A stretch of DNA of 64,000 bases from positions 238,664 to 302,663 of the forward strand of contig JABXIS010000011.1 of assembly GCA_013372975.1 (NCBI GenBank), written 5' to 3'. The stretch is from Alphaproteobacteria bacterium (GTDB lineage: Bacteria > Pseudomonadota > Alphaproteobacteria > Sphingomonadales > Kordiimonadaceae). Made by a program: the position numbers and the translations under genes. Position 1 is the stretch's first letter. Every line of letters begins with the position of its first letter. A model generated the notes under the pieces. The model was not told the DNA's origin. It searched no databases and worked only from the letters and a program-made list of their open reading frames with translations. This document shows, piece by piece, positions 1 to 64,000 of this stretch.

Positions 1-348
1 TTTCAGGACAACCTTTGCGTATAGTGGCATCCCCGCGATTGTTGCACGTTGAGTAATATCGGACATGATAAAGCGCAAGTCGTCAGAACGTGAAAATCCG
101 TCGTACCTGGACTCTATATCCTCCAACGCGTAGAGAATGAGTTCCCAATCAATACGCTCTACCTCTATGTGTTCCACGACAAATTTCCGCACATCCGCAC
201 ACAATGGTTCATTGTTGATAGAAGAAAACTCGTCGAAGCAGGATTTGTTTGGAAACGAGGGTAAATCTGCATAGTTGTCTGCCCCCCTCGCTAGCACTGA
301 ACAGCTTGAGATCAGGGCGGTAAGCAGCACCAATATCAATGCCCGCAT
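1..348 (-). CDS. Secreted or lipid-anchored protein of unknown function (C-terminus cut off)
   Basis: The reading frame is open for 116 codons from an ATG at 348 to the left edge, so the C-terminus is missing. Residues 1-22 form a hydrophobic signal sequence (MRALILVLLTALISSC) ending in a cysteine, which could be a weak lipobox. The mature part is acidic, with cysteines near residues 37 and 48. A GGGGGCGAG ribosome site precedes the ATG. The ATG overlaps the stop of the remnant ORF upstream (TGATG), which suggests translational coupling of a two-gene unit. I do not recognise the family. By position it could be the periplasmic partner, for example an immunity protein, of whatever the upstream gene once encoded, but that is speculation. 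Confidence 0.5.
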   Translation of the reverse strand, partial: MRALILVLLTALISSCSVLARGADNYADLPSFPNKSCFDEFSSINNEPLCADVRKFVVEHIEVERIDWELILYALEDIESRYDGFSRSDDLRFIMSDITQRATIAGMPLYAKVVLK

Positions 349-645
349 CACTCGCCCCCTATCTCGATCACGGTTTTGCCTTTGGTGGCCGGGTCCAACT
401 TGTGCATCTTCAGCTTGTTGCCCTTGAGGGGGGCATTCATCAGGTCTGCCATGCAGGCCTCCGCGAGCTTGTTGTCTAATCCATGGAACACAGTACTCAT
501 CTTTCAGATTAAGAAAAGGCAGCGCTTTGTCTATCTTCTGATCAATGACATATGGTCTGCCGGAATTTGTGTCTCCGTAATCACAGAAAGGCTTGCCGCT
601 TGGCGCGATTTCGCCTTTAGTCTTTTCCCAAAATGGGGAGGATGA
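348..645 (-). pseudogene. Frameshifted remnant of an unidentified protein
   Basis: Two overlapping minus-strand frames together read like one protein. From about 645 to 481 the frame gives a coherent stretch (EKTKGEIAPSGKPFCDYGD, later ALPFLNLKDEYCVPW). From about 480 to 348 a different frame continues plausibly (LDNKLAEACMADLMNAPLKG, ending KGKTVIEIGGE and a stop). The switch near 481 looks like a one-base indel. The second frame alone has an ATG at 500 and encodes 50 residues. The remnant stops exactly where the next gene starts (TGATG). Its 5' end runs into the divergent TolB-like gene, so the beginning has been lost. The family is not recognised; it may be the tail of a larger toxin-like or secreted protein. 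Confidence 0.4.
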
Positions 646-646
646 A

Positions 647-1564
647 ATGAAAACAGCATGGATGGCGGCGAGCCTTTTTATTTCAGCATCAGTGGCGGCG
701 CAGCAGATGGCGCCGGATGTGGCCAACAACACCGGCCCCTTGCCCGGCACGGACATTTATCTGGCCGAGCTGGTGATGGCGGGCGACAGCTACAGCGTCG
801 GCGCGCCTGAAAATATCACCCGACACAAGGGGTATGATAACCAGCCCCATTTCATGCCGGACGGTGACAAAATTCTGTACACCTCAGAAGACAAGGATAT
901 CCGCACGGATATCTGGATGTATATGGTCGACAGCGGCACGAAAACCCGCCTCACCAACACGCCGGACAACAGCGAATTTTCCCCGAAGGTGATGCCTGAT
1001 GGCTCTGGCTTTTCCGTGATCCGGGAAGAAAGCTATCGCGGCGGCCAGCGCGTGTGGCGCTATGAATTCGGGAACACAGAAGCGGCCGAACCCATGCTGA
1101 AGTTAAGCCCAACGGGCTATCACGCCTGGGGCATGGGCACGCGTTATGTGGCTGTGTTTGTGCTGGGTGAACCCAACACCCTTCAGTTGGTTGATCGGGA
1201 AACCGGCAATGCCAAGGTTATTTTCGAAAATATCGGGCGCGGGCTGTTTTCCCTGCCGGACGGCAGCGGTTTTACCTTCACCGAAGCGCGCGAGGGCGGG
1301 CCCGCCAAAGTATATCATTATGATATCGCAGCAGAGCGCGTGACCCCGCTGTTTGACCTGCCGGGCGGCAATGACTATGCGCTTATGCGGAATGCCCAGG
1401 CCCCCCTTGGCGTAAGCTTCATGGCCGCACATGGCAGCAAGATATTTTACCGGGAAACCCCATCAGGCGCGTGGGCACAAATCGCGGATATGGAAGGGCT
1501 GGAAATCTCCCGCCTTGCCGTCAGCCCCGACAACACAAAAATCGCGCTCGTGGCGGCGGAGTAA
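647..1564 (+). CDS. Secreted TolB-like (PD40/WD40-type) beta-propeller protein
   Basis: A 305-residue protein with a signal peptide (MKTAWMAASLFISASVAAQ) followed by blade motifs typical of PD40/TolB propellers: PHFMPDGDKILYTS, PKVMPDGSGFSVI, FSLPDGSGFTFTE and LAVSPDNTKIAL. The start is set by GGGGAGG seven bases before ATG 647; upstream in-frame codons have no signal character. The family binds peptides or ligands in the periplasm, often as an accessory to hydrolases. No Tol/Pal genes lie nearby, so this is not tolB itself. A second protein of this type is at 48294-49154. It stands alone, with a PAS protein convergent on its 3' side. The precise role is unknown. Confidence 0.75.
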   Translation: MKTAWMAASLFISASVAAQQMAPDVANNTGPLPGTDIYLAELVMAGDSYSVGAPENITRHKGYDNQPHFMPDGDKILYTSEDKDIRTDIWMYMVDSGTKTRLTNTPDNSEFSPKVMPDGSGFSVIREESYRGGQRVWRYEFGNTEAAEPMLKLSPTGYHAWGMGTRYVAVFVLGEPNTLQLVDRETGNAKVIFENIGRGLFSLPDGSGFTFTEAREGGPAKVYHYDIAAERVTPLFDLPGGNDYALMRNAQAPLGVSFMAAHGSKIFYRETPSGAWAQIADMEGLEISRLAVSPDNTKIALVAAE

Positions 1565-1585
1565 AATTCGCGGTATTTTCCCGGT

Positions 1586-2197
1586 CTAGGGATCGTTCGC
1601 GAAAGGGCGGTGAAGGGGGCCGCCCTGGCCCAAGGGGCCAACCTCGTCGGTTGATGGAACACCAGCGCCAATATCAAAGAAATGCCGTTCCACCAGCCGG
1701 GTGCGGCGGAAGGACCGTCGGCTAAATTCGGCCTCAAGCGCCTTGCCTTCAAACACAATCCCGGTGCCAACAAAATATTTTACATTGCCATAGGGGTCCA
1801 ACAGCGGCAGCTGGATGGTGCGGTATACAAACGGCTTGCCCGCAAAATTGATCATGCTGCGGGTGATCATGCCGGCGCAGGGGCGAGTTCTGAGCGCGTT
1901 ATAATAGCGCTTTTCATCATCCACCAGTTCAGGGGGCGTGAGCTCGAAGATATTCTTGTCGGTCATATCAAGGCCGATCAGCCGGTCCAGCACCGTGCCT
2001 GCCTGGATCACACGCAAGGTATCGGGGCCATCCCATTCGCTCATGAAGGTTTCGGCAATGGCACCGTTGATCTGGGACGACATGAAATCAGTGCGGCGCG
2101 GGCATAATTCGCCTTCGGGGCGCGGCAGCCGCTGCCAGAACGCCACCAGATGGGTGGTGTTCTCCGAATGCCTGAATTTATCCAGCAGCTCTTGCAT
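1586..2197 (-). CDS. PAS domain protein of the PAS_5 type
   Basis: A 203-residue soluble protein. After a short N-terminal helix it shows the pattern of the alphaproteobacterial PAS_5 family: FWQRLPRPEGELCPRRTDF, then IGLDMTDKNIFELTPPEL, then RTIQLPLLDPYGNVKYFVG as the last strands of the PAS fold (about residues 25-150). There is no kinase, GGDEF or helix-turn-helix domain, so it is a stand-alone PAS module, as is usual in this family. The tail after residue 155 is basic and probably disordered. It converges on the propeller gene at 647-1564 with a gap of about 20 bases. Its ligand and partner cannot be read from the sequence. Confidence 0.75.
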   Translation of the reverse strand: MQELLDKFRHSENTTHLVAFWQRLPRPEGELCPRRTDFMSSQINGAIAETFMSEWDGPDTLRVIQAGTVLDRLIGLDMTDKNIFELTPPELVDDEKRYYNALRTRPCAGMITRSMINFAGKPFVYRTIQLPLLDPYGNVKYFVGTGIVFEGKALEAEFSRRSFRRTRLVERHFFDIGAGVPSTDEVGPLGQGGPLHRPFANDP

Positions 2198-2437
2198 GGA
2201 AGGGGGTGCCTTACTCGTTACAAACCGGCCTATCTCAGCCGCCCCGCCATCCTTCCCGCTTTATCCCGTGCCGTCAAACAAAAGGCGCAAGCGTGCTACC
2301 CATGAGGTTTTCTTTCAATCTTCCCTTGTTTTTCGGCCTATTAATCCGCCTCCTCACAAGCTGCGCACCAAAGCGTTACTGGACCGGATCACGCCTTTTG
2401 TTAGGCTTGAACGAAAGTTGAGCTGAGTGGAGGCCCC

Positions 2438-3406
2438 ATGTTTATTCGTAAAAAACCGTCATGGCAGATAAGCGAAAATGAAGTTACGCCCGAAGGTGTG
2501 TATCTGAACCGGCGCAAATTCATGATGGGCGCGGCGGCCACGGTGGGCGCGGTGGGCAGTGCGGCGGCCGTGCACCAGTTGGCGAATGCGGCCACGGAAC
2601 GCACGCTGATGCCGCTCAAGCACAGCAAATCGGCCTTTGATCCCTCAGAAACCCTCACGCCTTATGAGGCGGTAACGCAATATAATAATTTCTATGAATT
2701 CGGCACGGACAAGAGCGACCCGGCCGAACATGCCTGGCGGCTTAATCCAAAGCCGTGGGAGATCAAGGTGGAGGGGATGGCCGAAATCACTGGCACCTTC
2801 GCGCTTGAAGATGTGATTGATTTTTCGGCCCTTGAAGAACGTATCTATCGGCTTCGGTGCGTGGAAGGCTGGTCAATGGTGATCCCGTGGGTGGGTGTGC
2901 CGCTTGCATCTGTGCTGAAGAAATTCTCGCCCTCGGCGGACGCCAGATATGTGGCCTTCGAAACCCTGGCAGACCGCAAGCAGATGCCGGGTGTGCGCGG
3001 GTTCCTGAGCTCGCTTGACTGGCCATACCGGGAAGGCCTTCGCATGGATGAAGCCATGAACGAGCTGGCCTTCCTGGCCGTTGGCCTTTACGGCAAGGAA
3101 CTGCCAAACCAGAATGGCGCGCCCGTGCGCCTTGTGGTGCCGTGGAAATATGGCTTCAAATCCATCAAGTCCATCGTGAAGATCGCCTTCGTGAAATCCG
3201 AGCCCACAGCCACATGGAACCAGATGCAGCCCAATGAATATGGTTTCTATTCAAATGTGAATCCGGAAGTGGACCACCCGCGCTGGAGCCAGCGCACAGA
3301 GCGCCGCATCGGCGAATTTGGCAAACGCAAGACGCTGATGTTTAATGGCTATGAGGAACAGGTGGCCCAACTGTATGCGGGCATGGATTTGAAGAAATAT
3401 TATTAA
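2438..3406 (+). CDS. msrP: Protein-methionine-sulfoxide reductase catalytic subunit MsrP
   Basis: A 322-residue molybdopterin enzyme that reduces oxidised methionines of periplasmic proteins. A Tat signal with twin arginine at residues 25-26 (NRRKFMMGAA) precedes a sulfite-oxidase-type fold. The molybdenum-ligating cysteine is C141 in YRLRCVEGWSMVIPW, and the family signature LVVPWKYGFKSIKS is present. Length and motifs match E. coli YedY/MsrP. The start follows a GTGGAGG-like site. The stop overlaps the ATG of msrQ (TAATG), so the two genes form a coupled operon. The 240-base gap upstream holds no convincing gene and probably carries the promoter. Confidence 0.96.
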   Translation: MFIRKKPSWQISENEVTPEGVYLNRRKFMMGAAATVGAVGSAAAVHQLANAATERTLMPLKHSKSAFDPSETLTPYEAVTQYNNFYEFGTDKSDPAEHAWRLNPKPWEIKVEGMAEITGTFALEDVIDFSALEERIYRLRCVEGWSMVIPWVGVPLASVLKKFSPSADARYVAFETLADRKQMPGVRGFLSSLDWPYREGLRMDEAMNELAFLAVGLYGKELPNQNGAPVRLVVPWKYGFKSIKSIVKIAFVKSEPTATWNQMQPNEYGFYSNVNPEVDHPRWSQRTERRIGEFGKRKTLMFNGYEEQVAQLYAGMDLKKYY

Positions 3407-4038
3407 TGCAGCTTTTATCCGTTCCCAACTTGCGGCGTTTTGGCAAACCGCTGGTGTTTGCGGCCTCTCTGGTGCCGGTGGCGTGGCTCGTGTTCAACTG
3501 GTGGCAGGCGTTTGCGGGCCAGTCCCACGATCTGGGCTTCAATCCCAATGAAACATCAAACCGTTTTTCGGGCGATTGGGCGCTCAGGTTCCTGCTGATC
3601 TCTTTGGCGCTCACCCCCTTGTCGAAAATCCTGAAGTCGCCCAAACCCATCCTGTTCCGGCGCATGCTGGGGCTGTTTGCCTATTTTTATGTGTGGGTGC
3701 ATCTTCTGTCCTACCTTTGGCTCGATCTATTGTGGGATTGGCCGGGCCTGTGGGCCGATATCCTGAAGCGGGTATATATCACGGTGGGCATGAGCGCTTT
3801 TGTGCTGCTCACACCGCTCGCGATCACCAGCACCAAAGGCATGGTGAAACGGCTGGGCGCGAAACGCTGGCAGCGGCTCCATAAGCTTGTGTATGTGATC
3901 GCGCCATTGGCGGTGATCCATTTCATCATGATGCGCAAGGGCTTCCAGATTGAACCGCTGGTTTACGGCGCCATCTATCTCGCCCTTATGGCCTTCCGCC
4001 TGAAGCGGGGAGGCAGGCGAGCCTCGAACGTTTCATGA
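3406..4038 (+). CDS. msrQ: Haem-binding membrane subunit MsrQ
   Basis: A 210-residue integral membrane protein of the ferric-reductase-like transmembrane family with about six helices. It passes electrons from the quinone pool or cytosolic flavin to MsrP. Candidate haem ligands are the histidines in YFYVWVHLLSYLW, RLHKLVYV and PLAVIHFIMM. The ATG overlaps the msrP stop by one base, the usual msrPQ arrangement. A clear hairpin with a T-tract lies 38 bases after the stop and would end this operon. Confidence 0.95.
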   Translation: MQLLSVPNLRRFGKPLVFAASLVPVAWLVFNWWQAFAGQSHDLGFNPNETSNRFSGDWALRFLLISLALTPLSKILKSPKPILFRRMLGLFAYFYVWVHLLSYLWLDLLWDWPGLWADILKRVYITVGMSAFVLLTPLAITSTKGMVKRLGAKRWQRLHKLVYVIAPLAVIHFIMMRKGFQIEPLVYGAIYLALMAFRLKRGGRRASNVS

Positions 4039-4076
4039 GGAACGCCAAACCAGGCGCAGTAGGCTTTTGGGGTGTT

Positions 4077-4115
4077 GCCGGGCGGCGTGATTGCGAACCG
4101 CCCGGCGGTGTTTTT
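4077..4115 (+). terminator. Rho-independent terminator of msrPQ
   Basis: Perfect nine-base arms GCCGGGCGG (4077-4085) and CCGCCCGGC (4098-4106) enclose a 12-base loop and are followed by GGTGTTTTT. It lies just past msrQ and just before the convergent DUF2306 gene. Confidence 0.85.
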
Positions 4116-4116
4116 G

Positions 4117-4992
4117 CTAAAGAATGCGCGGGAACCACATGCCCAGGCTTGCGGCAAAAACGCCGATCAGGGTGGCGACCGCTGCGGCAAAGATCAGCAG
4201 CGCGGCGCCTGATTTAACGGCAGGTTTTTTGCTTTTCTGGGCAAAGAAATAGGTTTCCAGAAACAACAGTGGCACAGCCATCTGGCCAAAATAGACGAAG
4301 GTGATAAAGGGCCCTTCGAAGGTTTCGGGGTTGATGCCGATGCCGCCCGTGGTCATGAACCAGAACATCATGCCGATGCGGAAAAACCAAACCGCGCTTA
4401 CGACCATGAACAGCCGCATGGCCCAGCGGCGGTGCTGTACGAACTTGCGTTTGATGGCATAATACATGGCCAATCCGCCAAACAGCATGATCAAAGCGGC
4501 ATCGAGGCTGATGCCTATATAGCCTGCCATGCCGCCGGGCACCCCCCGTGTCCACACAAGATAAAGCCCTGCCGCGCTGGTGAGCGATGCCAGAGCGATA
4601 TAGGCGCGGCCCACATAGCGGTGGAAGGTAGGGAAACGGTTCCTGATCTGCGGCGTTAGCTGTAAGGGCCCGCTGCCAATGATCACGATGGCAACCATCA
4701 CATGGAACGCGATGGACAGGTTGCCGAGCGTATCACCCGGTACATAGCCATCGGGCAGGGAGGTATTCTCAAGCCCTGGCAGGCCGGTTTGCGCCAGAAC
4801 GGGGATATATTGCAGGGCTACATAAAACACAAAAATCCATTGGCCAAGGGCTGCTGCCAGAAACCATGTGATACTGGCATATTTGAGGGCGCGCTCAGGC
4901 CATTGGCTACGCTTCCGGGATGTGGTGCGCTGTTCGGGCGCGTTGCCACCCGCCGCTAGTTCATCTGCTGATAACTCTCTCGCTGTCGTCAT
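4117..4992 (-). CDS. DUF2306-family multi-pass membrane protein
   Basis: A 291-residue protein with a polar N-terminal tail of about 35 residues and then seven or eight hydrophobic helices. The DUF2306 pattern is visible: an early helix pair, HVMVAIVIIGSGPLQL, FHRYVGRAYIALA (His and Arg conserved in the family), RRWAMRLFMVVSAVWFFRIG, and a late helix before the C-terminus. The family resembles haem-binding cytochrome b561-like membrane proteins, but its function is unknown. It is divergent from a membrane AraC regulator at 5237, which could control it; the 244-base gap between them is AT-richer and would hold both promoters. Confidence 0.8.
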   Translation of the reverse strand: MTTARELSADELAAGGNAPEQRTTSRKRSQWPERALKYASITWFLAAALGQWIFVFYVALQYIPVLAQTGLPGLENTSLPDGYVPGDTLGNLSIAFHVMVAIVIIGSGPLQLTPQIRNRFPTFHRYVGRAYIALASLTSAAGLYLVWTRGVPGGMAGYIGISLDAALIMLFGGLAMYYAIKRKFVQHRRWAMRLFMVVSAVWFFRIGMMFWFMTTGGIGINPETFEGPFITFVYFGQMAVPLLFLETYFFAQKSKKPAVKSGAALLIFAAAVATLIGVFAASLGMWFPRIL

Positions 4993-5236
4993 TTTTTGTT
5001 TTCCTTGTTTGATCCTTCACGCCAATTCGCTGGTGCAGTTGCTCTGCACTCCTTGATTTTGACGCTTCGATAAACAAGTTTTATAAGAGGGAATAAAACC
5101 CATTCTCGCCGATTTGGAAAACGGCCAGTGTTTTTCTGGATATTTTTATTTTCCGGGAGCTGGCTCCAGGGTGAGAAAGGAAAAGGCAGCATACAAGACT
5201 GCGTAATTTGACAGACAAGGTGAAGACAAAACGATC

Positions 5237-6271
5237 ATGAATGGGACGCTCGCCCGGCGCTTGCCGCACAATATGGTACCTGCAGATCCTTCTGGCTTGA
5301 TCTGGCTGGCTTTCACGGTGTCTGTCACGGCGTCCATGCTGCCGATGATTTTGGGCGGCGTGCCGGCACCCGTTGCAGGCGTTCTTGCGGTGGCTGGCTC
5401 TGGTGCGTGTGGTTGGCTCTGGCTTTTTGCCCGCACCCTGTTCCGCATGGAAAAGCCGGTCACGCGATGGAGCCTCTATATGGTGGCTGCCATCATTGCG
5501 GTGGAAGGTGGCAGTGCACTCGTGCGGGTCTATTCGCTGGGCGGGGCAATGGGGGAAGCTTACCGCATTCTGGGCGATGCCGAAGGGTTCATCTGTATTG
5601 GTGCGCTGGTATTGGTATTTGCCGAGGTCTTTTCAGGCTACGGTGATGATCTGTCCCCAAAAGAGCGTCGCTTTCGCGAGGTTTTTGGTTTGGTGTTTGG
5701 CGCGCTGATTACGCTGACGCTGATCTGGGTGATGAATGCGGGCGCGAACAGCCTTGGTGGCCAATGGCGTGAACCTGTGACGCTGCTGAGCGCACTTGCA
5801 GGTGTTGTGGGCACACGGCTGTGTATATCTTTCAGGAAGCAGAACCCGCTTACGCCGCAGAATTCGCCGCAGAATTCGCCCCAGAATTCGACAAGGAAGA
5901 AGCAGAAAGGCATTTTTCGGTTTGAGGGGGATGAAATCCTGGCCAAACGCATCACCGAAGCGCTGCAGCAAGACAAGCTCTATGCAACGCCCGAACTAAA
6001 GGTCGCAGACCTGGCAGATATTCTGGGCGAGCAGGAATATAAGGTTACTCAGTGCATAACCGGGGCACTAGGGTACCGAAATTTCAACCAATTGATCAAT
6101 TCCCACCGTATCGATAGTGCCAAGGCGGCGCTCGCCAGTGCAGACAATAAGGCGCAGCCCATCCTGTCTGTTGCGTTTGATTGTGGTTTCAATTCACTGG
6201 GGCCGTTTAATCGTGCCTTCAAGCAGCAAGTGGGCATGACACCCCGAGAATTTCGGGCAACAGTGGAATAG
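5237..6271 (+). CDS. Membrane-anchored AraC-family transcriptional regulator
   Basis: A 344-residue protein. Residues about 20-205 contain roughly six hydrophobic helices (LIWLAFTVSVTASMLPMIL, VAGVLAVAGSGACGWLWLF, SLYMVAAIIAV and others). A short linker made of a repeated PQNS unit follows, then a two-HTH AraC domain (about 235-340) with the signatures YRNFNQLINSHRIDSAK and FDCGFNSLGPFNRAFK. It is related in layout to the pair at 51373 and 52515. Such proteins probably sense a membrane or periplasmic signal and act on DNA close to the membrane. The divergent DUF2306 gene is the natural first target (inference). Confidence 0.88.
   Translation: MNGTLARRLPHNMVPADPSGLIWLAFTVSVTASMLPMILGGVPAPVAGVLAVAGSGACGWLWLFARTLFRMEKPVTRWSLYMVAAIIAVEGGSALVRVYSLGGAMGEAYRILGDAEGFICIGALVLVFAEVFSGYGDDLSPKERRFREVFGLVFGALITLTLIWVMNAGANSLGGQWREPVTLLSALAGVVGTRLCISFRKQNPLTPQNSPQNSPQNSTRKKQKGIFRFEGDEILAKRITEALQQDKLYATPELKVADLADILGEQEYKVTQCITGALGYRNFNQLINSHRIDSAKAALASADNKAQPILSVAFDCGFNSLGPFNRAFKQQVGMTPREFRATVE
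5854..5889 (+). repeat. In-frame 12-base tandem repeat (three copies)
   Basis: Three successive copies of a unit close to CCGCAGAATTCG; the third differs by one base (CCCC for CCGC). It encodes PQNSPQNSPQNS between the membrane part and the DNA-binding part of the AraC regulator, so copy-number slippage would change linker length in steps of four residues without a frameshift. Confidence 0.85.
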
Positions 6272-6393
6272 AGGAAGACACAGGCCAAATCCGCCCGATC
6301 AGGCAGGTTTAAAATTGACCTTGAGGCCCAACCCCACTAGCATCCCGCCCTTCTAGGGAAGATACCGAAATTGGTATTGAAGGGATAAATACA

Positions 6394-7557
6394 ATGACCA
6401 ATCAACCTGTTGCAACGACTGGTGGAGAAGAGACCTCTCTCTTGAAATCAACTGTTCAATGGATCATGGTCGCTTTTCTGGTCTATCTGCTTATTACGGC
6501 AGTGGGAATGATCGGAAGCGGCTTCAAGGGCGCAACCAAAGGTGACGCGACCCAACTGTTCGAGTTTGCCACCAATCCGTTCATGGGGCTTGTCGTTGGT
6601 ATTCTTGCTACATCGCTTATTCAGTCGTCTTCAACTGTTACATCGATCATCGTTGGTCTGGTGGCTGGCGGGCTATCGGTTGAAATGGCTGTGCCGATGG
6701 TGATGGGGGCCAACATTGGTACCACCATTACAAATACCATCGTGGCGCTCGGTCATATTAACCGCAAGAAGGCCTTCAGGCGTGCCTTTGCCGCGGCAAC
6801 AGTGCATGATTTCTTCAACCTGATCGCAGTTGTTATCTTCATGACGCTTGAGCTGACGACCGGCATACTCCATAAAATCGGTGCGTTTTTTGCCGAATTC
6901 CTGATCGGTGGTGCCGACGTTAGCGTGAAGGGCTTCAACTTTATCAAGCCGATCACCAAGCCTGTTATCGGCATGGTGAAAGATTTTTCCGAATTTATCT
7001 ACGCCCCATGGGCCAATGCACTGCTGATCGTGTTCGGTATTGCGATCATCTTCTTCTCCATCATGCTTGTTGGTAAACTTCTGAAGAAATTGATGGTTGG
7101 TCGGGCAAAGCAGGTGATGCATGGCGCCATCGGTCGTGGCCCGGTTGCGGGTATCACCTCGGGTGCGATTGTGACTGTATTGGTGCAATCATCCTCAACG
7201 ACAACAAGCCTTATGGTGCCACTTGCGGGCGCTGGTAGCTTCCGTCTCAAGCAGATTTATCCTTTCACGCTGGGCGCAAACATCGGCACGTGTATTACGT
7301 CGCTTTTGGCTGCAACGGCCATCACGGGCGCGACTGCCTTGCCCGCGATGACCATTGCCCTTGTGCATCTCACGTTTAATGTGCTTGCGGTTCTGCTTAT
7401 CTATGGCATCAGGAACCTGCGCATGCTGCCCTTGAGGGGCGCCACATCGCTTGCCAAGCTGGCCACCAAGAACAAGTCGCTGGCTTTGGTGTATATTCTT
7501 GGTGTTTACTTTGCTTTGCCCGGCCTGTTGGTGCTGGTTTACCAGACGTTTGCTTAA
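6394..7557 (+). CDS. Na/Pi cotransporter family protein
   Basis: A 387-residue membrane protein of the Na_Pi_cotrans (NptA/SLC34-like) family that would import phosphate with sodium. The two inverted-repeat halves each carry the QSSS signature (Q77-S80 and Q265-S268) and a GANIGT loop (about 105 and 293). Many bacterial members end in a cytoplasmic PhoU domain; this one stops right after its last helix. The gene after it, 21 bases downstream, encodes a small coiled-coil protein that may serve with it. A short inverted repeat, ATACC-gaaatt-GGTAT, lies about 20 bases before the start and may be regulatory. Confidence 0.9.
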   Translation: MTNQPVATTGGEETSLLKSTVQWIMVAFLVYLLITAVGMIGSGFKGATKGDATQLFEFATNPFMGLVVGILATSLIQSSSTVTSIIVGLVAGGLSVEMAVPMVMGANIGTTITNTIVALGHINRKKAFRRAFAAATVHDFFNLIAVVIFMTLELTTGILHKIGAFFAEFLIGGADVSVKGFNFIKPITKPVIGMVKDFSEFIYAPWANALLIVFGIAIIFFSIMLVGKLLKKLMVGRAKQVMHGAIGRGPVAGITSGAIVTVLVQSSSTTTSLMVPLAGAGSFRLKQIYPFTLGANIGTCITSLLAATAITGATALPAMTIALVHLTFNVLAVLLIYGIRNLRMLPLRGATSLAKLATKNKSLALVYILGVYFALPGLLVLVYQTFA

Positions 7558-7578
7558 AGGGGTGTGAGGAGAAATATC

Positions 7579-7797
7579 ATGGCAAAAGACCTGACTGAAC
7601 TACCGTACGGAAAGCTGAAAAAGCGCGTTATCAAAACGCGCGAATTGCTGGATGACCTTGAGGCCGAGCTGGAAAAACGCGAACTGGAGCGCCAGCACGA
7701 CGAGGTGGATGATCTTGAAGAGCACCTGAATGTTGCCGACAGTTCCATCCTGGACCTGACCGGCATTATCAGGAACTTCCTGACCAAAAAAGACTAA
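7579..7797 (+). CDS. Small charged coiled-coil protein, unknown function
   Basis: A 72-residue protein (MAKDLTELPYGKLKKRVIKTR) that is almost entirely charged heptad-like helix. AGGAG nine bases before ATG 7579 decides the start; the in-frame codons before it lie across the ribosome site. It follows the phosphate transporter by 21 bases on the same strand, so co-transcription is likely. PhoU itself is a helical bundle, but this is far shorter and shows no PhoU motif. It could be a regulatory or assembly partner of the transporter (inference). A GC-rich hairpin closes the unit. Confidence 0.7.
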   Translation: MAKDLTELPYGKLKKRVIKTRELLDDLEAELEKRELERQHDEVDDLEEHLNVADSSILDLTGIIRNFLTKKD

Positions 7798-7809
7798 CGA
7801 TTATAAGGG

Positions 7810-7829
7810 GGCGCCCTTTCGAGGGCGCC
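7810..7829. terminator. GC-rich hairpin with TTCG loop between convergent genes
   Basis: GGCGCCCT (7810-7817), loop TTCG, AGGGCGCC (7822-7829) form a very stable stem with a UUCG tetraloop. It touches the stop codon of the convergent MaoC gene. There is no strong T-tract on either side, so it may act as an RNA 3'-end stabiliser rather than a textbook terminator. Confidence 0.5.
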
Positions 7830-8278
7830 TAACCGCGTTTAGCCACCATCACATTGCCGCGCATGATCATTACCACATCACCATGCTGGTTTTTCACATG
7901 GTAGGTTGATTTCACCAGCCCGATATTGGGGCGGCTTTGGCTTTCGCGCTTGGCTGTGACTTCACTTTCGATCGTAAGCGTGTCGCCGGGGAAAACTGGC
8001 TTCTTCCAGTCAATACCGTCAATGCCGGGGCTGCCAAGGCCCGCAAAACCCTGTTCCATCATATGATCCACCATCATGCGCATCATCATGGCGCTGGTGT
8101 GCCAGCCGCTGGCGCACAAGGCCCCGAACACCGAATGTTTGGCGAACTCTTCATCCAGATGAAAAGGCTGGGGATCATATTTGGAGGCGAAATCGATCAC
8201 TTCCTCTTTCGTCACCGCATAGGCACCGAATGCATCCGTTTGACCAACATCAATGTCTTCATAAAAAATCTTGAACAT
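7829..8278 (-). CDS. MaoC-like (R)-specific enoyl-CoA hydratase family protein
   Basis: A 149-residue single hot-dog-fold protein. The MaoC hydratase signature is seen in FASKYDPQPFHLDEEFAKHS (Asp and His of the catalytic dyad, about residues 35-41), followed by GALCASGWHTSAMMMRMM on the central helix and DTLTIESEVTAKRES in the sheet. It probably hydrates an enoyl-CoA in fatty acid or acyl-chain metabolism. It is encoded alone, with a GGAGG site before the ATG at 8278. The substrate cannot be told from the sequence. Confidence 0.85.
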   Translation of the reverse strand: MFKIFYEDIDVGQTDAFGAYAVTKEEVIDFASKYDPQPFHLDEEFAKHSVFGALCASGWHTSAMMMRMMVDHMMEQGFAGLGSPGIDGIDWKKPVFPGDTLTIESEVTAKRESQSRPNIGLVKSTYHVKNQHGDVVMIMRGNVMVAKRG

Positions 8279-8463
8279 AGTCGCCTCCTTGATGATGTGT
8301 GAAATGGGGCAGGGCGGGGTGCCGTCAAGGCCTCTTGTAGCGCTTGCAGCCCTGTGCGGCGATCGGTCGCGGCAGTGATGCGAAACGGTTTACGATTGAT
8401 TCACAACCCACACCTATGGTGCCGGTAAGTTCAAACAAACGGTATGTTTTTGGGGGTATGACC

Positions 8464-10020
8464 ATGGACAAAAAGTTGGAAGGCCTGGACGGAATTCGCG
8501 TGAGGGTGGTTGGTATTCTTGTGTTGTTCCTGTGGGCGCATGTACCGGCAGCACTGGTGCACGGTTGGTGGGCGGAAAGCGATAACATGTGGCTGATCAC
8601 CGGCCTTGTCGTTGGGCTTTCCGTGCTTGCGACAGCGGCCTCAAAGCTGGCAAGCCCGCCGCGTGTTGGTCGGATGATCCTGGCGGTTTCCATGGTGCTG
8701 ACATCTGGTGCTTTGGTGGCCCTTTATGAGGGGCATCCTTGGCAGAAGGATGTACATCTCTATTTCGCGACCGTAATCGCCCTTCTGTCCTCCACTTTCT
8801 GTTGGCGCACGCTTGCTACTGCGAGCGCTACCACCGTGCTTTATATCCTTGTGGGGACACTTGCCGCACCGTCTCTCGTGTTGGGAGCGGACAGCGGCCT
8901 CCTTGAAGCAGGTTTTGAAGTGGTAGCCATGCTGGTGTTGTCTGCAGGGCTTTTCTGGGTGACGACACAGGTGCAGGGGCTGTTTGCCGAAGTGCATGAC
9001 CAGCACGAACTGGCTGTGGCAGAAACCGAGAAGGCGCGGGAAGCAGGCGAACGCGCAAACGCCGCCGCCGAGGAAGCCAAGACCGCAGCAGACGAGGCCT
9101 TAGCTGCCAAGGAAGAAGCCGATGCCCTGCGCGCCGAACAGGCGGAACAGGAAGCGCGGCAGGCGGCAGAAAAACGCGCCATGCTGGAAGCGCTCGCGCG
9201 GGAATTTGAAGGGTCTGTGAAACATATCGTGCGCGAAGTGGCCGATATGGCGGCGAGTATCAAAAACACGGCGGGCAGCATGCAGGCGCAGGCCCAGAGT
9301 GGCATGGAAAGCGCAGTTCGGATCGCGGGGGCCACACAGGATGCGTCCAATAATGTGGAATCGGTATCAGGTGCGGCCACGGAGCTGTCGGCCTCAACAT
9401 CCGAGATCGCTCAACAGGTGGACCAAAGCACCCGCATGACGGCCGAGGCGGTGGCCAAATCCGAAGCGGTGTCGGAACAGATTGCCCTCTTGTCCGAACG
9501 CGCAAAGGAAATTGGTGGCGTGGTTTCGCTGATCACTGAAATCGCGGAGCAGACCAACCTTCTGGCCCTCAATGCCACCATTGAAGCCGCGCGCGCGGGC
9601 GAAGTAGGCAAGGGCTTTGCCGTTGTGGCTACGGAAGTGAAAAACCTGGCCGGGCAGTCGGCGCAGGCGGCGGAAGGTATTCATGAACGCATTGGCGCGG
9701 TGCAGGATGCCACTGAAGGCGCTGTGGCCGCCATGCAGGCCATCAATGAGGTGATCAAAACCATCAACCATGGTTCCAGCGCCATCGCCGCGGCTGTGGA
9801 AGAGCAGGATGCAGCCACCCACGATATTGCCAATTCGGTACGGCAGGCATCCGAAGGCACACGGGTGGCGGCGGACGAGGGCCGCGCCGTCGAGGATAGC
9901 GCCCGCAATTCTGAACAGGCGGCGATGACAGTGCTTTATGCGATCGGCCAATTGGAAACTCTCTCGGCCAATCTTTCTGTCCAGACAGACAGTTTCCTCG
10001 GCCGCGTGCGGGCGGGATAG
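8464..10020 (+). CDS. Methyl-accepting chemotaxis protein with a six-helix membrane sensor
   Basis: A 518-residue chemoreceptor. Residues about 10-185 hold six closely spaced hydrophobic helices with no periplasmic ligand domain. An alanine- and glutamate-rich coiled coil (about 190-275) leads into the MCP signalling domain, whose hairpin tip ([21 protein letters not shown], then [18 protein letters not shown]) binds CheA/CheW. I place the start at ATG 8464, six bases after GGGGGT; ATG 8458 sits too close. No che genes are nearby, so it must feed a pathway encoded elsewhere. A membrane-embedded sensor suggests detection of membrane state, redox or a hydrophobic ligand (inference). Confidence 0.93.
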
Positions 10021-10092
10021 CCGTCCCACTATTGACGGGCGCGCGAATTGGCCTAGGCTTTTGTCTTTGGATATCAAATCAGACGAGGGTGT

Positions 10093-10446
10093 ATGGCCGG
10101 GCGTTTTGCAGGCATTCTGATCATTGCCATTCTCTATTTCCTGTTGGACGGGCTTGGCCGTGCAGTGGCCTTGCCGCTGCCGACAGCGATTTTGGGGATT
10201 GTGGTTCTGGCCGCCGTTCTTTTGTGGCTTGGTAGGGTGCCTGAGTTTTTGGGGAATGGGGCAGATACACTGATACGCCTGTTCCCGCTGTTGTTCATTC
10301 CGCCGCTTGTGGCCGTGTCAGGGCTTGGTGCGCTTCTTGTATCGCATTGGCTTGTGCTTTTGATTGCCATCAGCCTCAGCACCTTCGCGGGCCTTGCGGC
10401 CACGGCATTTATCTACCAGGCCTTCCGGAAGGGGCAGGGGCAATGA
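10093..10446 (+). CDS. CidA/LrgA-family membrane protein
   Basis: A 117-residue protein with four hydrophobic helices. The LrgA/CidA pattern is visible in PLPTAILGIVVLAAVLL and in LFPLLFIPPLVAVSGLG. These holin-like proteins work with an LrgB partner and are linked to murein hydrolase control and to export of small carboxylates such as pyruvate. Its stop codon overlaps the start of the LrgB gene by four bases (ATGA), so the two are translationally coupled. Confidence 0.88.
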   Translation: MAGRFAGILIIAILYFLLDGLGRAVALPLPTAILGIVVLAAVLLWLGRVPEFLGNGADTLIRLFPLLFIPPLVAVSGLGALLVSHWLVLLIAISLSTFAGLAATAFIYQAFRKGQGQ

Positions 10447-11111
10447 TCTGGATGGCGGTAACGGCACTGTTGTTTGTTGCCTCTGACGCGCTCTATCGGG
10501 CGGCGGGACGGCGGGCTTATGTCCATCCTGTGCTGTTGCCGGTGACTGTGCTGGTGGCCGCACACCAGCTGGGCGCGCTGGATTTGGCGGCCTACGGGTC
10601 TGCCACTGAGCCTTTTTCGGTCATGCTGTCGGTGGCGGTTGTGGGGCTGGCGGTACCGCTGGTTCGCAACCTGGGTGTGATGCAGCAGAACCGGGCGGCC
10701 GTTTTGGCCGCGATTGCGGGTGGTTCGATCACCGGAGTGATGACAGCCATTGTGCCAGCATTGTTGTTGGGCACCCCCGAAGGCCTGCTTGCCAGCCTTG
10801 CTACCAAATCGATTACCACGCCCCTGGCGATCACAACCGCGGAGGCTATTGGCGGGGTCCCGGCCATAGCCGTCGGGATTGTGCTCGTTACCGGTTTTGT
10901 TGTGGCGCTTGTGGGGCCTGCGGTCCTGCGCATGCTGGGTGTGGATGATGAAACTGCGATGGGCCTTGCCATCGGGACGGCAGGGCACGGTATTGGAACG
11001 GCAGAAGCCGTTCGACTGTCTGATGCCATGGGCGGGGCCGCTGCGCTGGCCATGACCATCAACGGATTGACAACTGCGCTGGTGCTCCCCCTTGTTTGGC
11101 CCCTTTCTTGA
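10443..11111 (+). CDS. LrgB-family protein
   Basis: A 222-residue membrane protein with the LrgB signatures: PLVRNLGVMQQNRAAVLAA, then LATKSITTPLAITTAEAIGG, then GLAIGTAGHGIGTAEAVR. It starts at ATG 10443 inside the end of the LrgA gene. The pair probably forms a membrane complex or transporter affecting autolysis or carboxylate and redox homeostasis. The usual LytSR regulator is not adjacent. The longer upstream reading frame overlaps lrgA and is not real. Confidence 0.9.
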   Translation: MIWMAVTALLFVASDALYRAAGRRAYVHPVLLPVTVLVAAHQLGALDLAAYGSATEPFSVMLSVAVVGLAVPLVRNLGVMQQNRAAVLAAIAGGSITGVMTAIVPALLLGTPEGLLASLATKSITTPLAITTAEAIGGVPAIAVGIVLVTGFVVALVGPAVLRMLGVDDETAMGLAIGTAGHGIGTAEAVRLSDAMGGAAALAMTINGLTTALVLPLVWPLS

Positions 11112-11233
11112 ATGTCAAAATCTTGCGATGAAATTCTGCCACAATTGGCTGTGAACTTTTGTGTTACTTGCGGCGCGCGTTGAAATACCGTTAGCTGTGG
11201 AAGGAAGGCGATAACGCCACAGTGGGGACAAGA

Positions 11234-12124
11234 ATGAACAAGTTTAGAGCATTGGGCGCAGCAGCGCTTTTGATGATAACGCCATCGGTAGCGGCCAGCG
11301 AGACGGTGGACGCAAGCTACGAGTTTCGCTGGAAAGGTATTCGGGTATCAAGCGCCGAAGCCCGGGCAACCGTGGCAGAAGAACGATACGATTTCAGCCT
11401 TAATTTCCGAATGCGGGGCATTGCAAAGCTGTTCGCCAACGGGCGCAGTGAGGTGACAGCACGTGGAAGGCTGGGGCCGGATGGCATGACCATCCCTGAA
11501 TATTATAATTCCAACGGCCGTTGGGATGGTAAGGATTATGATCGGACGCTCACTTTTGACGCCAATGGAAATCTCGTTGAAATGGAGCAGGATTGGCCGG
11601 AGAAATGGCTTGAGGAATATAAGCGCGAACCCGTACCGGCTGATCTTCAGCGCGGTCCGGATCCCGCTTCATTGGCTGTGGCATTGATGCAAGCGCGTGT
11701 GCCTGATGTTGCAACAGCAGAGGGCGTAAAAGTACAGGTGTTCGACGGTGACAGCGTGTTTGAATATGGCATGAAATGCAGTGCCGAGACGACGGTCCTT
11801 GAAGAAAGCAAACATTCGGTATTTTCGGGCCCGGCGCATGAGTGTTTCTTTGAAGGCAAGCTGGTCGCAGGTAAACGAATCCTGACAGAAAAGCAGCTAA
11901 AGAAGCAGGAAAAAGAGCGCGCCAAGGCTGAGAAACGTCGCAAGAAAGGCGAGGAAGAGAAGGAAGAGGAACCCCCACGGTTCTGGCTGGCGGAACAGGG
12001 GGAAGCGGGATATCTGGTGCCCGTGCGCGCCGATATGCCAACCGACATGGGGCGCGTGCTCATGTATCTGAAAGACTTTACCGTAACGCCGGCTGTCAAT
12101 GACACGGTTGTGACTTCCCGTTAG
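11234..12124 (+). CDS. Secreted DUF3108 protein
   Basis: A 296-residue protein with a signal peptide (MNKFRALGAAALLMITPSVAAS). The remainder follows the DUF3108 pattern: ASYEFRWKGIRVSSAEARA, YDFSLNFRMRGIAKLF, the YYNSNGRWDGKDYDRTLTF segment and a late ALMQARVPD helix. DUF3108 proteins are periplasmic beta-barrel-like lipid-binding folds of unclear role. An unusual insert at about residues 220-250 is packed with lysine and glutamate (KKQEKERAKAEKRRKKGEEE). I prefer ATG 11234 because the upstream GTG at 11222 lacks signal character. Confidence 0.8.
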   Translation: MNKFRALGAAALLMITPSVAASETVDASYEFRWKGIRVSSAEARATVAEERYDFSLNFRMRGIAKLFANGRSEVTARGRLGPDGMTIPEYYNSNGRWDGKDYDRTLTFDANGNLVEMEQDWPEKWLEEYKREPVPADLQRGPDPASLAVALMQARVPDVATAEGVKVQVFDGDSVFEYGMKCSAETTVLEESKHSVFSGPAHECFFEGKLVAGKRILTEKQLKKQEKERAKAEKRRKKGEEEKEEEPPRFWLAEQGEAGYLVPVRADMPTDMGRVLMYLKDFTVTPAVNDTVVTSR

Positions 12125-12217
12125 GGCCTAATTGCTCCCATTATTCCGGTCTTTGACTTTATGGCGCGCTGTGTAAAACTGCGCGCCAATCATAATTTGT
12201 GGATAAGGGAGGACCAG

Positions 12218-13531
12218 ATGAAAGGCCAAATGACAGGCATCTTGAAAGCCGCGCTTTTGGGCGTAACAGCGCTGGGCACGGGTTCGCAGGCACTTGCCGA
12301 CGTGACGGTAATTCACGCAGGCGAATTGTTAGCTGTACCCGGCGAAGCCGCGAAGAAAAACCAGACAGTCGTGATTGAAGATGGCCGCATCCGAGAAGTG
12401 CGGGAAGGATTTGTGGATGCCGCCAATTTCGGCGATGACGCCACGCTCGTGGACCTGAAAGAAAGCTTTGTCATGCCCGGCCTGATGGATATGCACGTGC
12501 ATATCCAGGGTGAACTGGGCCCGCGCGGCGATAGTGAAAAACTGCGCATGTCTGCGGAAGACGTCGGGATGCGGAGCGTGCAGTTTGCCCATCGCACCCT
12601 GATGGCGGGTTTTACCACTGTGCGTGATCTGGGTGCTTCGTCGCCCCAACATGTTTTTTCGCTCAGGAAGGCGTCGGCAAACGGCTGGGTTGATGCGCCA
12701 CGCATTGTTGCGGCAGGCAGTTCTGTTGCGGCGACCGGCGGACATGGTGACGTTGACGGCATGCGCCACGACCTTCTGGAAAAATATACATCCAAAACCA
12801 TTTGTGATGGCGGCGAGGATTGTTTGCGCGCGGTGCGGCATGCCGTAAAATACGGTGCCGATGTGATCAAGATCACGGCAACGGGGGGTGTTTTGTCTGA
12901 CACCAATACCGGCACCGGCCAGCAAATGACAGATGACGAACTCAAGACCATCATGGACGCGGCCCACGCCCTTGGCCGCAAGGTTGCCGCCCATGCCCAT
13001 GCTGCGGAAGGTATCAACGCGGCCTTGCGTGCAGGCGTGGACAGCATCGAGCACGGCTCTTACGCAGATGCGGAATCGATCCGCCTGTTCAAGAAAGGCG
13101 GGGCCTATCTTGTGCCCACTCTGCTGGCGGGCGCTACTGTTGTGAATATGGCCAAAACCAGCGATTTTATGCCACCAGACATCAAGGAAAAAGCGCTGCG
13201 TGTCGGGGCTGACCTGGTATCCAATTTCCAGCGGTCTTATAAGGCCGGTGTGAAGATCGCCTACGGCACAGACAGCGGTGTTTCCAAACACGGCACAAAC
13301 GCTGATGAGGCCCTCTTGATGGCGAAAGCTGGCATGCCAGCGATGGAGATTTTGAAAACGGCGACAGTGAATGCGGCGGATCTCATTGGCATGTCTGATA
13401 GCCTTGGCACCATCGAGGCCGGAAAACATGCGGATATTATTGCCATGCACGGCAACCCTATTAACGATTTGAACGAACTTCTTGATGTAGACTTCGTCAT
13501 GAAGGGCGGAAAGACCGTTAAAAACAAGTAG
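12218..13531 (+). CDS. Secreted metal-dependent amidohydrolase (imidazolonepropionase/prolidase-like)
   Basis: A 437-residue TIM-barrel hydrolase with a signal peptide (MKGQMTGILKAALLGVTALG, ending QALA-D). Metal ligands are in place: HxH in MDMHVHIQG, the probable carbamylated lysine in ADVIKITATGGV, histidines in KVAAHAHAAEG and DSIEHGSY, and the catalytic Asp in AYGTDSGVS. This set is typical of secreted Xaa-Pro/Xaa-Arg-type dipeptidase-like amidohydrolases that cleave dipeptides or N-acyl amino acids. GGGAGG seven bases before ATG 12218 fixes the start. The membrane paralogue array begins nine bases downstream, so co-transcription is possible. Confidence 0.9.
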   Translation: MKGQMTGILKAALLGVTALGTGSQALADVTVIHAGELLAVPGEAAKKNQTVVIEDGRIREVREGFVDAANFGDDATLVDLKESFVMPGLMDMHVHIQGELGPRGDSEKLRMSAEDVGMRSVQFAHRTLMAGFTTVRDLGASSPQHVFSLRKASANGWVDAPRIVAAGSSVAATGGHGDVDGMRHDLLEKYTSKTICDGGEDCLRAVRHAVKYGADVIKITATGGVLSDTNTGTGQQMTDDELKTIMDAAHALGRKVAAHAHAAEGINAALRAGVDSIEHGSYADAESIRLFKKGGAYLVPTLLAGATVVNMAKTSDFMPPDIKEKALRVGADLVSNFQRSYKAGVKIAYGTDSGVSKHGTNADEALLMAKAGMPAMEILKTATVNAADLIGMSDSLGTIEAGKHADIIAMHGNPINDLNELLDVDFVMKGGKTVKNK

Positions 13532-13540
13532 GGGTGCCTG

Positions 13541-14209
13541 TTGGAGACTGGGGTAAAATCGGGGCTAATTCAGGATTCGCGCGCGTTTCTTGGGGCCATG
13601 GCGATGGTGATCATTGGCATCATCCTGTCGCTTATGGTGGCTTTCTATATGTTACCGGAAGTGTTCGGGAAGAAGGCTTTGATGGCGCGCTGGTGGTGGG
13701 AGATTGTGCTCAATCTTCAGATCCTGTGTTACGCCTTCATGTGGTTTTGCCACCACAACCGGATTGTGCATTCAAGTGGCTGGTGGCGCTTGCGCGCTGT
13801 CAGCCATTTCATTGTGGGCATGATATCGGTGTCTTACCCGGCAGGTATATTGCTGATTAGCGCCATGATGGATTGGTTTCGCGTGCCGCCCAGCCCCACC
13901 CAAGTGTATATCACCATGATCGCTGCTGTTGCCCTGTGGGCTTTCGGGGCTTTCATTATGCCTATCGTCAACTGGGTGATGGTCCGCGGGCAGGCTGACG
14001 ACCACACGAACATCGCAGCAACTGCAAGGGTAAAGCGTGCCCTGAAAACCTTCTGGCCAACACTTGCGTTATTTGCGCTGGGCATATGCGAGTGGTCACG
14101 CGGTGGTCTTGCCGGGTTCGCACTTATGCCGCTGTTGATGTATATTCAGGGGGCATTGCCATATTTTGCAAAAGCACGCCATGCGTCGCCGCGGGATATG
14201 GAATTCTAA
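13541..14209 (+). CDS. Unknown membrane protein, first of three tandem paralogues
   Basis: A 222-residue protein with about six hydrophobic helices. It shares a diagnostic core with the next two genes: an early ALL-type helix, then RWWWEIVLNLQILCYAFMW, FCHHNR, a mid helix, and the C-terminal PLLMYIQGALPYFAK. The start is a TTG at 13541 behind AGGGGTG, nine bases after the amidohydrolase stop. I recognise no named family. The conserved WWWE and paired histidines in a membrane setting could bind haem or metal, but nothing here proves it. Confidence 0.7.
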   Translation: METGVKSGLIQDSRAFLGAMAMVIIGIILSLMVAFYMLPEVFGKKALMARWWWEIVLNLQILCYAFMWFCHHNRIVHSSGWWRLRAVSHFIVGMISVSYPAGILLISAMMDWFRVPPSPTQVYITMIAAVALWAFGAFIMPIVNWVMVRGQADDHTNIAATARVKRALKTFWPTLALFALGICEWSRGGLAGFALMPLLMYIQGALPYFAKARHASPRDMEF

Positions 14210-14300
14210 CAAGTTCCTGTTTTTATGCGCTTTTAAAGTGCTTTCTTAATATTTGTGGGTATGCTGAACTTCGCAGGAAGTTAAAGGAGGCGGCCTGGCG

Positions 14301-14960
14301 ATGCGTTTTGTCGGCAACAGGGCTTTGTTTGGCGCAGCGGCAATGATTGCCGTTGGCATCATCTTGTCGATGATGGCCAGCTATTATTTTGCCAACGGCT
14401 CGGAAGATGAAGGCATCACCCGGTCACGCTGGTGGTGGGAAATTGTCCTCAATGTAGAAATCCTGTCTGTGGCTTTCATCTGGTTTACCCATATTGACAG
14501 GGTCAAGGCCGCCAGCGGCTGGCAAGCCGCCGTGCGACTTTTGCAAATGGGCGGCGGGATAGTGGCGGTATTGCTCCCTGTATGGGTTGCACTTGCTGCA
14601 GCACAGTTGGGCTGGTTCGAAAGCCGCCCGCCTGTTTCCTATATCAATATGGTGGTGATGATATGTCTGGCCGCGTGGATGTTTGTCTGGTTGGCTGTTC
14701 TTGCTGTTCAGACCATCATGGCCAAACAACTGGCAATGCCATGGTTCATGCGGACCGACATTCTATGGCGGCGTGTTGTGCGCATTTCCCCCATGCTGTT
14801 GGCTTTTATCCTGATCGGGATTGAGACCAACAATGGCGGTGTTGCGCATTATATCTATTGTCCCTTCCTGTTCTATTTGCAGGGAGCGATGCCCTACCTG
14901 GCACGAGGCGTCCGATTTGACGGCGAAGCGGACCCCGCCCCGGATGAGGGATTGCTTTGA
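14301..14960 (+). CDS. Unknown membrane protein, second tandem paralogue
   Basis: A 219-residue homologue of the flanking genes with the same helix pattern: SRWWWEIVLNVEILSVAFIW near residue 41, and PFLFYLQGAMPYLAR near the end. The HH of the other two copies is replaced by TH (FTHIDR), so the copies have diverged. AAAGGAGG lies ten bases before ATG 14301. The preceding 91-base gap is AT-rich and may hold a promoter. Its stop overlaps the TTG start of the third copy (TTGA). Confidence 0.7.
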   Translation: MRFVGNRALFGAAAMIAVGIILSMMASYYFANGSEDEGITRSRWWWEIVLNVEILSVAFIWFTHIDRVKAASGWQAAVRLLQMGGGIVAVLLPVWVALAAAQLGWFESRPPVSYINMVVMICLAAWMFVWLAVLAVQTIMAKQLAMPWFMRTDILWRRVVRISPMLLAFILIGIETNNGGVAHYIYCPFLFYLQGAMPYLARGVRFDGEADPAPDEGLL

Positions 14961-15625
14961 AGCATCCCCTCATCCCGACGACTGGTCCCTTTGGTTTGAC
15001 CGACAGGCGCGCCTTCGCCGGCGCTTTGGCGCTGTTGCTTGTAGGCCTTCATATCTCGATTATGATGGGTTTCTATTTCTTTCCGGGCGGCGCGGCCTTT
15101 TCGCTGTTGCAGTCCCGCTGGTGGTGGGAACTCAGCTTCAGCCTGCAGATACTGTGTTTTGCCCTGATGTGGATGTGCCATCACGAGCGAGTGTTTTATG
15201 ATACCCAGGGCTGGAAGCGGGGGCGGGCAATTTCCCGCCTGATCGTGGGGATGGCCGGGGTATCCGTTCCGTCGTGGGTGATTGTGTTCAGCGCCATGAA
15301 CGATTGGTTCAAGCATCCGCCTAACTTGATGGATCTGGCCTATTATGCGGGCATCGTGTTTGTAGTGTGGGTGGTGCTTGCCTATGTGTTCCCGATCGGG
15401 GTCGCGCTTTTAGGGCGGCGCAAGGGGTTCATCTATCTGGGGCTTGAAGGGCAATCGAAAAAAGGGGCGCTGGTCCTGTTGGGGCCGTTCCTGGTGCTTG
15501 GCCTTGTTGCTGCGGTTGAAATCCCGCGTGGCAGCCACCTGCATATTGTGATTTGGCCCTTCCTGACCTATCTGCACGGTGCCACGCCATACCTGAAGAA
15601 GGCGTTCGCCACGGCAAAGCCTTAA
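14957..15625 (+). CDS. Unknown membrane protein, third tandem paralogue
   Basis: A 222-residue protein with the shared core SRWWWELSFSLQILCFALMW, CHHERV and WPFLTYLHGATPYLKK. It starts with TTG 14957 within the stop of the second copy, so translation is coupled. The HH pair is present, as in copy one. Its 3' end overlaps the convergent HxlR gene by four bases. Function is unknown; see the finding on this array. Confidence 0.7.
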   Translation: MKHPLIPTTGPFGLTDRRAFAGALALLLVGLHISIMMGFYFFPGGAAFSLLQSRWWWELSFSLQILCFALMWMCHHERVFYDTQGWKRGRAISRLIVGMAGVSVPSWVIVFSAMNDWFKHPPNLMDLAYYAGIVFVVWVVLAYVFPIGVALLGRRKGFIYLGLEGQSKKGALVLLGPFLVLGLVAAVEIPRGSHLHIVIWPFLTYLHGATPYLKKAFATAKP

Positions 15626-15963
15626 GCTGCTTTCCGTTTCAATACGTTCGTTACACCCCAATCCCGCATTGCCAAAAGAACGGCCTCAAGTGACGCACCT
15701 CTATCGGTGAGCCGATATTCCACCTTGGGCGGCACTTCAGGGTACACAGTCCTGCTGATCAGGCCGTCTTTTTCAAGGTCACGCAACTGGTTGGTGAGGG
15801 TGCGCTGCGACACTTTCAAGAGGGTATTCTTCAGTTCGCTATAACGCATGGGGCCACCCAATAGCAGGTAGAGGATACTGCCCTTCCACTTACCGCCAAT
15901 GAGGTCAAACGTTGCCTCGATTGGGCATTCCAGATATTCGCCGTGGCGTTGTTTGCGCGTCAC
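15622..15963 (-). CDS. HxlR-family winged-helix regulator
   Basis: A 113-residue protein with the HxlR core: CPIEATFDLIGGKWKGSIL, then MRYSELKNTLLKVSQRTL as the recognition region, and YRLTDRGASLEAVL. The conserved N-terminal cysteine (C13) can act as a redox or electrophile sensor in this family. It is divergent from the MAPEG gene at 16079. A perfect 15-base palindrome between them (15999-16013) is a likely binding site, so it probably represses itself and the MAPEG gene (inference). Confidence 0.9.
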   Translation of the reverse strand: MTRKQRHGEYLECPIEATFDLIGGKWKGSILYLLLGGPMRYSELKNTLLKVSQRTLTNQLRDLEKDGLISRTVYPEVPPKVEYRLTDRGASLEAVLLAMRDWGVTNVLKRKAA

Positions 15964-15998
15964 GATAGCCTCCCATAGGTGAAAAACATGGCACTAGG

Positions 15999-16013
15999 GG
16001 CAGTGTTACTGCC
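15999..16013. promoter_or_regulatory. Probable HxlR operator
   Basis: GGCAGT-gtt-ACTGCC is a perfect inverted repeat with a three-base spacer, in the 115-base gap between the divergent HxlR and MAPEG genes. Its position, 36 bases before the regulator start and 66 before the MAPEG start, suits a shared operator. Confidence 0.55.
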
Positions 16014-16078
16014 TACTTCCCTTTGTTTCCAATATGGAGAAGACTGGTCCCACTTCAAGTAACAACGGGAGGTTCGTC

Positions 16079-16489
16079 ATGACCAATCCAATAGGGCCGG
16101 AAATTTACTGGGCCATTCTAACGGCTGTTTTTACCTCACTTTTGTGGGTGCCACATATCCTGCAGCGTGTGGTGGAAATGAAACCCCATGATGCGCTGAG
16201 GGACCCTGAGCATGATATGCCCACCAAAGCCCCTTGGGCACAACGGGCGGTGCGGGCTCACACCAATGCGATGGAGAACTTTCCCCTCTTCGCATTCTTC
16301 TGTGTGGTGATCCAGATGACGGGGGCGGGCGACAGCATGACCGCCACTGCCGCCATGATCTATTTCTGGGCACGGGTGGCGCACTATATTGTCTATACGC
16401 TCGGGATGCCATGGCTCAGGACACCTATCTTTGCCGTGGGCTTTGGTGCCATGGGTGCCATGGGGCTCCGGCTTCTGGGTATGCTCTAG
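16079..16489 (+). CDS. MAPEG-family membrane protein
   Basis: A 136-residue protein with four helices of the MAPEG (eicosanoid/glutathione metabolism) family. Family features are RAHTNAMENFPLFAFF, with the conserved Asn-Glu on helix two, and YFWARVAHYIVYTLGMPWLR. ACGGGAGG before ATG 16079 picks this start over the upstream frame extension. Bacterial MAPEG proteins often act as membrane glutathione transferases or peroxidases. The divergent HxlR regulator implies induction by a toxic or electrophilic compound. Confidence 0.9.
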   Translation: MTNPIGPEIYWAILTAVFTSLLWVPHILQRVVEMKPHDALRDPEHDMPTKAPWAQRAVRAHTNAMENFPLFAFFCVVIQMTGAGDSMTATAAMIYFWARVAHYIVYTLGMPWLRTPIFAVGFGAMGAMGLRLLGML

Positions 16490-16499
16490 CAACAAAAAG

Positions 16500-16521
16500 G
16501 CCCGGTACATTCCGGGCTTTT
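16500..16521 (+). terminator. Rho-independent terminator after the MAPEG gene
   Basis: GCCCGG (16500-16505), loop TACATT, CCGGGC (16512-16517), then TTTT. It lies ten bases after the stop codon, with A-rich sequence on the other side. Confidence 0.8.
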
Positions 16522-16572
16522 CCTATTGTAATCGCTACTGCTTACGATAGTCTCGCGCTATTGGGGGCGCGT

Positions 16573-17109
16573 ATGAAACTTCTGTATGAAACAGCCGATT
16601 ATTCCGAGGCCTTGGTGCTGAAGGCGCTGATTGAGCAGGCTGGATATTTTGTCCATCTGGACGGGTTTAACGCCACCACGGCCATGCCCCACCTGACGGC
16701 GGGGATTGGCCTCAGACTTTGGGTGCATGAAGGTGAACATGCCGAGGTTTCTGCCCTGATTGCCGATACACGATCGGAAAATCTGCAGGACAAGGCCACT
16801 GATGAAAGCCTTGATGAATGCCCAAGCTGCGGATCAGAGAATGTGGTGCGCTACTCCAGCATGTGGTTGTTGCCCATTCTGTGGGTTATGAACCTGCTTT
16901 ATCCAGTGCCTCCGGGCAACAGGCGGGCGTGTCGCGATTGTGGGTGTCGCTTCAAATCAAAAGGCCCCACGTTTGCGGGGCCTTTGCGTGTTTTTCTTCT
17001 ATTGTGGCTCGTCTTGTTTCTGACGGTATTTGCCTTCGAAGCTTACTATTTTTGGCAAGAAGGGCCAGGTCTTGAACGCTATTGCCCGCCGGGTTGGTTC
17101 TGCGACTAG
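16573..17109 (+). CDS. DUF2007 domain protein with zinc ribbon and membrane segment
   Basis: A 178-residue protein. Residues 1-65 are a DUF2007 (signal-transducing GlnB-like fold) domain: LYETADYSEALVLKALIEQAG, then GLRLWVHEGEHAEVSALI. A four-cysteine zinc ribbon follows (CPSCGSEN at about 88 and CRDCGC at about 129), interrupted by a hydrophobic stretch. A second hydrophobic helix lies near 145-165 (VFLLLWLVLFLTVFAFEAYYF). The C-terminus ends with two more cysteines. The function is unknown. It converges on ychF with a four-base overlap. ATG 16573 is chosen because the upstream frame overlaps the MAPEG gene. Confidence 0.75.
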   Translation: MKLLYETADYSEALVLKALIEQAGYFVHLDGFNATTAMPHLTAGIGLRLWVHEGEHAEVSALIADTRSENLQDKATDESLDECPSCGSENVVRYSSMWLLPILWVMNLLYPVPPGNRRACRDCGCRFKSKGPTFAGPLRVFLLLWLVLFLTVFAFEAYYFWQEGPGLERYCPPGWFCD

Positions 17110-18209
17110 TTGGCGAAGCGGAAGTGGAGGATGTCACCGTCCACCACGATATATTCCTTGCCTTCAAGGCGCATCTTGCCAGCATCCTTCGCGCCCTGTT
17201 CGCCACCACAGCCGACATAGTCGTCATACGTTGTGGTTTCAGCGCGGATGAAGCCTTTCTCGAAATCCGTGTGGATCACACCGGCAGCCTGTGGTGCCTT
17301 GGTGCCTTTGGTGATGGTCCAGGCGCGGCATTCCTTCGGGCCAACCGTGAAATAGGTGATCAACTCCAGAAGGTCATAGCCCGCGCGGATCACGCGGGCG
17401 AGGCCGGTCTGGCCAAGGCCGAGCGTTTCGAGGAATTCTGATTTGTCTTCGTCGCTGTCAAGCTGGGCGATTTCGGCTTCCACGGCCGCAGAGATCACAA
17501 CGCAGCCTGCATCGTTTTTCGCGGCCATTTCTTCCACGGCGCGAGAGAAGTCATTGCCGTCGGCGGCGCTGTCTTCGTCCACGTTGCAGATATAGAGGAT
17601 CGGTTTCGAGGTCAGGAGTTGTAGTTCCTTGAAGGCTTTTTCTTCATCCGGGCTGTTGCGCTCCACAAAACGGGCCGCCTTGCCTTCCTTGAGAAGCGGG
17701 ATCGTGCGCTCGATCATATTCATTGTGACGGTGGCTTCCTTGTCGCCGCCACGAACCTTGCGGCTGAGGCCGTGAATGCGGCCTTCAAGGCTTTCAAGAT
17801 CAGCCAGCATCAGCTCCATTTCAATGGTTTCAGCGTCAGACACAGGGTCCACGCGGCCATCAACATGGGTAATGTCGTCATCTTCAAAACAGCGCAGCAC
17901 GTGGCAGATGGCGTCAGTTTCGCGGATGTTGGCCAGGAACTGGTTGCCAAGGCCTTCGCCTTTGGATGCGCCGCGCACGAGGCCTGCGATATCCACGAAG
18001 GAAAGCTGGGTTGGGATAATTTCCTTGGAACCGGCAAGCTCAGCCAGTTTGTATTGGCGATCATCCGGCACGGGCACCTGGCCCACATTGGGTTCGATGG
18101 TGCAGAAAGGATAGTTTTCCGCCGCCGCATTTGCGGTGTTGGTGAGCGCGTTGAAGAGCGTTGATTTGCCCACGTTCGGCAGGCCTACAATGCCACACTT
18201 GAAACCCAT
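17106..18209 (-). CDS. ychF: Ribosome-binding ATPase YchF
   Basis: A 367-residue Obg-family P-loop NTPase. G1 is GLPNVGKST (residues 8-16) and G3 is DIAGLV. The G4 position is NVDE instead of NKxD, which explains the ATP preference of this family. The C-terminal TGS domain (about 280-367) ends IVVDGDILHFRFAN. YchF (OLA1) binds the ribosome and modulates stress responses. It is the last gene of a minus-strand run rplY-pth-ychF; only one base separates it from the pth stop. Confidence 0.97.
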   Translation of the reverse strand: MGFKCGIVGLPNVGKSTLFNALTNTANAAAENYPFCTIEPNVGQVPVPDDRQYKLAELAGSKEIIPTQLSFVDIAGLVRGASKGEGLGNQFLANIRETDAICHVLRCFEDDDITHVDGRVDPVSDAETIEMELMLADLESLEGRIHGLSRKVRGGDKEATVTMNMIERTIPLLKEGKAARFVERNSPDEEKAFKELQLLTSKPILYICNVDEDSAADGNDFSRAVEEMAAKNDAGCVVISAAVEAEIAQLDSDEDKSEFLETLGLGQTGLARVIRAGYDLLELITYFTVGPKECRAWTITKGTKAPQAAGVIHTDFEKGFIRAETTTYDDYVGCGGEQGAKDAGKMRLEGKEYIVVDGDILHFRFAN

Positions 18210-18210
18210 G

Positions 18211-18951
18211 TCAGTCTTCCTTCTTCAAGGCCCGAAGGGCATCTGCCATCGGTCCTTCGTTATTAGCTTTTTTTGCGGGGTTGGCCGCAAGTGTTTTTGT
18301 GACCGGCGCGCCTGGTGCCTTGTCTTCCGCCTGCTGTTCCGGCTTTTGTGTGCTGGTGCTCAGTTTACCTGTACTGGGCCGTGGCGGGTTGATGATGCGC
18401 GCAATCTCGGTCATGAAGCGCGGGTTGTCACCCGCTGCCAGATAGCCTGCTTCGCTGGCTATTGCGTCGAGCACAGTATCCAGCTCTGCCTGTTCGGCCT
18501 TGGCGAAATCACCCAGAACATGGTTATGAACCCGTGCCTTGTCGCCGGGGTGGCCAATACCAATGCGTACGCGTGTGAAGTCTGCGCCGATATGCTGGGT
18601 GATGGACCGGATGCCATTATGGCCCGCGGCACCGCCGCCCACTTTCACCTTCACTTTGCCGAACGCCAGGTCAAGTTCGTCATAGAAGACGACCACATCG
18701 GCAGGTGTCAGTTTGAAGAAGCGCATGGCCTCGCCCACAGCTTGGCCACTAAGGTTCATGAAAGTTTGCGGTTTCACCACGATCACTTTTTCAGAGCCCA
18801 GGCGACCTTCGTGTGTCAGCGCGTTCCAGCGTTTCTTCTCAGGCAAAAAATTATGGCGGCGAACAATCTCGTCCACCGCCATAAATCCAACATTGTGCCG
18901 GTGGCCTTTGAATTTGTCGCCTGGGTTGCCAAGACCGACAAATAAAAGCAT
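18211..18951 (-). CDS. pth: Peptidyl-tRNA hydrolase with a C-terminal extension
   Basis: A 246-residue enzyme that frees tRNA from dropped peptidyl-tRNA. The catalytic motif is LGNPGDKFKGHRHNVGF with the active histidine at about residue 19; FMNLSGQAV and the GHNGIRSI loop are also present. Typical bacterial Pth is about 190 residues. Here about 55 extra residues, rich in Pro, Lys, Ala and Gln (PRPSTGKLSTSTQKPEQQ), form a disordered tail. Upstream is rplY and downstream ychF, the standard alphaproteobacterial order. Confidence 0.96.
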   Translation of the reverse strand: MLLFVGLGNPGDKFKGHRHNVGFMAVDEIVRRHNFLPEKKRWNALTHEGRLGSEKVIVVKPQTFMNLSGQAVGEAMRFFKLTPADVVVFYDELDLAFGKVKVKVGGGAAGHNGIRSITQHIGADFTRVRIGIGHPGDKARVHNHVLGDFAKAEQAELDTVLDAIASEAGYLAAGDNPRFMTEIARIINPPRPSTGKLSTSTQKPEQQAEDKAPGAPVTKTLAANPAKKANNEGPMADALRALKKED

Positions 18952-19002
18952 GGGTGATCCCTTCCGGCAGATGGGGCACGCCGAGGCGCGCCCTCATATG
19001 TT

Positions 19003-19629
19003 TTATTCTTCGCCGCCTTCGGCTTCTTCACCTTCCTCAGTTGCATTGGAAGCAGACTTGAGGCCGGATGGTGCCACAACAGCACAGATCGTGAAGTCAC
19101 GGTCAGTGATTGTAGGCTCAACACCCTTAGGCAGAGTGATGTTCGAAATTTTCACTGCTTCGTTGATGTCCAGGTCAGCAACGGAAACTTCGATGAACTC
19201 AGGAATGGCGTTCGCAGGAACGTGAACTTCGATCTCGTGACGGGTGTAGTTGATCACGCCGCCGCGCTTGAGGCCAGGGGATACTTCCTCGCCAACAACC
19301 TTGATCGGAACTTCCATCGTTACAACAGCACCTTTACCAAGGCGCAGGAAATCGATGTGCATTGGCATGTCGGATACTGGGTGCAGCTGCAGATCGCGCG
19401 GCAGAACAGTCGTGGACTTCTTGCCAACTTTCACTTCGAACGTGTGAGACATGAAGCCGCCACGGTTCAGAAGACGAATAACTTCGTTCTGTGGGATCTG
19501 AATAGCTTCTGGTTCTTTGTTGTCGCCGTAGATTACAGCCGGTACTTGACCAGCACGACGCGCTGCACGGGAGGCTCCCTTACCTACACGCTCACGCGGC
19601 TCGGCAACGATGGTGACGATGTCAGCCAT
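19003..19629 (-). CDS. rplY: 50S ribosomal protein L25/Ctc
   Basis: A 208-residue L25 of the long Ctc type: an N-terminal 5S-rRNA-binding beta-barrel (MADIVTIVAEPRERVGKGAS, then PAVIYGDNKEP) and a C-terminal TL5-like domain (VPIKVVGEEVSPGLKRGG). It ends in an acidic tail (ATEEGEEAEGGEE). GGAGAAATAAC before ATG 19629 gives the start; a longer frame upstream has no signal for translation. It is the first gene of the rplY-pth-ychF unit. The 291 bases upstream contain no gene I believe and probably hold its promoter and that of the divergent binding protein. Confidence 0.96.
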   Translation of the reverse strand: MADIVTIVAEPRERVGKGASRAARRAGQVPAVIYGDNKEPEAIQIPQNEVIRLLNRGGFMSHTFEVKVGKKSTTVLPRDLQLHPVSDMPMHIDFLRLGKGAVVTMEVPIKVVGEEVSPGLKRGGVINYTRHEIEVHVPANAIPEFIEVSVADLDINEAVKISNITLPKGVEPTITDRDFTICAVVAPSGLKSASNATEEGEEAEGGEE

Positions 19630-19920
19630 GTTATTTCTCCAAACTCTAAAACGGTGCGGGGACCATCCCCACGCCGACCGCCGCTTCCTCCAGGGATGCA
19701 AGGGCGGAGTTGCTCATACAGGCGATCCCATATGAGTCGGGCGCGATGTACCGCGAAATGGCTGAAAAAGCAAGCAGGAATGCGCTTTTCGTGGTCTTTG
19801 AAAGCAGTATTGACCAGCTTGTTCGCGCGTGCCCTGCTTTTAGCGGCAATGAACTTCTTTGGCTGCCTTTATTTTTTTTTAAGACCTCCAGCCCACTATG
19901 CGGGGCGGGCCAGGTAATAT

Positions 19921-20736
19921 GTGGGATGTTTTGTGCGTAGTTTTTTCTTGTGGATTTTTACTGTAATTGCCGCCGGGATGGCGTTTGGACTACCAGCCTC
20001 AAAGGCCGTGAACGCCGACCAGATGCTGGACCGCATACCAGTTATCGTTGGTGGATACAGGTTCGAACCGTATGTAGATGAAAGTGGCGGCGTTGCGCGC
20101 AAGTTCATTCAGCTTCTGAACGATCACCAAAGCACCTATGCTTTCCAATTCATGGAGATGCCGGCCCGTCGTCGGTACGACCTGATGCGGGAAGGTCGCA
20201 TTGATGCCCTTTTGTTTGAAATGATGGTGTGGGGCTGGCAGGACATGGCCGATCAGGTTTCGGTCACAAAGCCGCTTCTGACCGGCAGCGAGCTTTTTAT
20301 CGCACTCAAGCCAATAAATGGGCCAACAGAACATTTGTTTGAAGGCATATCCACCAAGCGCCTCGCACTCACGCTTGGGTATCATTATGGCTTTGCAGAT
20401 TTTAACGCGGACCCAGACCACCTCAAAGCACGCTTCGACGTGGTTTTCTCTGAATTCCAGCGTTTTTCGTTGCGCCACGTGCTTGCGGGCACCGCTGATC
20501 TGGCTGTGGTGAATGATGCCTTTCTTGAACGAGAAAACCGCCGCGATATTGGCCTTTCCCATCAGGTTGTCGCTTCACCCAAGCCTGATCAGTGCTATCA
20601 GTTGCCGGTGATGTTGCGTGCAGGCGGCCCGATCAACTTGGCAGAAATGACAGCCCTGCTGGACGCGCTCAAAACATCCGGTGCGCTCCGGGGCTTTTTT
20701 GAACAGGAAAGCATGGGCCGCTTTCTTGTGTGGTAG
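19921..20736 (+). CDS. Orphan periplasmic solute-binding protein (SBP_bac_3-like)
   Basis: A 271-residue protein with a signal peptide (FFLWIFTVIAAGMAFGLPAS) and the two-lobe binding fold: VIVGGYRFEPYVDESGGVARKFIQLL at the start of lobe one and a return segment ending near LRGFFEQESM. It resembles amino-acid-type ABC binding proteins, yet no permease or ATPase gene lies in the window. The start is GTG 19921 (AGGTAATAT before it) or GTG 19933. It may feed a remote transporter or act as a sensor. It is divergent from rplY. Confidence 0.75.
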   Translation: MGCFVRSFFLWIFTVIAAGMAFGLPASKAVNADQMLDRIPVIVGGYRFEPYVDESGGVARKFIQLLNDHQSTYAFQFMEMPARRRYDLMREGRIDALLFEMMVWGWQDMADQVSVTKPLLTGSELFIALKPINGPTEHLFEGISTKRLALTLGYHYGFADFNADPDHLKARFDVVFSEFQRFSLRHVLAGTADLAVVNDAFLERENRRDIGLSHQVVASPKPDQCYQLPVMLRAGGPINLAEMTALLDALKTSGALRGFFEQESMGRFLVW

Positions 20737-20834
20737 GCAGGGCCCTCCTATTCCGCAATTTGACACTGGTTTGACGTTGCCTGCTCTATGAGGTGCGGTC
20801 ATAGACCTATGGCACGAATCAGGGCAGCGAGAGA

Positions 20835-21545
20835 ATGACAAGCGATAACGACAATGAACCGAAGAGTGAACTGCGGATAAAATGGCCGCCTTTTATGGAT
20901 CTGATGATCCTGATCGCCGTGCTTGTGGTGGTCAAACAGGCGCTTATCCCCGTAACACTGCTGTATGCGGGGCCCATTTCCACCACCTCAGCCATGATTG
21001 TGGGGACGGTGCTGTTGAAGCGCCGGGGGATGGGGTGGCGTGATCTGGGGTTCCGCAAGCCCGAGGGTTGGATGCGCACCGCCGGCCTGGGGGTCCTGGT
21101 GTTTGTGGCCATCATCGCTACATCCGGCACTGCCGGGTATGTGGCGGACCTTCTGTTCGAGGATGTTGGCACAAGCGGACGGTTTGACCATGTGGAGGGT
21201 GATATTGCTGCCTATGCAACTGTCATGCTGATGGTTTGGACACACGCCGCTATCTTCGAAGAGGCATTGTTTCGGGCTTTTGTTATCAACCGTGTTCTCG
21301 CGACCCTGGGCGGAGGGCGTGCGGCAGAGGTTTTTGCCGTTCTGTTCTCCGCCACTTTTTTCGGGTATCGGCACTATTATTATCAGGGCATGAACGGTGC
21401 GCTTACAACTGGTGCCATCGGGTTGGTGCTGGGGCTTTTGTACCTGTGGTTCGGGCGCAGGAATATCTGGCCGTTGGTGCTGGGTCACGGCGTGATCAAT
21501 ACCATTGGCATGACGGCTCGGTTCCTGGGCGTGCGCGGCGACTAG
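20835..21545 (+). CDS. CPBP-family intramembrane metalloprotease
   Basis: A 236-residue membrane protein. The CPBP/Abi core is visible: the EExxxR-type motif in AAIFEEALFRAFVINRVL (about 137-154), a second active-site region FSATFFGYRHYYYQGMNG, and LVLGHGVINTIGMT near the end. Members cleave or modify membrane proteins and peptides, and some confer bacteriocin self-immunity. It is encoded alone and ended by a bidirectional terminator shared with the convergent prs gene. Confidence 0.88.
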   Translation: MTSDNDNEPKSELRIKWPPFMDLMILIAVLVVVKQALIPVTLLYAGPISTTSAMIVGTVLLKRRGMGWRDLGFRKPEGWMRTAGLGVLVFVAIIATSGTAGYVADLLFEDVGTSGRFDHVEGDIAAYATVMLMVWTHAAIFEEALFRAFVINRVLATLGGGRAAEVFAVLFSATFFGYRHYYYQGMNGALTTGAIGLVLGLLYLWFGRRNIWPLVLGHGVINTIGMTARFLGVRGD

Positions 21546-21555
21546 GCCCAAAAGA

Positions 21556-21585
21556 AAAGCCCCCGCCAAATCAGGCAGGGGCTTT
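21556..21585. terminator. Bidirectional terminator between the CPBP gene and prs
   Basis: AAAGCCCCCGCC (21556-21567), loop AAATCA, GGCAGGGGCTTT (21574-21585); one mismatch within twelve pairs, with A/T tracts at both ends. Confidence 0.85.
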
Positions 21586-21608
21586 CTGAATTCTGATATT
21601 TAAACCGC

Positions 21609-22547
21609 TTATTCGAACAGGCTGGATACGCTTGTTTCGTGTGCGATGCGGTTCATGGCTTCAGCGAGCAACGGCGCAACCGTCACAACCCGGATTTTCG
21701 GGTTGGCGTTGCAGGCGTCAGTTGGGCGGATGGTGTCAGTGATTACCAGCTCGTCCATCACGCTGTTTTCAATACGCTCGTAGGCCGGGCCGGAAAGTAC
21801 ACCGTGCGCCACATAGGCGGATACGCTGGAGGCACCCGCTTCGTGCAACGCCTTGGCGGCATTGCAGAGTGTGCCTGCGCTGTCGACGATATCGTCCACC
21901 AGCACACAGTGATAATCCTTCACGTCACCCACAATGTGCATCACCTCGGAAACGCCCGCAGCTTCGCGGCGTTTATCGATGATGGCAATCGGTGCATCAA
22001 GGCGTTTGGCGTATGCGCGGGCCCGAACCACACCACCCACATCAGGGGATACGATCATGGTTTTCTTGCCAGCGTATTTTTCCTTCAGATCACGAACCAG
22101 AACAGGCATGGCATAGAGGTTATCGGTCGGGATATCGAAGAAGCCCTGGATCTGACCTGCGTGCAGGTCAATCGTCAGGACGCGATCAGCGCCTGCGGTG
22201 GTAATCAGGTTCGCCACAAGCTTCGCGGAGATTGGTGTCCGTGGGCCGGGTTTCCGATCTTGGCGGGCATAACCGAAATAAGGGATTACTGCGGTGATCC
22301 GACGGGCGGATGCACGACGAAGTGCATCGATGGTCACCAGAAGTTCCATCATGTGATCGTTTGCCGGGAAGTTGGTTGGCTGGATCAGGAATACATCCTC
22401 ACCCCGCACGTTTTCGTGGATTTCCACAAAGACTTCCTGATCGGAAAAGCGTTTAACAGCGGCTTTTGCAAGCGGCATGTTCAAGTAGGCGGCGATGGCT
22501 TCCGCCAACTCCGGGTTTGAGTTCCCGGTAAGGATCTTCATGCCCAT
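21609..22547 (-). CDS. prs: Ribose-phosphate pyrophosphokinase
   Basis: A 312-residue enzyme that makes PRPP from ribose 5-phosphate and ATP for nucleotide, histidine and NAD synthesis. Family marks are [15 protein letters not shown], the ATP-site [20 protein letters not shown] and the PRPP-binding loop [20 protein letters not shown] lies five bases before ATG 22547 (MGMKIL) and eleven before ATG 22541 (MKIL), so I choose 22547; the difference is two residues. It is encoded alone. Confidence 0.97.
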
Positions 22548-22697
22548 TAAGGCCTCCGTGCGATGAAGATGTTGCGTTTGGCTGTCCTGTAGCAGCGGGA
22601 GCCCTGTGTGTAAAGGCACCAGCCTAACGGGAGGTTAATTTATACGGTCCTTGCCCCAATTCAGGGCCTATGAGTTCATATATTCCAAAAGAGCCTA

Positions 22698-23459
22698 TCA
22701 AGGCTTCAGCATGATTGCGGACATCTGGCGGCCATAATCGGCCTCTTTACGGTGAGTCGTCCGCCTGAAGGAAAAATGATCCTCACTTGTGTAGGTGTCC
22801 ACCCCCGACATCCAGACTGATTCGATATCGTCTGCCTCCAGCCGGTATTTTACAAAACCTGGCAAATCGAACTGCACATGCCATGGGTCTTTGCCCGGCA
22901 GGAAAAAACGGTCGAAATCCGGTTGCTCGCTTGTGAAACGGTCGCGGAAGTCCAGATCTACCTCGTAAGATGCTTGATGGATGGTTGGGCCAACGGCAGC
23001 CTTGATGCTGCTGCGTTTGGCGCCCAGTTTTTCCATGGCTTCTACGGTTGCGTCAGTCACGCCTGCCAGTGCCCCTTTCCAGCCCGCATGTGCCGCACCC
23101 ACAACGCCCGCACTGGCGTCTTCAAACAGAACGGGAGTGCAATCGGCCGTCAGGATGCCAAGGATCATGCCGGGTATGTTGGTGACCATGGCATCCGCCT
23201 TTGGCCGATCTGTGCCCCAGTCTGCGGTGGCAACAGCCACATCGCGGCCGTGGACCTGATAGCAACTGAGCACAGGCGTACTGCGTCGTGCCGCCAGCAT
23301 ACCCGCTGCAATGCGCCGGTTTTCTTCAACGTTGGCAGGATCATCATCAGAGCCGGGGCCGCAGTTCAGTCCTTCATACAGCCCGATTGAAACACCGCCC
23401 GCACGGCTGAAAAAGGTATGCGGGTTTTTGAAGGTTGGGCAAATGGTATGGTCTGACAT
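22698..23459 (-). CDS. pgeF: Multicopper polyphenol oxidase family protein PgeF (YfiH)
   Basis: A 253-residue protein of the YfiH family, now regarded as a peptidoglycan-editing or purine nucleoside phosphorylase-type enzyme. Zinc ligands appear in CYQVHGRDVAV, LTADCTPVLFED and GAAHAGWKGALAG. ATG 23459 gives the family's usual N-terminus; an in-frame ATG at 23516 would add 19 unrelated residues. In many alphaproteobacteria this gene follows lgt and the NDUFAF7-like gene directly. Here two unrelated genes (23530-26097) lie between them. Confidence 0.93.
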   Translation of the reverse strand: MSDHTICPTFKNPHTFFSRAGGVSIGLYEGLNCGPGSDDDPANVEENRRIAAGMLAARRSTPVLSCYQVHGRDVAVATADWGTDRPKADAMVTNIPGMILGILTADCTPVLFEDASAGVVGAAHAGWKGALAGVTDATVEAMEKLGAKRSSIKAAVGPTIHQASYEVDLDFRDRFTSEQPDFDRFFLPGKDPWHVQFDLPGFVKYRLEADDIESVWMSGVDTYTSEDHFSFRRTTHRKEADYGRQMSAIMLKP

Positions 23460-23529
23460 AGGCTTTTCATCGGCTCCAAAATAAGCTTTGATCTCACTAT
23501 AGAAGATAACTGACATTCTGACAGGGGGC

Positions 23530-24849
23530 ATGATGCGAATTTGGTTGGTCGTTGTGGCGCTTTTGGGGCTGGAAGGCCAAGTGCAGGCGCAAATAGGCGG
23601 CACTTTCACGCTCGAGCGTTTGGCAGAGCGTGACTGGCGCGCCACCTATTGTTTTGACGAACCTGTTCTGGCGCTTGCCTTCACCCGGCGGGGGGAAGGG
23701 ATCAGGCGATCTTCATGGATTTCAGCGGAGGATGGCCTGCAACTGGTATTCACGGGCGATCAGGCCAAATTGCAGCATCCCAAGAACAATCTGTTTTCCT
23801 GCGCTGCGGTAAGCTTCAAAACCGATACCCGTATCCCAGAAAAAAACTATATGGCCTTCTCTACCTTCAGCGATGGTGGGGTATCTGTTTACACGGGCTA
23901 TCTGCTTGGGCAGGTTTACAAGGATGGCGATTGGCGCGAAATGGCGCTTCGGGCATCCTACAAGGGGCTGCCCGAAGACAAGGTGATCACCCGAAACCCT
24001 GCGGTTCTGGGCGCACAATTTGTCTATTTCGGCAAGCTGGCCGTCCGGCAAACACCTGCCGCCACACTTGTGATCGATCCGGCGATGCCGTCTGTGGCCC
24101 GGCTAGGGGTTTTAAGTGCTGTGCCGCGCGCCAACGAGATGCTGAAGATCCTGTTTGGCTATAGCCCCAAAGAACCTTATCTGGTTTTCATGGCGGCCGG
24201 GGAACTGGAGACCTCACCTAGCGATCACACGAAGGCCGGCACACAGCCCTATCAGATATTGTTCACCATGAAGGGCAAGGGGGCGGCCCGCTGGGCGGAT
24301 AGCGACCCGCTTTATTTTCCGCAATTTACCATGCATGAGGTGGTGCATATCTGGCAGAAGGATGTGTGGGGTGACAGTTTTGGCCCCGATACCGCGTGGG
24401 TAGACGAGGGGGCGGCAGATGCTCTGTCGCATGAGATGATGGCCCGCACAGGCGCCTACAGAGCCGAGAAATATGCCGCCGTTTGGAAGGGGGTGGAAAG
24501 CCGCTGCCGCCTGATACTCAAAGAAACGAGCATTCACGGTGCAGCAGAGGCCGGACGCTTTGATGCCTTTTATCAGTGCGGGGCGCTTATCAACAGGCTG
24601 GTGGGCGAGGCCCTGAACCCGGTGGCGCCCGGTGAGGGGCTTATCGATTTCTGGCGTGCCATGATGGAATGGGACCGGGAAACACTTGCCAGCCACAAAG
24701 GCGAAGCCCTGTTTTTCCTGACCATGCAGAAGCTCGGTCTTACAAACCAGCAGGTGGTGGCCGTGAAAAACTTTCTTGCCACCAAACCTGCCGATCCAGG
24801 AAAAGCGATCTCGGCCTTGAGGCTGACGCTATTGGGTGTGGGCGGCTAG
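23530..24849 (+). CDS. Putative secreted gluzincin-type metallopeptidase
   Basis: A 439-residue protein with a signal peptide (MMRIWLVVVALLGLEGQVQAQ). The zinc site HEVVH is at residues 269-273, and a third-ligand glutamate fits E293 in WVDEGAADALSHE, giving HExxH-x19-E, a gluzincin spacing close to M1/M61 peptidases. The N-terminal half (about 25-215) is beta-rich with two cysteines. I do not recognise a named family, so peptidase activity is inferred from the motif. It is divergent from pgeF with a 70-base gap, and its last 21 bases overlap the convergent Old Yellow Enzyme gene. Confidence 0.7.
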   Translation: MMRIWLVVVALLGLEGQVQAQIGGTFTLERLAERDWRATYCFDEPVLALAFTRRGEGIRRSSWISAEDGLQLVFTGDQAKLQHPKNNLFSCAAVSFKTDTRIPEKNYMAFSTFSDGGVSVYTGYLLGQVYKDGDWREMALRASYKGLPEDKVITRNPAVLGAQFVYFGKLAVRQTPAATLVIDPAMPSVARLGVLSAVPRANEMLKILFGYSPKEPYLVFMAAGELETSPSDHTKAGTQPYQILFTMKGKGAARWADSDPLYFPQFTMHEVVHIWQKDVWGDSFGPDTAWVDEGAADALSHEMMARTGAYRAEKYAAVWKGVESRCRLILKETSIHGAAEAGRFDAFYQCGALINRLVGEALNPVAPGEGLIDFWRAMMEWDRETLASHKGEALFFLTMQKLGLTNQQVVAVKNFLATKPADPGKAISALRLTLLGVGG

Positions 24850-26097
24850 CCAACTGTGATAGCGCGCCGCTGCTTTCTTTGTAGCCCGCTGGTTCAGGAT
24901 GAAATTGATGAAGGCGCCATAAGGGGCGTTCGGGCGTTTGCCTGCGGCAATCCGATGAATCTGGGTTTTTGCCCACGCCATTTCCGCAAGGCCTGTGAGG
25001 GCCGGGATCGGCATACGCACCTTTTTCAGTTCCGTACGGTCGCTTTTGCCACTGATCAGGTCTGCCGCGACAGTCGGGTTTTCAGCAAAAGGCTTGCCCA
25101 TGCCGACCATGTCGAGCGCACCGGATGCCAAAGCTTCGTCCATTGCAGCGCGCGAACGGAAGCCGCCCGTTACCATCAATGGCATTTTGGCGATGCCGCG
25201 CAATTCTGCAGCGAAATCAAGGAAATAAGCCTCACGTTGGCGCGTGCTTTCTTTCACTGGCGCATCGGCCGGGCGGCCCATCATGGCCGGGCTTTCATAA
25301 CTGCCACCAGAGATTTCAAGGAAGTCGATGCTTTCGGCATTCAGCATTTCAACCACACCGCGGGCATCTTCGGCTGAAAAGCCGCCGCGCTGGAAATCAG
25401 CACTGTTGAGCTTCACAGAAACGATAAAGCTGTCTGAGGTGGCGGCCTTAACGGCTTTCACGCTTTCCATCAACAGGCGGGCGCGGTTCTCCAGGCTGCC
25501 GCCCCAGTCATCTGTGCGCTGGTTTACAAGTGGCGACAGGAACTGGCTGATCAGATAACCGTGGGCACCGTGGATTTCCACGCCGTCAAAACCAGCTTTT
25601 TCAAGCACGGCGGCTGTGGTGGCAAACCGGTCTATGATGCCTTTGATCTCGGTCGGGTTCAGGGCGCGCGGCGTGGCAAACAGGCCTTTGGCGCCCTTTA
25701 TTTCGACGGGGATCGCGCTGGGGGCCACAGGTTCCTGGCTGACAGCGGCAAACACCTGCCTGCCGGGGTGACTGATCTGGGCGATCATCAGGGCACCGCC
25801 TGATTTGCCAGCCTCTGCCCAAGCCTTCAAGCCTGCCAGATTGCGTTCGTCTTCCACGATCACGTTCGCCGGGCCGGTAAGGGCTGTGCGGTCGATCATC
25901 ACATTGCCGGTAATTAGCATGCCCGCATCACCTGCCGACCAATGCCGATACAGGTTTACAAGCGCATTGGACGGGCCATGATTTTCATCGCACAGGCTCT
26001 CTTCCATTGCGGCTTTGGCAATACGGTTTTTCATGCTTTTGCCCGCAAGAGGCAGGGCTGCGCTGATGGTGGTGATCTTCTGTTGTGTATCGGGCAT
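24829..26097 (-). CDS. Old Yellow Enzyme-family NADH:flavin oxidoreductase
   Basis: A 422-residue FMN TIM-barrel enzyme. FMN and substrate residues lie in MLITGNVMIDR, MIAQISHPGRQV, GFDGVEIHGAHGYLISQFLSP (the HxxN/H pair typical of OYEs) and RTDDWGGSLENR, with MVTGGFRSR at the phosphate end. It reduces activated alkenes such as enones or quinones. A strong inverted repeat at 26108-26134 just before the gene looks like the operator of a repressor that is not in this window. It lies between pgeF and the NDUFAF7-like gene. Confidence 0.93.
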   Translation of the reverse strand: MPDTQQKITTISAALPLAGKSMKNRIAKAAMEESLCDENHGPSNALVNLYRHWSAGDAGMLITGNVMIDRTALTGPANVIVEDERNLAGLKAWAEAGKSGGALMIAQISHPGRQVFAAVSQEPVAPSAIPVEIKGAKGLFATPRALNPTEIKGIIDRFATTAAVLEKAGFDGVEIHGAHGYLISQFLSPLVNQRTDDWGGSLENRARLLMESVKAVKAATSDSFIVSVKLNSADFQRGGFSAEDARGVVEMLNAESIDFLEISGGSYESPAMMGRPADAPVKESTRQREAYFLDFAAELRGIAKMPLMVTGGFRSRAAMDEALASGALDMVGMGKPFAENPTVAADLISGKSDRTELKKVRMPIPALTGLAEMAWAKTQIHRIAAGKRPNAPYGAFINFILNQRATKKAAARYHSWLAAHTQ

Positions 26098-26107
26098 CGG
26101 GCTGTCC

Positions 26108-26134
26108 TTACCGAAATTATGTTACTTTCGGTAA
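26108..26134. promoter_or_regulatory. Operator-like inverted repeat upstream of the OYE gene
   Basis: TTACCGAAA (26108-26116) and TTTCGGTAA (26126-26134) are perfect nine-base arms around a nine-base spacer. A nested GTTAC-tttcg-GTAAC occupies 26121-26135. It lies 11 bases before the OYE start codon, where a bound repressor would block initiation. TetR, MarR or HxlR proteins often use such sites for OYE genes. Confidence 0.6.
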
Positions 26135-26180
26135 CTTGGGTGATGTTCGGGAAACTTCAAGGGTGCGCGGGCGCATATAA

Positions 26181-26198
26181 CGCATAATGCATTATGCG
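26181..26198. repeat. 18-base perfect palindrome
   Basis: CGCATAATGCATTATGCG reads the same on both strands and covers the stop codon of the NDUFAF7-like gene and the sequence just after it. It could be a protein-binding site or a short hairpin at the 3' end of that mRNA. No T-tract follows. Confidence 0.6.
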
Positions 26199-27274
26199 CT
26201 TGTGAATGGCGGCAGCCCCGGTGCTGGTGAAAGAACAGGGTTCTGGATGGCCAATACCTTGAACAGGGTGCCCATCTCGTCCGGTGCGGTCAGGCGCTTG
26301 AGTTCGCCCAGAATACGCCCCTGTTCTTTGGCCTCCATCCCTTCCGCTAGTTTTTGCGCACGCAACCCAAGGCCGATGCCCATCAGGAATGTGCCCTGTT
26401 CGCCGATGCCGGAAGGGGAAACGCCAGCCTGTGCGGCGGCCTCCGCGATCCGGTCAAACGCCACATGGGCCGTAAGGTCTGCCTTGCCGGGTTTTTTGAA
26501 CGGGTCGGTATAGTCGTGTTTCTCCAGCGCCTGGAATGTGTCGCCCGGCGCGGATGTGGCATAGCCATAGTCAATAAAGAGGGCAGCACCGCCATGCGCC
26601 TTCAAGTGATCAGCGATACTGGCGGTAGCGGAAAGGGCAGCGGGGCATACCTCGAGAACACCGCCATCCTGTGCTGCCAGAAGATGTTGGGGTACAAGCG
26701 CAAACTGGCTGCCGGGTTGGGTAAGAACAAATCCAAGTTCACTATCGGCAGCGCCTACCGATCTTTCGAACCATTTGCCGTCTCGTTTTTCAAACTGGTG
26801 AATGGGTAGTGCGTCAAAAAATTCGTTGGCCACAAACAGCGCGGGGCCTGCAGGCAGGGTGGAGAGATCATCATGCCATCTGGCAGTGGGCACTTTTTGT
26901 TTCTGAAGTGCCCTGAGCTGTTTGCTGGTTTCCACGAAATGAATGTGTGCAGCTTCCTGAAAGCCGGGAACGCGCGCACAAGCCCGCAGGATATCAGCCA
27001 TCAGCGTGCCGCGGCCTGGGCCCAGTTCGATCAGGTGAACTACGTTTGGCCTGCCCATGGCCATCCAGCGATCGGCCAACCACAGCCCAAGTGTCTCGCC
27101 GAACATCTGGCTCACTTCAGGGGCTGTGATAAAATCGCCATCTGACCCGAACACACGCTCGCGCTGATAATAGCCATGACGCGGATGCATGAGGCATTCG
27201 GCCATATAGTCTGCCAGCGAAATCGGGCCGGAAGCCTCGATCCGGCGTATGAGGATATTCCCAAGTGGTGTCAT
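26192..27274 (-). CDS. NDUFAF7/MidA-like SAM-dependent methyltransferase (COG1565)
   Basis: A 360-residue methyltransferase. Motifs are the N-terminal GPISLADYMAECLMHPRHGYY, then DFITAPEVSQMFGE, the SAM-binding IELGPGRGTLMADILR, and FVANEFFDALPIHQFEK. The mitochondrial orthologue NDUFAF7 methylates an arginine of a complex I subunit; the bacterial substrate is less clear. Its ATG abuts the stop codon of lgt, so the two genes are co-transcribed, a pairing widespread in alphaproteobacteria. Confidence 0.93.
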   Translation of the reverse strand: MTPLGNILIRRIEASGPISLADYMAECLMHPRHGYYQRERVFGSDGDFITAPEVSQMFGETLGLWLADRWMAMGRPNVVHLIELGPGRGTLMADILRACARVPGFQEAAHIHFVETSKQLRALQKQKVPTARWHDDLSTLPAGPALFVANEFFDALPIHQFEKRDGKWFERSVGAADSELGFVLTQPGSQFALVPQHLLAAQDGGVLEVCPAALSATASIADHLKAHGGAALFIDYGYATSAPGDTFQALEKHDYTDPFKKPGKADLTAHVAFDRIAEAAAQAGVSPSGIGEQGTFLMGIGLGLRAQKLAEGMEAKEQGRILGELKRLTAPDEMGTLFKVLAIQNPVLSPAPGLPPFTSA

Positions 27275-28114
27275 TTAACCGGCCTGTTTGGCCTGCTTGT
27301 GGGCGAAACCCCGGCTGATCAGCCAGGCCGCAAACAGGAACATCGGGATCGAAAGGGTTTGCCCGCGCGTCAGCCCCATGAAGAAGGCCACGCCCACATC
27401 GGGCTCACGCACAAATTCCACCAGCACACGCGTGAGGCCATAACCCATATAGAACATGCCTGCGATCACGCCTGGCATGTCTTTCGCGAGGCGGGTTTTA
27501 TGATAGAGGAACATCAGAATCAGGAACAGGATCACCCCTTCGCCCATGGCTTCATAAAGCTGGCTTGGGTGGCGTGGGTCTGGCCCGGCGCCCGGAAACA
27601 CCATGGCCCACGGCACATCAGTGGGGCGGCCCCATAGTTCACCATTGATGAAATTGGCCAGCCGCCCTGTCAGCAGCCCGATCGGGCTCACGACAGCCAC
27701 GATATCGGCCACGCGCATCAGCTCAAGCTTATGTTTGCGGCAGAAGAATATCACGGCCAAAATCACGCCGATCGCGCCGCCATGGAATGACATGCCGCCA
27801 TCCCACAGACGGAAGATGGCGATTGGGTCTTCAATATAATTCTGGGGGCGATAGAACAGCACATATCCCAGACGCCCGCCAGCGATCACACCAATGATGG
27901 CCCATGTGATGAAGTCATCAATATGGGCAGGTGACATGGGCGCGCCCGGCTTTTCGGTTTGCTTGCGGATATACCACCAGCCGAACAGGATACCGGCGAT
28001 ATAGGCAAGGCTGTACCAGCGGATGCCAAGCTCGAATCCGAAAACATCCATGGGCCCCAGCGCGAACGGATCGATTTGGGGAAAGGTGAGCACGGCGTCG
28101 GCCAGAAGTGACAT
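27275..28114 (-). CDS. lgt: Prolipoprotein diacylglyceryl transferase
   Basis: A 279-residue inner-membrane enzyme that moves diacylglycerol from phosphatidylglycerol to the lipobox cysteine of prolipoproteins. The Lgt signature is present as GLLTGRLANFINGELWGRPTD, with the essential Arg and Asn-Glu, plus DGGMSFHGGAIGV and RHPSQLYEAMGEG. About seven helices are seen. First gene of the lgt / NDUFAF7-like operon. Confidence 0.97.
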   Translation of the reverse strand: MSLLADAVLTFPQIDPFALGPMDVFGFELGIRWYSLAYIAGILFGWWYIRKQTEKPGAPMSPAHIDDFITWAIIGVIAGGRLGYVLFYRPQNYIEDPIAIFRLWDGGMSFHGGAIGVILAVIFFCRKHKLELMRVADIVAVVSPIGLLTGRLANFINGELWGRPTDVPWAMVFPGAGPDPRHPSQLYEAMGEGVILFLILMFLYHKTRLAKDMPGVIAGMFYMGYGLTRVLVEFVREPDVGVAFFMGLTRGQTLSIPMFLFAAWLISRGFAHKQAKQAG

Positions 28115-28212
28115 ATTTTCATCCCTTGAAAGCTTTGCGCCATCATCGCCCTCGTGCGCCTGGTGTCAAGTCTTCAAGGTTTGCGTATGTCAAGATTAGC
28201 AGCGTGGTATTC

Positions 28213-29088
28213 CTACCAGTTTGGAAGTTCGGGAATTTGATCCTTCATCGTCGCATAGAACTTCGCTGTTATAAGATCAAAACCGTCTGTGTCTGGATGA
28301 ATTTCGTTGCGCCAAAGGTTAATGTTGTCCAGCGTCCCCAGTGTGTCGGTTACAAAGAAATTCGGGTGCTGGTCTTCTAGATCCGTGAGCATGGTCGACA
28401 GGCTGCCGAAAAGCACCTGAACGATTTCCCTCCTGAACTGATTTTGAGGCGCCAATGAATAGTCATCTTCTGGTATGCCGCGCTTTTTCATCGCTGGCGA
28501 TAACCAAGGCTTGATGATTGTAATAGGACCCAGTTTCACGCCAACACCTGTAAGGTAGGGAAGATCATAGGTGTGGGTGAAAATCTTTGTTTCGGTGGCA
28601 TATTGATCACGAATATTCGCAAGTTCCTTGAGTGCATACCTGATCTGCTCGATCTTGATCTTGAAGGCTGTATCATTAATGCAGGCCTCAGCTGACATGC
28701 CGGAGGTATAGGGTTTCAAGAAACGCTCCATATCATATTTTCCGACAATATCGTTGCCGCCGCCGGAAAATAGGATTGCGTGTATCTTATGACCGTTTTC
28801 TTTGCAGTGAGAGAGCAACTTTGTGAGCTTCCTCCGTTGCTTGCCTGCCAACATTTGGGCGATTTCATCACCACTATGTTCAAGCCGAAGAAGGTTTACG
28901 TGACCCTCAAATCGATCCTGGATATGGTCGATCATGTTTCCGGCGGAGCCAGAAAGTTTGCGCGGATAGCCGAACCAGGAATCACCCTCCGAGATAACGT
29001 TAAGGCGATGTGGATATTGTTTCATCGCCTTCTTGAAAGCACGTGTGGTTCTGAAAATTGACTCGTGTGGCTGGATATCATCTGGCAT
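28213..29088 (-). CDS. SGNH/GDSL-type hydrolase
   Basis: A 291-residue cytoplasmic protein (no signal peptide) with SGNH blocks in order: block I VISEGDSWF (residues 31-39, catalytic Ser), block III SGGGNDIVGKYD (Asn) and block V RNEIHPDTDGF (catalytic His) near the C-terminus. It is probably an esterase, but the substrate is unknown. GGAGGAG before ATG 29088 fixes the start; a TTG frame extension covers that site. The gene is AT-richer than its neighbours and stands alone between lgt and ubiK, so recent transfer is possible. Confidence 0.82.
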   Translation of the reverse strand: MPDDIQPHESIFRTTRAFKKAMKQYPHRLNVISEGDSWFGYPRKLSGSAGNMIDHIQDRFEGHVNLLRLEHSGDEIAQMLAGKQRRKLTKLLSHCKENGHKIHAILFSGGGNDIVGKYDMERFLKPYTSGMSAEACINDTAFKIKIEQIRYALKELANIRDQYATETKIFTHTYDLPYLTGVGVKLGPITIIKPWLSPAMKKRGIPEDDYSLAPQNQFRREIVQVLFGSLSTMLTDLEDQHPNFFVTDTLGTLDNINLWRNEIHPDTDGFDLITAKFYATMKDQIPELPNW

Positions 29089-29284
29089 TTTCGACTCCTC
29101 CAAGTTAGGGAGTCTTTCAAAAGCACGCTATACAGGCATGGCACAACTATAAAGATTTTAGTCGGTTCGAATTTTAGGTATTCGGCGAAATCAGGGGACA
29201 GCGCCGTATCTGCGGCAACTCGCCCATTGCAATTTGGCGTAGGATCGCCCATATGAAAGGCACTGAAGCCAAGGGAAAAGAATC

Positions 29285-29536
29285 ATGCAAACCAGCAACA
29301 AATTCTTCGATGATCTATCCAAACTTGCCACTGGAGCCGTGGGTGCAGCCCATAGCGTGAAGGGCGAAATGGAAGAGCATTTCCGTGCCTGGCTTGATCG
29401 CCAGCTGGCGCAGCTTGATCTTGTTACCCGCGAAGAATTCGAAACTGTGCGCGAGATGGCTGAAAAGGCCCGCATGGAAAACGAAGACCTGCGCGCAGAA
29501 ATTGACCTTCTCAAGAAGAAGTCAGCAAAAAAATAG
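29285..29536 (+). CDS. ubiK: Ubiquinone biosynthesis accessory factor UbiK (BMFP family)
   Basis: An 83-residue amphipathic, coiled-coil protein. The N-terminus (NKFFDDLSKLATGAVGAAHS) interacts with lipid in this family; the C-terminal half (VTREEFETVREMAEKARMEN) forms the trimeric coiled coil. It assists the late aerobic steps of ubiquinone synthesis. Length and pattern match YqiC/UbiK. Confidence 0.9.
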   Translation: MQTSNKFFDDLSKLATGAVGAAHSVKGEMEEHFRAWLDRQLAQLDLVTREEFETVREMAEKARMENEDLRAEIDLLKKKSAKK

Positions 29537-29846
29537 GCTGCTTACGCAATATTCTTGCGTGCTATAATTTCCTTCAAGAGTGGAATCTAAGGGCCTGATC
29601 TGAGGGCGAAAATCGCCAGATCAGAACGGTGCTTCAACGAGTTTTCCACAGAAAATTCCTCTTCCGTAACAATTGATGCTTGCCAGAGAGTCCTCGCTTT
29701 GGCACGCTACATCTAGTGTTAAATTTGATCAAGGGAGCCAGATTTCGTGTTTCTGGTGAATCGAAGATAACGCACACCGGCGAAACCTGAGTTGCCGGTA
29801 TGCCCGCAAGGCCCGGTGGCTCTCATCTTCCCAGGGGGGACTCGAG
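29537..29846. other. 310-base gap with several hairpins, no gene seen
   Basis: No believable ORF. It contains ACGCAA-tattc-TTGCGT just past ubiK, a strong bulged hairpin near 29596-29624 (CTGATCT...GGCGA-aaa-TCGCC-AGATCAG), and ACCGGC...GCCGGT at 29776-29799 shortly before the YbjN gene. The second half may be a structured leader of that gene. I cannot assign it to a known riboswitch class. Confidence 0.45.
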
Positions 29847-30359
29847 ATGACGACACTGAGCACCGGCCATTCCGAAGTAATCAGCCAGAATCCTGTGGAC
29901 CTCGCAGAAGAGCTCGCAGGTGCCAATGAATGGGGCGTAGAGCGGCACGGCGAAGATGAGCTGACCATGTTCATCTCGGGCCAGTATACGGACTTGCAGT
30001 TCCGTGTTTTCTGGCGAGAAGATTTCAAAACCCTCCAGTTCGCTTGCTTGTTTGATTTGAAGGTACCTGAAGGCCGTCGCAGCGATATTTACCAGACAAT
30101 CGGGCTTATCAATGAGCGCATGTGGATTGGCCATTTTGAATATTGGGCCGAAGAAGATGCGCTTCTGTTTCGCCATGCCAGCCTTGCCAATGATCCGCTT
30201 CTGGGCGCCATTGGTGAAGAGCATATGGTAACGATGGTGGAAACCGCGCTTGGGGAATGCGAGCGGTTTTATCCGGTGTTCCAGTTTGTCATGTGGGGTG
30301 GCCAAACCCCAGAAGAAGCAATTGAAAGCGCCATGCTTGAGTGCGCTGGTTCGGCTTAG
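29847..30359 (+). CDS. YbjN domain protein
   Basis: A 170-residue soluble protein of the YbjN (DUF1790) family. Family features include GVERHGEDELTMFISGQYTDLQF, LFDLKVPEGRRSDIYQTIGLINERMWIGHFEYW and a C-terminal helix region (GQTPEEAIESAMLECAG). Its fold resembles type III secretion chaperones. In alphaproteobacteria the gene typically sits next to proC, as here. The exact role is unknown. Confidence 0.88.
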   Translation: MTTLSTGHSEVISQNPVDLAEELAGANEWGVERHGEDELTMFISGQYTDLQFRVFWREDFKTLQFACLFDLKVPEGRRSDIYQTIGLINERMWIGHFEYWAEEDALLFRHASLANDPLLGAIGEEHMVTMVETALGECERFYPVFQFVMWGGQTPEEAIESAMLECAGSA

Positions 30360-30405
30360 GGAGCGATATGGTCTTGGCCCCGGAAGGGGCTTGCCATACA
30401 ATATT

Positions 30406-30431
30406 GGCGGAGCTTGGCTCCGCCTTTTTTT
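30406..30431 (+). terminator. Strong Rho-independent terminator between the YbjN gene and proC
   Basis: GGCGGAGC (30406-30413), loop TTG, GCTCCGCC (30417-30424), then seven Ts (30425-30431). It lies only about 22 bases before the proC start. Confidence 0.9.
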
Positions 30432-30452
30432 GTTCCCGCTCGAGAGTGACTT

Positions 30453-31289
30453 ATGATGCAGCATTTCAGTGAATCAGCGCCCCTTGTATTGGTGGGTTGT
30501 GGCAATATGGGCCAAGCCATGGCAATGGGGTGGTTGAGGGCCGGGCTTTCGCCCGATCATCTTTTTGTCGTCGACCCGGGCGCAAGCGCTGACCGGTTGT
30601 TGGGCGCAAAAACTGAAAATTTTGTGCAGACAGCGCGAGACCTTCCTGTCGGCCTGAAGGCACGTGTGATAGTGCTGGCGGTTAAACCCCAGATGATGGA
30701 TAACGTGATTGGCCTGTTTGGTCCCTTTGTGGATGCAAATACCATGATCATCTCGGTTGCGGCTGGCATCACATTGGGCCAGCTCAAGGGCGGAATTGGT
30801 GGCGAGGGAACCTATGTGCGGGTTATGCCCAATACGCCAGCTGCCATCGGCGAAGGCATTAGTGGCCTCGCCGCTGATCCTGATATTTCCACTGAAAACA
30901 AATGCCTTGCACAGGAATTGATGCATGCTGTCGGTGATACAGTATGGGTCGATGATGAACGTCTGATCGATAGCGTAACGTCGGTTTCCGGCAGTGGCCC
31001 TGCCTATGTATTCTACATGGTGGAATGCATGGCTGCGGCGGGTGTCGCACAGGGCTTATCGGAAGAAGTAGCCATGAAGCTGGCGCGCCAAACCGTGGTT
31101 GGCGCAGCGAAATTGATGGACACTGATACCGATATTCCCGCTGCCGAGTTGCGCCGCCGTGTCACAAGCCCGGGCGGCACAACGGCCGCGGCGCTTAATA
31201 TATTGATGCAGGCAGAGGGCGGGCTTGGCCAGTTAATGGAAAAGGCAATCACGGCTGCCCGTGAACGCGGCCAAGAATTAGGGGGCTAG
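30453..31289 (+). CDS. proC: Pyrroline-5-carboxylate reductase
   Basis: A 278-residue enzyme for the last step of proline synthesis. The Rossmann motif VGCGNMGQAMAMGWL is at residues about 14-28, AVKPQMMDNV follows, and the P5CR signature VTSVSGSGPAYVFYMVE together with RRRVTSPGGTTAAALN is near the C-terminus. Two adjacent ATGs (30453, 30456) follow a weak GAGAGTGA. A full terminator lies 22 bases upstream, so either read-through from the YbjN gene or a promoter overlapping the hairpin is needed. Confidence 0.97.
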   Translation: MMQHFSESAPLVLVGCGNMGQAMAMGWLRAGLSPDHLFVVDPGASADRLLGAKTENFVQTARDLPVGLKARVIVLAVKPQMMDNVIGLFGPFVDANTMIISVAAGITLGQLKGGIGGEGTYVRVMPNTPAAIGEGISGLAADPDISTENKCLAQELMHAVGDTVWVDDERLIDSVTSVSGSGPAYVFYMVECMAAAGVAQGLSEEVAMKLARQTVVGAAKLMDTDTDIPAAELRRRVTSPGGTTAAALNILMQAEGGLGQLMEKAITAARERGQELGG

Positions 31290-31293
31290 CGGC

Positions 31294-32157
31294 TCAATCC
31301 AGTTTCAGCCAATAGTGCTCCGGTATCTTCTTCATGGCTAAACTCAGGTCCGCGACAGGAAGTTCAATGACCTTTCGGCTTTTGAGTCCCAGTTGATCTG
31401 TGTTCTCAAGGCGATCCAACAGTGACTGAAAGTGTCTGTCGAGGGCGCCGCTTCGGTATGCATTTGTAAAGCCGGTTTGCAGAATGATCTGCCTTCTCGT
31501 ATCGGCTTTCCTGAGATACAGGAAATAGTCGAAGGGATAGACAAGCAGAAGCGATTGTTCTGGCACCAGATCATGATCTGAGAACTGGTCTCTGGCGAAT
31601 TGTATTTCAGTAGCAATCTCATGGACCGCCCGTGGAAAAGCCTCTACCCGGTTATTGGCAAGCATGCTCCAGAGGTTTTCTGTTTCCGCCGTATGAACTT
31701 TAAATCCTGCAGCTTGCAAAATTCGTGTATCGGTCCACGCGTTTGCCGAGGTAACGGATATTTTCCCAGAGAGCTGACGCAGGGTGTCCAGCCCTGTAAA
31801 CAAGGGCTGATTTTCACGTTTTATTGCAAAGACGCGCATGCCCAGCAAGCCGCGGGTCAATGGTACATAGAGTTGCCTGAAGCGTTTTTCCTTATCAGGA
31901 TCATATCCAGCAATGAACATATCAAAGTCTGTGGCGCCGGTTTCCAGATCCCGGATTGCACGCAGTGTTGGGGTATCAAAAACCACTTTTTCAAGTGTGT
32001 GGTCACCGCGCGCATGTTCGAGCGCAATTTTGATTACAGCAATTTGTGGGCCGAAATAGTCGAGGTCATCAGACGGTATTCCCAGCTTGAAATGTTCTGC
32101 ACGGGCAGCTGAACAAACGACACACAAAATATAAATCAGGGTCAGGCGAAAGAGCAT
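31294..32157 (-). CDS. Orphan solute-binding-like protein, third of the array
   Basis: A 287-residue secreted protein (signal MLFRLTLIYILCVVCSAARA). It has a periplasmic-binding-like fold: HFKLGIPSDDLDYFGPQIAVIKIALEHA at the start, FDMFIAGYDPDKEKRFRQL, then the array hallmark YVPLTRGLLGMRVFAI, and RQLSGKISVTSANAWTDT at the start of the second lobe. It is homologous to the next two genes. No transporter genes are near. It is last in transcription order, with an 82-base gap to its upstream neighbour. Confidence 0.7.
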   Translation of the reverse strand: MLFRLTLIYILCVVCSAARAEHFKLGIPSDDLDYFGPQIAVIKIALEHARGDHTLEKVVFDTPTLRAIRDLETGATDFDMFIAGYDPDKEKRFRQLYVPLTRGLLGMRVFAIKRENQPLFTGLDTLRQLSGKISVTSANAWTDTRILQAAGFKVHTAETENLWSMLANNRVEAFPRAVHEIATEIQFARDQFSDHDLVPEQSLLLVYPFDYFLYLRKADTRRQIILQTGFTNAYRSGALDRHFQSLLDRLENTDQLGLKSRKVIELPVADLSLAMKKIPEHYWLKLD

Positions 32158-32239
32158 GAATATTCCATAAAACCAGTTGGCAGAAGAATATGGTGTGATG
32201 ACCTTTGCTGTCCAGTCCGGGGCAGCGTTTTATCCTTGT

Positions 32240-33124
32240 TTACTCAGTCTCTGAGCCAAATTGATGCCAATATTTTGCGGGAATGGCCCTGAATCTGTCG
32301 CTAATAAACGGGTTGTCCATGTGGATTTCCTGTCGCGTGCCAGCCTCGATCAAGGCTAGCCCTTCCCTTATGGGGGGGAAATTCTGAAAGTGCGTCATGA
32401 ATGCGCCTGACGCATAAGCTTTTTTCAGCCCTTCCTCGATAATGGCTGCACGGCGGTCGTCGCCCTTTGCCACATAGAAGAAGCTGTCGTAGGCATAGCT
32501 CACCCGAATATGGTTTGAGATGACGAGGGAAGCACCGTCCCGAATTCCACCATATTTTTCAAGGATAAGGGCACTTTCATCTGCGCCGAATAACAGAGCG
32601 TCATATCGCCCGCGTGCGAGCAGGTCCCATAAGGCCTCGCCGCCGGGTGCCGCCACAACAGTGAAGTTTGCCGCTTCATAGATTGAGCGTTCTGGATGAG
32701 AGATGGGCATGCCAAGCGTGATGGCTTTTGTGAGGCCTGCAAGTGAATGAATGGCCTTGAGTTGAGTGTCTGTTGCGCGCCGAATGAAGAGCAACCTGTG
32801 TCCGAGAAGGCCGCGTGTCAGCGGTATATAGATCATGCGCAGCTCATTCTCGCGTGCCGGGCTGTAGCCACTGAAGATCACGTCGTAGGGGCTGTTGCCA
32901 TCTACAAATTGCCTCAGTTTCCTGCCCTGGTTGGATGGTAGGCCCCGATAATCTTCCACCAGAACAAGCTCATGATCGCCTGCATGTTCGAGCGCGATGC
33001 GGAGCAGTTTGATTTCATAATCGGAGTGGTTGAGGTTTCTGTCGGGCGCAGGTGCCCTGAAGGTTTCCGCCGATACCGGCGAAAGGCATAAAAGGAGCCA
33101 GAATAGGGAAAGTAAGATGCGCAT
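32240..33124 (-). CDS. Orphan solute-binding-like protein, second of the array
   Basis: A 294-residue secreted protein (signal MRILLSLFWLLLCLSPVSA). It shares with its neighbours the IKLLRIALEHAGDHELVLVED opening, the FSGYSPARENELRMIYIPL segment and TRGLLGHRLLFIRR. GGAGG before ATG 33124 fixes the start. The 3' half keeps a YDSFFYVAKGDDRRAAIIEEGL helix shared by all three. The ligand is unknown. Confidence 0.7.
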   Translation of the reverse strand: MRILLSLFWLLLCLSPVSAETFRAPAPDRNLNHSDYEIKLLRIALEHAGDHELVLVEDYRGLPSNQGRKLRQFVDGNSPYDVIFSGYSPARENELRMIYIPLTRGLLGHRLLFIRRATDTQLKAIHSLAGLTKAITLGMPISHPERSIYEAANFTVVAAPGGEALWDLLARGRYDALLFGADESALILEKYGGIRDGASLVISNHIRVSYAYDSFFYVAKGDDRRAAIIEEGLKKAYASGAFMTHFQNFPPIREGLALIEAGTRQEIHMDNPFISDRFRAIPAKYWHQFGSETE

Positions 33125-33172
33125 CCCAACCTCCAATGGAGACTATAGCGATGAAAAGGTTAAGAATTCGCG

Positions 33173-34054
33173 CTAGTGCGGATCACTGAAGGGTGCCCAA
33201 TATTCGTCCGGCAGGGTCTTGAGGCTTTCGCTAAGAAGGGGCATGTCGAGATATATGATCCTGCGAGGGTACTTCTGCAGCTCTTTGCGTATCTCCCGCA
33301 GCTGAGGGACATTGGCCAAAAGGGTGTGTAACTTTCCACTTTCAAATGCCCTGATCAGGCCTTGTTCAATGATGGCCGCTTTGGCCTTGTCAGATTTGGC
33401 AAGATAGAAGAAATGATCAAACTTGTAGACCAGCATGATATGGCGGTCGATCATGATTCCTTCTTCCGGCCATTCGGCTCTGGCGCCTTCTACCTGGCGG
33501 ATAACTTCATTGGCGCCTCTGGGAAAAGCATTGAAGCGTCCTCGTGCCAGCATTTGCCACAGGTTAGGGTCTGTCGCTGTGGCGACATTCAGTCCGGCTG
33601 CCTTGAGAATAGTGGTGTCTGGCCAGTCAATGCCCGAGCCGAGCACTGCAATTTTCCTGAGGTCTTCAAGAGAATTTGTATTGGCAAACAACTTGCTGTT
33701 TGCCTCTCTAACGGCCAGCAGGCGATGCCCCAGCATGCCAAGGGTGATTGGAAAGCGCACCATCGCCAGCTCCTTCTCACGACTGGCATCATAACCGCTG
33801 TAATGAAGGTTATAGCCCGGCTGTTCTTCGGCGAGCGCCCTCAGGGCCCTGTTCTGGGCAAGGATGACTTGGCCAACAGCCTCGACCGTGTGATCGCCGT
33901 CAGCCTCTTCAAGGGCAAGTTTCAAGATATCGACAATATATGTGTCATCTTTGGTGGCCATGCCCAAACGGAAGTGTTCAGCATGCACGGCGGAAGTGCC
34001 CGCAACGATTGCTGCCATAAGGTATAACCAACTCAGGATTAGATTTGGTCGCAT
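33173..34054 (-). CDS. Orphan solute-binding-like protein, first of the array
   Basis: A 293-residue secreted protein with signal peptide (LILSWLYLMAAIVAGTSAVHA). Shared elements are HFRLGMATKDDTYIVDILKLALEEA, LHYSGYDASREKELAMVRF, PITLGMLGHRLLAVRE and FDHFFYLAKSDKAKAAIIEQGL. It leads the three-gene minus-strand array. A TATAAT box lies 20 bases before the start and AAGGA eight bases before it. Upstream of that promoter is the structured non-coding stretch with its own terminator. Confidence 0.7.
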   Translation of the reverse strand: MRPNLILSWLYLMAAIVAGTSAVHAEHFRLGMATKDDTYIVDILKLALEEADGDHTVEAVGQVILAQNRALRALAEEQPGYNLHYSGYDASREKELAMVRFPITLGMLGHRLLAVREANSKLFANTNSLEDLRKIAVLGSGIDWPDTTILKAAGLNVATATDPNLWQMLARGRFNAFPRGANEVIRQVEGARAEWPEEGIMIDRHIMLVYKFDHFFYLAKSDKAKAAIIEQGLIRAFESGKLHTLLANVPQLREIRKELQKYPRRIIYLDMPLLSESLKTLPDEYWAPFSDPH

Positions 34055-34074
34055 CCGCTCAATCCTTCCGCTCC

Positions 34075-34105
34075 ATTATAGGACTACACGCGAAAGCATT
34101 GCCAA
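34075..34105 (-). promoter_or_regulatory. Probable promoter of the binding-protein array
   Basis: On the minus strand a perfect TATAAT (34080-34075) follows TTGGCA (34105-34100) with a 19-base spacer. Initiation would fall near 34068, leaving a leader of about 14 bases that includes AAGGA before the start codon at 34054. The spacer is slightly long. Confidence 0.5.
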
Positions 34106-34111
34106 ATATTT

Positions 34112-34151
34112 ATCAAAAGAAAAAAAGAGGCCCCGGCATTTCGCCGGAGCC
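34112..34151 (-). terminator. Intrinsic terminator on the minus strand upstream of the binding-protein array
   Basis: A stem of nine pairs with one mismatch (34129-34137 with 34143-34151) and a five-base loop, followed on the minus strand by TCTTTTTTTCTTTT. On the plus strand there is no T-tract, so it acts for a minus-strand transcript ending before the array promoter. Confidence 0.75.
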
Positions 34152-34336
34152 TTGAAAACAGTTTGTCAACATAGGGAGGTTAGTGCTGTCTCGAACTCAC
34201 GAGACAAAATAAAAGGGCCGGTCCCGGGGGGGAAGTGGGGGGAGGGGGGAGGAACCCCGGGACCGACCTTTATGACGGAATACCGTCAAAACTTGGTGCC
34301 GCGAGCGAGCTACTCAGTACGTTGCTCAGCGGCGAT
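34115..34336 (-). ncRNA. Candidate structured small RNA with anti-Shine-Dalgarno segments
   Basis: Read on the minus strand this gene-free stretch has, in order: a hairpin GCCGC...GCGGC (34333-34298) with inner GAGC/GCTC; TGACGG-tatt-CCGTCA (34288-34273); a perfect 11-base stem CGGTCCCGGGG/CCCCGGGACCG (34265-34219) whose 25-base loop is almost only C and T; GTCTCG-tgagtt-CGAGAC (34205-34188); a single-stranded CTAACCTCCCTATG; and a terminator stem (34151-34129) followed by TCTTTTTTTCTTTT. A weak TATATA (34348-34343) could start it. The CCTCC-type segments are complementary to ribosome-binding sites. No matching RNA family is recognised, and transcription is inferred. Confidence 0.4.
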
Positions 34337-34489
34337 GGGAGGTATATATGTTGGGGGAAGGAATAAGAAAACCCATTTTTGGGTCGTATCAGCTATGCGT
34401 AAAATGCATATCTTAAAAAAATAAGGCATCCAGTTAACGAATGGCAAAAAGGCTGCAAAAAATAGTGCAGGATTACTGACCAAAAAGCC

Positions 34490-34495
34490 TATAAT
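34490..34495 (+). promoter_or_regulatory. Probable -10 box of the HEAT-cyclophilin gene
   Basis: TATAAT in GCCTATAATCC, 28 bases before the ATG at 34524. Transcription would begin near 34502, leaving the GGGGAGG ribosome site in a short leader. No convincing -35 is seen. Confidence 0.45.
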
Positions 34496-34523
34496 CCACA
34501 AGGATTTAGCGGGGAGGATTAAG

Positions 34524-36212
34524 ATGAAACTTAGGAAAACTGCAGCACTGGGGCTGTTAACGATTGGTTCGGCATATACAGCTTTTGCCGATGAAAAAAG
34601 TGAAAATCTTAACAAATTTAACGATTTTGATGTGCGTCTTCTTGAAGCAACAGATGCCCGGGATGCCCAAAATCCGGTTTTTGGAGAGGCAATCAAGTCG
34701 GGTAAATGGGCGGCCCTTACATATCTGGGACAGATTGGCGGCGAGGCCTGCGCCAGGATCACTCCTTTTCTGACCCATGAGAATGCTGAGGCCCGTGAAG
34801 CAGCAGCCCTTGGCGTCGCTGCTTGCAATGACGCCTCCCTGGGTCAGGCCCTTGTGGATGCGGAAGAAGAAGACAACTCAGTCTCGCGTTTGATAGCCAT
34901 GGGATTTTCTGGCGGCGACATGGGCCGGCAATATCTTGTTGAGACCGTGAATGCCATTGAGGCGGGCACTGGCGTCGGGCATTGCGCCGTGATGGAGCCG
35001 CGCGAGGTGGCGCTGTTCGCGTTGATGCAGGCCATCGTTTATGACCGGCTCGATCCATCTGCTTTGCCCGATCTGGATGTGGCACACTTGCTGGAACTGA
35101 CGGCTGATCCCTGCGTTGGCTATAAGGCGGCTTACCTGCTTGGGCGGCTGCAGAAGCTGGACCAGATTCTGTCACTCGAAGAAGTGACCCATGCCGTGGA
35201 TACTGCGCCTGCACCGGATGTCAGCCGAGCGCTTGTCAGGGTATTGCGGCAGTTCGGCAATGCCTCATCGCTGACGCTGCAGGCGCTCGCGGGTGGTGAA
35301 AATAACGAGATTGCCATGGAAGCCGTGCGTGCCATGGGCAGCCTGAGCGATGAAGGCAGCAAGAATTATCTGATTGCCTTGGTTGCAGGTGAAGACACCT
35401 TCATGCGCCATCTGGCCTTGGCAGCATTGGCCGGGCGGGACGCCATGGATGCGGGGGTTAGCCAGTTGATTGCGGCCAGTGTAGAGGACCCCAACCCTTG
35501 GGTGGCCGTGACGGCCCTTCAATCCCTGAATGTTCGAACGCCAGAAGAAGTGTTGCCTGTTGCTCGCCGTTGGTTTGAAGGCGATGACTATTACAAAGCA
35601 TTTTCGGCAATGAGCCTGCTCAGCCAATCAGACGAAGGCAAAGCTATTTTGGAGGCCTACGCCGGAGCGAACCCGAATACGATCCGTGGGCGGGAAGCAG
35701 CCATTGCGCTTGATCCTTCTATTGAGGGCATCGAAAAACCCCGCAAAACGCCAGGCTGGAATATGGTGCGGTCTTATCAGGAACGGGAGTTGAAACTGCA
35801 AACAACGCGTGGCGATGTGTGCATCAAGCCTTCGTCTCTGGCGCCGTACGCAGCGGCCAACTTCATGCTTTTGGCCGATGTGGGCAAGATGAACGGCATG
35901 TTATGGCACAGGGTGATCCCGAATTTTGTGGCGCAAGCTGGCCAAAGCGAGGACCCAGAGCTTGCAAGCTGGGGCACTATCCGCGAGGAGTGGTGGGGCA
36001 GCATCCATGTGCCGGGCACCGTGGGCGTGGCGACAGCCGGGCGCGATACCGGCAGCACCCAGTTTTTCATCAACACCGCCTATAATATGCACCTCAACGG
36101 CCGCTATACCGTGATGGGGCATGTGACTGAAGGTATGGATGTGGCCCACAAACTTCAGGAAGGTGATGTGATCGAGAAGGCGGAAACCGTTCGCGCGGGT
36201 ATGTGCAAATAA
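34524..36212 (+). CDS. Periplasmic HEAT-repeat protein fused to a cyclophilin-type peptidyl-prolyl isomerase
   Basis: A 562-residue protein with a signal peptide (MKLRKTAALGLLTIGSAYTAFA). Residues about 60-400 consist of helical HEAT-like repeats (AREAAALGVAACNDASLGQAL; AMEAVRAMGSLSDEGSKNYL; RHLALAALAGRDAMD; VAVTALQSLNVRTPEEVL). Residues about 415-560 are a cyclophilin domain: LKLQTTRGDVCIKP, WHRVIPNFVAQAGQ with the catalytic Arg, GVATAGRDTGSTQFFINTA and GRYTVMGHVTEGMDV. The repeats probably grip substrate proteins for the isomerase. GGGGAGG precedes the ATG. The domain combination is uncommon. Confidence 0.88.
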   Translation: MKLRKTAALGLLTIGSAYTAFADEKSENLNKFNDFDVRLLEATDARDAQNPVFGEAIKSGKWAALTYLGQIGGEACARITPFLTHENAEAREAAALGVAACNDASLGQALVDAEEEDNSVSRLIAMGFSGGDMGRQYLVETVNAIEAGTGVGHCAVMEPREVALFALMQAIVYDRLDPSALPDLDVAHLLELTADPCVGYKAAYLLGRLQKLDQILSLEEVTHAVDTAPAPDVSRALVRVLRQFGNASSLTLQALAGGENNEIAMEAVRAMGSLSDEGSKNYLIALVAGEDTFMRHLALAALAGRDAMDAGVSQLIAASVEDPNPWVAVTALQSLNVRTPEEVLPVARRWFEGDDYYKAFSAMSLLSQSDEGKAILEAYAGANPNTIRGREAAIALDPSIEGIEKPRKTPGWNMVRSYQERELKLQTTRGDVCIKPSSLAPYAAANFMLLADVGKMNGMLWHRVIPNFVAQAGQSEDPELASWGTIREEWWGSIHVPGTVGVATAGRDTGSTQFFINTAYNMHLNGRYTVMGHVTEGMDVAHKLQEGDVIEKAETVRAGMCK

Positions 36213-36215
36213 CCC

Positions 36216-37112
36216 CTAGAGGATATTGCTTTCGGCCCTGATCTGGCGAACCATGAAATCCCGGAACAGGGCCACCCGCAGGCTGCCCCGAAGCTCGGGC
36301 GCATAACAATAATAGCTATTGAATGGTGTGCCTTCCACCTTCGGCAGCACGCGTACCAGCTTCTGCCTGTTATGGACCAGATAATCAGGCAGTACAGCGA
36401 TTCCCATGCCTTTTTCCACGGCGTGCAGAACCCCGTAAAGGTTGTTGATTTGCAGCCTTGGTGTCCGTTCCTTAGATGGGTTGCCCACAGTCAGAAGCCA
36501 GTTCAGTCCCCTGATCGTTGGCACGTTCGATATGCCGAAAGTGATCAGGTCATGCTGGTCTAGATCGGATGGCGTTACGGGTGTGCCCATGCGGTCGAGA
36601 TATTCGGGGCTCGCGTAAATATGCGAGTGAAAGGTGGCAAGCGGGCGTTGGATCAGGTCTGCCTGCTCGGGTTCGTGAAGCCGGATCGCCACGTCGGCTT
36701 CGCCCGCGGAAAGGTCAAGGTCGGCATCATCCAAAATCAGTTTGATATCAATATCCGGATATTCGGTCATGAACTGTTCAAGATGGGGGGTCAGCCACAC
36801 GGCCCCGAAGGTTACCATCGTGGTCACCCGCAACAGGCCAGACGGGCGCTCGCGGCTTTCCATCAGGGTGCGCTGGGTTTCCTCAAGCCGGTGCACCATC
36901 TCGCGGGCGGTATTATAAAGCTCCTGGCCTTCCTGGGTTAACACCAGCCCACGGGCGTGGCGGGTGAACAGGGAAACATTCAGGCTTTCCTCAAGGGCCC
37001 TGATCTGACGGCTGACAGCTGACTGGCTGCAGTTCAGACGAACACCGGCGTTGGTAAAGCTGCCACTTTCCGCAACGGTATGAAAAATCCTAAGTCTGTC
37101 CCAATCCAGCAC
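36216..37112 (-). CDS. LysR-family transcriptional regulator
   Basis: A 298-residue regulator with an N-terminal winged helix (DRLRIFHTVAESGSFTNAG, then NCSQSAVSRQIRALEESLNV) and a two-lobe effector domain (LLRVTTMVTFGAVWLTPHL onwards). It converges on the HEAT-cyclophilin gene with a three-base gap. LysR genes next to trxB are common in alphaproteobacteria; here a two-gene plus-strand unit (37267-38088) separates them. Its effector is unknown. Confidence 0.93.
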   Translation of the reverse strand: MLDWDRLRIFHTVAESGSFTNAGVRLNCSQSAVSRQIRALEESLNVSLFTRHARGLVLTQEGQELYNTAREMVHRLEETQRTLMESRERPSGLLRVTTMVTFGAVWLTPHLEQFMTEYPDIDIKLILDDADLDLSAGEADVAIRLHEPEQADLIQRPLATFHSHIYASPEYLDRMGTPVTPSDLDQHDLITFGISNVPTIRGLNWLLTVGNPSKERTPRLQINNLYGVLHAVEKGMGIAVLPDYLVHNRQKLVRVLPKVEGTPFNSYYCYAPELRGSLRVALFRDFMVRQIRAESNIL

Positions 37113-37266
37113 GGTCGTCTCCGTCTCTCTCGCACGCTACAAGCTTGCCTGACTATTTCACCAGATGCGTGGCCATGCAAGCCCCAAGCGTGTGCTTCTC
37201 GCCTTGCTGTAACCTTTTGTTTTGCATACTATATGCTGGTTATTGGCGCATTAGGCGAGGTGGGGT

Positions 37267-37569
37267 GTGAGCAACAAAGCAATCCTTGAACAGGCAACGG
37301 TCATTTTCAAGCGGGACTATCCGGGCCTGAGCGCCGAGGCAATCATATGCTTTCTTGTTACAATGGACCTGGGCCAGCCGACCGTTGGGGATGTTGCCCG
37401 CGCCGTGGGCATGACCGAACCAACCGCCTATCAGCATTTGTCATTACTGACCGGATCGGGCGCAGGCCTGATTGTTCTGATAAACACAGGTGACGGGCGC
37501 AACCAGATACAGCTCACAGACAAGGGCCAAGCAGTGGCCGCAGCTGTCAATCAGGCGCTGGCGGGATAG
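37267..37569 (+). CDS. Small MarR-like winged-helix protein
   Basis: A 100-residue protein containing only a winged-helix domain: YPGLSAEAIICFLVTMDLGQ, the recognition region TVGDVARAVGMTEPTAYQHLSLL, and a wing INTGDGRNQIQLTDKGQ. Starts with GTG 37267 after AGGTGGGGT. Full MarR proteins have about 140 residues with dimerisation helices at both ends; those are short here. It is followed after three bases by a HEAT-like gene, so the two form an operon. The target is unknown. Confidence 0.75.
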   Translation: MSNKAILEQATVIFKRDYPGLSAEAIICFLVTMDLGQPTVGDVARAVGMTEPTAYQHLSLLTGSGAGLIVLINTGDGRNQIQLTDKGQAVAAAVNQALAG

Positions 37570-37572
37570 GTT

Positions 37573-38088
37573 ATGGCCCCTGATATCCTGCAGATGCTGG
37601 CGGAAGGAGACCGCAAGGAAGTGGCCCGGTCGGGCGACGTTGCGGTTGCCGCAGCCGAAAGCCCGGAAACCTTGGCGCTGGTGGTGGCAGCCTTGTTTCA
37701 TGATGAGCCGGCGGTGGTTTCCCATGCGGCCCATGCCTTGATGACGGTGGCGAAGAAAAACGCGCCCCTGTTGAACCCTCACCGCGAGGCATTGGCGCGG
37801 GCTTACGGCGAAGAGCAATGGGAGCTTAAGGAACAGATGGCTAAAATCCTGCCGCAGCTTTCTTTCCGGGAAAGTGAGCAGGGGCGGCTGATGGAAGAGT
37901 TTGATGCAACCTTGCGCACCCACAAGAGCGGCATTGCCCGAACCTGCGCCTTGCAGGCGATGGTGGATATAGCTGCGCAGAACAATGCACATGCAGCCAT
38001 GGCCCGACAGGGGCTTGACTATGCACAGGGCCATACAAGCAAGGCCTTGCAAGCGCGGGCACGCAAACTTGGGCCCCTCCTGGACTGA
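37573..38088 (+). CDS. Small HEAT-like helical repeat protein
   Basis: A 171-residue, all-helical, soluble protein with no signal peptide. It shows HEAT-type pairs, for example ALVVAALFHDEPAVVSHAAHALM, LKEQMAKILPQLSF and ARTCALQAMVDIAAQ. It probably mediates protein-protein contacts. Co-transcribed with the winged-helix gene three bases upstream. No family name is recognised. Confidence 0.65.
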   Translation: MAPDILQMLAEGDRKEVARSGDVAVAAAESPETLALVVAALFHDEPAVVSHAAHALMTVAKKNAPLLNPHREALARAYGEEQWELKEQMAKILPQLSFRESEQGRLMEEFDATLRTHKSGIARTCALQAMVDIAAQNNAHAAMARQGLDYAQGHTSKALQARARKLGPLLD

Positions 38089-38102
38089 TCGATTATTGGC
38101 CA

Positions 38103-38128
38103 AAAGAAAAGGCGGCCCAAAGGCCGCC
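38103..38128 (-). terminator. Terminator of trxB
   Basis: GGCGGCC (38111-38117), loop CAAA, GGCCGCC (38122-38128). On the minus strand the stem is followed by TTTTCTTTTG, so it ends trxB transcription; it may also slow the convergent unit. Confidence 0.8.
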
Positions 38129-38154
38129 TGATCACAATCTGAATTCCCGGAAGT

Positions 38155-39120
38155 TTATTCAGCTGCTTTCGCGGCGTGCTCCATGTGGGCGATAAACTTT
38201 TCCGCTTCAAGTGCGGCCATGCAGCCCATGCCAGCAGCCGTTACAGCCTGGCGGTATACTTTGTCTGTTACGTCGCCAGCGGCATATACGCCCGGAATGT
38301 CCGTTTCGGTGCTGTCTGATTTTTTGATCAGATAGCCTTCATCGTCCATTGGCAGTTGGCCTGTGAACAGCTCGGTCGATGGCTTGTGGCCAATGGCGAT
38401 GAACACGCCGTGCACATCCAGCTCGCGGGTGTCGCCCGTTTTCACATTCTTCAGCCGAACCCCGGTTACGCCCAGCGGGTCAGTGTCACCCAATACTTCA
38501 TCAAGCACGCTGTCCCACGCTACTTCCACATTATCGGTGGAGAACAGGCGGTCCTGCAGGATTTTCTCTGAGCGCAGTTCGTCGCGGCGGTGTACCAGCG
38601 TTACCTTCTCGCAGATGTTTGCAAGATATAGCGCTTCTTCGACTGCGGTGTTACCGCCACCGATTACCACAACTTCCTTGCCGCGGTAGAAAAAACCGTC
38701 ACAGGTTGCACAGGCAGACACGCCATAACCGTTGAATTTCTGTTCGCTTTCAAGGCCCAGCCATTTGGCTTGCGCCCCCGTTGCGATCACAACGGTATCG
38801 GCAGTATAGATAGTGCCACTGTCGCCCACAGCCCGTTTTGGTGTGGCCTTCAGGTCCACTTCGCTGATGTAATCATAGATGATTTCAGTGCCAACATTCT
38901 CGGCCTGCTGGCGCATGGCTTCCATCAACTCAGGGCCCTGAACCGCGTCGGCGAAACCTGGATAGTTTTCCACGTCTGTTGTGATCGTCAGCTGGCCGCC
39001 AGCCTGCATGCCGGTCACGATGGTTGGGCTGAGGTTGGCGCGCGCGGCATAAATCGCAGCGGTATAACCCGCCGGGCCGGAGCCAATGATCAGCATTTTG
39101 GTGTGTTTGGTGTCAGCCAT
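38155..39120 (-). CDS. trxB: Thioredoxin-disulfide reductase
   Basis: A 321-residue NADPH flavoenzyme that keeps thioredoxin reduced. FAD motif GSGPAYTAAIYAARA at the N-terminus, the redox-active CATC in VSACATCDGFFYRG (about residues 136-139), NADPH motif GGGNTAVEEALYL, and the FAD-closing GVYAAGDVTDKVYRQ. It supports the nearby peroxide and methionine sulfoxide defence genes in a general way. Confidence 0.98.
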   Translation of the reverse strand: MADTKHTKMLIIGSGPAGYTAAIYAARANLSPTIVTGMQAGGQLTITTDVENYPGFADAVQGPELMEAMRQQAENVGTEIIYDYISEVDLKATPKRAVGDSGTIYTADTVVIATGAQAKWLGLESEQKFNGYGVSACATCDGFFYRGKEVVVIGGGNTAVEEALYLANICEKVTLVHRRDELRSEKILQDRLFSTDNVEVAWDSVLDEVLGDTDPLGVTGVRLKNVKTGDTRELDVHGVFIAIGHKPSTELFTGQLPMDDEGYLIKKSDSTETDIPGVYAAGDVTDKVYRQAVTAAGMGCMAALEAEKFIAHMEHAAKAAE

Positions 39121-39277
39121 AACTGTAGTCCTTTAAACAAGGCCCCGGCACCACGGCGCAGGGGCATAAACGAAGCTTGCTCTCTACATAGAGGCTCAGG
39201 CGGGCTTTGCCAAGGCAGAGAGAGACCACAATCAATGGAATGTTTCGATCAGCTTGATCGACGCTTTCGAACAGGCG

Positions 39278-39535
39278 TTATTTGCCGCTGAAAAGCATGA
39301 TCCCCAGCATGAAGGCGAAAGCAGTCGGCACCAACAGATATGCAATCGCAAGTACACCAGCAATGCCCCAGAGAAAGCCAGATAATACCCACACGAGAAC
39401 GAGATTAATGGTGAAAAACATAAGGCTGTTGTCGCCGCCTTCGCGGGCATCCTTGATCAACGGCCCCAGAAGGCTAAGGGCGAAAAGCGTGCGTAGGACG
39501 CGCGGGCGTGGCCGCGGCAGGGCGATATCGGTCAT
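39278..39535 (-). CDS. Small two-helix membrane protein
   Basis: An 85-residue protein with a basic N-terminus (PRPRPRVLRTLFALS) and two or three hydrophobic helices (FFTINLVLVWVLSGFLWGIAG and VLAIAYLLVPTAFAFMLGIML). The family is not recognised; it resembles small inner-membrane proteins of the DUF/YqaE size class. It stands alone upstream of trxB on the same strand, with 157 bases between. Confidence 0.65.
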   Translation of the reverse strand: MTDIALPRPRPRVLRTLFALSLLGPLIKDAREGGDNSLMFFTINLVLVWVLSGFLWGIAGVLAIAYLLVPTAFAFMLGIMLFSGK

Positions 39536-39708
39536 GTCATCTCTCCAAACATCTTAACCCGCGGGCAGGCGGGCGTATGGCAGCCTGATACCCGAGCGGG
39601 CCGGGGCCGTCACTGCGGGCTTTTGTCGCGGGCCCCATTAGCCCAATCTCGCTATGGCGCTCGCGGGAAAAGCGCGTTAGTCTGACCATACAGGCAAAGG
39701 GAAAATAT

Positions 39709-41715
39709 GTGCGTACGCTAGTCGCCATCTGGGGCATCCTAATTCTGGCACTGTCGCTGTCTGCCACTTCGGCGCAGGCTGACGCGGCTATTACCCTTTC
39801 GGATATCACGCAGGAAACAAAATTGCTGGATGGGTGGCGCCACTTCCCCGGCCAGATCGTGTCGCCCGATGAAGCGTCAAGGCGTTTTCTGGAGGCTTCG
39901 TTCGTTGATATTCCGCATGTATGGGGAGATGCCCATGGCGAAGGCCCTTATAGCTCCTATGGCTATGGCACATATGTCCTGAGGCTGAATACGCCGGGGC
40001 CAGCCCATGAGTATGGATTGCGTACCGGCAAATACCGGGCGGTGTATCGCTTGTATGCTGTGGTTCAGTCTGCGCAAGGCGGTAAGCAGGTGTATGACCT
40101 TGGCGGCAACGGCGTTCCGGGCGAGGGGGCAGAAGCAGGAGCCAGTGGCCGCCTTTTTCAGGCTGATCTCCCATTTTCCGAGCCACAGTTTGATCTGGTT
40201 GTGCAAGTGTCCAACCATATTTTTCCCCATGCCGGTTTCCTGTGGGCGCCTTCTATCGGGCCAGCGAAGGATATAAAGGATATGCAGGGCACGCGCGTGG
40301 CGGGGGCATTTATCTTTTCGGGTATTCTTGGTGCAATGGGCGTGGTTTGTATGTTCCTGGCTCTATGGCATGGTAGCGGGCGCTATTATTATATTGGAGG
40401 CGGCTTGCTGATCGTCCTCTTGGTGCGGTCCCTGATGGTTGACAATTATATCTGGGTGTTGATGCCTTCGATGCCACTCGAATGGGCACTCAGGATGGAA
40501 TATATAGGCCTGTTCCTGATTATGCCTGGCTACTATTGGTTGGTGACAGAGCTCTATCCTGAAGAAGCAAGCCAGGAGTTGTTGCTAGCGGCGGCAGCCC
40601 TTTGCGGCATTTCCTTGTTTGTTGCGTTTTTCGCCCCGATCCCGGCCATGTTCAAGCTACGCGATCCATACATCACCTTAAGCGTACTGATGCTGTTTGC
40701 GCTGTTGCTGGTTTTCTGGCGTGCGCGGAAGAATGAGCGTGATGGCGCCACCTGGGCCTTGTGGGGCGTTTTGGTGGCAGGGTGTGGTGCGGCGCTTGAT
40801 ATCTATTTCTATATTCCCGGGCCACGTACGAATGTTGAAGCGGTGCCCTTTGCTGCGCTGGCATTTACATGCGTTTTGCTGATCCTCTTTACTGTGCGGT
40901 ACCGCAAGGAGCAGGAAGAGCGACTGTTCCTCGCAACTTGCCTCGAGAAAGCGAATGTTGAGCTGAAGGCCCATGCGGACAATCTGGATATCGCGCAGGC
41001 CGAAGCTGCGACTGCGCTGGATATGAAAAACAGCTTTCTCTCAAACATCAGCCGTGAAGTCCAAACACCGCTCAAGGCAATTACCGAATTTTCAGAGACA
41101 CTCTTGTCGCCGGCGGGAGGAAGCCTGCGCGAAGACGAGCGAGCGAAATATCTCAATATCATCCGGGATAATGGGCTTAATCTGGCGCGCCTGATGGAAG
41201 ATATCATTAGCGTTTCAGACCTGGAGACAGGCCATTTCACGGTAACGCCGCAGGCGGTTGATCCGCGCGCCGTGATTGATACAGCGCTTGGTTTCGTGGA
41301 ACCTGTAGCGCACGCAAAGCACCTGCTGATCGACGTGCGCTGTGAACGTATAGAGATGATGATTGACCGGCGCTTGATGCGGCAGGCGCTCACAAAAATA
41401 CTGTCAAACGCTGTGAAGTTTTCTCCCAATAATGGCGTGGTGACAGTACGTGGCAGCAAGGCGGGCAAGGATTTTGTCTTTACCATCATGGATACAGGGC
41501 CGGGCATGGAAGCATCACAAATTCCTGTGGCCTTATCGCTCTTTGGTCGAACCGGTGGGCGCGAGGACGCTGCGATTGGCCTGGGATTGCCGCTGGTTGC
41601 ACGGTTCATGGACCTTCTCGGCGGCGGTATTCAGATTGATTCCATCCCCGACCTGGGCACGACGGTGACCCTTTCATTCCCGATGAAACCTAAAATGCAA
41701 GCTGATGACAGATAA
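39709..41715 (+). CDS. 7TMR-DISM-type sensor kinase homologue lacking the phospho-accepting histidine
   Basis: A 668-residue protein with signal peptide, a periplasmic jelly-roll-like domain (about 40-185, DGWRHFPGQIVSPDEASRRF), seven transmembrane helices (about 195-400), a coiled coil, and a kinase core. The dimerisation helix reads FLSNISREVQTPLKAI: Arg449 (codon CGT, 41053-41055) stands where the H-box histidine should be. The ATP lid looks intact: N-box LTKILSNAVKFSPNNG, G1 DTGPGM, G2 GLGLPLVARF. GTG start after AAGGG. No response regulator is adjacent. It may signal by partner contact or modulate another kinase. Confidence 0.88.
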   Translation: MRTLVAIWGILILALSLSATSAQADAAITLSDITQETKLLDGWRHFPGQIVSPDEASRRFLEASFVDIPHVWGDAHGEGPYSSYGYGTYVLRLNTPGPAHEYGLRTGKYRAVYRLYAVVQSAQGGKQVYDLGGNGVPGEGAEAGASGRLFQADLPFSEPQFDLVVQVSNHIFPHAGFLWAPSIGPAKDIKDMQGTRVAGAFIFSGILGAMGVVCMFLALWHGSGRYYYIGGGLLIVLLVRSLMVDNYIWVLMPSMPLEWALRMEYIGLFLIMPGYYWLVTELYPEEASQELLLAAAALCGISLFVAFFAPIPAMFKLRDPYITLSVLMLFALLLVFWRARKNERDGATWALWGVLVAGCGAALDIYFYIPGPRTNVEAVPFAALAFTCVLLILFTVRYRKEQEERLFLATCLEKANVELKAHADNLDIAQAEAATALDMKNSFLSNISREVQTPLKAITEFSETLLSPAGGSLREDERAKYLNIIRDNGLNLARLMEDIISVSDLETGHFTVTPQAVDPRAVIDTALGFVEPVAHAKHLLIDVRCERIEMMIDRRLMRQALTKILSNAVKFSPNNGVVTVRGSKAGKDFVFTIMDTGPGMEASQIPVALSLFGRTGGREDAAIGLGLPLVARFMDLLGGGIQIDSIPDLGTTVTLSFPMKPKMQADDR

Positions 41716-41719
41716 TGGG

Positions 41720-42583
41720 TCAGTCAAAGGTAAGCCGGTAGGCTGATACTTGATGGCCTTTTTCACCAATGATTTGCGGCATGATGAGAAGCCCGGTTGC
41801 GTCGTCATAGAAGAAATCCAGGGCATGGAAGGCATCGTCTGAAATCGGGTAAGCCACACCACTGGCACCAAGGCGCCACAGGCGGGCATCATCCACCATG
41901 CTGATCAGAAAGGCGCTGCCGTCCCAGGCTATGCCGTCAATATCTCGCACATCAGGCTGACGGGTGACCGGGCCATTGGCGAGGGGTTCGCCAGAGTAGC
42001 GGTTCCAGAGCCTGATTTGCCAGCCTCCAGACAGCAGAAGTTCATCCGACACAAACAAGCCATTTACGAATTTCAGTGCACCGGAATCTTCGATGAAAGG
42101 CATAAGGGCAGGGCCCATAAGCCTGTAGATCGTGCTGGTGCAACTGCCGGAAACAAACACAGCACCATCGTCAGCGACCGCAACATCATTCAGGCAAGGG
42201 CGTTCATGAAAAGTCTCGAACGTGTCGGTAACGATGCCAGTTTTGATATCCAGGATTTTCAGGGCGTTCACATCGGCGAAATAGAGTTTATCTCCCTTCA
42301 GAACCATACCGGTTGGGCCATTCAGTCCGGTGATCCATTTAGCGTCCAGTATTTCCCCGGAAAGGGAAAGTTTGCTAATAAAGCCTTGGCCATTCAAGCC
42401 GTAACCCACCACGTTTGATACATAAATTTGCGAACGCGCTTTGTCCACCACCACAGATTCGGGCTCGAACATACCTTCTGTAACGGTCCAGAGATGTTCG
42501 ATTTTGGCGGTTTTCTCCTGTGCGGTACGGGCACTCACTGTGCCTGAAAGCACAATCAAAATCGTAAGAAGTAGTTGGCGCAT
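41720..42583 (-). CDS. Secreted SMP-30/gluconolactonase-like propeller protein
   Basis: A 287-residue protein with signal peptide (MRQLLLTILIVLSGTVSA). The six-bladed propeller pattern is visible in FEPESVVVDKARSQIYVSN, LNGPTGMVLKGDKLYFAD, CLNDVAVADDGAVFVSG and VRDIDGIAWDGSAFLIS. Metal-site residues (Glu, Asn, Asp) are in the expected places. It may be a lactonase or a binding protein. Its stop lies only four bases from that of the convergent kinase homologue. Confidence 0.78.
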   Translation of the reverse strand: MRQLLLTILIVLSGTVSARTAQEKTAKIEHLWTVTEGMFEPESVVVDKARSQIYVSNVVGYGLNGQGFISKLSLSGEILDAKWITGLNGPTGMVLKGDKLYFADVNALKILDIKTGIVTDTFETFHERPCLNDVAVADDGAVFVSGSCTSTIYRLMGPALMPFIEDSGALKFVNGLFVSDELLLSGGWQIRLWNRYSGEPLANGPVTRQPDVRDIDGIAWDGSAFLISMVDDARLWRLGASGVAYPISDDAFHALDFFYDDATGLLIMPQIIGEKGHQVSAYRLTFD

Positions 42584-42646
42584 ACAGACCCCGTTTCCCT
42601 ACCCAGATGCAAAGCTTAAAGGGAAATGGGCGAGGAAGACAGGCTT

Positions 42647-43573
42647 TTATGGCATAGCGTGGCCAAGGTTGGCCTCAAGGATGTCATACCAGTCCCGCCG
42701 GGTAAGTGGCACATCAAAGGCTGCCGTTGCCGCCCTGATACGGGACGGGGTTTGCGTTCCGATTATGGGGATAACTCCCGCTGGATGCGCCATCAGGAAG
42801 GCGAGGGCAACCGATGCCCTGTCGGTATCATAGGCATTCGCCAGCCTGTTGAGTACGGCGATAACAGGGGCCGCGACCTTTTGGTCCGGCTGTTCCGCGA
42901 GCAGTTGCCCGCCGGCGAGCGGGGACCAGGCCATGACAGCCATGCCAGTTTCCATGCACAGATCGAGTGTGCCATCACTGATGGGCGCGGTTTGAAGTGC
43001 TGAAAATTCAGGTTGCTGGCTGACGAGCGGAAAATCGAGTAATGCCTGAAGCGCGCGGGTTTGCGCTGGCGTATAATTGGATACGCCAACTTCCCGCACT
43101 TTGCCGCTTTCCCTCAGTGTGGTGAGGGCGCGGGCCACTTCCTGCGGGGCGGCGAGAAGATCGGGCCGATGCACCTGATAGAGATCGATCACCTCAACAC
43201 CGAGGCGTTTCAGTGACGCCTCGCAGGCCCGAATAAGATAATCGCCGCCCGAGCGGTAGGGCAGGCCCGGTACAATGCCGCCTTTGGTGGCCAGCACCAT
43301 CTGGTCCCTCAGGTTTGGGGCCGCTTTCAACACTTGTCCTAAAAGGCTTTCCGCTTCGCCAAAACCTTCTGGCCACCGGCTGCCATAAATATCTGCCGTG
43401 TCGATCAAAGTCATGCCTACATCAAGGGCGGTTTCAATCTTCTCATGCGCGGCCTTGGCATTTGTGCCTGCCAGCCGCCAACAGCCATAGGCAAGGCCAC
43501 CTACTGTAATACCCGTTGTTCCCAAATTGTGGGTGCGACGGAGTGTCAGAACTTCGTTTTCGGTCATATGCAT
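42647..43573 (-). CDS. Aldo/keto reductase
   Basis: A 308-residue NADPH-dependent TIM-barrel oxidoreductase. The catalytic tetrad is visible: Asp and Tyr in LIDTADIYGS, Lys in VLATKGGI, His in YQVHRPDLL. The cofactor-binding end reads GVIPIIGTQTPSRI. It belongs to the YdhF-like bacterial AKR branch. The start is ATG 43573 (MHMTEN, four bases after GGGAG) or 43567. The substrate is unknown. Confidence 0.93.
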   Translation of the reverse strand: MHMTENEVLTLRRTHNLGTTGITVGGLAYGCWRLAGTNAKAAHEKIETALDVGMTLIDTADIYGSRWPEGFGEAESLLGQVLKAAPNLRDQMVLATKGGIVPGLPYRSGGDYLIRACEASLKRLGVEVIDLYQVHRPDLLAAPQEVARALTTLRESGKVREVGVSNYTPAQTRALQALLDFPLVSQQPEFSALQTAPISDGTLDLCMETGMAVMAWSPLAGGQLLAEQPDQKVAAPVIAVLNRLANAYDTDRASVALAFLMAHPAGVIPIIGTQTPSRIRAATAAFDVPLTRRDWYDILEANLGHAMP

Positions 43574-43746
43574 ATGGCTCCCTTGGAAGCCATGTATGCC
43601 GGAAAATGACAGCGCTGTCTAATATCTATTGAGAGGCTGGTCTGCGAGAGGGTATGCACAGGAGATCGTAACATTGCACCAGTTCATCGTATCAGGGTGG
43701 GTGTTGCCGCATCAGAAGCATATGCTGCAGTGGAAGGAGAAGTGGG

Positions 43747-44325
43747 ATGGTCAGGAAAATTTCATTGTGGGGGCTTGTCGCAGCGGGTTTGGCGATATCG
43801 CCGGTGGCCGCCGAAACCCCATTGTCAGATGTTTTGATGGACAAAGCCGAGGGCTGTATGACAGGGCCTGTTTCCCAGTTTGGCCGCTATGTTGGTGACT
43901 GGAATATCGAGGACCATAGCCTGTCGCGCGACGATGGCGAAACCTGGGTGCCGGGCAATGGCGCGCGCTGGAACTTTACCTGTGTCGGGAATGGGATAGC
44001 GGTACAGGACTTCTGGATGCCCAATGGGCCAGACGGCAAGCCGGCGGGCCGCGTGGGCACGAACCTGCGCATTTTCGATCCCGCGTCAAACCAGTGGGAA
44101 ATCGCCTGGACAGCAACCAATACACCCGGCTTCATGCATATTCAGGCCAGACAGAACGCCGACGGCGATATTGTGATGAATATCGTGCGTCCAGTGCAGG
44201 ATCCGCCACGGCGGATTATCTTTTTCCCGCCAACCGACGAAGGTTGGAACTGGGTGATGGAGATTTCGCAAGACGAAGGCATAAGCTGGACACCAGTTTA
44301 CAAGATCACGGCCACAAGGCGGTAG
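43747..44325 (+). CDS. Secreted DUF1579-like protein
   Basis: A 192-residue protein with a signal peptide (MVRKISLWGLVAAGLAISPVAA). It has the lipocalin-like DUF1579 pattern: FGRYVGDWNIEDHSLSRD, WNFTCVGNGIAVQDFW, GTNLRIFDPASNQWEIAWTA and a final GWNWVMEISQDEGISW strand. Such proteins bind or sense small molecules. GAAGGAGAAGTGGG precedes the ATG. The next gene on the same strand is also secreted. Confidence 0.7.
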   Translation: MVRKISLWGLVAAGLAISPVAAETPLSDVLMDKAEGCMTGPVSQFGRYVGDWNIEDHSLSRDDGETWVPGNGARWNFTCVGNGIAVQDFWMPNGPDGKPAGRVGTNLRIFDPASNQWEIAWTATNTPGFMHIQARQNADGDIVMNIVRPVQDPPRRIIFFPPTDEGWNWVMEISQDEGISWTPVYKITATRR

Positions 44326-44409
44326 CCCACAGTCTGGTATTCCGATTTTGCGCTTGAGCTTCATGGTTCACGGCTTACTATTCGGGCAGAACTTCTGAAG
44401 GATACCTGT

Positions 44410-44985
44410 ATGCGAAACCTATTGGCCGCGACGATGCTGGTTGCCGTGACCTCAACTATTTCCCAAGCGAATGCGGTCACGGTTCTTGAAACACTGGCTA
44501 GCCAGTGTGGGAAGGCCTTTGAAGGCAAGGTCGTTCGGGATACAGAAAACAGCGCTGCGTGGGCGGAAGCTCGTATTGTCATGCATGTTCGGGACTGTGG
44601 CGCAGAGCAGATCAAGATCCCGCTGCATGTGGGGGATAACAGGTCCCGCGTCTGGGTTTTGACCCGTCTGGATAGTGACAAGGTTCAGTTGAAGCATGAC
44701 CATCGGCATGAGGATGGCCATTCGGATGATGTGACCATGTATGGCGGTATCGCCGATGCGGCTGATGCACCAATTTTGTCCTTCCCGGTGGATCAGGAAA
44801 GCATAACCATGTTTGAGGCCAATGGCCTTTCTGCATCGGTGCGCAACACTTGGCATATGCGAACCACAGGCGATGTGTTCCAATATCAGCTAACGCGCCC
44901 CAGTGGCCGGGATTTCATTGTTGAGTTTGACCTGACAAAACCTGTGCCCGCGCCGCCAGCCGCATGGGACATGCAGGGCCACTAG
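44410..44985 (+). CDS. Secreted protein of unknown function
   Basis: A 191-residue protein with a signal peptide (MRNLLAATMLVAVTSTISQANA). The mature part has two cysteines (about 33 and 63), a histidine-rich segment (LKHDHRHEDGHSDDV) that could bind metal, and a final beta-strand region. The family is not recognised; its pattern suggests a beta-sandwich. Eighty-four bases follow the DUF1579-like gene, so co-transcription is possible but not certain. Confidence 0.65.
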   Translation: MRNLLAATMLVAVTSTISQANAVTVLETLASQCGKAFEGKVVRDTENSAAWAEARIVMHVRDCGAEQIKIPLHVGDNRSRVWVLTRLDSDKVQLKHDHRHEDGHSDDVTMYGGIADAADAPILSFPVDQESITMFEANGLSASVRNTWHMRTTGDVFQYQLTRPSGRDFIVEFDLTKPVPAPPAAWDMQGH

Positions 44986-45014
44986 CGCAGAAACAATCGC
45001 CGGAAATGGAAGTT

Positions 45015-45692
45015 TCAGCCAAAGCAGGCTTCGAAGGCCTGTTTGCCGCTTGCGGTGAAGATAACCTCGCGGCTGCTGTCACGGCGTTTGGCCCAGCCAT
45101 TTGCATAGATATGGTCAAGCAGCGCTGCGCCCAGCGATCCAGCCAGATGGGTGCGCCGTTCGCTCCAATCCAGACAGGCCTTGCACAGGGGGCGCCGATG
45201 GGCAGCCAGCGTTTCAAGCGGCAAGCCAAGGCCAGAGATGAAGGTTTTGCCACCATCAGTTAACCTGGGTTCGCCCGCCTGTTCCGCAATATGGCCTTTG
45301 GCCAGCAGGCTTTCATACAGGCGAATGCCCATATCCCCCGCCAGGTGGTCATAACACACACGCGCATGCCTGAGCGCCGGGTCCTTCGGGCCGGGGCGAT
45401 GGCGCATATGCCCTGCGCGCACGGCAACCCCCATCAGGCTTTCCAGCAGATGGGCGACATCGGTATCTGCCAGTTGATAATATCGGTGGCGACCCTGTTT
45501 ACGAATGGCCAAAAGCCCTCCAGCCTCAAGTTTGCTCAAGTGACTTGAGGCTGTCTGTTTGGTTACGCCCGCCTCTGCGGCCAGTTCGGTGGCCGTAAGC
45601 GCCATGCCGCCCATGAGGGCCGTCAGCATGTTGGCGCGGGCCGGATCCCCGATCAGGGCGGCGATGTGGGCGATATCTGGTCCGTCTTTCAT
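45015..45692 (-). CDS. ArsR-family winged-helix regulator with a long C-terminal domain
   Basis: A 225-residue regulator. ArsR-type DNA-binding region: LIGDPARANMLTALMGGMALTATELAAEAGV, then TKQTASSHLSKLEAGGLLAIRKQGRHRYYQL. The C-terminal half (about 100-225) holds a second helical and winged segment with a CKACLDWSERR motif whose cysteines might sense metal or redox. It is divergent from the NIPSNAP/ABM operon, and a TTCGA/TCGAA repeat sits directly before its start codon, pointing to autoregulation and control of that operon. Confidence 0.88.
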   Translation of the reverse strand: MKDGPDIAHIAALIGDPARANMLTALMGGMALTATELAAEAGVTKQTASSHLSKLEAGGLLAIRKQGRHRYYQLADTDVAHLLESLMGVAVRAGHMRHRPGPKDPALRHARVCYDHLAGDMGIRLYESLLAKGHIAEQAGEPRLTDGGKTFISGLGLPLETLAAHRRPLCKACLDWSERRTHLAGSLGAALLDHIYANGWAKRRDSSREVIFTASGKQAFEACFG

Positions 45693-45694
45693 AG

Positions 45695-45710
45695 TTCGAT
45701 CTTAGTCGAA
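45695..45710. promoter_or_regulatory. Probable ArsR operator
   Basis: TTCGA (45695-45699) and TCGAA (45706-45710) form an inverted repeat around TCTTAG, three bases from the ArsR start codon and about 60 bases before the NIPSNAP gene. Confidence 0.45.
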
Positions 45711-45771
45711 ACAAGAGTGCGCAGCAATTGGCTAAAGAAGGTGCCAGACGAATTTTGTTTGGAGACAATCA

Positions 45772-46122
45772 ATGACCATTATGTGCTGTATCAAATATAC
45801 CCTGGACCCTTTCAAACGCGCGGCATTTGAGGCCTACGCCAAAAACTGGGCCGAGATTATCCCCCGCTGCGGCGGTGACTTGATTGGCTATTTCATGCCG
45901 CATGAAGGCACGGACAATATCGCGCTTGGCCTGATCTGTTTTGATAGCCTTGCGGACTATGAGGCCTACAGGGCGCGCCTGCGCGAAGATGCGGGCGGCA
46001 AAGCCAATTTCGATATGGCGCAGCGGGAGCGGTTCATCCTCTCGGAGGAGCGCACGTTTTTGCGTGCGGCGGCGGGTTCCGAACTGCTGCGGTTTTTCGC
46101 CACGCGGGAGCTGGTGGCATGA
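45772..46122 (+). CDS. NIPSNAP-family protein
   Basis: A 116-residue single-domain protein with a dimeric ferredoxin-like alpha-beta barrel: [31 protein letters not shown], then [22 protein letters not shown], and EERTFLRAA. Such proteins are close to the antibiotic-monooxygenase fold. Its stop overlaps the next start by four bases (ATGA). The divergent ArsR gene is probably its regulator. Confidence 0.88.
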
Positions 46123-46466
46123 TCGCGGTTATCTTTGAACTGGAACCCCGCGAAGGCCAGCGTGAGGCTTATTTCGACACGGCGGCTTCTTTGGTGCCGT
46201 ATCTGGAGCAGATAGACGGCTTCATATCTGTGGAGCGGTTTGAAAGCCTGAAACAGCCGGGGAAATATCTGTCCCTTTCCTTCTGGCGGGATGAAGCGGC
46301 TGTAGCAGCATGGCGCAACCTGGAACCGCATCGGGGCGGGCAGGCCAGCGGGCGCGCCTCTATCTTTCAGGATTACCGCCTGCGTGTGGCGTCTGTTGTG
46401 CGGGACTATGGCCTGTATGAACGGGATCAGGCACCGAAAGATTCAGTCGCCGTTCATGGGGATTAA
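46119..46466 (+). CDS. Antibiotic biosynthesis monooxygenase (ABM) domain protein
   Basis: A 115-residue ferredoxin-like protein: [22 protein letters not shown], then [41 protein letters not shown], the classic ABM central segment. Members oxidise aromatic compounds without cofactors or degrade haem. Translationally coupled to the NIPSNAP gene. Together with the ArsR gene this looks like a small detoxification unit. Confidence 0.88.
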
Positions 46467-46469
46467 CTT

Positions 46470-48236
46470 CTAAAATATCGCTTTTAGAGTTCCCCACAAA
46501 AGTGCTGCGTTCGCGCTGGTGGTTTTGCGCCTGTCAACGGGCCTGCCCGCAATCCATGTCGCCTCGGCTTTAATCGCGGCAAGGCCTGTGTCAGATGTGG
46601 TCAGCGGATTACTGCTTACTATAACCAGGTCCGCCGCCTTGCCTATATCCAGTGAACCACGCTCTGCCTCCAGACCCAGTTGCCAGGCGGCATTTATTGT
46701 CATGGCGCGCAGGGCCTCAAGTCGGGTGAGTGCCTGATCAGGTGCAATCTGGTCACCGCCCCTAAGGGGCTGCCGGGTAACGGCGGCGGCGAAGGTGCGG
46801 AACGGCCCGATCGGGGTGGCTGGATTGTCGCTGTGGAGGCTGATGCGCATGCCAGTGTCAAGGGCTGAGCGTGTGGGCATATAGCGAGCTGTGCGGTCTG
46901 CCCCGAAAATCTCCGGTAGGCGGTGGCCATAGAAAGTGACGTGATCAACAAAGAAGCTGGTTGTCACGCCCAGGCTTTCCGCGCGCTTTAGCTGCGTATT
47001 GGTGATCAGCGCGTTATGCTCAAGCCTGTGGCGGTGGTCCTTACGCGGATGAGCTTTCAGCACACCTTCAACCACATCAAGAACGCGGTCCACGGCACGT
47101 TCCCCCTGCACATGCACGGCTATTTGAAACCCGCGCCGGTGATAGTCGGTGAAATGCATGCGGAAAGTTTCAAGTTCATAGTTCAGGGCACCGCTGTGGC
47201 CGGGTTTGAGGTGCAGGCGTTCACGTGTGAGCGCGCTGTCTTCATAAGGGTCTTCAACCGCGGCGCCGCCTGCGTACGGGGAACCATCCATCCAGTATTT
47301 CACGCCGATCAAGGCTCCGGGAACCGAAGGTTTCTCAGGTGCAGCCGCAGAAGGGACCTGATGTGGAAGGCCATATATGGCCAACTGTACTGGCGCATCG
47401 CGCGCAGCAGACAAGCGTTTTACCATGCCAATCTGATCCGGGGCGGAGCCAACGAGCCCTGCCGCCGCAATGGTGGTGAAACCCGCCCGCGCATAGGCAC
47501 CAAGCTGCAGGTTTACAAGCAGGTCCATGCTTCCTTCGGGTGGTGAGGGTACCTTACTGAACAAGGCGCCAATAGCTGCCACTTCGCGCACAACGCCTGT
47601 CAGTTTGCCTGTTTCGTCTTTCACAAATTCGCCGCCCTTGGGGTCGGGCGTTGTGGCAGTGATACCAGCGACTTCAAGCGCCGCCGAGTTGGCGTAGGCG
47701 TCATGCATCATCTGTGTCAGGATCACCAGGGGTTTGTCGGGGGCTAGCGCATCCAGTTCTTCAAGTGTTGGCGGTTCAAGGTCATCCACCATCACAGGGT
47801 CCCAGCCAAAAGCGATTACCCAGCCATTGGGTGTCCAGTCATCTGCGGCTTCCTTTAGAGTTGTCATCACAGCGGCCCTGCTTTGATGGGTGAAGCCGCT
47901 GACGTCCACAGTTGCTCCAAATTGGGCCGTTGCTACTGGATGGGTATGGGGCTCAATGAGCCCCGGCAGAAGAGTGCGGCCGGCAAGGTCAATTTGCTGC
48001 GCACTATTGCTTGTAAGCGCAGAAACCGTTTCGAGGGTGCCGATGGCCGCAATTCTTCCATCTCGCACCAGTAATGCTTCGACGCGACCACTCGTCACAG
48101 TTTCTATATCACCGCCAAAGAACAGGATTTCATCGTGCTGCTCTGGCGGCGCGAGCCAAAGCCGAACAAGCAACAAAATTGCAGCGACAACCGCCAATAT
48201 TGCAAATGTTTTGCTGCGCCGTGACCGTACCGCCAT
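46470..48236 (-). CDS. Membrane-anchored amidohydrolase of the YtcJ type
   Basis: A 588-residue metal hydrolase with an N-terminal membrane anchor (FAILAVVAAILLLVRLWLA). The composite barrel shows LLPGLIEPHTHPV (HxH), ALIGVKYWMDGSPY (the lysine region), QIAVHVQGERA and HRLEHNALI (His), and SLHSDNPATP (catalytic Asp). Gene order and sequence match amidohydrolase_3 proteins, which hydrolyse formamide- or amide-type substrates. It converges on the ABM gene with a three-base gap. The substrate is unknown. Confidence 0.9.
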   Translation of the reverse strand: MAVRSRRSKTFAILAVVAAILLLVRLWLAPPEQHDEILFFGGDIETVTSGRVEALLVRDGRIAAIGTLETVSALTSNSAQQIDLAGRTLLPGLIEPHTHPVATAQFGATVDVSGFTHQSRAAVMTTLKEAADDWTPNGWVIAFGWDPVMVDDLEPPTLEELDALAPDKPLVILTQMMHDAYANSAALEVAGITATTPDPKGGEFVKDETGKLTGVVREVAAIGALFSKVPSPPEGSMDLLVNLQLGAYARAGFTTIAAAGLVGSAPDQIGMVKRLSAARDAPVQLAIYGLPHQVPSAAAPEKPSVPGALIGVKYWMDGSPYAGGAAVEDPYEDSALTRERLHLKPGHSGALNYELETFRMHFTDYHRRGFQIAVHVQGERAVDRVLDVVEGVLKAHPRKDHRHRLEHNALITNTQLKRAESLGVTTSFFVDHVTFYGHRLPEIFGADRTARYMPTRSALDTGMRISLHSDNPATPIGPFRTFAAAVTRQPLRGGDQIAPDQALTRLEALRAMTINAAWQLGLEAERGSLDIGKAADLVIVSSNPLTTSDTGLAAIKAEATWIAGRPVDRRKTTSANAALLWGTLKAIF

Positions 48237-48293
48237 ATGTCCTCCCTATGCCCCCACACTGATGTAGCGCTGGGGCCGGGAAAGGCAAAAAGG

Positions 48294-49154
48294 CTAGTTG
48301 GCGTCATCGTGCAGAATGTGGGCACCAGATCCGTCAATGTCCATGACCATGATCTGGCCCCTGCTGTAATCCTTGGTGACATGTGAAAAAGCTATCTTCT
48401 TCCCGTCTGGGCTGAGGGAAGGTGCAAAGGCTGACCAGCCCTCATCGGCGTAAAACAGGATTGTTTCTTTCCTGGTGTAGAGGTCAAACCGGGTGATCCC
48501 TTCACCACTTGCAAAAAAGAGCGATTGGCCAGGGCCATAGATGGGGTGGTTGATGGTCTCGACAGCAGCCGAGCGCAGGGTTTCAGTACTTTTGTTTGTC
48601 ACATCAATGCGAATGATTTCGCGGAGATTATTACGCCGTGTGTCAAGCACAATGTATCGGCCATCCGGGCTCCAGCTTGGATGAAATTCACTCTCTGCTG
48701 TGCCAATCAGGGCTTCGATCTCACCTGTTGCCAGATTGAGCAAATGGGCGTCAAAATTGCCGTCTTCCATTTGCTTGTCGAAAACAAGAAGGCCGCCAGT
48801 TGGCGATTCTTCCGGGTGCATCACTCGGCTTGCTATATTCGCCAGCCTTGTCACTTCGCCTGTTTTTGCGTCGACAGTGAACAGTCCAGCTGTGCCATCT
48901 ACCTCACCGGTTACAAAAATCCGGCTACCATCCCGGCTGAATTTAGGGCTATGGAGCCATACATGGTTGTCTGTCAGGCCGCTAATGTTGCCGGTCTGCA
49001 GGTCCAGTGTTTTGATCAGCATATGAGGCTGCTCTCGCTTGTAGAACACAAGTGTTTTGCCGTCTGGGGACCAGCTTGGTTTGAGCGACTGTGCATGCGC
49101 ATGGGGACTCCAAAACGCCACCAGTGCAATGGTCATCAAGAAAACTGTTTTCAT
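48294..49154 (-). CDS. Secreted TolB-like (PD40) propeller protein
   Basis: A 286-residue protein with a signal peptide (MKTVFLMTIALVAFWSPHAHA). The blades are regular: PSWSPDGKTLVFYKR, PKFSRDGSRIFVTGEVDG, PSWSPDGRYIVLDTRR and PSLSPDGKKIAFSHVT. GGAGA before ATG 49154 picks the start over an upstream frame extension. It lies 57 bases upstream of the YtcJ-type amidohydrolase on the same strand, as propellers often accompany such hydrolases. Confidence 0.82.
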   Translation of the reverse strand: MKTVFLMTIALVAFWSPHAHAQSLKPSWSPDGKTLVFYKREQPHMLIKTLDLQTGNISGLTDNHVWLHSPKFSRDGSRIFVTGEVDGTAGLFTVDAKTGEVTRLANIASRVMHPEESPTGGLLVFDKQMEDGNFDAHLLNLATGEIEALIGTAESEFHPSWSPDGRYIVLDTRRNNLREIIRIDVTNKSTETLRSAAVETINHPIYGPGQSLFFASGEGITRFDLYTRKETILFYADEGWSAFAPSLSPDGKKIAFSHVTKDYSRGQIMVMDIDGSGAHILHDDAN

Positions 49155-49331
49155 GGAAAATCTCCGCAATTTCTGTGCGGACGGTAGCGAGTTCCTTTTT
49201 TTGGCGTTACTGCCAAGGGCCTGAACTGGCGCAATTGGTGGCTGATCTGGCTTGGGCCCAATTTGGCCCGGACTTATAAAGGGCCCCGGATTTTCCGGAG
49301 CCCGTTGGAGCCCTGGGGTTCCTGGGTGCGG

Positions 49332-49760
49332 TTATGCCGCGAGTGTCAGTGTCACCTCAATATTGCCGCGGGTGGCGTTGGAATAGGGGCATACCTGATG
49401 CGCCGCCGCGATCAGCGCTTCTGCGGCATCGCGGTCCATACCCGGCAGGTTTACCTCAAGCGTAGCTTCAATGCCAAAGCCGCCCGGGATCGGGCCGATA
49501 CCGACTGATGAGTTGATGGATACATCTGCAGGGAGGCTGATGCCCTGTTTGCCTGCTACTGCCTTCATTGCGCCAATAAAACAGGCCGCATAGCCCGCCG
49601 CGAACAATTGTTCCGGGTTGGTGCCTGCGCCGTCATCGCCACCAAGGCCCTTCGGCGTTGAAAGGCTCACATCCAGCCGTCCGTCATCTGATTTTGCGGT
49701 GCCCGCGCGGCCGCCTGTGGCAGTGGCATGGGCAGTATAAAGTGTCTTTTCCAGTTTCAT
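49332..49760 (-). CDS. ohr: Organic hydroperoxide resistance protein Ohr
   Basis: A 142-residue OsmC-fold peroxidase that detoxifies organic and fatty acid hydroperoxides. The two catalytic cysteines are in FAAGYAACFIGAMKAV (about residue 60) and HQVCPYSNATRGN (about 125). The start is ATG 49760, with GGAG nine bases upstream. A perfect 17-base palindrome 17 bases before the start is the likely OhrR operator. The ohrR gene lies just upstream. Confidence 0.96.
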   Translation of the reverse strand: MKLEKTLYTAHATATGGRAGTAKSDDGRLDVSLSTPKGLGGDDGAGTNPEQLFAAGYAACFIGAMKAVAGKQGISLPADVSINSSVGIGPIPGGFGIEATLEVNLPGMDRDAAEALIAAAHQVCPYSNATRGNIEVTLTLAA

Positions 49761-49776
49761 GATTATCTCCAAATTT

Positions 49777-49793
49777 GCGCGATTAAATCGCGC
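49777..49793. promoter_or_regulatory. OhrR operator of ohr
   Basis: GCGCGATT-a-AATCGCGC is a perfect palindrome in the ohr promoter. A related half-palindrome precedes ohrR, and together they suggest an ATTTAATCG-type recognition motif. Confidence 0.75.
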
Positions 49794-49856
49794 GCTATTT
49801 AAATGGCCGGAAAATTGAACAGATAGAAGAGCTATCGGTTCAGGGAAACTGATGGG

Positions 49857-50315
49857 TCAGCCGTTGGCCATCAGGTCTGTACGCAACTGCACAAGGGCGT
49901 CGCGCAGGGTGGTTAATTCATCCGGTGTGCAGCCAGTGGCACCAACTGCTTCACCGGGCACTGTGGCAGCCATTTCCTTGAGGCTGTTGCCCTTTGCCGT
50001 GAGGCTGACACGGACGATACGTTCGTCTTCTGCCGCGCGCCTGCGCTCAAGGATGCTGTGGTTTTCAAGCCGCTTCAGAAGGGGCGTCAGTGTGGCGCTA
50101 TCCAGGAAAAGCTTGTCACCAATTTCCGATACGGTTTGCCCGTCACGCTCCCACAAGACCATCATCACCAGATATTGCGGATAGGTAAGACCAAGGCGTT
50201 CCAGCATTGGGCGATACATTTTCTTCAGCGCATTTGTCGCCGAATAAAGTGCGAAACAAAGCTGGTCATCCAACTTCAGCGACAGGGCAGGGTCATATGT
50301 TGGCATGTTGTTCAT
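49857..50315 (-). CDS. ohrR: Organic hydroperoxide-sensing MarR-family repressor OhrR
   Basis: A 152-residue MarR protein. The sensing cysteine is in [24 protein letters not shown] (about residue 19); the conserved [16 protein letters not shown] and the winged helix [23 protein letters not shown] are present. Oxidation of the cysteine by organic peroxide releases DNA and induces ohr. It is upstream of ohr on the same strand, and AATCG/CGATT arms at 50327-50340 lie in its own promoter. Confidence 0.94.
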
Positions 50316-50326
50316 AAACCCTATTT

Positions 50327-50340
50327 AATCGTGCGCGATT
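50327..50340. promoter_or_regulatory. Probable OhrR autoregulatory site
   Basis: AATCG-tgcg-CGATT with flanking TTT and TAA matches the arms of the ohr palindrome. It lies about 11 bases before the ohrR start codon. Confidence 0.6.
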
Positions 50341-50381
50341 TAATTTCAAGGGCGAAAACTAAAAATGTCGTGGCTGCATAC

Positions 50382-50412
50382 AAAAAGGGCTCCGGAAATG
50401 TCCGAAGCCCTT
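50382..50412 (-). terminator. Terminator of the peroxiredoxin gene
   Basis: AAGGGCTCCGGA (50385-50396), loop AATG, TCCGAAGCCCTT (50401-50412) with one mismatch. On the minus strand it is followed by TTTTTG. Confidence 0.8.
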
Positions 50413-50443
50413 CTGTATTCAGATGCGGCGAATGCGGCGCTGA

Positions 50444-51049
50444 TTAAAGCTCGTCAGCGTGTTTGCCGAGGTATGCAGCAACGCCCGCAGCGTCAGCTTT
50501 CATGCCTTCGTCGCCTTTGTTCCAGCCAGCCGGGCATACTTCGCCATGCTCTTCGTGGAACTGCAGCGCTTCAACGAGGCGAACGAATTCGTCTACGTTA
50601 CGGCCAAGCGGCAGGTTGTTCACTGTCTGGTGCCATACGAGGCCATCTTTACCAATGAGGAAAGTGCCGCGCAGGGCAATGCCAGCGTCTTCGATCAGTA
50701 CGTCATAGTCGCGCGCGATTTGTTTGGTCACGTCTGCAACCATTGGGAAATCAACTGGGCCCAGGCCGCCTTCTTTTGTTGGTGTGTTGCGCCATGCAAC
50801 GTGGCTGAACTGGCTATCGATGGAGCAAGCTACAACTTTAACACCGAGTTCCTTGAACTTATTCATGCGGTTGTGGAACGCCAGGATTTCAGACGGGCAC
50901 ACAAAGGTGAAGTCAAGCGGGTAGAAGAACAGGAGGCCATAGTCGCCACCAAGATATTCTTTCAGGTTGAAGCTATCGTTGATGGAACCGTCTTCCATAA
51001 CAGCGACAGAAGTAAAATCAGGGGCTTGTTTGCCTGCGAGAACGGCCAT
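50444..51049 (-). CDS. Typical 2-Cys peroxiredoxin (AhpC/Prx family)
   Basis: A 201-residue peroxidase. The peroxidatic cysteine lies in FYPLDFTFVCPSEI (about residue 51), the resolving cysteine in HGEVCPAGWNKGDEG (about 172), and the active-site Arg in the segment HVAWRNTPT. It reduces H2O2 and organic peroxides using thioredoxin or AhpF-type donors. AAGGAGGGACGC before ATG 51049 fixes the start. It has its own terminator. Confidence 0.95.
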   Translation of the reverse strand: MAVLAGKQAPDFTSVAVMEDGSINDSFNLKEYLGGDYGLLFFYPLDFTFVCPSEILAFHNRMNKFKELGVKVVACSIDSQFSHVAWRNTPTKEGGLGPVDFPMVADVTKQIARDYDVLIEDAGIALRGTFLIGKDGLVWHQTVNNLPLGRNVDEFVRLVEALQFHEEHGEVCPAGWNKGDEGMKADAAGVAAYLGKHADEL

Positions 51050-51372
51050 GCGTCCCTCCTTATGATTGAATGATAAAGGTCTAAATCTCATTGAGCGCGA
51101 GACGGTTCAAATCTCGGGGAGGCCAAAGTTCACCCCCGGAGGTCAGAATCACCCCCGCGCTGATGAGCCATACTTTATGCTTCTGGAGGCTAAATGCAAC
51201 CGGACTGTTCCGATTTATTCAATCGACAAAACCGATTTATATGAACCTTAATAAGCTTCTTGATCACTATGTATTTGACCAATGATTGTCGGCATCTAAA
51301 GAAGTGCAAAAGGGCTGGCAATTTTTGGCCTTATTTCCCATATAGCTAAAGATCCAACACTCGGGAGGTGGC
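51050..51372. other. 323-base gap, no gene seen
   Basis: It holds the promoters of the divergent peroxiredoxin and AraC genes. A direct repeat of TCACCCCCG (about 51131 and 51149) sits in a C-rich patch, and the flanks are AT-rich. A T-arm-like GGTTCAAAT occurs near 51105 but lacks a matching stem. I see no ORF with a ribosome site. Confidence 0.4.
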
Positions 51373-52440
51373 GTGGAAACACTGGACGATATCGTAAGGT
51401 ACAATGCTGTTGGCATGCTCTTGTGGCTGTCGGTGTTGATGTTCCGCGACTTCTGCGACCGCCGGGCCTGTTGGCTGGGCAGCTTCTCGGCGATTTCATC
51501 TGCGGCCTATCTTTTGATGTCCAAGCCGGGGTTGGCTATCTTCGGCATCGATGTGGATCATATCCTTTTTCCGCTTGCGTTCCTGAGCCCTGTGGCAAGC
51601 TGGCTCTTTTGCCTGTCGCTCTTTGATGATCATTTTAAGATCAAATCGTGGCACCTTGGTGTGGGCGCGGCGAAGCTTTTAACCGGCGGTATCGCCTATT
51701 ACGAATGGCTCCAGTTGCGGGATGTTCATCCGCACCCGCAGATAACGCTTGCGGGTGCCATAACCATTCTCATCGTGCTGGGCATTCTGGCGCACCTGAT
51801 CTTCGTGGCTTGGCGCGGGCGCAATGACGACCTGGTGGAAGTGCGCCGGCAGTTCCGGACCGTGTTTGTATCCGCTGTTATTGTGATCAGCATCGGTATC
51901 CTGATCGCGGAAGGGTTCCTGATCGGCTATGGGTTCGAGCCTTATCTGCTCTTGTTGCAGTCTTTCTCCTTCCTTGCTATCGCCCTTTATCTAAACTGGC
52001 GTATGACCAAACAGGGTGCTGTGGATCTGTTCTTTGGTGGCGAGAACAATTTGGTACCAGGCAAGGTGGTTGCGCCAAACGGGCGCGACAGCGACATGGA
52101 CCACCATGACCTGCAGGTTCTGAAAACGCTTGAAGTCAATGGTTTTGTTATGGAACCTGGCCTGAGCATTGCCCGAATGGCGGAAACGGCAAATATGCCA
52201 GAGCACCGTTTGCGGCGGCTGATAAACCAGCATCTGGGGTACCGCAATTTTGCGGACTATCTCAATCACCACAGGATTCTGGCTGCAAAGGAAAGCCTGT
52301 CTGATACAGAGAAGCGCCATGTGCCGGTGTTAACCATTGCGATGGATTTGGGATATGGTTCGCTTGGCCCCTTCAACAGGGCGTTCAAGGAACGGACCGG
52401 CCAAACGCCGACAGAATACCGTCGTGCCGCGCTTGGCTAG
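51373..52440 (+). CDS. Membrane-anchored AraC-family regulator, first of a tandem pair
   Basis: A 355-residue protein. Residues about 10-215 contain six or seven hydrophobic helices (GMLLWLSVLMFRDFCD, LAFLSPVASWLFCLSLF, ITILIVLGILAHLIFVAW and others). A linker leads to the AraC double HTH (about 245-350): GLSIARMAETANMPEHRLRRLI, NQHLGYRNFADYLNHHRI and AMDLGYGSLGPFNRAFK. Starts with GTG 51373 four bases after GGGAGG. Nearly the same architecture and sequence occur in the next gene and, more distantly, at 5237. Confidence 0.88.
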   Translation: METLDDIVRYNAVGMLLWLSVLMFRDFCDRRACWLGSFSAISSAAYLLMSKPGLAIFGIDVDHILFPLAFLSPVASWLFCLSLFDDHFKIKSWHLGVGAAKLLTGGIAYYEWLQLRDVHPHPQITLAGAITILIVLGILAHLIFVAWRGRNDDLVEVRRQFRTVFVSAVIVISIGILIAEGFLIGYGFEPYLLLLQSFSFLAIALYLNWRMTKQGAVDLFFGGENNLVPGKVVAPNGRDSDMDHHDLQVLKTLEVNGFVMEPGLSIARMAETANMPEHRLRRLINQHLGYRNFADYLNHHRILAAKESLSDTEKRHVPVLTIAMDLGYGSLGPFNRAFKERTGQTPTEYRRAALG

Positions 52441-52514
52441 CAAGCATAAAAAACTTGCTGGTGCGCTGCGCTGATTTTCGCTTAGTCTTACGCTAGCGAA
52501 GGGAGGCGCATCTG

Positions 52515-53582
52515 ATTGAAACCCTCGATATAATGGCGCGGTACGGCGCCACTGGTCTTTTCCTGATGATGGCCATGCTTGTGGTGCGGGATTACGGCCT
52601 TCAGCTCAGGTCAGTACTGGCGGCGCTGGCGGCCCTGTCGGGCGCGGGATACGGCATTTGCACCTATCTGTTCCTGCCGCAGGAAGCGGTGCCACTGCAG
52701 TTTCTGTTTTTGCCTTTTTGTATCATGGGGCCTGTGTTGGTGTGGCTTTTCAGCCTGTCGCTGTTTCAGGATGATTTCAAACTGGGGCCGCTTCATTGGG
52801 CGGGCACCCTCCTTTATTTCGGGTTGAACCAGCTGTTTTTCAGCGTGCTGTATGATACGAGCGGCATGGCACGGGACACAGTGTTTGTCATATACAGTAT
52901 TCTGCGCTTCGGGCTTATTGTGCATATGTTGTTTGTGGCCTGGCAAGGCCGTGATGACGACCTCCTGTGTGAAAGACGCCGTTTCAGGTCCTTCTATATT
53001 GTGGCAGTTGGTGTAACCATCTCCACGATTTTTGTTCGGGAAACCTTCCTGCTTCAGGGAAGCGTGCCTGATATCATGTCTTCCTTCTTCCATTCGGTCC
53101 TTTTTTTCCTTCTGGCTGTGTTTGTTTTTTGGCACACCACAAAAGCAAACACCGACATTCTGTTGAACACACGGGCGCCTGGAGCGATGGCCAAAGCGGT
53201 TATTCCTGCAGCGCCAGAAGGCAATGACCCAGCAGATCAAATTGACCTGGACGAAATTCAGCGCCTGATGTCTGCCGAGAACTATTACCTGAAGCCCGGG
53301 CTAACGGTGGCGGGGCTTGCCGAGGCCGCCAAAGTGCCTGAGCATCGGCTCAGGCGGTTGATCAACAGCCATCTGGGATACCGGAATTTTTCCGCCTTCC
53401 TGAATGACTTCCGGATTGAAGCCGCGAAACAATCGCTTGCCGATACAGACAAGCGTCATGTACCGGTGCTGACCATTGCGATGGACCTGGGGTATGGCTC
53501 GCTTGGGCCCTTCAACAGGGCTTTCAAGGAGCGCACGGGCCAAACACCCACGGAATATCGCCGAGCCAGCCTTGGCGGGTAG
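52515..53582 (+). CDS. Membrane-anchored AraC-family regulator, second copy, with a non-ATG start
   Basis: A 355-residue homologue of the preceding gene; the last 40 residues are almost identical (VPVLTIAMDLGYGSLGPFNR). Its sequence matches the other copy right back to ETLDIMARYGATG, which corresponds to METLDDIVRYNAVG. The codon at the start position is ATT (52515), eight bases after GGGAGG; a CTG at 52512 is the alternative. The in-frame ATG at 52533 has no ribosome site and would cut six residues. With the ATT start both copies are exactly 355 residues. No terminator separates the two genes. Confidence 0.85.
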   Translation: METLDIMARYGATGLFLMMAMLVVRDYGLQLRSVLAALAALSGAGYGICTYLFLPQEAVPLQFLFLPFCIMGPVLVWLFSLSLFQDDFKLGPLHWAGTLLYFGLNQLFFSVLYDTSGMARDTVFVIYSILRFGLIVHMLFVAWQGRDDDLLCERRRFRSFYIVAVGVTISTIFVRETFLLQGSVPDIMSSFFHSVLFFLLAVFVFWHTTKANTDILLNTRAPGAMAKAVIPAAPEGNDPADQIDLDEIQRLMSAENYYLKPGLTVAGLAEAAKVPEHRLRRLINSHLGYRNFSAFLNDFRIEAAKQSLADTDKRHVPVLTIAMDLGYGSLGPFNRAFKERTGQTPTEYRRASLGG

Positions 53583-53748
53583 GACGCTGCGCGGGCCAAA
53601 TAGCTTGTCATTTTCTAAAAAAGATCGCCGATAATTGAAATCCATCGCTGTTTTCAAAAACGGCAAGCGGTCCTCGCTGATTTCTGATCATTTGTCTGCA
53701 AGCGACACGAAAGTCGGATGGTGAATCGACAGACAAAAGGATCGGCCG

Positions 53749-54588
53749 ATGAACGGCAGCGAAGCGACAAATATTGCGAGCGACCTGTTCGCCCTTTGGC
53801 AAAATATATTCCTGTGGGAATTTGGCCGGTATCTGTTTTTTGCGGGCATTGCATTTCTGGTGATCTGGCACCTCCTGGGCCCATGGATCGTGAACCGGAA
53901 AATCCGCAAGAAGACGCCGCGTGCCCGGCAGATGTGGCGGGAGGCGAAAAATTCAGCCATCACAGCTTTCATCTTTTCCGTGATTGGCATGGCTATCTGG
54001 CTTGGCAAGGATATCGGCCTTTTCCATTTCTATGATGATATTGGCGAATATGGCTGGCCCTATTTCATCGGGTCTCTGATGCTGATGATTGTCTTGCATG
54101 ACGCATGGTTTTACTGGACCCATCGGCTGATGCACCTGCCGGGCATGATGAAATATATCCATGCCGAGCATCATAAATCGATCAACCCGACACCTTGGGC
54201 GGCCTATAGCTTCGATCCTTATGAAGCGACTGTGCATGCCCTGTTTTCACCCCTGTTTCTTTTGGTCTTCCCAATGCACGGCCTGGCGACACTTCTTTGG
54301 ATGATGCATATGCTTCTGAGGAATGTGGTGGGCCATTCTGGCTATGAGCTCTTCCCGCGTCGCTGGGCCGTGCAACCAATCCTGCGTCAGATGACACTGG
54401 TGACCCATCACGACATGCACCACCAAAACGGCAAATATAACTTCGGCCTGTATTTCAGCTGGTGGGACCGCTGGATGGGCACCGAACACCCTGACTATAT
54501 CAAGCGTGTAACGGGGGATGCGGTGATGGCGGAATCCGGGCAAGCAATCGGGGGCATAGAAGAAAATGCATATCCCATTCATAAATGA
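53749..54588 (+). CDS. Sterol desaturase / fatty acid hydroxylase family protein
   Basis: A 279-residue membrane di-iron oxygenase. All three histidine clusters are present: HDAWFYWTHRLMH, HAEHHKSINPTP and HHDMHHQNGKYNFG (near 220). It has four to five hydrophobic helices. Members hydroxylate or desaturate fatty acids, sterols, carotenoids or ether lipids. It follows the AraC pair by 166 bases on the same strand, so it is a candidate target of those regulators (inference). Confidence 0.92.
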   Translation: MNGSEATNIASDLFALWQNIFLWEFGRYLFFAGIAFLVIWHLLGPWIVNRKIRKKTPRARQMWREAKNSAITAFIFSVIGMAIWLGKDIGLFHFYDDIGEYGWPYFIGSLMLMIVLHDAWFYWTHRLMHLPGMMKYIHAEHHKSINPTPWAAYSFDPYEATVHALFSPLFLLVFPMHGLATLLWMMHMLLRNVVGHSGYELFPRRWAVQPILRQMTLVTHHDMHHQNGKYNFGLYFSWWDRWMGTEHPDYIKRVTGDAVMAESGQAIGGIEENAYPIHK

Positions 54589-54776
54589 AAGTTTGATTAT
54601 GCAAATTTGTGGACTTACGCGCGCGCGCAAGCCACGCCATATCAGCACCAAATTCGGCGACAAATCCCTTGATAGGGAATGCGCCATAGCGACAGCGTAA
54701 ATGAGTTTGTGTGTTGGTACATGAGAGGGTGGTGTGAGGCTGCCCAAAGAACCAAATCAATTGCGAGGACAGAGCA

Positions 54777-55241
54777 ATGTTTACATTCAGCAAAAATAAA
54801 TCAGCGGGTTTCCTGGCGGCAGCCCTTCTGGCAAATGCAGCAGCTGGCGCAGCCGTTGCGAATGACGAGGGCGCGGTTATGGGTTACTGGGTAACCGAAG
54901 GCAAAACCGAAGTGGTAGAAGTGAAAGCCTGCAACGAAGGCTCTCGCCGTCTGTGTGGCGATCTTGTTTGGGCAGCTAACGGCCTTGGCGATGATACCCA
55001 GGTTCTGGCCGGCCTGCGCGCTTCCAAAGGCAACCTTTCTTCCGGCAATCTCTGGAACAAAGGCAAATTCTATGATCTCGAGGGCGGCAAGAAACGCGAA
55101 GGCAGCATCGAGCTTCTCGAAGACGGTACGCTCAAGGTAGCGGCCTGCAACAAGCGCGGCCTGTGCAAAAACCAGGTTTGGGCGCGTCCGGATGCAAACA
55201 TGGCGTCCCTGCCAGAGCATATCCGCCTGGCAAGCCGCTAA
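54777..55241 (+). CDS. Secreted DUF2147 protein
   Basis: A 154-residue protein with signal peptide (AAALLANAAAGAAVA). The DUF2147 pattern is clear: VMGYWVTEGKTEVVEVKAC, RLCGDLVWAANG, NLWNKGKFYDLEGGKKREGSIELL and TLKVAACNKRGLCKNQVWAR. Two cysteine pairs probably form disulfides. It folds as a small beta-barrel; in symbiotic bacteria some members influence host interaction. AGGA precedes ATG 54777. Confidence 0.9.
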   Translation: MFTFSKNKSAGFLAAALLANAAAGAAVANDEGAVMGYWVTEGKTEVVEVKACNEGSRRLCGDLVWAANGLGDDTQVLAGLRASKGNLSSGNLWNKGKFYDLEGGKKREGSIELLEDGTLKVAACNKRGLCKNQVWARPDANMASLPEHIRLASR

Positions 55242-55261
55242 GCGAATATAGATACCAAAAG

Positions 55262-55291
55262 AAAAGGCGGGCCATCGTGCCCGCCTTTTTT
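55262..55291. terminator. Bidirectional terminator
   Basis: AAAAGGCGGGC (55262-55272), loop CATCGT, GCCCGCCTTTTT (55279-55290). It ends the DUF2147 gene and, from the other strand, the TraB/GumN gene. Confidence 0.88.
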
Positions 55292-55311
55292 GTTCTGAGC
55301 TGTGTCTTGGG

Positions 55312-56232
55312 CTATTGACGCACGGCCTTGATGCCATAATCGGCTTCCAGAAGGTCCTGTACTGAGTGATCGCCAGCCAGATGGGCAGCACCCACGGCGA
55401 TAAAGATTTTACCTTCACCTTCCAAAAGCGCATCGATCTGTGCGGCCCAGTTTTTGTTGCGGTTGGTGAGAAGCGCATCATAGAGCGCATCCTGACCGAC
55501 CATGGCTGCCTGCATTTTCGCGCCAAGGCCATCAACGTCGCCCGACTTCCAGCTTTCCACGATATGGTCCAGCAGCTCAGGCTCTTCATTCAGCTGGCGC
55601 ATGCCTTCCTCGAAGAAATGAATTTCGTCTTCAGGGCTCAGGCCGCCAAACACCTGCATCTGTTCTTCAAGAGTTTCGAAGTAGGCCAATTCCTTGCCAG
55701 CTTCCTTCGCTTCGCGCCATAACATGGTGTCTACACCAGCGTCAGGATGACCACCGCGGGCCTGGATTTGCATGACCTGAACAGTCACACCCGCAAGCCA
55801 TGGGCGGAAGGGTGCAAAATTCATGATGGCGTTTGCCGGTTGGCCCAGATTTACGAGCGCTTTCACGAAGTTTGCGCGGCCTTCGTCGCTTAGCTCGTCG
55901 ATAAAGCTGTTTCCAGTGGTGTTGAGGCCATATTTCATCACCAGCTGTTGCTGCACGGCAGGATCAATATCCACGGCTGGCGCTTCCACGATCAGGGTAT
56001 CCGCCTTTGTGAAGGCGTCGCTGATGGCATCAGTACGCCACTGAAGTGCTGGGTTCAGGATATGAACCGTACCAAAAAGCCAGATCTCGCTATCGGCGTC
56101 TTCGATTTTCCAGAGCGCTGGTGCGTGTTGCTCTTCTGCTCGCAGCGGCGCTGTAGCCGCCAGCAGGGCCAGAACAAGCAGTGGGGCCAGTAGGGCTGCA
56201 GCCAAGCGCTGTACGGTATTCGTGAAAGCCAT
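55312..56232 (-). CDS. TraB/GumN-family protein
   Basis: A 306-residue protein with signal peptide (AAALLAPLLVLALLAATAPL). TraB/GumN features are ALWKIEDADSEIWLFGTVHIL near residue 40 (GxxH motif), DTLIVEAPAVD, GVDTMLWREAKEAGK, and the C-terminal KIFIAVGAAHLAGDHSVQDLL (GxxH repeat). The family is probably metal-dependent hydrolases of the erythromycin-esterase/ChaN type. The function is unproven. Confidence 0.88.
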   Translation of the reverse strand: MAFTNTVQRLAAALLAPLLVLALLAATAPLRAEEQHAPALWKIEDADSEIWLFGTVHILNPALQWRTDAISDAFTKADTLIVEAPAVDIDPAVQQQLVMKYGLNTTGNSFIDELSDEGRANFVKALVNLGQPANAIMNFAPFRPWLAGVTVQVMQIQARGGHPDAGVDTMLWREAKEAGKELAYFETLEEQMQVFGGLSPEDEIHFFEEGMRQLNEEPELLDHIVESWKSGDVDGLGAKMQAAMVGQDALYDALLTNRNKNWAAQIDALLEGEGKIFIAVGAAHLAGDHSVQDLLEADYGIKAVRQ

Positions 56233-56429
56233 GATGTGATCCTTTGTTCTTATATCTATCGCTATCGTTTCTCGGGTGTTCCCGCTATGGGTACAGTCTT
56301 ATGACCGTGCGATAGCTTACAAAGATAGCCATAAAAATTTTAGGTGCGGCATAAAGAGCCAGCATTTCAATCAGTATAGAGCGGTTTGATGAACGCGGGA
56401 TGACGACCGTAGGGCACTGACGGATAAGG

Positions 56430-58217
56430 CTAATCGGCGTTTGTCAGTTGCGCCCTTAAAGATTTGAGGCACGCATTTGCAATATCCGCTTGCAGGCGGA
56501 TCTGTGCAGTTGCGCCTTTTTCTCCTGCGGCAGTAAGTCGGGCCAACGCTTCTTCCAGCAATGTAAGTGTCGCGATGGTTTCGCTGCTGTTGTGTTTCTC
56601 TGCCTTGGTGGATGAAGTGGCAGGTGTTGGTTGCTCCTGACCGTCCCCGAAACGCTCTGCTTCCTCTTTTGGCGTCAGCGGATTCAGGGCATCGGCGACA
56701 GCTTCACGGACCATGGCAGCTGCGGTGCTGTTGATCATATCCGCAAGCGGGTTCTTGTGTTCTGCAATATCACGCGAAGGTGCATCTTCTTTCGTTACGA
56801 CCCGCGTTTCTTCGGACTGCAACACACTTGGGCGATCCAGGATAGAAAAGGCTTCCTCCTCCTCCTCTGGGTCGCCGACACGCTCATCATCAAGGAACAA
56901 CGGTTGATCATAATCCATGGCCTTGGCGTCATCTTCGCCCTGCGCAGGCACAACGGGTGTTAAAATACCTTCGAATCCTTCGAAGATGCCGCCGCTGGCG
57001 CTGAATACCGGGGCAGCTTCAAGCGTCCAATATTGGTTTGGTGAGCTAAGCTGCGGCAGGTTGATCGGGGCATCATGGATTGTGCTCCGTCGCTGGAACG
57101 CCCGGCTAACAGGATGATCCAGCTTGGTGTTTAGCCCCAGCATATCAAGCATGGCAGTACCAATCAGGGATTGGGATTCTCCAAATAATTTTGCAGCAAA
57201 AGGCGAGACAATCGTGATGAAGCCATCCCTGTCGCTGCGCCATGCCCAGCCACCTGGTCCAGGATCCCGGAGGTAACGGGGCGTATCCGAGATGCTGGCC
57301 TCTATAGCAGGTGTTTCAAAGCCGACATCTTCATCATCTGAAATGGATGCCTGCGTTGTGGTTAGGTTATGTGTTTGTTCAGGATTATCTTCTTCCCGCC
57401 CTCTGATCATCTTTGCCTCAGGTGGTGTCGGGCGGTCACCCATGCGTTCGGCAATCAAATCCTCGTCAGTTTTAAGGATTCGCAGGCTTGCCGGTTTCTT
57501 GTCACTTTCAAGGGAGGTCGGTCCGGATGCCTCCGGATGCAAGCGTGTTACAGTTGCCTTAACAGAAGGTTCTCCGCTCAGCGCAGACATAATGGCACTG
57601 CTGCTGCCGCCCACTGCCGCGCGGCGTGGTTCTACAAAAACTTCCACCCGATCCTCTTCAAGGGCCAGATCTGTATCTGCGTTTGCACCAAGATCGTCTC
57701 GCCACAAAGCAAGGCTTGATTGTCGCTCGAACGGCGGCGCAGAGGGCGCTGCACGGGCCAAAGCAATCCAGACATTGGCGGAAAGGTCACTGCGTGTCGC
57801 AAGTATCTGATGATGTTCGCGGCCTGTGGTGCCGATCAATTCGATGATGTCATCTTCATCAAACGGCGCACTGACAAGCATGTCTTCCATCAGTTTGGCG
57901 CGGTCTCGGGCCAGCCTGCGAACAAGATCCATGGGGGGCTTGCTTTGGCCGGCAAGGATTTCTGCCACAGTGCGGCGGCCTTCAGGGTCAACATGGGGAA
58001 TAAGGGCTTCGATCACATCCAGAAGCTGGCCGCGCGTTGGCTCTTTCACAGGCGCTTTGCCCGTGAGGAACATATCCACCAACGATCTGAACAGGGTTGT
58101 ACGGTCTTCTCCGTCACGCTCTCGCGCGAAGGCAACCAGTTCCCTGATCCGACTGTCCAGTGCTTCCATGTCGAAAGCCGACACTTTGCCCACAATTACA
58201 CCCACTTCAACTGTCAT
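56430..58217 (-). CDS. DUF2336-like protein with an internal PAS domain
   Basis: A 595-residue soluble protein. The N-terminal 170 residues show the helical DUF2336 pattern (TTLFRSLVDMFLTG, VRRLARDRAKLMEDMLVSAP, ILATRSDLSANVWIALARA). A long acidic, disordered stretch follows (about 180-330), then a PAS domain (GWAWRSDRDGFITIVSPFAAKLFGES, about 340-450), more acidic linker (DPEEEEEAF) and a C-terminal helical region. It lacks kinase or output motifs. I start it at ATG 58217; the TTG frame extension has no signal. It resembles DUF2336/PAS sensor proteins of alphaproteobacteria. Confidence 0.72.
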   Translation of the reverse strand: MTVEVGVIVGKVSAFDMEALDSRIRELVAFARERDGEDRTTLFRSLVDMFLTGKAPVKEPTRGQLLDVIEALIPHVDPEGRRTVAEILAGQSKPPMDLVRRLARDRAKLMEDMLVSAPFDEDDIIELIGTTGREHHQILATRSDLSANVWIALARAAPSAPPFERQSSLALWRDDLGANADTDLALEEDRVEVFVEPRRAAVGGSSSAIMSALSGEPSVKATVTRLHPEASGPTSLESDKKPASLRILKTDEDLIAERMGDRPTPPEAKMIRGREEDNPEQTHNLTTTQASISDDEDVGFETPAIEASISDTPRYLRDPGPGGWAWRSDRDGFITIVSPFAAKLFGESQSLIGTAMLDMLGLNTKLDHPVSRAFQRRSTIHDAPINLPQLSSPNQYWTLEAAPVFSASGGIFEGFEGILTPVVPAQGEDDAKAMDYDQPLFLDDERVGDPEEEEEAFSILDRPSVLQSEETRVVTKEDAPSRDIAEHKNPLADMINSTAAAMVREAVADALNPLTPKEEAERFGDGQEQPTPATSSTKAEKHNSSETIATLTLLEEALARLTAAGEKGATAQIRLQADIANACLKSLRAQLTNAD

Positions 58218-58452
58218 GCATCGCCCACATACGAGGCGTTGCAAAGGCCCGTCCCAGCCTACAGAATTATCTTTTTTTCAGAGGTGAAAATAGCTCCCGA
58301 ATCACCTTGTCTTCTATACTACCCAAAAAGAATCATGATGCTAGTGATGATTAACATTAGAAATATAATTGTTTGAAATTGGAACTTTATTTTAAAAAGC
58401 TGCGCCTGTAAGATGCCATCCGAACAGGGGGACATTTCTAAGGAGTATAAGT

Positions 58453-58932
58453 ATGGGGCGTGTCAAACTTGACGCGGTCGACCGCAAAATCCTCTCATGC
58501 CTGCAATCTGAGGGCCGCATCACGAACGTTGAGCTGGCCGAACGGGTAGGCATCACAGCGCCACCATGCCTTCGTCGTGTCCGCGCGCTTGAGGAAGAAG
58601 GCTATATCAAAGGCTATCACGCAGACCTGAATCAGGAAGCGCTTGGTTATGGCCTTACCGTATTTGCTATGGTCGGTTTGCACAGCCAGGCCGAGGCCGA
58701 TCTGCAGAAATTTGAAGATCAGTGTCAGGGATGGCCAATGGTGCGTGAGTGTTTCATGCTCAACGGCGAAATTGATTTCATCCTGAAGATCGTGGCCCGT
58801 GATTTGGCAGCTTTCCAGCATTTCCTGACCAGCGAACTGACGCCGGCGCCAAATGTGGCCAGTGTGAAAACATCTCTGACAATTCGCACGTCCAAGCATA
58901 CACCTGGTGTGCCGTTGCCTGAGGTGCAGTGA
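58453..58932 (+). CDS. Lrp/AsnC-family transcriptional regulator
   Basis: A 159-residue regulator. N-terminal HTH: DAVDRKILSCLQSEGRITNVELAERVGI, TAPPCLRRVRALEEEGYIKGY; C-terminal RAM effector domain: FAMVGLHSQAEADLQKFEDQ and ECFMLNGEIDFILKIVARDL. AAGGAG lies eleven bases before the ATG. The 208 bases upstream are very AT-rich (58320-58400), typical of an autoregulated Lrp promoter. Its ligand is probably an amino acid. Confidence 0.94.
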   Translation: MGRVKLDAVDRKILSCLQSEGRITNVELAERVGITAPPCLRRVRALEEEGYIKGYHADLNQEALGYGLTVFAMVGLHSQAEADLQKFEDQCQGWPMVRECFMLNGEIDFILKIVARDLAAFQHFLTSELTPAPNVASVKTSLTIRTSKHTPGVPLPEVQ

Positions 58933-58973
58933 TCAAAGAGGATGGTTTGGAAACAACCAACTATCCTTACAAG

Positions 58974-59001
58974 AAGCCTGCCTTGCGGTAGGCTTTTTTG
59001 T
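58974..59001 (+). terminator. Terminator of the Lrp gene
   Basis: AGCCTGCC (58975-58982), loop TTGC, GGTAGGCT (58987-58994) with one G-T pair, then TTTTTTG. Confidence 0.85.
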
Positions 59002-59081
59002 TAGATTAGGAATGGTTTGCCGGCGGAAAAATCAGTGCGGGCATCATTTCTTCGGCAGGTGAGTGAGGCATAAGACGAACT

Positions 59082-59897
59082 ATGTTGCGACAGGTTGTTT
59101 TCATGGTTTCGTGGATTTTGGGTGTTACTTGCGGCGCGTCCGCCGGGGAATGCTCGAAAGTCTACCGTATGGGTTGGACCGATATCCCGCCAGCTTTTTA
59201 CGGCAACGAACTACGGCAACCAGTAGGGGTGGATGTGGAAATCCTGGATGCAGTATTTGAACGACTTGGATGCCGCTATGAGCCCCGGTATATGCCCTTC
59301 AAGCGTTATATTGTCTCTACCGAGGCAGGCATGGTGGACTTGGTTTTGTCAGCGTCCAAGAACGCTGATAGGCAATCATATGCATATTTTTCGGTGCCGT
59401 ATCGACGCGAGCGGATGGTTGCTTTCGCCTTTAGTGGGAATGAAGAACTTTTGAAAATCAGAAGCCTCGATGATTTGGCCAGGTCATCTGCGCGTGTCGC
59501 AGCTGGTATTGGGATGTGGCTGGGGGCGGAATTTCATGCCCGCCTGGAAAGTGACCCCGATTTCAAATCGCGTGTTATGTTGATTGAAGGATACACCACC
59601 ATCGTGAAGGCCTTGGCCGCCAACCGCGTGGACGTAATGGTAGGGGACGAAAATGGAATCCACTATCTTATCAATAAACTTGGACTTCAGGCAAAAGTGG
59701 TTCCTTTGCCTGTATTGATTCATGAAAATGACGTTCATTTCATGTTTAGCAAAAAGACAGTGCCGGAAGAGGATGTTTGGCAAGTGGATGCCGTGCTGCG
59801 GAATTTTCTGGGAAGTACTGAACACATGGAGATATTGGCCAGATACCCGGTCGGAGATCCTCTGCAAATGCTACCCGAAGGCGTGAAGCCCAAATAA
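59082..59897 (+). CDS. Orphan periplasmic solute-binding protein (SBP_bac_3-like)
   Basis: A 271-residue secreted protein (signal MLRQVVFMVSWILGVTCGASA). Binding-protein signature YRMGWTDIPPAFYGNELRQPVGVDVEILDAVFERLG, then a ligand-contact segment MVDLVLSASKNADRQSYAYFS and hinge VAAGIGMWLGAEFHARL. It is more typical of the amino-acid binding family than the array at 31294-34054. No permease is near. It is ended by a bidirectional terminator. Confidence 0.82.
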   Translation: MLRQVVFMVSWILGVTCGASAGECSKVYRMGWTDIPPAFYGNELRQPVGVDVEILDAVFERLGCRYEPRYMPFKRYIVSTEAGMVDLVLSASKNADRQSYAYFSVPYRRERMVAFAFSGNEELLKIRSLDDLARSSARVAAGIGMWLGAEFHARLESDPDFKSRVMLIEGYTTIVKALAANRVDVMVGDENGIHYLINKLGLQAKVVPLPVLIHENDVHFMFSKKTVPEEDVWQVDAVLRNFLGSTEHMEILARYPVGDPLQMLPEGVKPK

Positions 59898-59925
59898 AAA
59901 GCCCGCTGAACTGAGCGGGCTTTTA
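59896..59925. terminator. Bidirectional terminator between the binding protein and greA
   Basis: AAAAGCCCGCT (59897-59907), loop GAACTG, AGCGGGCTTTT (59914-59924): perfect arms with A/T on both sides. Confidence 0.9.
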
Positions 59926-59945
59926 TTGGTTCAGGCTCGGTTGGT

Positions 59946-60419
59946 TTACTTGAATTCCAGCTTGGAGATTTCGTAATAGCGCTCACCGCCTGGTGTTTTC
60001 ACTTCCACTTCTACGCCAACCTTTCTGCCTATAAGGGCACGTGCGATCGGACTTTGGTAGGAAATCTTGCCGGCTTTTACGTCGCCTTCATCACCGCCAA
60101 CAATCTGGTAAACAACTTCTTCGTCGTCTTCGTCCAGAAGCGTTACAGTGGCGCCAAACACAACCTTGTCACCGCCCAATGTTGTCGGGTCGATCACCTG
60201 AGCGCGGGAAAGCTTGCCTTCCAGCTCCATGATACGGCCTTCGATGTGGCCTTGGCGCTCTTTGGCGGCATGATATTCGGCGTTCTCAGATAGATCGCCA
60301 TGCGCGCGGGCTTCCTCAATCGCTGCAACAACAGCGGGGCGCTCAACGCTTTTCAAATTCTTCAGTTCTGCAGCCAGACGGTCGTAACCATCCTGAAGCA
60401 TGGGCACTTTTTCGTTCAT
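59946..60419 (-). CDS. greA: Transcription elongation factor GreA
   Basis: A 157-residue factor that makes backtracked RNA polymerase cleave its transcript. N-terminal coiled coil ([21 protein letters not shown], then [20 protein letters not shown] with the tip acidic residues) and a C-terminal FKBP-like domain ([20 protein letters not shown]). In many alphaproteobacteria greA lies just downstream of carB; here they are separated by about 2.5 kb of other genes. Confidence 0.97.
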
Positions 60420-60483
60420 GTGTCCCGTCCATTTCTATATTTTTCTTCGGCTGATCCGCATGACCAGCCCTAAACAAAACAGG

Positions 60484-60507
60484 AGCGCCGACCCGTGAGG
60501 GCCGGCG
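60484..60507 (-). terminator. Probable terminator of the 60599 regulator gene
   Basis: GCGCCGACCC / GGGCCGGCGC, one mismatch, loop of four bases. On the minus strand it is followed by TCCTGTTTTGTTT. It lies between the HxlR gene and greA. Confidence 0.55.
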
Positions 60508-60598
60508 CAGGTCTTTTCATTTAGCCATTTTCTGCCGAAAAATCAAGCTGGATCGATTTTAGCTGCAGCGGCCGCTATCAGTTGTTGCTGCAGGCAAC

Positions 60599-61273
60599 CT
60601 ATGGCCGCGGAGATTCAGCAAATATACTTGGGGTCAGCCACGAGAAGATATTGCGCGTCAGGGCAGGAGGGCCAACCACTTTCAGGCTATCATTTGAAAT
60701 GGCATCCCGATAACTCATATCCCCCATCCAGACATCTGCCATTGTGCGCACCGTCGAGGTGAAATACACGTCCACGTCCTTGCCCGGGTCCTTGATGCAA
60801 AGTTCTACCCGGTCTGTATGAACCATGAGCCACCAGTTTTTCTGGGCTTCATAGTCTGTGAATTCGAAACGTATGATTGTTTCGTTGCCCGGGAGTTTGG
60901 CAGGGTCAATGCTGCGCTCCAGATAAAACATCAGGAATTCTGCGTCATAATCATCGTCTGTAATATTGTGCCGTGCCCAGCACAAACCCCATTCGCCCAT
61001 GGCGACGATAACAGGCATCAGCTCTTCCGCAGCGGGGGTGGGGAAATATTCAAACCCTTTCTGACCGTTGATTTTGCGCCGGACAATCAAGCCTTGATCT
61101 TCTAGCCCTTTCAATCGTGTGGTCAAAAGCGCCGGAGAAATCATGCCAAGGCCTCGCTGAAGCTCGTTGAAGCGGCGGGCACCAACAAGAAGCTCGCGCA
61201 CAATCAGGATTGTCCACTTCTCTCCCAATATCTCGTTGGCTTTGGCAATGGGGCAAAACTGACCGTACCGCAT
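60599..61273 (-). CDS. HxlR-family regulator with C-terminal SCP2-like domain
   Basis: A 224-residue protein. The HxlR winged helix is at residues 1-95: CPIAKANEILGEKWTILIVRELLVGARRFNEL, then GMISPALLTTRLKGLEDQGLI. The C-terminal half (IIRFEFTDYEAQKNWWLMV, CIKDPGKDVDVYFTSTVRTMADVWMGDM) looks like an SCP2 sterol-carrier-type fold, which may bind a lipid or acyl-CoA. It is divergent from the tautomerase/acyl-CoA dehydrogenase operon and is probably its regulator. Confidence 0.85.
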   Translation of the reverse strand: MRYGQFCPIAKANEILGEKWTILIVRELLVGARRFNELQRGLGMISPALLTTRLKGLEDQGLIVRRKINGQKGFEYFPTPAAEELMPVIVAMGEWGLCWARHNITDDDYDAEFLMFYLERSIDPAKLPGNETIIRFEFTDYEAQKNWWLMVHTDRVELCIKDPGKDVDVYFTSTVRTMADVWMGDMSYRDAISNDSLKVVGPPALTRNIFSWLTPSIFAESPRP

Positions 61274-61308
61274 AGGCTTCTCCCTCGGAAACAGGGTAAC
61301 TTCTAAAT

Positions 61309-61327
61309 CTGTAGTTGGAAACTATAG
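61309..61327. promoter_or_regulatory. Operator-like inverted repeat
   Basis: CTGTAGTT (61309-61316) and AACTATAG (61320-61327) are imperfect arms (one mismatch); CTGTAGT occurs again at 61331. It lies between the divergent HxlR and tautomerase genes, 36 bases from the regulator start. Confidence 0.45.
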
Positions 61328-61435
61328 AATCTGTAGTGCTTTACTTCAATCCGTGAACTATCGGGCCCATTGGGCTTGCGGCATTGTCTCCTCAAGACAC
61401 CGAACGGATCGGTGACAAACTCAAGGAGATAGAAA

Positions 61436-61660
61436 ATGCCACTGGTTACAATTGACGTTATCAAGAATGTTTTTTCCGAAGACCAAAAGCGCGATTTGAT
61501 CGAGCGTGTAACTGATGCAATGATATCCGTGGAAGGGGAAGCCATGCGCCCGGTGACCTGGGTGCGCATTCAAGAAGTGAATGAAGGCGAATGGGCCATT
61601 GGTGGGCAGCCCCTTAGAGCAAGTGACGTTCATGCGCTTGCTTCCGGGAAAGCAGCATAA
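61436..61660 (+). CDS. 4-oxalocrotonate tautomerase-family protein
   Basis: A 74-residue protein that starts MPLVTIDV; after removal of Met the N-terminal proline would be the catalytic base of the tautomerase family. [19 protein letters not shown] and [18 protein letters not shown] follow the fold. It isomerises enols or dehalogenates small acids. Thirty-seven bases before the acyl-CoA dehydrogenase gene, so it is in the same operon. Confidence 0.88.
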
Positions 61661-61696
61661 ACGCTGCGTTGTCAGCCGGGTAAGGAGACCGTTCCA

Positions 61697-62842
61697 ATGA
61701 ATATGCACAGTAAAACCATAGATCTGGATGCAATCCTGGCCGAGTTGGGTCCAGTATTTGCCGAGCGATCAGCCAAGCATGATGCAGACGATACTTTCGT
61801 ACATCAAAACTACAGTGCGCTGCGGGAAAGAGGTGTGTTTTCTGCCCAGGTGCCAACAGATTTGGGTGGCCCTGGCATCAGCCATCGTGAAATCGCGGCT
61901 TTTTTGAGGGCACTTGCGGGCTATTGCCCATCGACCGCGCTTGCGGTTTCCATGCACCAGCATCTGGTGTCTGCAGCAGCAAAAAACCATAAGGACGGTA
62001 AACCTGGTGCGGCTTTGCTACAAAAGGTGCTGGCTGGCGAACTGGTGTTGGTGAGCACGGGCGCCAACGATTGGCTCGATAGTGGTGGTGAAGCTGAAAA
62101 GGTTGAGGGCGGATACCGGATCAACGCCTTCAAGGCCTTCGCAAGCGGCTCTCCAGATGGCGATATTGCCATCACCTCGTGCGCCTATGACTGCCCTGAG
62201 GACGGCCCATCGGTAATCCATTTTCCGCTGCCGCTTAAAAGCGAAGGCGTGACCATGATGGATGACTGGAAAACCATGGGAATGCGCGCGACAGGATCGC
62301 AAACCATGCAGTTCAAGGATGTGTTCGTGCCGGATGAGGCCATCGCCATGAAACGCCCACGCGGGCCGTTTCACCCGGCTTTTGCGGTTATCACCACAGT
62401 GGCGATGCCCCTTGTCATGGCGGTCTATACCGGTGTGGCAGAGGCGGCTGCGAAAATCTCAGTTCAGAAAGCTACTGTGCGCCCGGTGGACGACGTAAAG
62501 GCCGTTCAGTTGGGTGAATTGGAAAACTTGTTGGCGACCGCGCAAATGGCGGCAGATTCCATGCTGGAAATGGCTGATGACCTGAATTTCACGCCAACTG
62601 CGGAACTGGCCAGCCAGATATTGGTGCGCAAAAGCGTCTGCGCAAACCATGTGATCTTGGCAGTTGAAAAAGCCCTTGAAGTGGCGGGCGGTGCCGCCTT
62701 CTTCCGCAAGAACGGGCTAGAGCAACTGCTCAGGGATGCGCATGCAGGCCAATTCCACCCATTGCCCGAGAAACGACAGCAGTTATTTACCGGGCGGTTG
62801 ATGGCGGGCCTGAGCCCGGTTCAATCACCCTTCGGTAACTAA
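61697..62842 (+). CDS. Acyl-CoA dehydrogenase-like flavoenzyme
   Basis: A 381-residue protein with the acyl-CoA dehydrogenase fold: helical N-terminal domain (LRERGVFSAQVPTDLGGPGIS, HREIAAFLRALAGYCPSTALAV), central FAD/beta domain (LVLVSTGANDWLDSGGEAEKVEGGYRINAFKAF, MDDWKTMGMRATGSQTMQFKDV), and C-terminal helices (ALEVAGGAAFFRKNGLEQLLRDAHAGQFHPLPEKRQQ). The last part resembles flavin monooxygenase/nitroalkane-oxidase-type members. TAAGGAGACC precedes the ATG. Confidence 0.9.
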   Translation: MNMHSKTIDLDAILAELGPVFAERSAKHDADDTFVHQNYSALRERGVFSAQVPTDLGGPGISHREIAAFLRALAGYCPSTALAVSMHQHLVSAAAKNHKDGKPGAALLQKVLAGELVLVSTGANDWLDSGGEAEKVEGGYRINAFKAFASGSPDGDIAITSCAYDCPEDGPSVIHFPLPLKSEGVTMMDDWKTMGMRATGSQTMQFKDVFVPDEAIAMKRPRGPFHPAFAVITTVAMPLVMAVYTGVAEAAAKISVQKATVRPVDDVKAVQLGELENLLATAQMAADSMLEMADDLNFTPTAELASQILVRKSVCANHVILAVEKALEVAGGAAFFRKNGLEQLLRDAHAGQFHPLPEKRQQLFTGRLMAGLSPVQSPFGN

Positions 62843-62882
62843 CAAGGATCTTTGAGGGGCTCCTCCCAGACCCTGAAAGAAA

Positions 62883-62916
62883 AAGCTCCCCATCCTTTCG
62901 GGTGGGGAGCTTGCTT
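62883..62916. terminator. Bidirectional terminator
   Basis: AAGCTCCCCA (62883-62892) and TGGGGAGCTT (62903-62912) are perfect ten-base arms with a ten-base loop, flanked by A-rich and T-rich sequence. It ends both the dehydrogenase operon and carB. Confidence 0.88.
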
Positions 62917-62936
62917 TTCTGAAACCTTAAAACGGT

Positions 62937-64000
62937 TTATGCCGCGTAATCTTGCAGTCGCTTGACCTCCAGCGTTTTGGCCTTGAGGGCCTTGAGCGCC
63001 TGAACAGCGGCCGCTGCGGCAGCCATGGTGGTGAAGTATGGCAATTTCATCATCAGGGCCGTGTTCCGAAGCTCGTAGCTATCTTCGATGGCTTGTTTGC
63101 CTTCGGTGGTGTTGAACATCAGCTGCACTTCATCGTTCTTCATGATGTCCAGAACGTGTGGGCGCTGGCCTTCCGTCACCTTGAACACGCGTTTCACTTC
63201 AAGGCCGTTGGTCTTGAGGTAATCGGCCGTGCCGCCAGTGGCGATCACGTCATAGCCCATGGCCAGAAGGTCACGCACCAGTGGCACCAGCGCATATTTG
63301 TCACTGTCCTTGACGGAAACAAACACCTGGCCTTCTTCAGGCAGTTTTACGCCTGCGGCCAACTGGGATTTGTAGAATGCCATCGGGAAGTTCTGGTCAA
63401 TGCCCATCACTTCGCCGGTGGATTTCATCTCTGGGCCCAACAGCACGTCCACGCCAGGGAAGCGCGCCCAAGGGATCACCACTTCCTTCACCGCTACATG
63501 CTCTGTGATCGGGTCTTTAAGTTCAAAGTCCTTCAGGCTCGCGCCGGCCATAACCTGTGCGGCGATGGCAGCGACCGGGTAGCCCACAGCTTTTGCGACA
63601 AATGGTACGGTGCGGCTTGCGCGCGGGTTCACCTCAATCAGGTAAACTTCGCCGTCTTTCACTGCGAACTGTACGTTCATCAGGCCAACCACATTGAGGG
63701 CCGTCGCCAGCTCGCGCGCCTGGCGCTTCACTTCGTTCACAATGCCAACAGGCAGGCTGTATGGCGGCAGGCTGCAGGCGCTGTCGCCAGAGTGAATGCC
63801 AGCTTCCTCGATATGCTCCATGATGCCTGCAATATGGATGTTCGTGCCGTCAGAAAGCGCATCCACATCAATTTCAGTGGCATCGTTGAGGAAACCATCG
63901 ATCAGCACGGGGCTGTCGCCTGATACCTGCACCGCCTCGTTGATATAGCGGTCAAGGCCGTCTTGATCGTGCACGATTTCCATCGCACGACCACCCAGCA
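62937..64000 (-). CDS. carB: Carbamoyl-phosphate synthase large chain, C-terminal part
   Basis: The frame covers the last 353 residues and continues past the right edge ([11 protein letters not shown] at the border). Visible parts are the second ATP-grasp half ([26 protein letters not shown], and [37 protein letters not shown]) and the C-terminal MGS-like allosteric domain ([36 protein letters not shown]). It makes carbamoyl phosphate for pyrimidines and arginine. It is ended by the bidirectional terminator. Confidence 0.97.

Follow-up and report, generated by a model that had tools for sequence, protein, structure and literature searches.

An AbcR-like candidate small RNA with its own architecture at an LsrB-type locus of Kordiimonadaceae

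Does the stretch of DNA between three binding-protein-like genes and a HEAT-repeat/cyclophilin gene of a Kordiimonadaceae bacterium hold a regulatory RNA of its own, and if so, what would control it and what would it act upon? We analysed it within a window of 64,000 nucleotides (contig JABXIS010000011.1, positions 238,664 to 302,663). A sequence-only reading had taken it for an independent RNA with C-rich loops complementary to Shine-Dalgarno (SD) sites, which may control the three adjacent binding proteins or others. We consider it probable that the locus encodes a small RNA of about 216 nt that is switched on by a nearby LsrB/VtlR-type LysR regulator and acts in trans, through C-rich segments, on the ribosome-binding sites of many mRNAs.

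The predicted RNA covers positions 34120..34335 of the minus strand, as judged from its fold, its homologues and covariation. Its start was set by the box-to-RNA distance at two loci with a recognised ar15 RNA (L165, L166): there ar15 begins, by arithmetic, 78 nt past the start of the promoter box, and an equal distance in the window leads to 34335. The end is a T-run. The minus strand of 34118-34340 folds with a minimum free energy of -89.9 kcal/mol, whereas 200 dinucleotide shuffles give -61.7 ± 4.3 (z -6.58; equally low shuffles 0/200), and the four hairpins noticed earlier are all present. Hairpin 1 (34298..34333), placed by the fold, is variable in sequence and uneven in fold strength across relatives (z -0.3 to -4.2, with the L020 segment left out). 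Hairpin 2 (34273..34288) pairs UGACGG with CCGUCA. The main hairpin (34216..34268), backed by fold and covariation, had been described as perfect 11-base arms around a 25-base loop of C and T only: the arms are there but extend to a stem of 14 pairs (34255-34268 / 34216-34229), one of them G-U, and the loop is not purely C/T. This 25-nt loop (34230..34254, UUCCUCCCCCCUCCCCCCACUUCCC), the first anti-SD segment, has 24 pyrimidines and a single A at 34236. Hairpin 4 (34187..34208, placed by the fold) precedes the second anti-SD segment, ACCUCCC at 34174..34180, which is unpaired in the centroid structure, just where an unpaired CCTCC had been seen between hairpin four and the terminator. All these parts lie on the minus strand.

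The intrinsic terminator (34120..34152, minus strand) was likewise read correctly, with a stem at 34128-34152 and a T-run to 34120. A terminator scan returned it with 11 pairs at 34152-34128, the region total being 3 sites vs 2.9 expected from shuffles. Since scan sites are equally frequent in shuffles, the terminator is better backed by its T-run, which recurs in 21 of 22 loci (all but L010). No conserved open reading frame lies inside the RNA: frames and lengths (4-49 codons) differ between loci.

In a DNA search across 59 related genomes the element turned up in the same genus and family, and the order of its parts is identical across the 22 loci read. A covariance model built from 17 loci (R1) and searched against 396 genomes of the order matches 27 of them: 26 of the 29 genomes of the family, with one match each, and one chance-like match. 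The latter (G115, L087, E 2.8e-4), the sole match outside the family, is without the C-rich loop and was dropped. Together with G004, in which the RNA is cut at a contig end, homologues occur in 27/29 family genomes; G009 (83% complete) and G022 gave no RNA match.

Alignments A1-A3 were made without L010, where the terminator was not found, and A3 also without L004, L005, L019 and L020, whose longer hairpin 2 was mis-aligned, so that the covariation counts cover 17 of the 22 loci. In these 17 aligned cores (16 distinct), 98.7% of cells pair and two-sided compensatory changes are found in 11/19 pairs; 0/500 shuffles reach any of five measures, and every slid version scores lower. Two-sided changes affect 9 of 13 modelled pairs in the main hairpin and 2 of 6 in hairpin 2, where 99% of cells are paired. 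RNAalifold, run on 21 sequences, gives two-sided changes in 13 of 20 pairs. The element is structured, and base changes that compensate one another preserve its stems, the outcome that the covariation check proposed earlier had looked for.

Upstream of the RNA lies a palindrome, GATATGCATTTTACGCATAGC (34392..34412, minus strand), which includes a T-N11-A motif and which the 22-locus comparison leads us to predict as an LsrB/VtlR operator. Its consensus is AGCYATGCRN5YGCATRGCTG, with 11-12 of 12 core positions matched in 22/22 loci. The predicted -10 element, TATATA (34343..34348, minus strand), belongs to a TATA(T/A)N hexamer (TATATA/TATAAC-like across loci) that stands at a fixed distance from the box in all 22 loci, 49-50 bp from the GCAT of the palindrome. 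In Brucella and Agrobacterium the proposed VtlR/LsrB consensus is given as GCAT-N3-TG-N3-T, and abcR1 of S. meliloti is described with this consensus at -61 to -49 (PMC8844928, PMC7486931). The corresponding bases in the window, GCATAGCTGATAC (34386..34398, minus strand), fit it except for the last base, which is C and not T, and lie at about -63 to -51 relative to the predicted start, compared with about -61 to -49 for the AbcR1 box. Across the family loci, the right half of the palindrome with the bases that follow fits the consensus exactly in 5 of 22, and the last base is C or T in 18 of 22. As far as the sequence tells, the Kordiimonas palindrome resembles the published box and sits at the published distance.

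When we searched the genome for the 21-bp pattern with an N7 spacer, the window operator was one of five single-mismatch sites; with 3 mismatches allowed there were 235 matches vs 86 in the control. The box is therefore not unique by sequence, and it is spacing and conservation that carry the case. A genus-wide box search found sites in 18 of 19 genomes, with 0-1 control matches per strand and genome. In three loci (L013, L014, L020) the LsrB-type box is preceded by another palindrome, GACAGCGCTGTC or a variant of this sequence, which is possibly a LacI-family operator.

The candidate activator is an LsrB/VtlR-like LysR-type regulator encoded at 36216..37112 of the minus strand. Its best PDB match is 9HH1 (286 bits, E 2.4e-84; the next PDB sequence scores 114 bits), the LsrB of A. 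tumefaciens (PMC11975290); among the best 25 NCBIfam matches listed for this protein, no LysR model reached its cut-off. Loss of C273 in A. tumefaciens LsrB is reported to have raised peroxide sensitivity (PMC11975290). The aligned cysteine is kept as C269 in the window protein and is invariant in 6 family members. The cysteine aligned with C144 is absent, and the window protein could therefore not make the C144-C273 disulfide that has been proposed.

Further along the minus strand, 38155..39120 encodes thioredoxin reductase TrxB (TIGR01292, 414.5 bits, cut-off 343.45). Published accounts place trxB beside lsrB/vtlR, with abcR1/2 on the other side (PMC7486931, PMC11975290). The window runs trxB, two short ORFs on the opposite strand (one of which matches an HTH model below threshold), the LysR gene, the HEAT-repeat/cyclophilin gene (34524..36212, plus strand) and the RNA, with RNA, LysR gene and trxB in one shared direction. 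The trxB, lsrB/vtlR, RNA order of the rhizobial abcR1 locus is found here with the ORFs and the cyclophilin gene in between.

We scanned named genomes with the LysR alignment and took the best 80 loci of a larger list. Of these, 73 have at least 300 bp downstream, and a box was counted when at least 16 of 19 positions matched within 700 bp. Such a box lies downstream of the LsrB-like gene in 37/73 loci (among the best 80 listed), or 37/70 when Kordiimonas-RNA loci are left out; the reversed sequence gives 0/73. In the other 36 it is absent or weaker within 700 bp, three of these being Kordiimonas-type, with the box further out. The 37 box loci do not include L090-L092, which have the Kordiimonas-type RNA; two of the 37, L106 and L158, are labelled Kordiimonas or Kordiimonadaceae. 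Within 150 nt past the predicted start, separate CCTCC/CTCCC stretches on the RNA strand number at least one in 37/37 loci and at least two in 23/37, compared with 4 and 0 loci on the opposite strand. The mean is 2.05 per locus vs 0.52 in shuffles, 10% of which have at least two. A terminator is present in 34/37 box loci; alignment A5 holds 23 of the 32 modules listed with the box count.

Of 24 loci scanned with Rfam at its cut-offs, only L165 and L166 were recognised as ar15; SorX came up once. The body of the Kordiimonas RNA was not found in the other 77 of the 80 listed loci at E < 0.05. By eye, many outgroup RNAs have a 3' part, GUCUCCCAGACGUGAAGCCUCCCUGUU, that is like the 3' end of the window RNA; a covariance model of this part scored weakly against the family loci (best E 0.058), and we do not claim sequence homology of the 3' ends. 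Separately, two to three tandem RNAs stand behind the LsrB-like gene in L113 (7052-7631), L121 (7049-7660), L149, L106 and L100, with CCTCCCT...terminator ends. The third tandem RNA of L121 is the SorX match (50.4 bits), which links SorX-type RNAs to the LsrB-like locus.

How does the RNA compare with those already described? No Rfam family matches anywhere in the window at its cut-offs, and a permissive search of 34100-34400 gave nine sub-threshold matches, none near a family cut-off. The ar15 model in particular has no match in the window, its own genome or 14 control genomes, though it finds L165 and L166. AbcR/alpha-r15 RNAs are described with three stem-loops and 114-121 nt (length: PMC8844928), the AbcR1 region as syntenic across alphaproteobacteria, and alpha-r15 as occurring in most Rhizobiaceae and Brucellaceae. 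Like AbcR1/alpha-r15 (RF02345), the Kordiimonas RNA stands in the order trxB, lsrB/vtlR, RNA, behind the same palindromic box at the same distance (as seen in L165 and L166), and has two unpaired anti-SD segments and a terminator. Unlike them, it lacks any ar15 match, runs to about 216 nt, and forms four hairpins and a terminator instead of three stem-loops; a 14-pair stem with a 25-nt loop, an extra UGACGG hairpin and, usually, an adjoining cyclophilin gene set it further apart. The likeness to AbcR drawn earlier is thus upheld for the layout (trxB, an LsrB/VtlR-like gene, an LsrB-type box) but not by the family model.

Conserved fold, LsrB-type box, LsrB-like gene with trxB nearby and the class-wide loci with box and anti-SD stretches together point to a predicted RNA that is AbcR-like and LsrB-linked, with an architecture of its own that is unmatched in the Rfam catalogue. 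On the best reading it corresponds to AbcR1, is encoded at the same locus and has a body peculiar to its lineage. We also lean, by a narrow measure, towards a broader proposal: LsrB/VtlR and an anti-SD RNA would form an ancestral, class-wide module whose box, spacing, anti-SD motifs and terminator endure while each lineage builds the RNA body anew, AbcR being only the rhizobial form and the Kordiimonas RNA founding a new family. A literature search for Kordiimonas with small RNA or sRNA gave stray mentions only, among the matches listed, and one for AbcR in Rhodospirillum or Rhodospirillales gave no joint treatment; prior description elsewhere is possible.

Three further RNAs share single traits with the one in the window. 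Cuckoo/CcsR RNAs of Rhodobacter carry anti-SD motifs, CCUCCUCCC, in hairpin loops, as the window RNA does, but come as several tandem copies behind a small ORF, whereas the window has one RNA with no such conserved frame inside. The 3' end of SisA-D is described as a hairpin, a single-stranded CCUCCCU and a terminator, an arrangement that the window RNA has in common with alphaR8/suhB/mmgR/SisA-D (RF00519). It does not match the model of this family, scoring 15.6 bits against a cut-off of 41, and a separate alphaR8/suhB RNA exists in the same genome (G000:C40:108213-108286, L088, 52.2 bits). GsrN of Caulobacter, whose C-rich loop is described as pairing with G-rich mRNA sites, resembles the window RNA in that loop; it differs in being driven by sigma-T and lying near general-stress genes, whereas the window RNA lies behind an LTTR-type box and close to a LysR gene, with no GsrN-type general-stress gene among the neighbour genes named.

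The mechanism that we favour would run as follows. The LsrB/VtlR-type regulator would bind the predicted box and activate the RNA, which would be transcribed as its own unit from the predicted promoter; a redox or nutrient signal may act on this regulator-RNA system. The exposed C-rich segments would then pair in trans with the ribosome-binding sites of many mRNAs, perhaps with the help of Hfq (its gene is present in the genome, 112 bits), and the translation of these mRNAs would be repressed, transport genes among them by analogy with AbcR, whose family traits include the repression, with Hfq, of binding-protein/ABC mRNAs.

We computed duplex energies of the two anti-SD segments with the start regions of 17 window genes. 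With binding proteins 1-3, the C-rich loop gives -14.9, -16.3 and -6.0 kcal/mol; it pairs better with unrelated genes, such as the ORF at 37267 (-24.9 kcal/mol) and the HEAT-cyclophilin gene (-19.7 kcal/mol). The second segment gives -7.6, -16.1 and -3.5 kcal/mol, and up to -14.3 with other genes. There is no general preference for the three neighbouring genes: the pairing foreseen earlier with their 5' regions is borne out for the second one alone, a candidate target since, of the 17, it pairs best with the second segment, and the loop does not single out the array. Extended complements of the loop are not in excess in the genome (21 matches, itself included, vs 23 in the control). By analogy with published AbcR, short, SD-centred pairing would be the likelier use of the segments.

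These same observations, a long pyrimidine loop on a very stable stem and no enrichment of extended complementary targets, would also suit an RNA that titrates a protein, for instance a C-rich-binding protein or Rho, instead of pairing with mRNAs. The second segment is informative here: it reads CCTCCC in 11 of 22 loci and CTCCC or CCTCC in 17, and the other five have TCCCC only, which is not a CCUCC-type SD complement. Those five loci fit titration, while the 17 argue against it, as do the short CCUCC/CUCCC stretches, a pattern of anti-SD RNAs, in the RNAs that occupy this place in other loci, and the reported action of AbcR through anti-SD motifs (PMC8844928). The C-rich anti-SD segments claimed from the start are present, and we judge titration unlikely.

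It is quite unlikely that a real small RNA is here under another transcription factor, the closeness of the LysR gene being a relic of synteny. Most Kordiimonas loci have C at the final position of the published consensus, and in 20 of the 26 family loci compared (3 kb each) the gene next to the RNA is a relative of the cyclophilin gene, not the LysR gene; in the other six the LysR gene lies inside the locus and the cyclophilin relative is absent from it. Against this, the same box and spacing precede an RNA that is Rfam ar15 in L165 and L166, and control of abcR1 by LsrB is published (PMC8844928). Activation by the LsrB/VtlR-type regulator thus stays the preferred reading.

What, then, is the role of the adjacent array (31294-34054)? 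Gene 1 (33173..34054, minus strand) is the first of three binding-protein-like genes and is not an established part of the system; genes 2 and 3 (32240-33136; 31294-32157) are its paralogues, 35-37% identical to it. Pfam has no match for any of the three proteins, and no permease was found among the neighbour genes scanned around the array. The product of gene 1 is predicted to adopt a periplasmic amino-acid-binding-protein-like fold (mean pLDDT 86.4; best Foldseek E 6.8e-11, TM 0.4-0.5). Of the TATAAT promoter assigned to the array, the hexamer is there at 34075-34080, but its best -35, TTGGCA, leaves a spacer of 19 bp, and the hexamer is not among the promoters returned by the scan, which covered spacers of 16-18 bp.

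Relatives of the binding proteins adjoin the RNA in 7 of the 26 family loci (L001, L002, L003, L005, L006, L007 and L009). The next typed downstream gene is convergent (proC or ybjN) in 10, where the RNA can therefore not be a leader; the downstream gene is untyped in the other nine. From these counts it follows that the RNA stands as a unit independent of the array. Control of the adjacent genes as the purpose of the RNA is not supported, since the array adjoins it in so few loci and only the second of the three start regions pairs notably. Its independence is upheld by the compensatory changes, by its own conserved promoter region and by the convergent genes. A cis-acting leader or attenuator, whose hairpins would govern read-through into 34054, is very improbable and was rejected on the synteny of the 26 loci: it fits the window, with the array downstream on the same strand behind the terminator, and the seven loci with binding-protein genes downstream, but not the ten with a convergent gene, and loci without the array contribute to the covariation.

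The bacteria from which AbcR RNAs and their regulator are known, rhizobia, agrobacteria and brucellae, live in association with hosts. Should free-living alphaproteobacteria also use LsrB-like regulators to drive anti-SD RNAs, the module would predate host association and would serve general nutrient or redox control; the box would also offer a way to find such RNAs when sequence models miss them. The two strong Kordiimonas sites, one at the RNA and one at a small orphan protein, would offer a simple test system for this idea.

This second strong LsrB-type box of the genome lies at G000:C54:31151-31176 (L049/L179), with a CTATCTA -10 spaced about as at the RNA. It precedes the gene of an orphan protein of about 108 aa, which has no Pfam or NCBIfam match in the genome of the window and is encoded by 13 of the 30 loci kept from the box search, in 11 genomes (34% identity at locus L186). 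VtlR is reported to drive a small-protein gene in Agrobacterium and Brucella (PMC7486931). A database search with the orphan protein returned 15 matches including the query, and the five named ones are from Kordiimonas or unplaced alphaproteobacteria.
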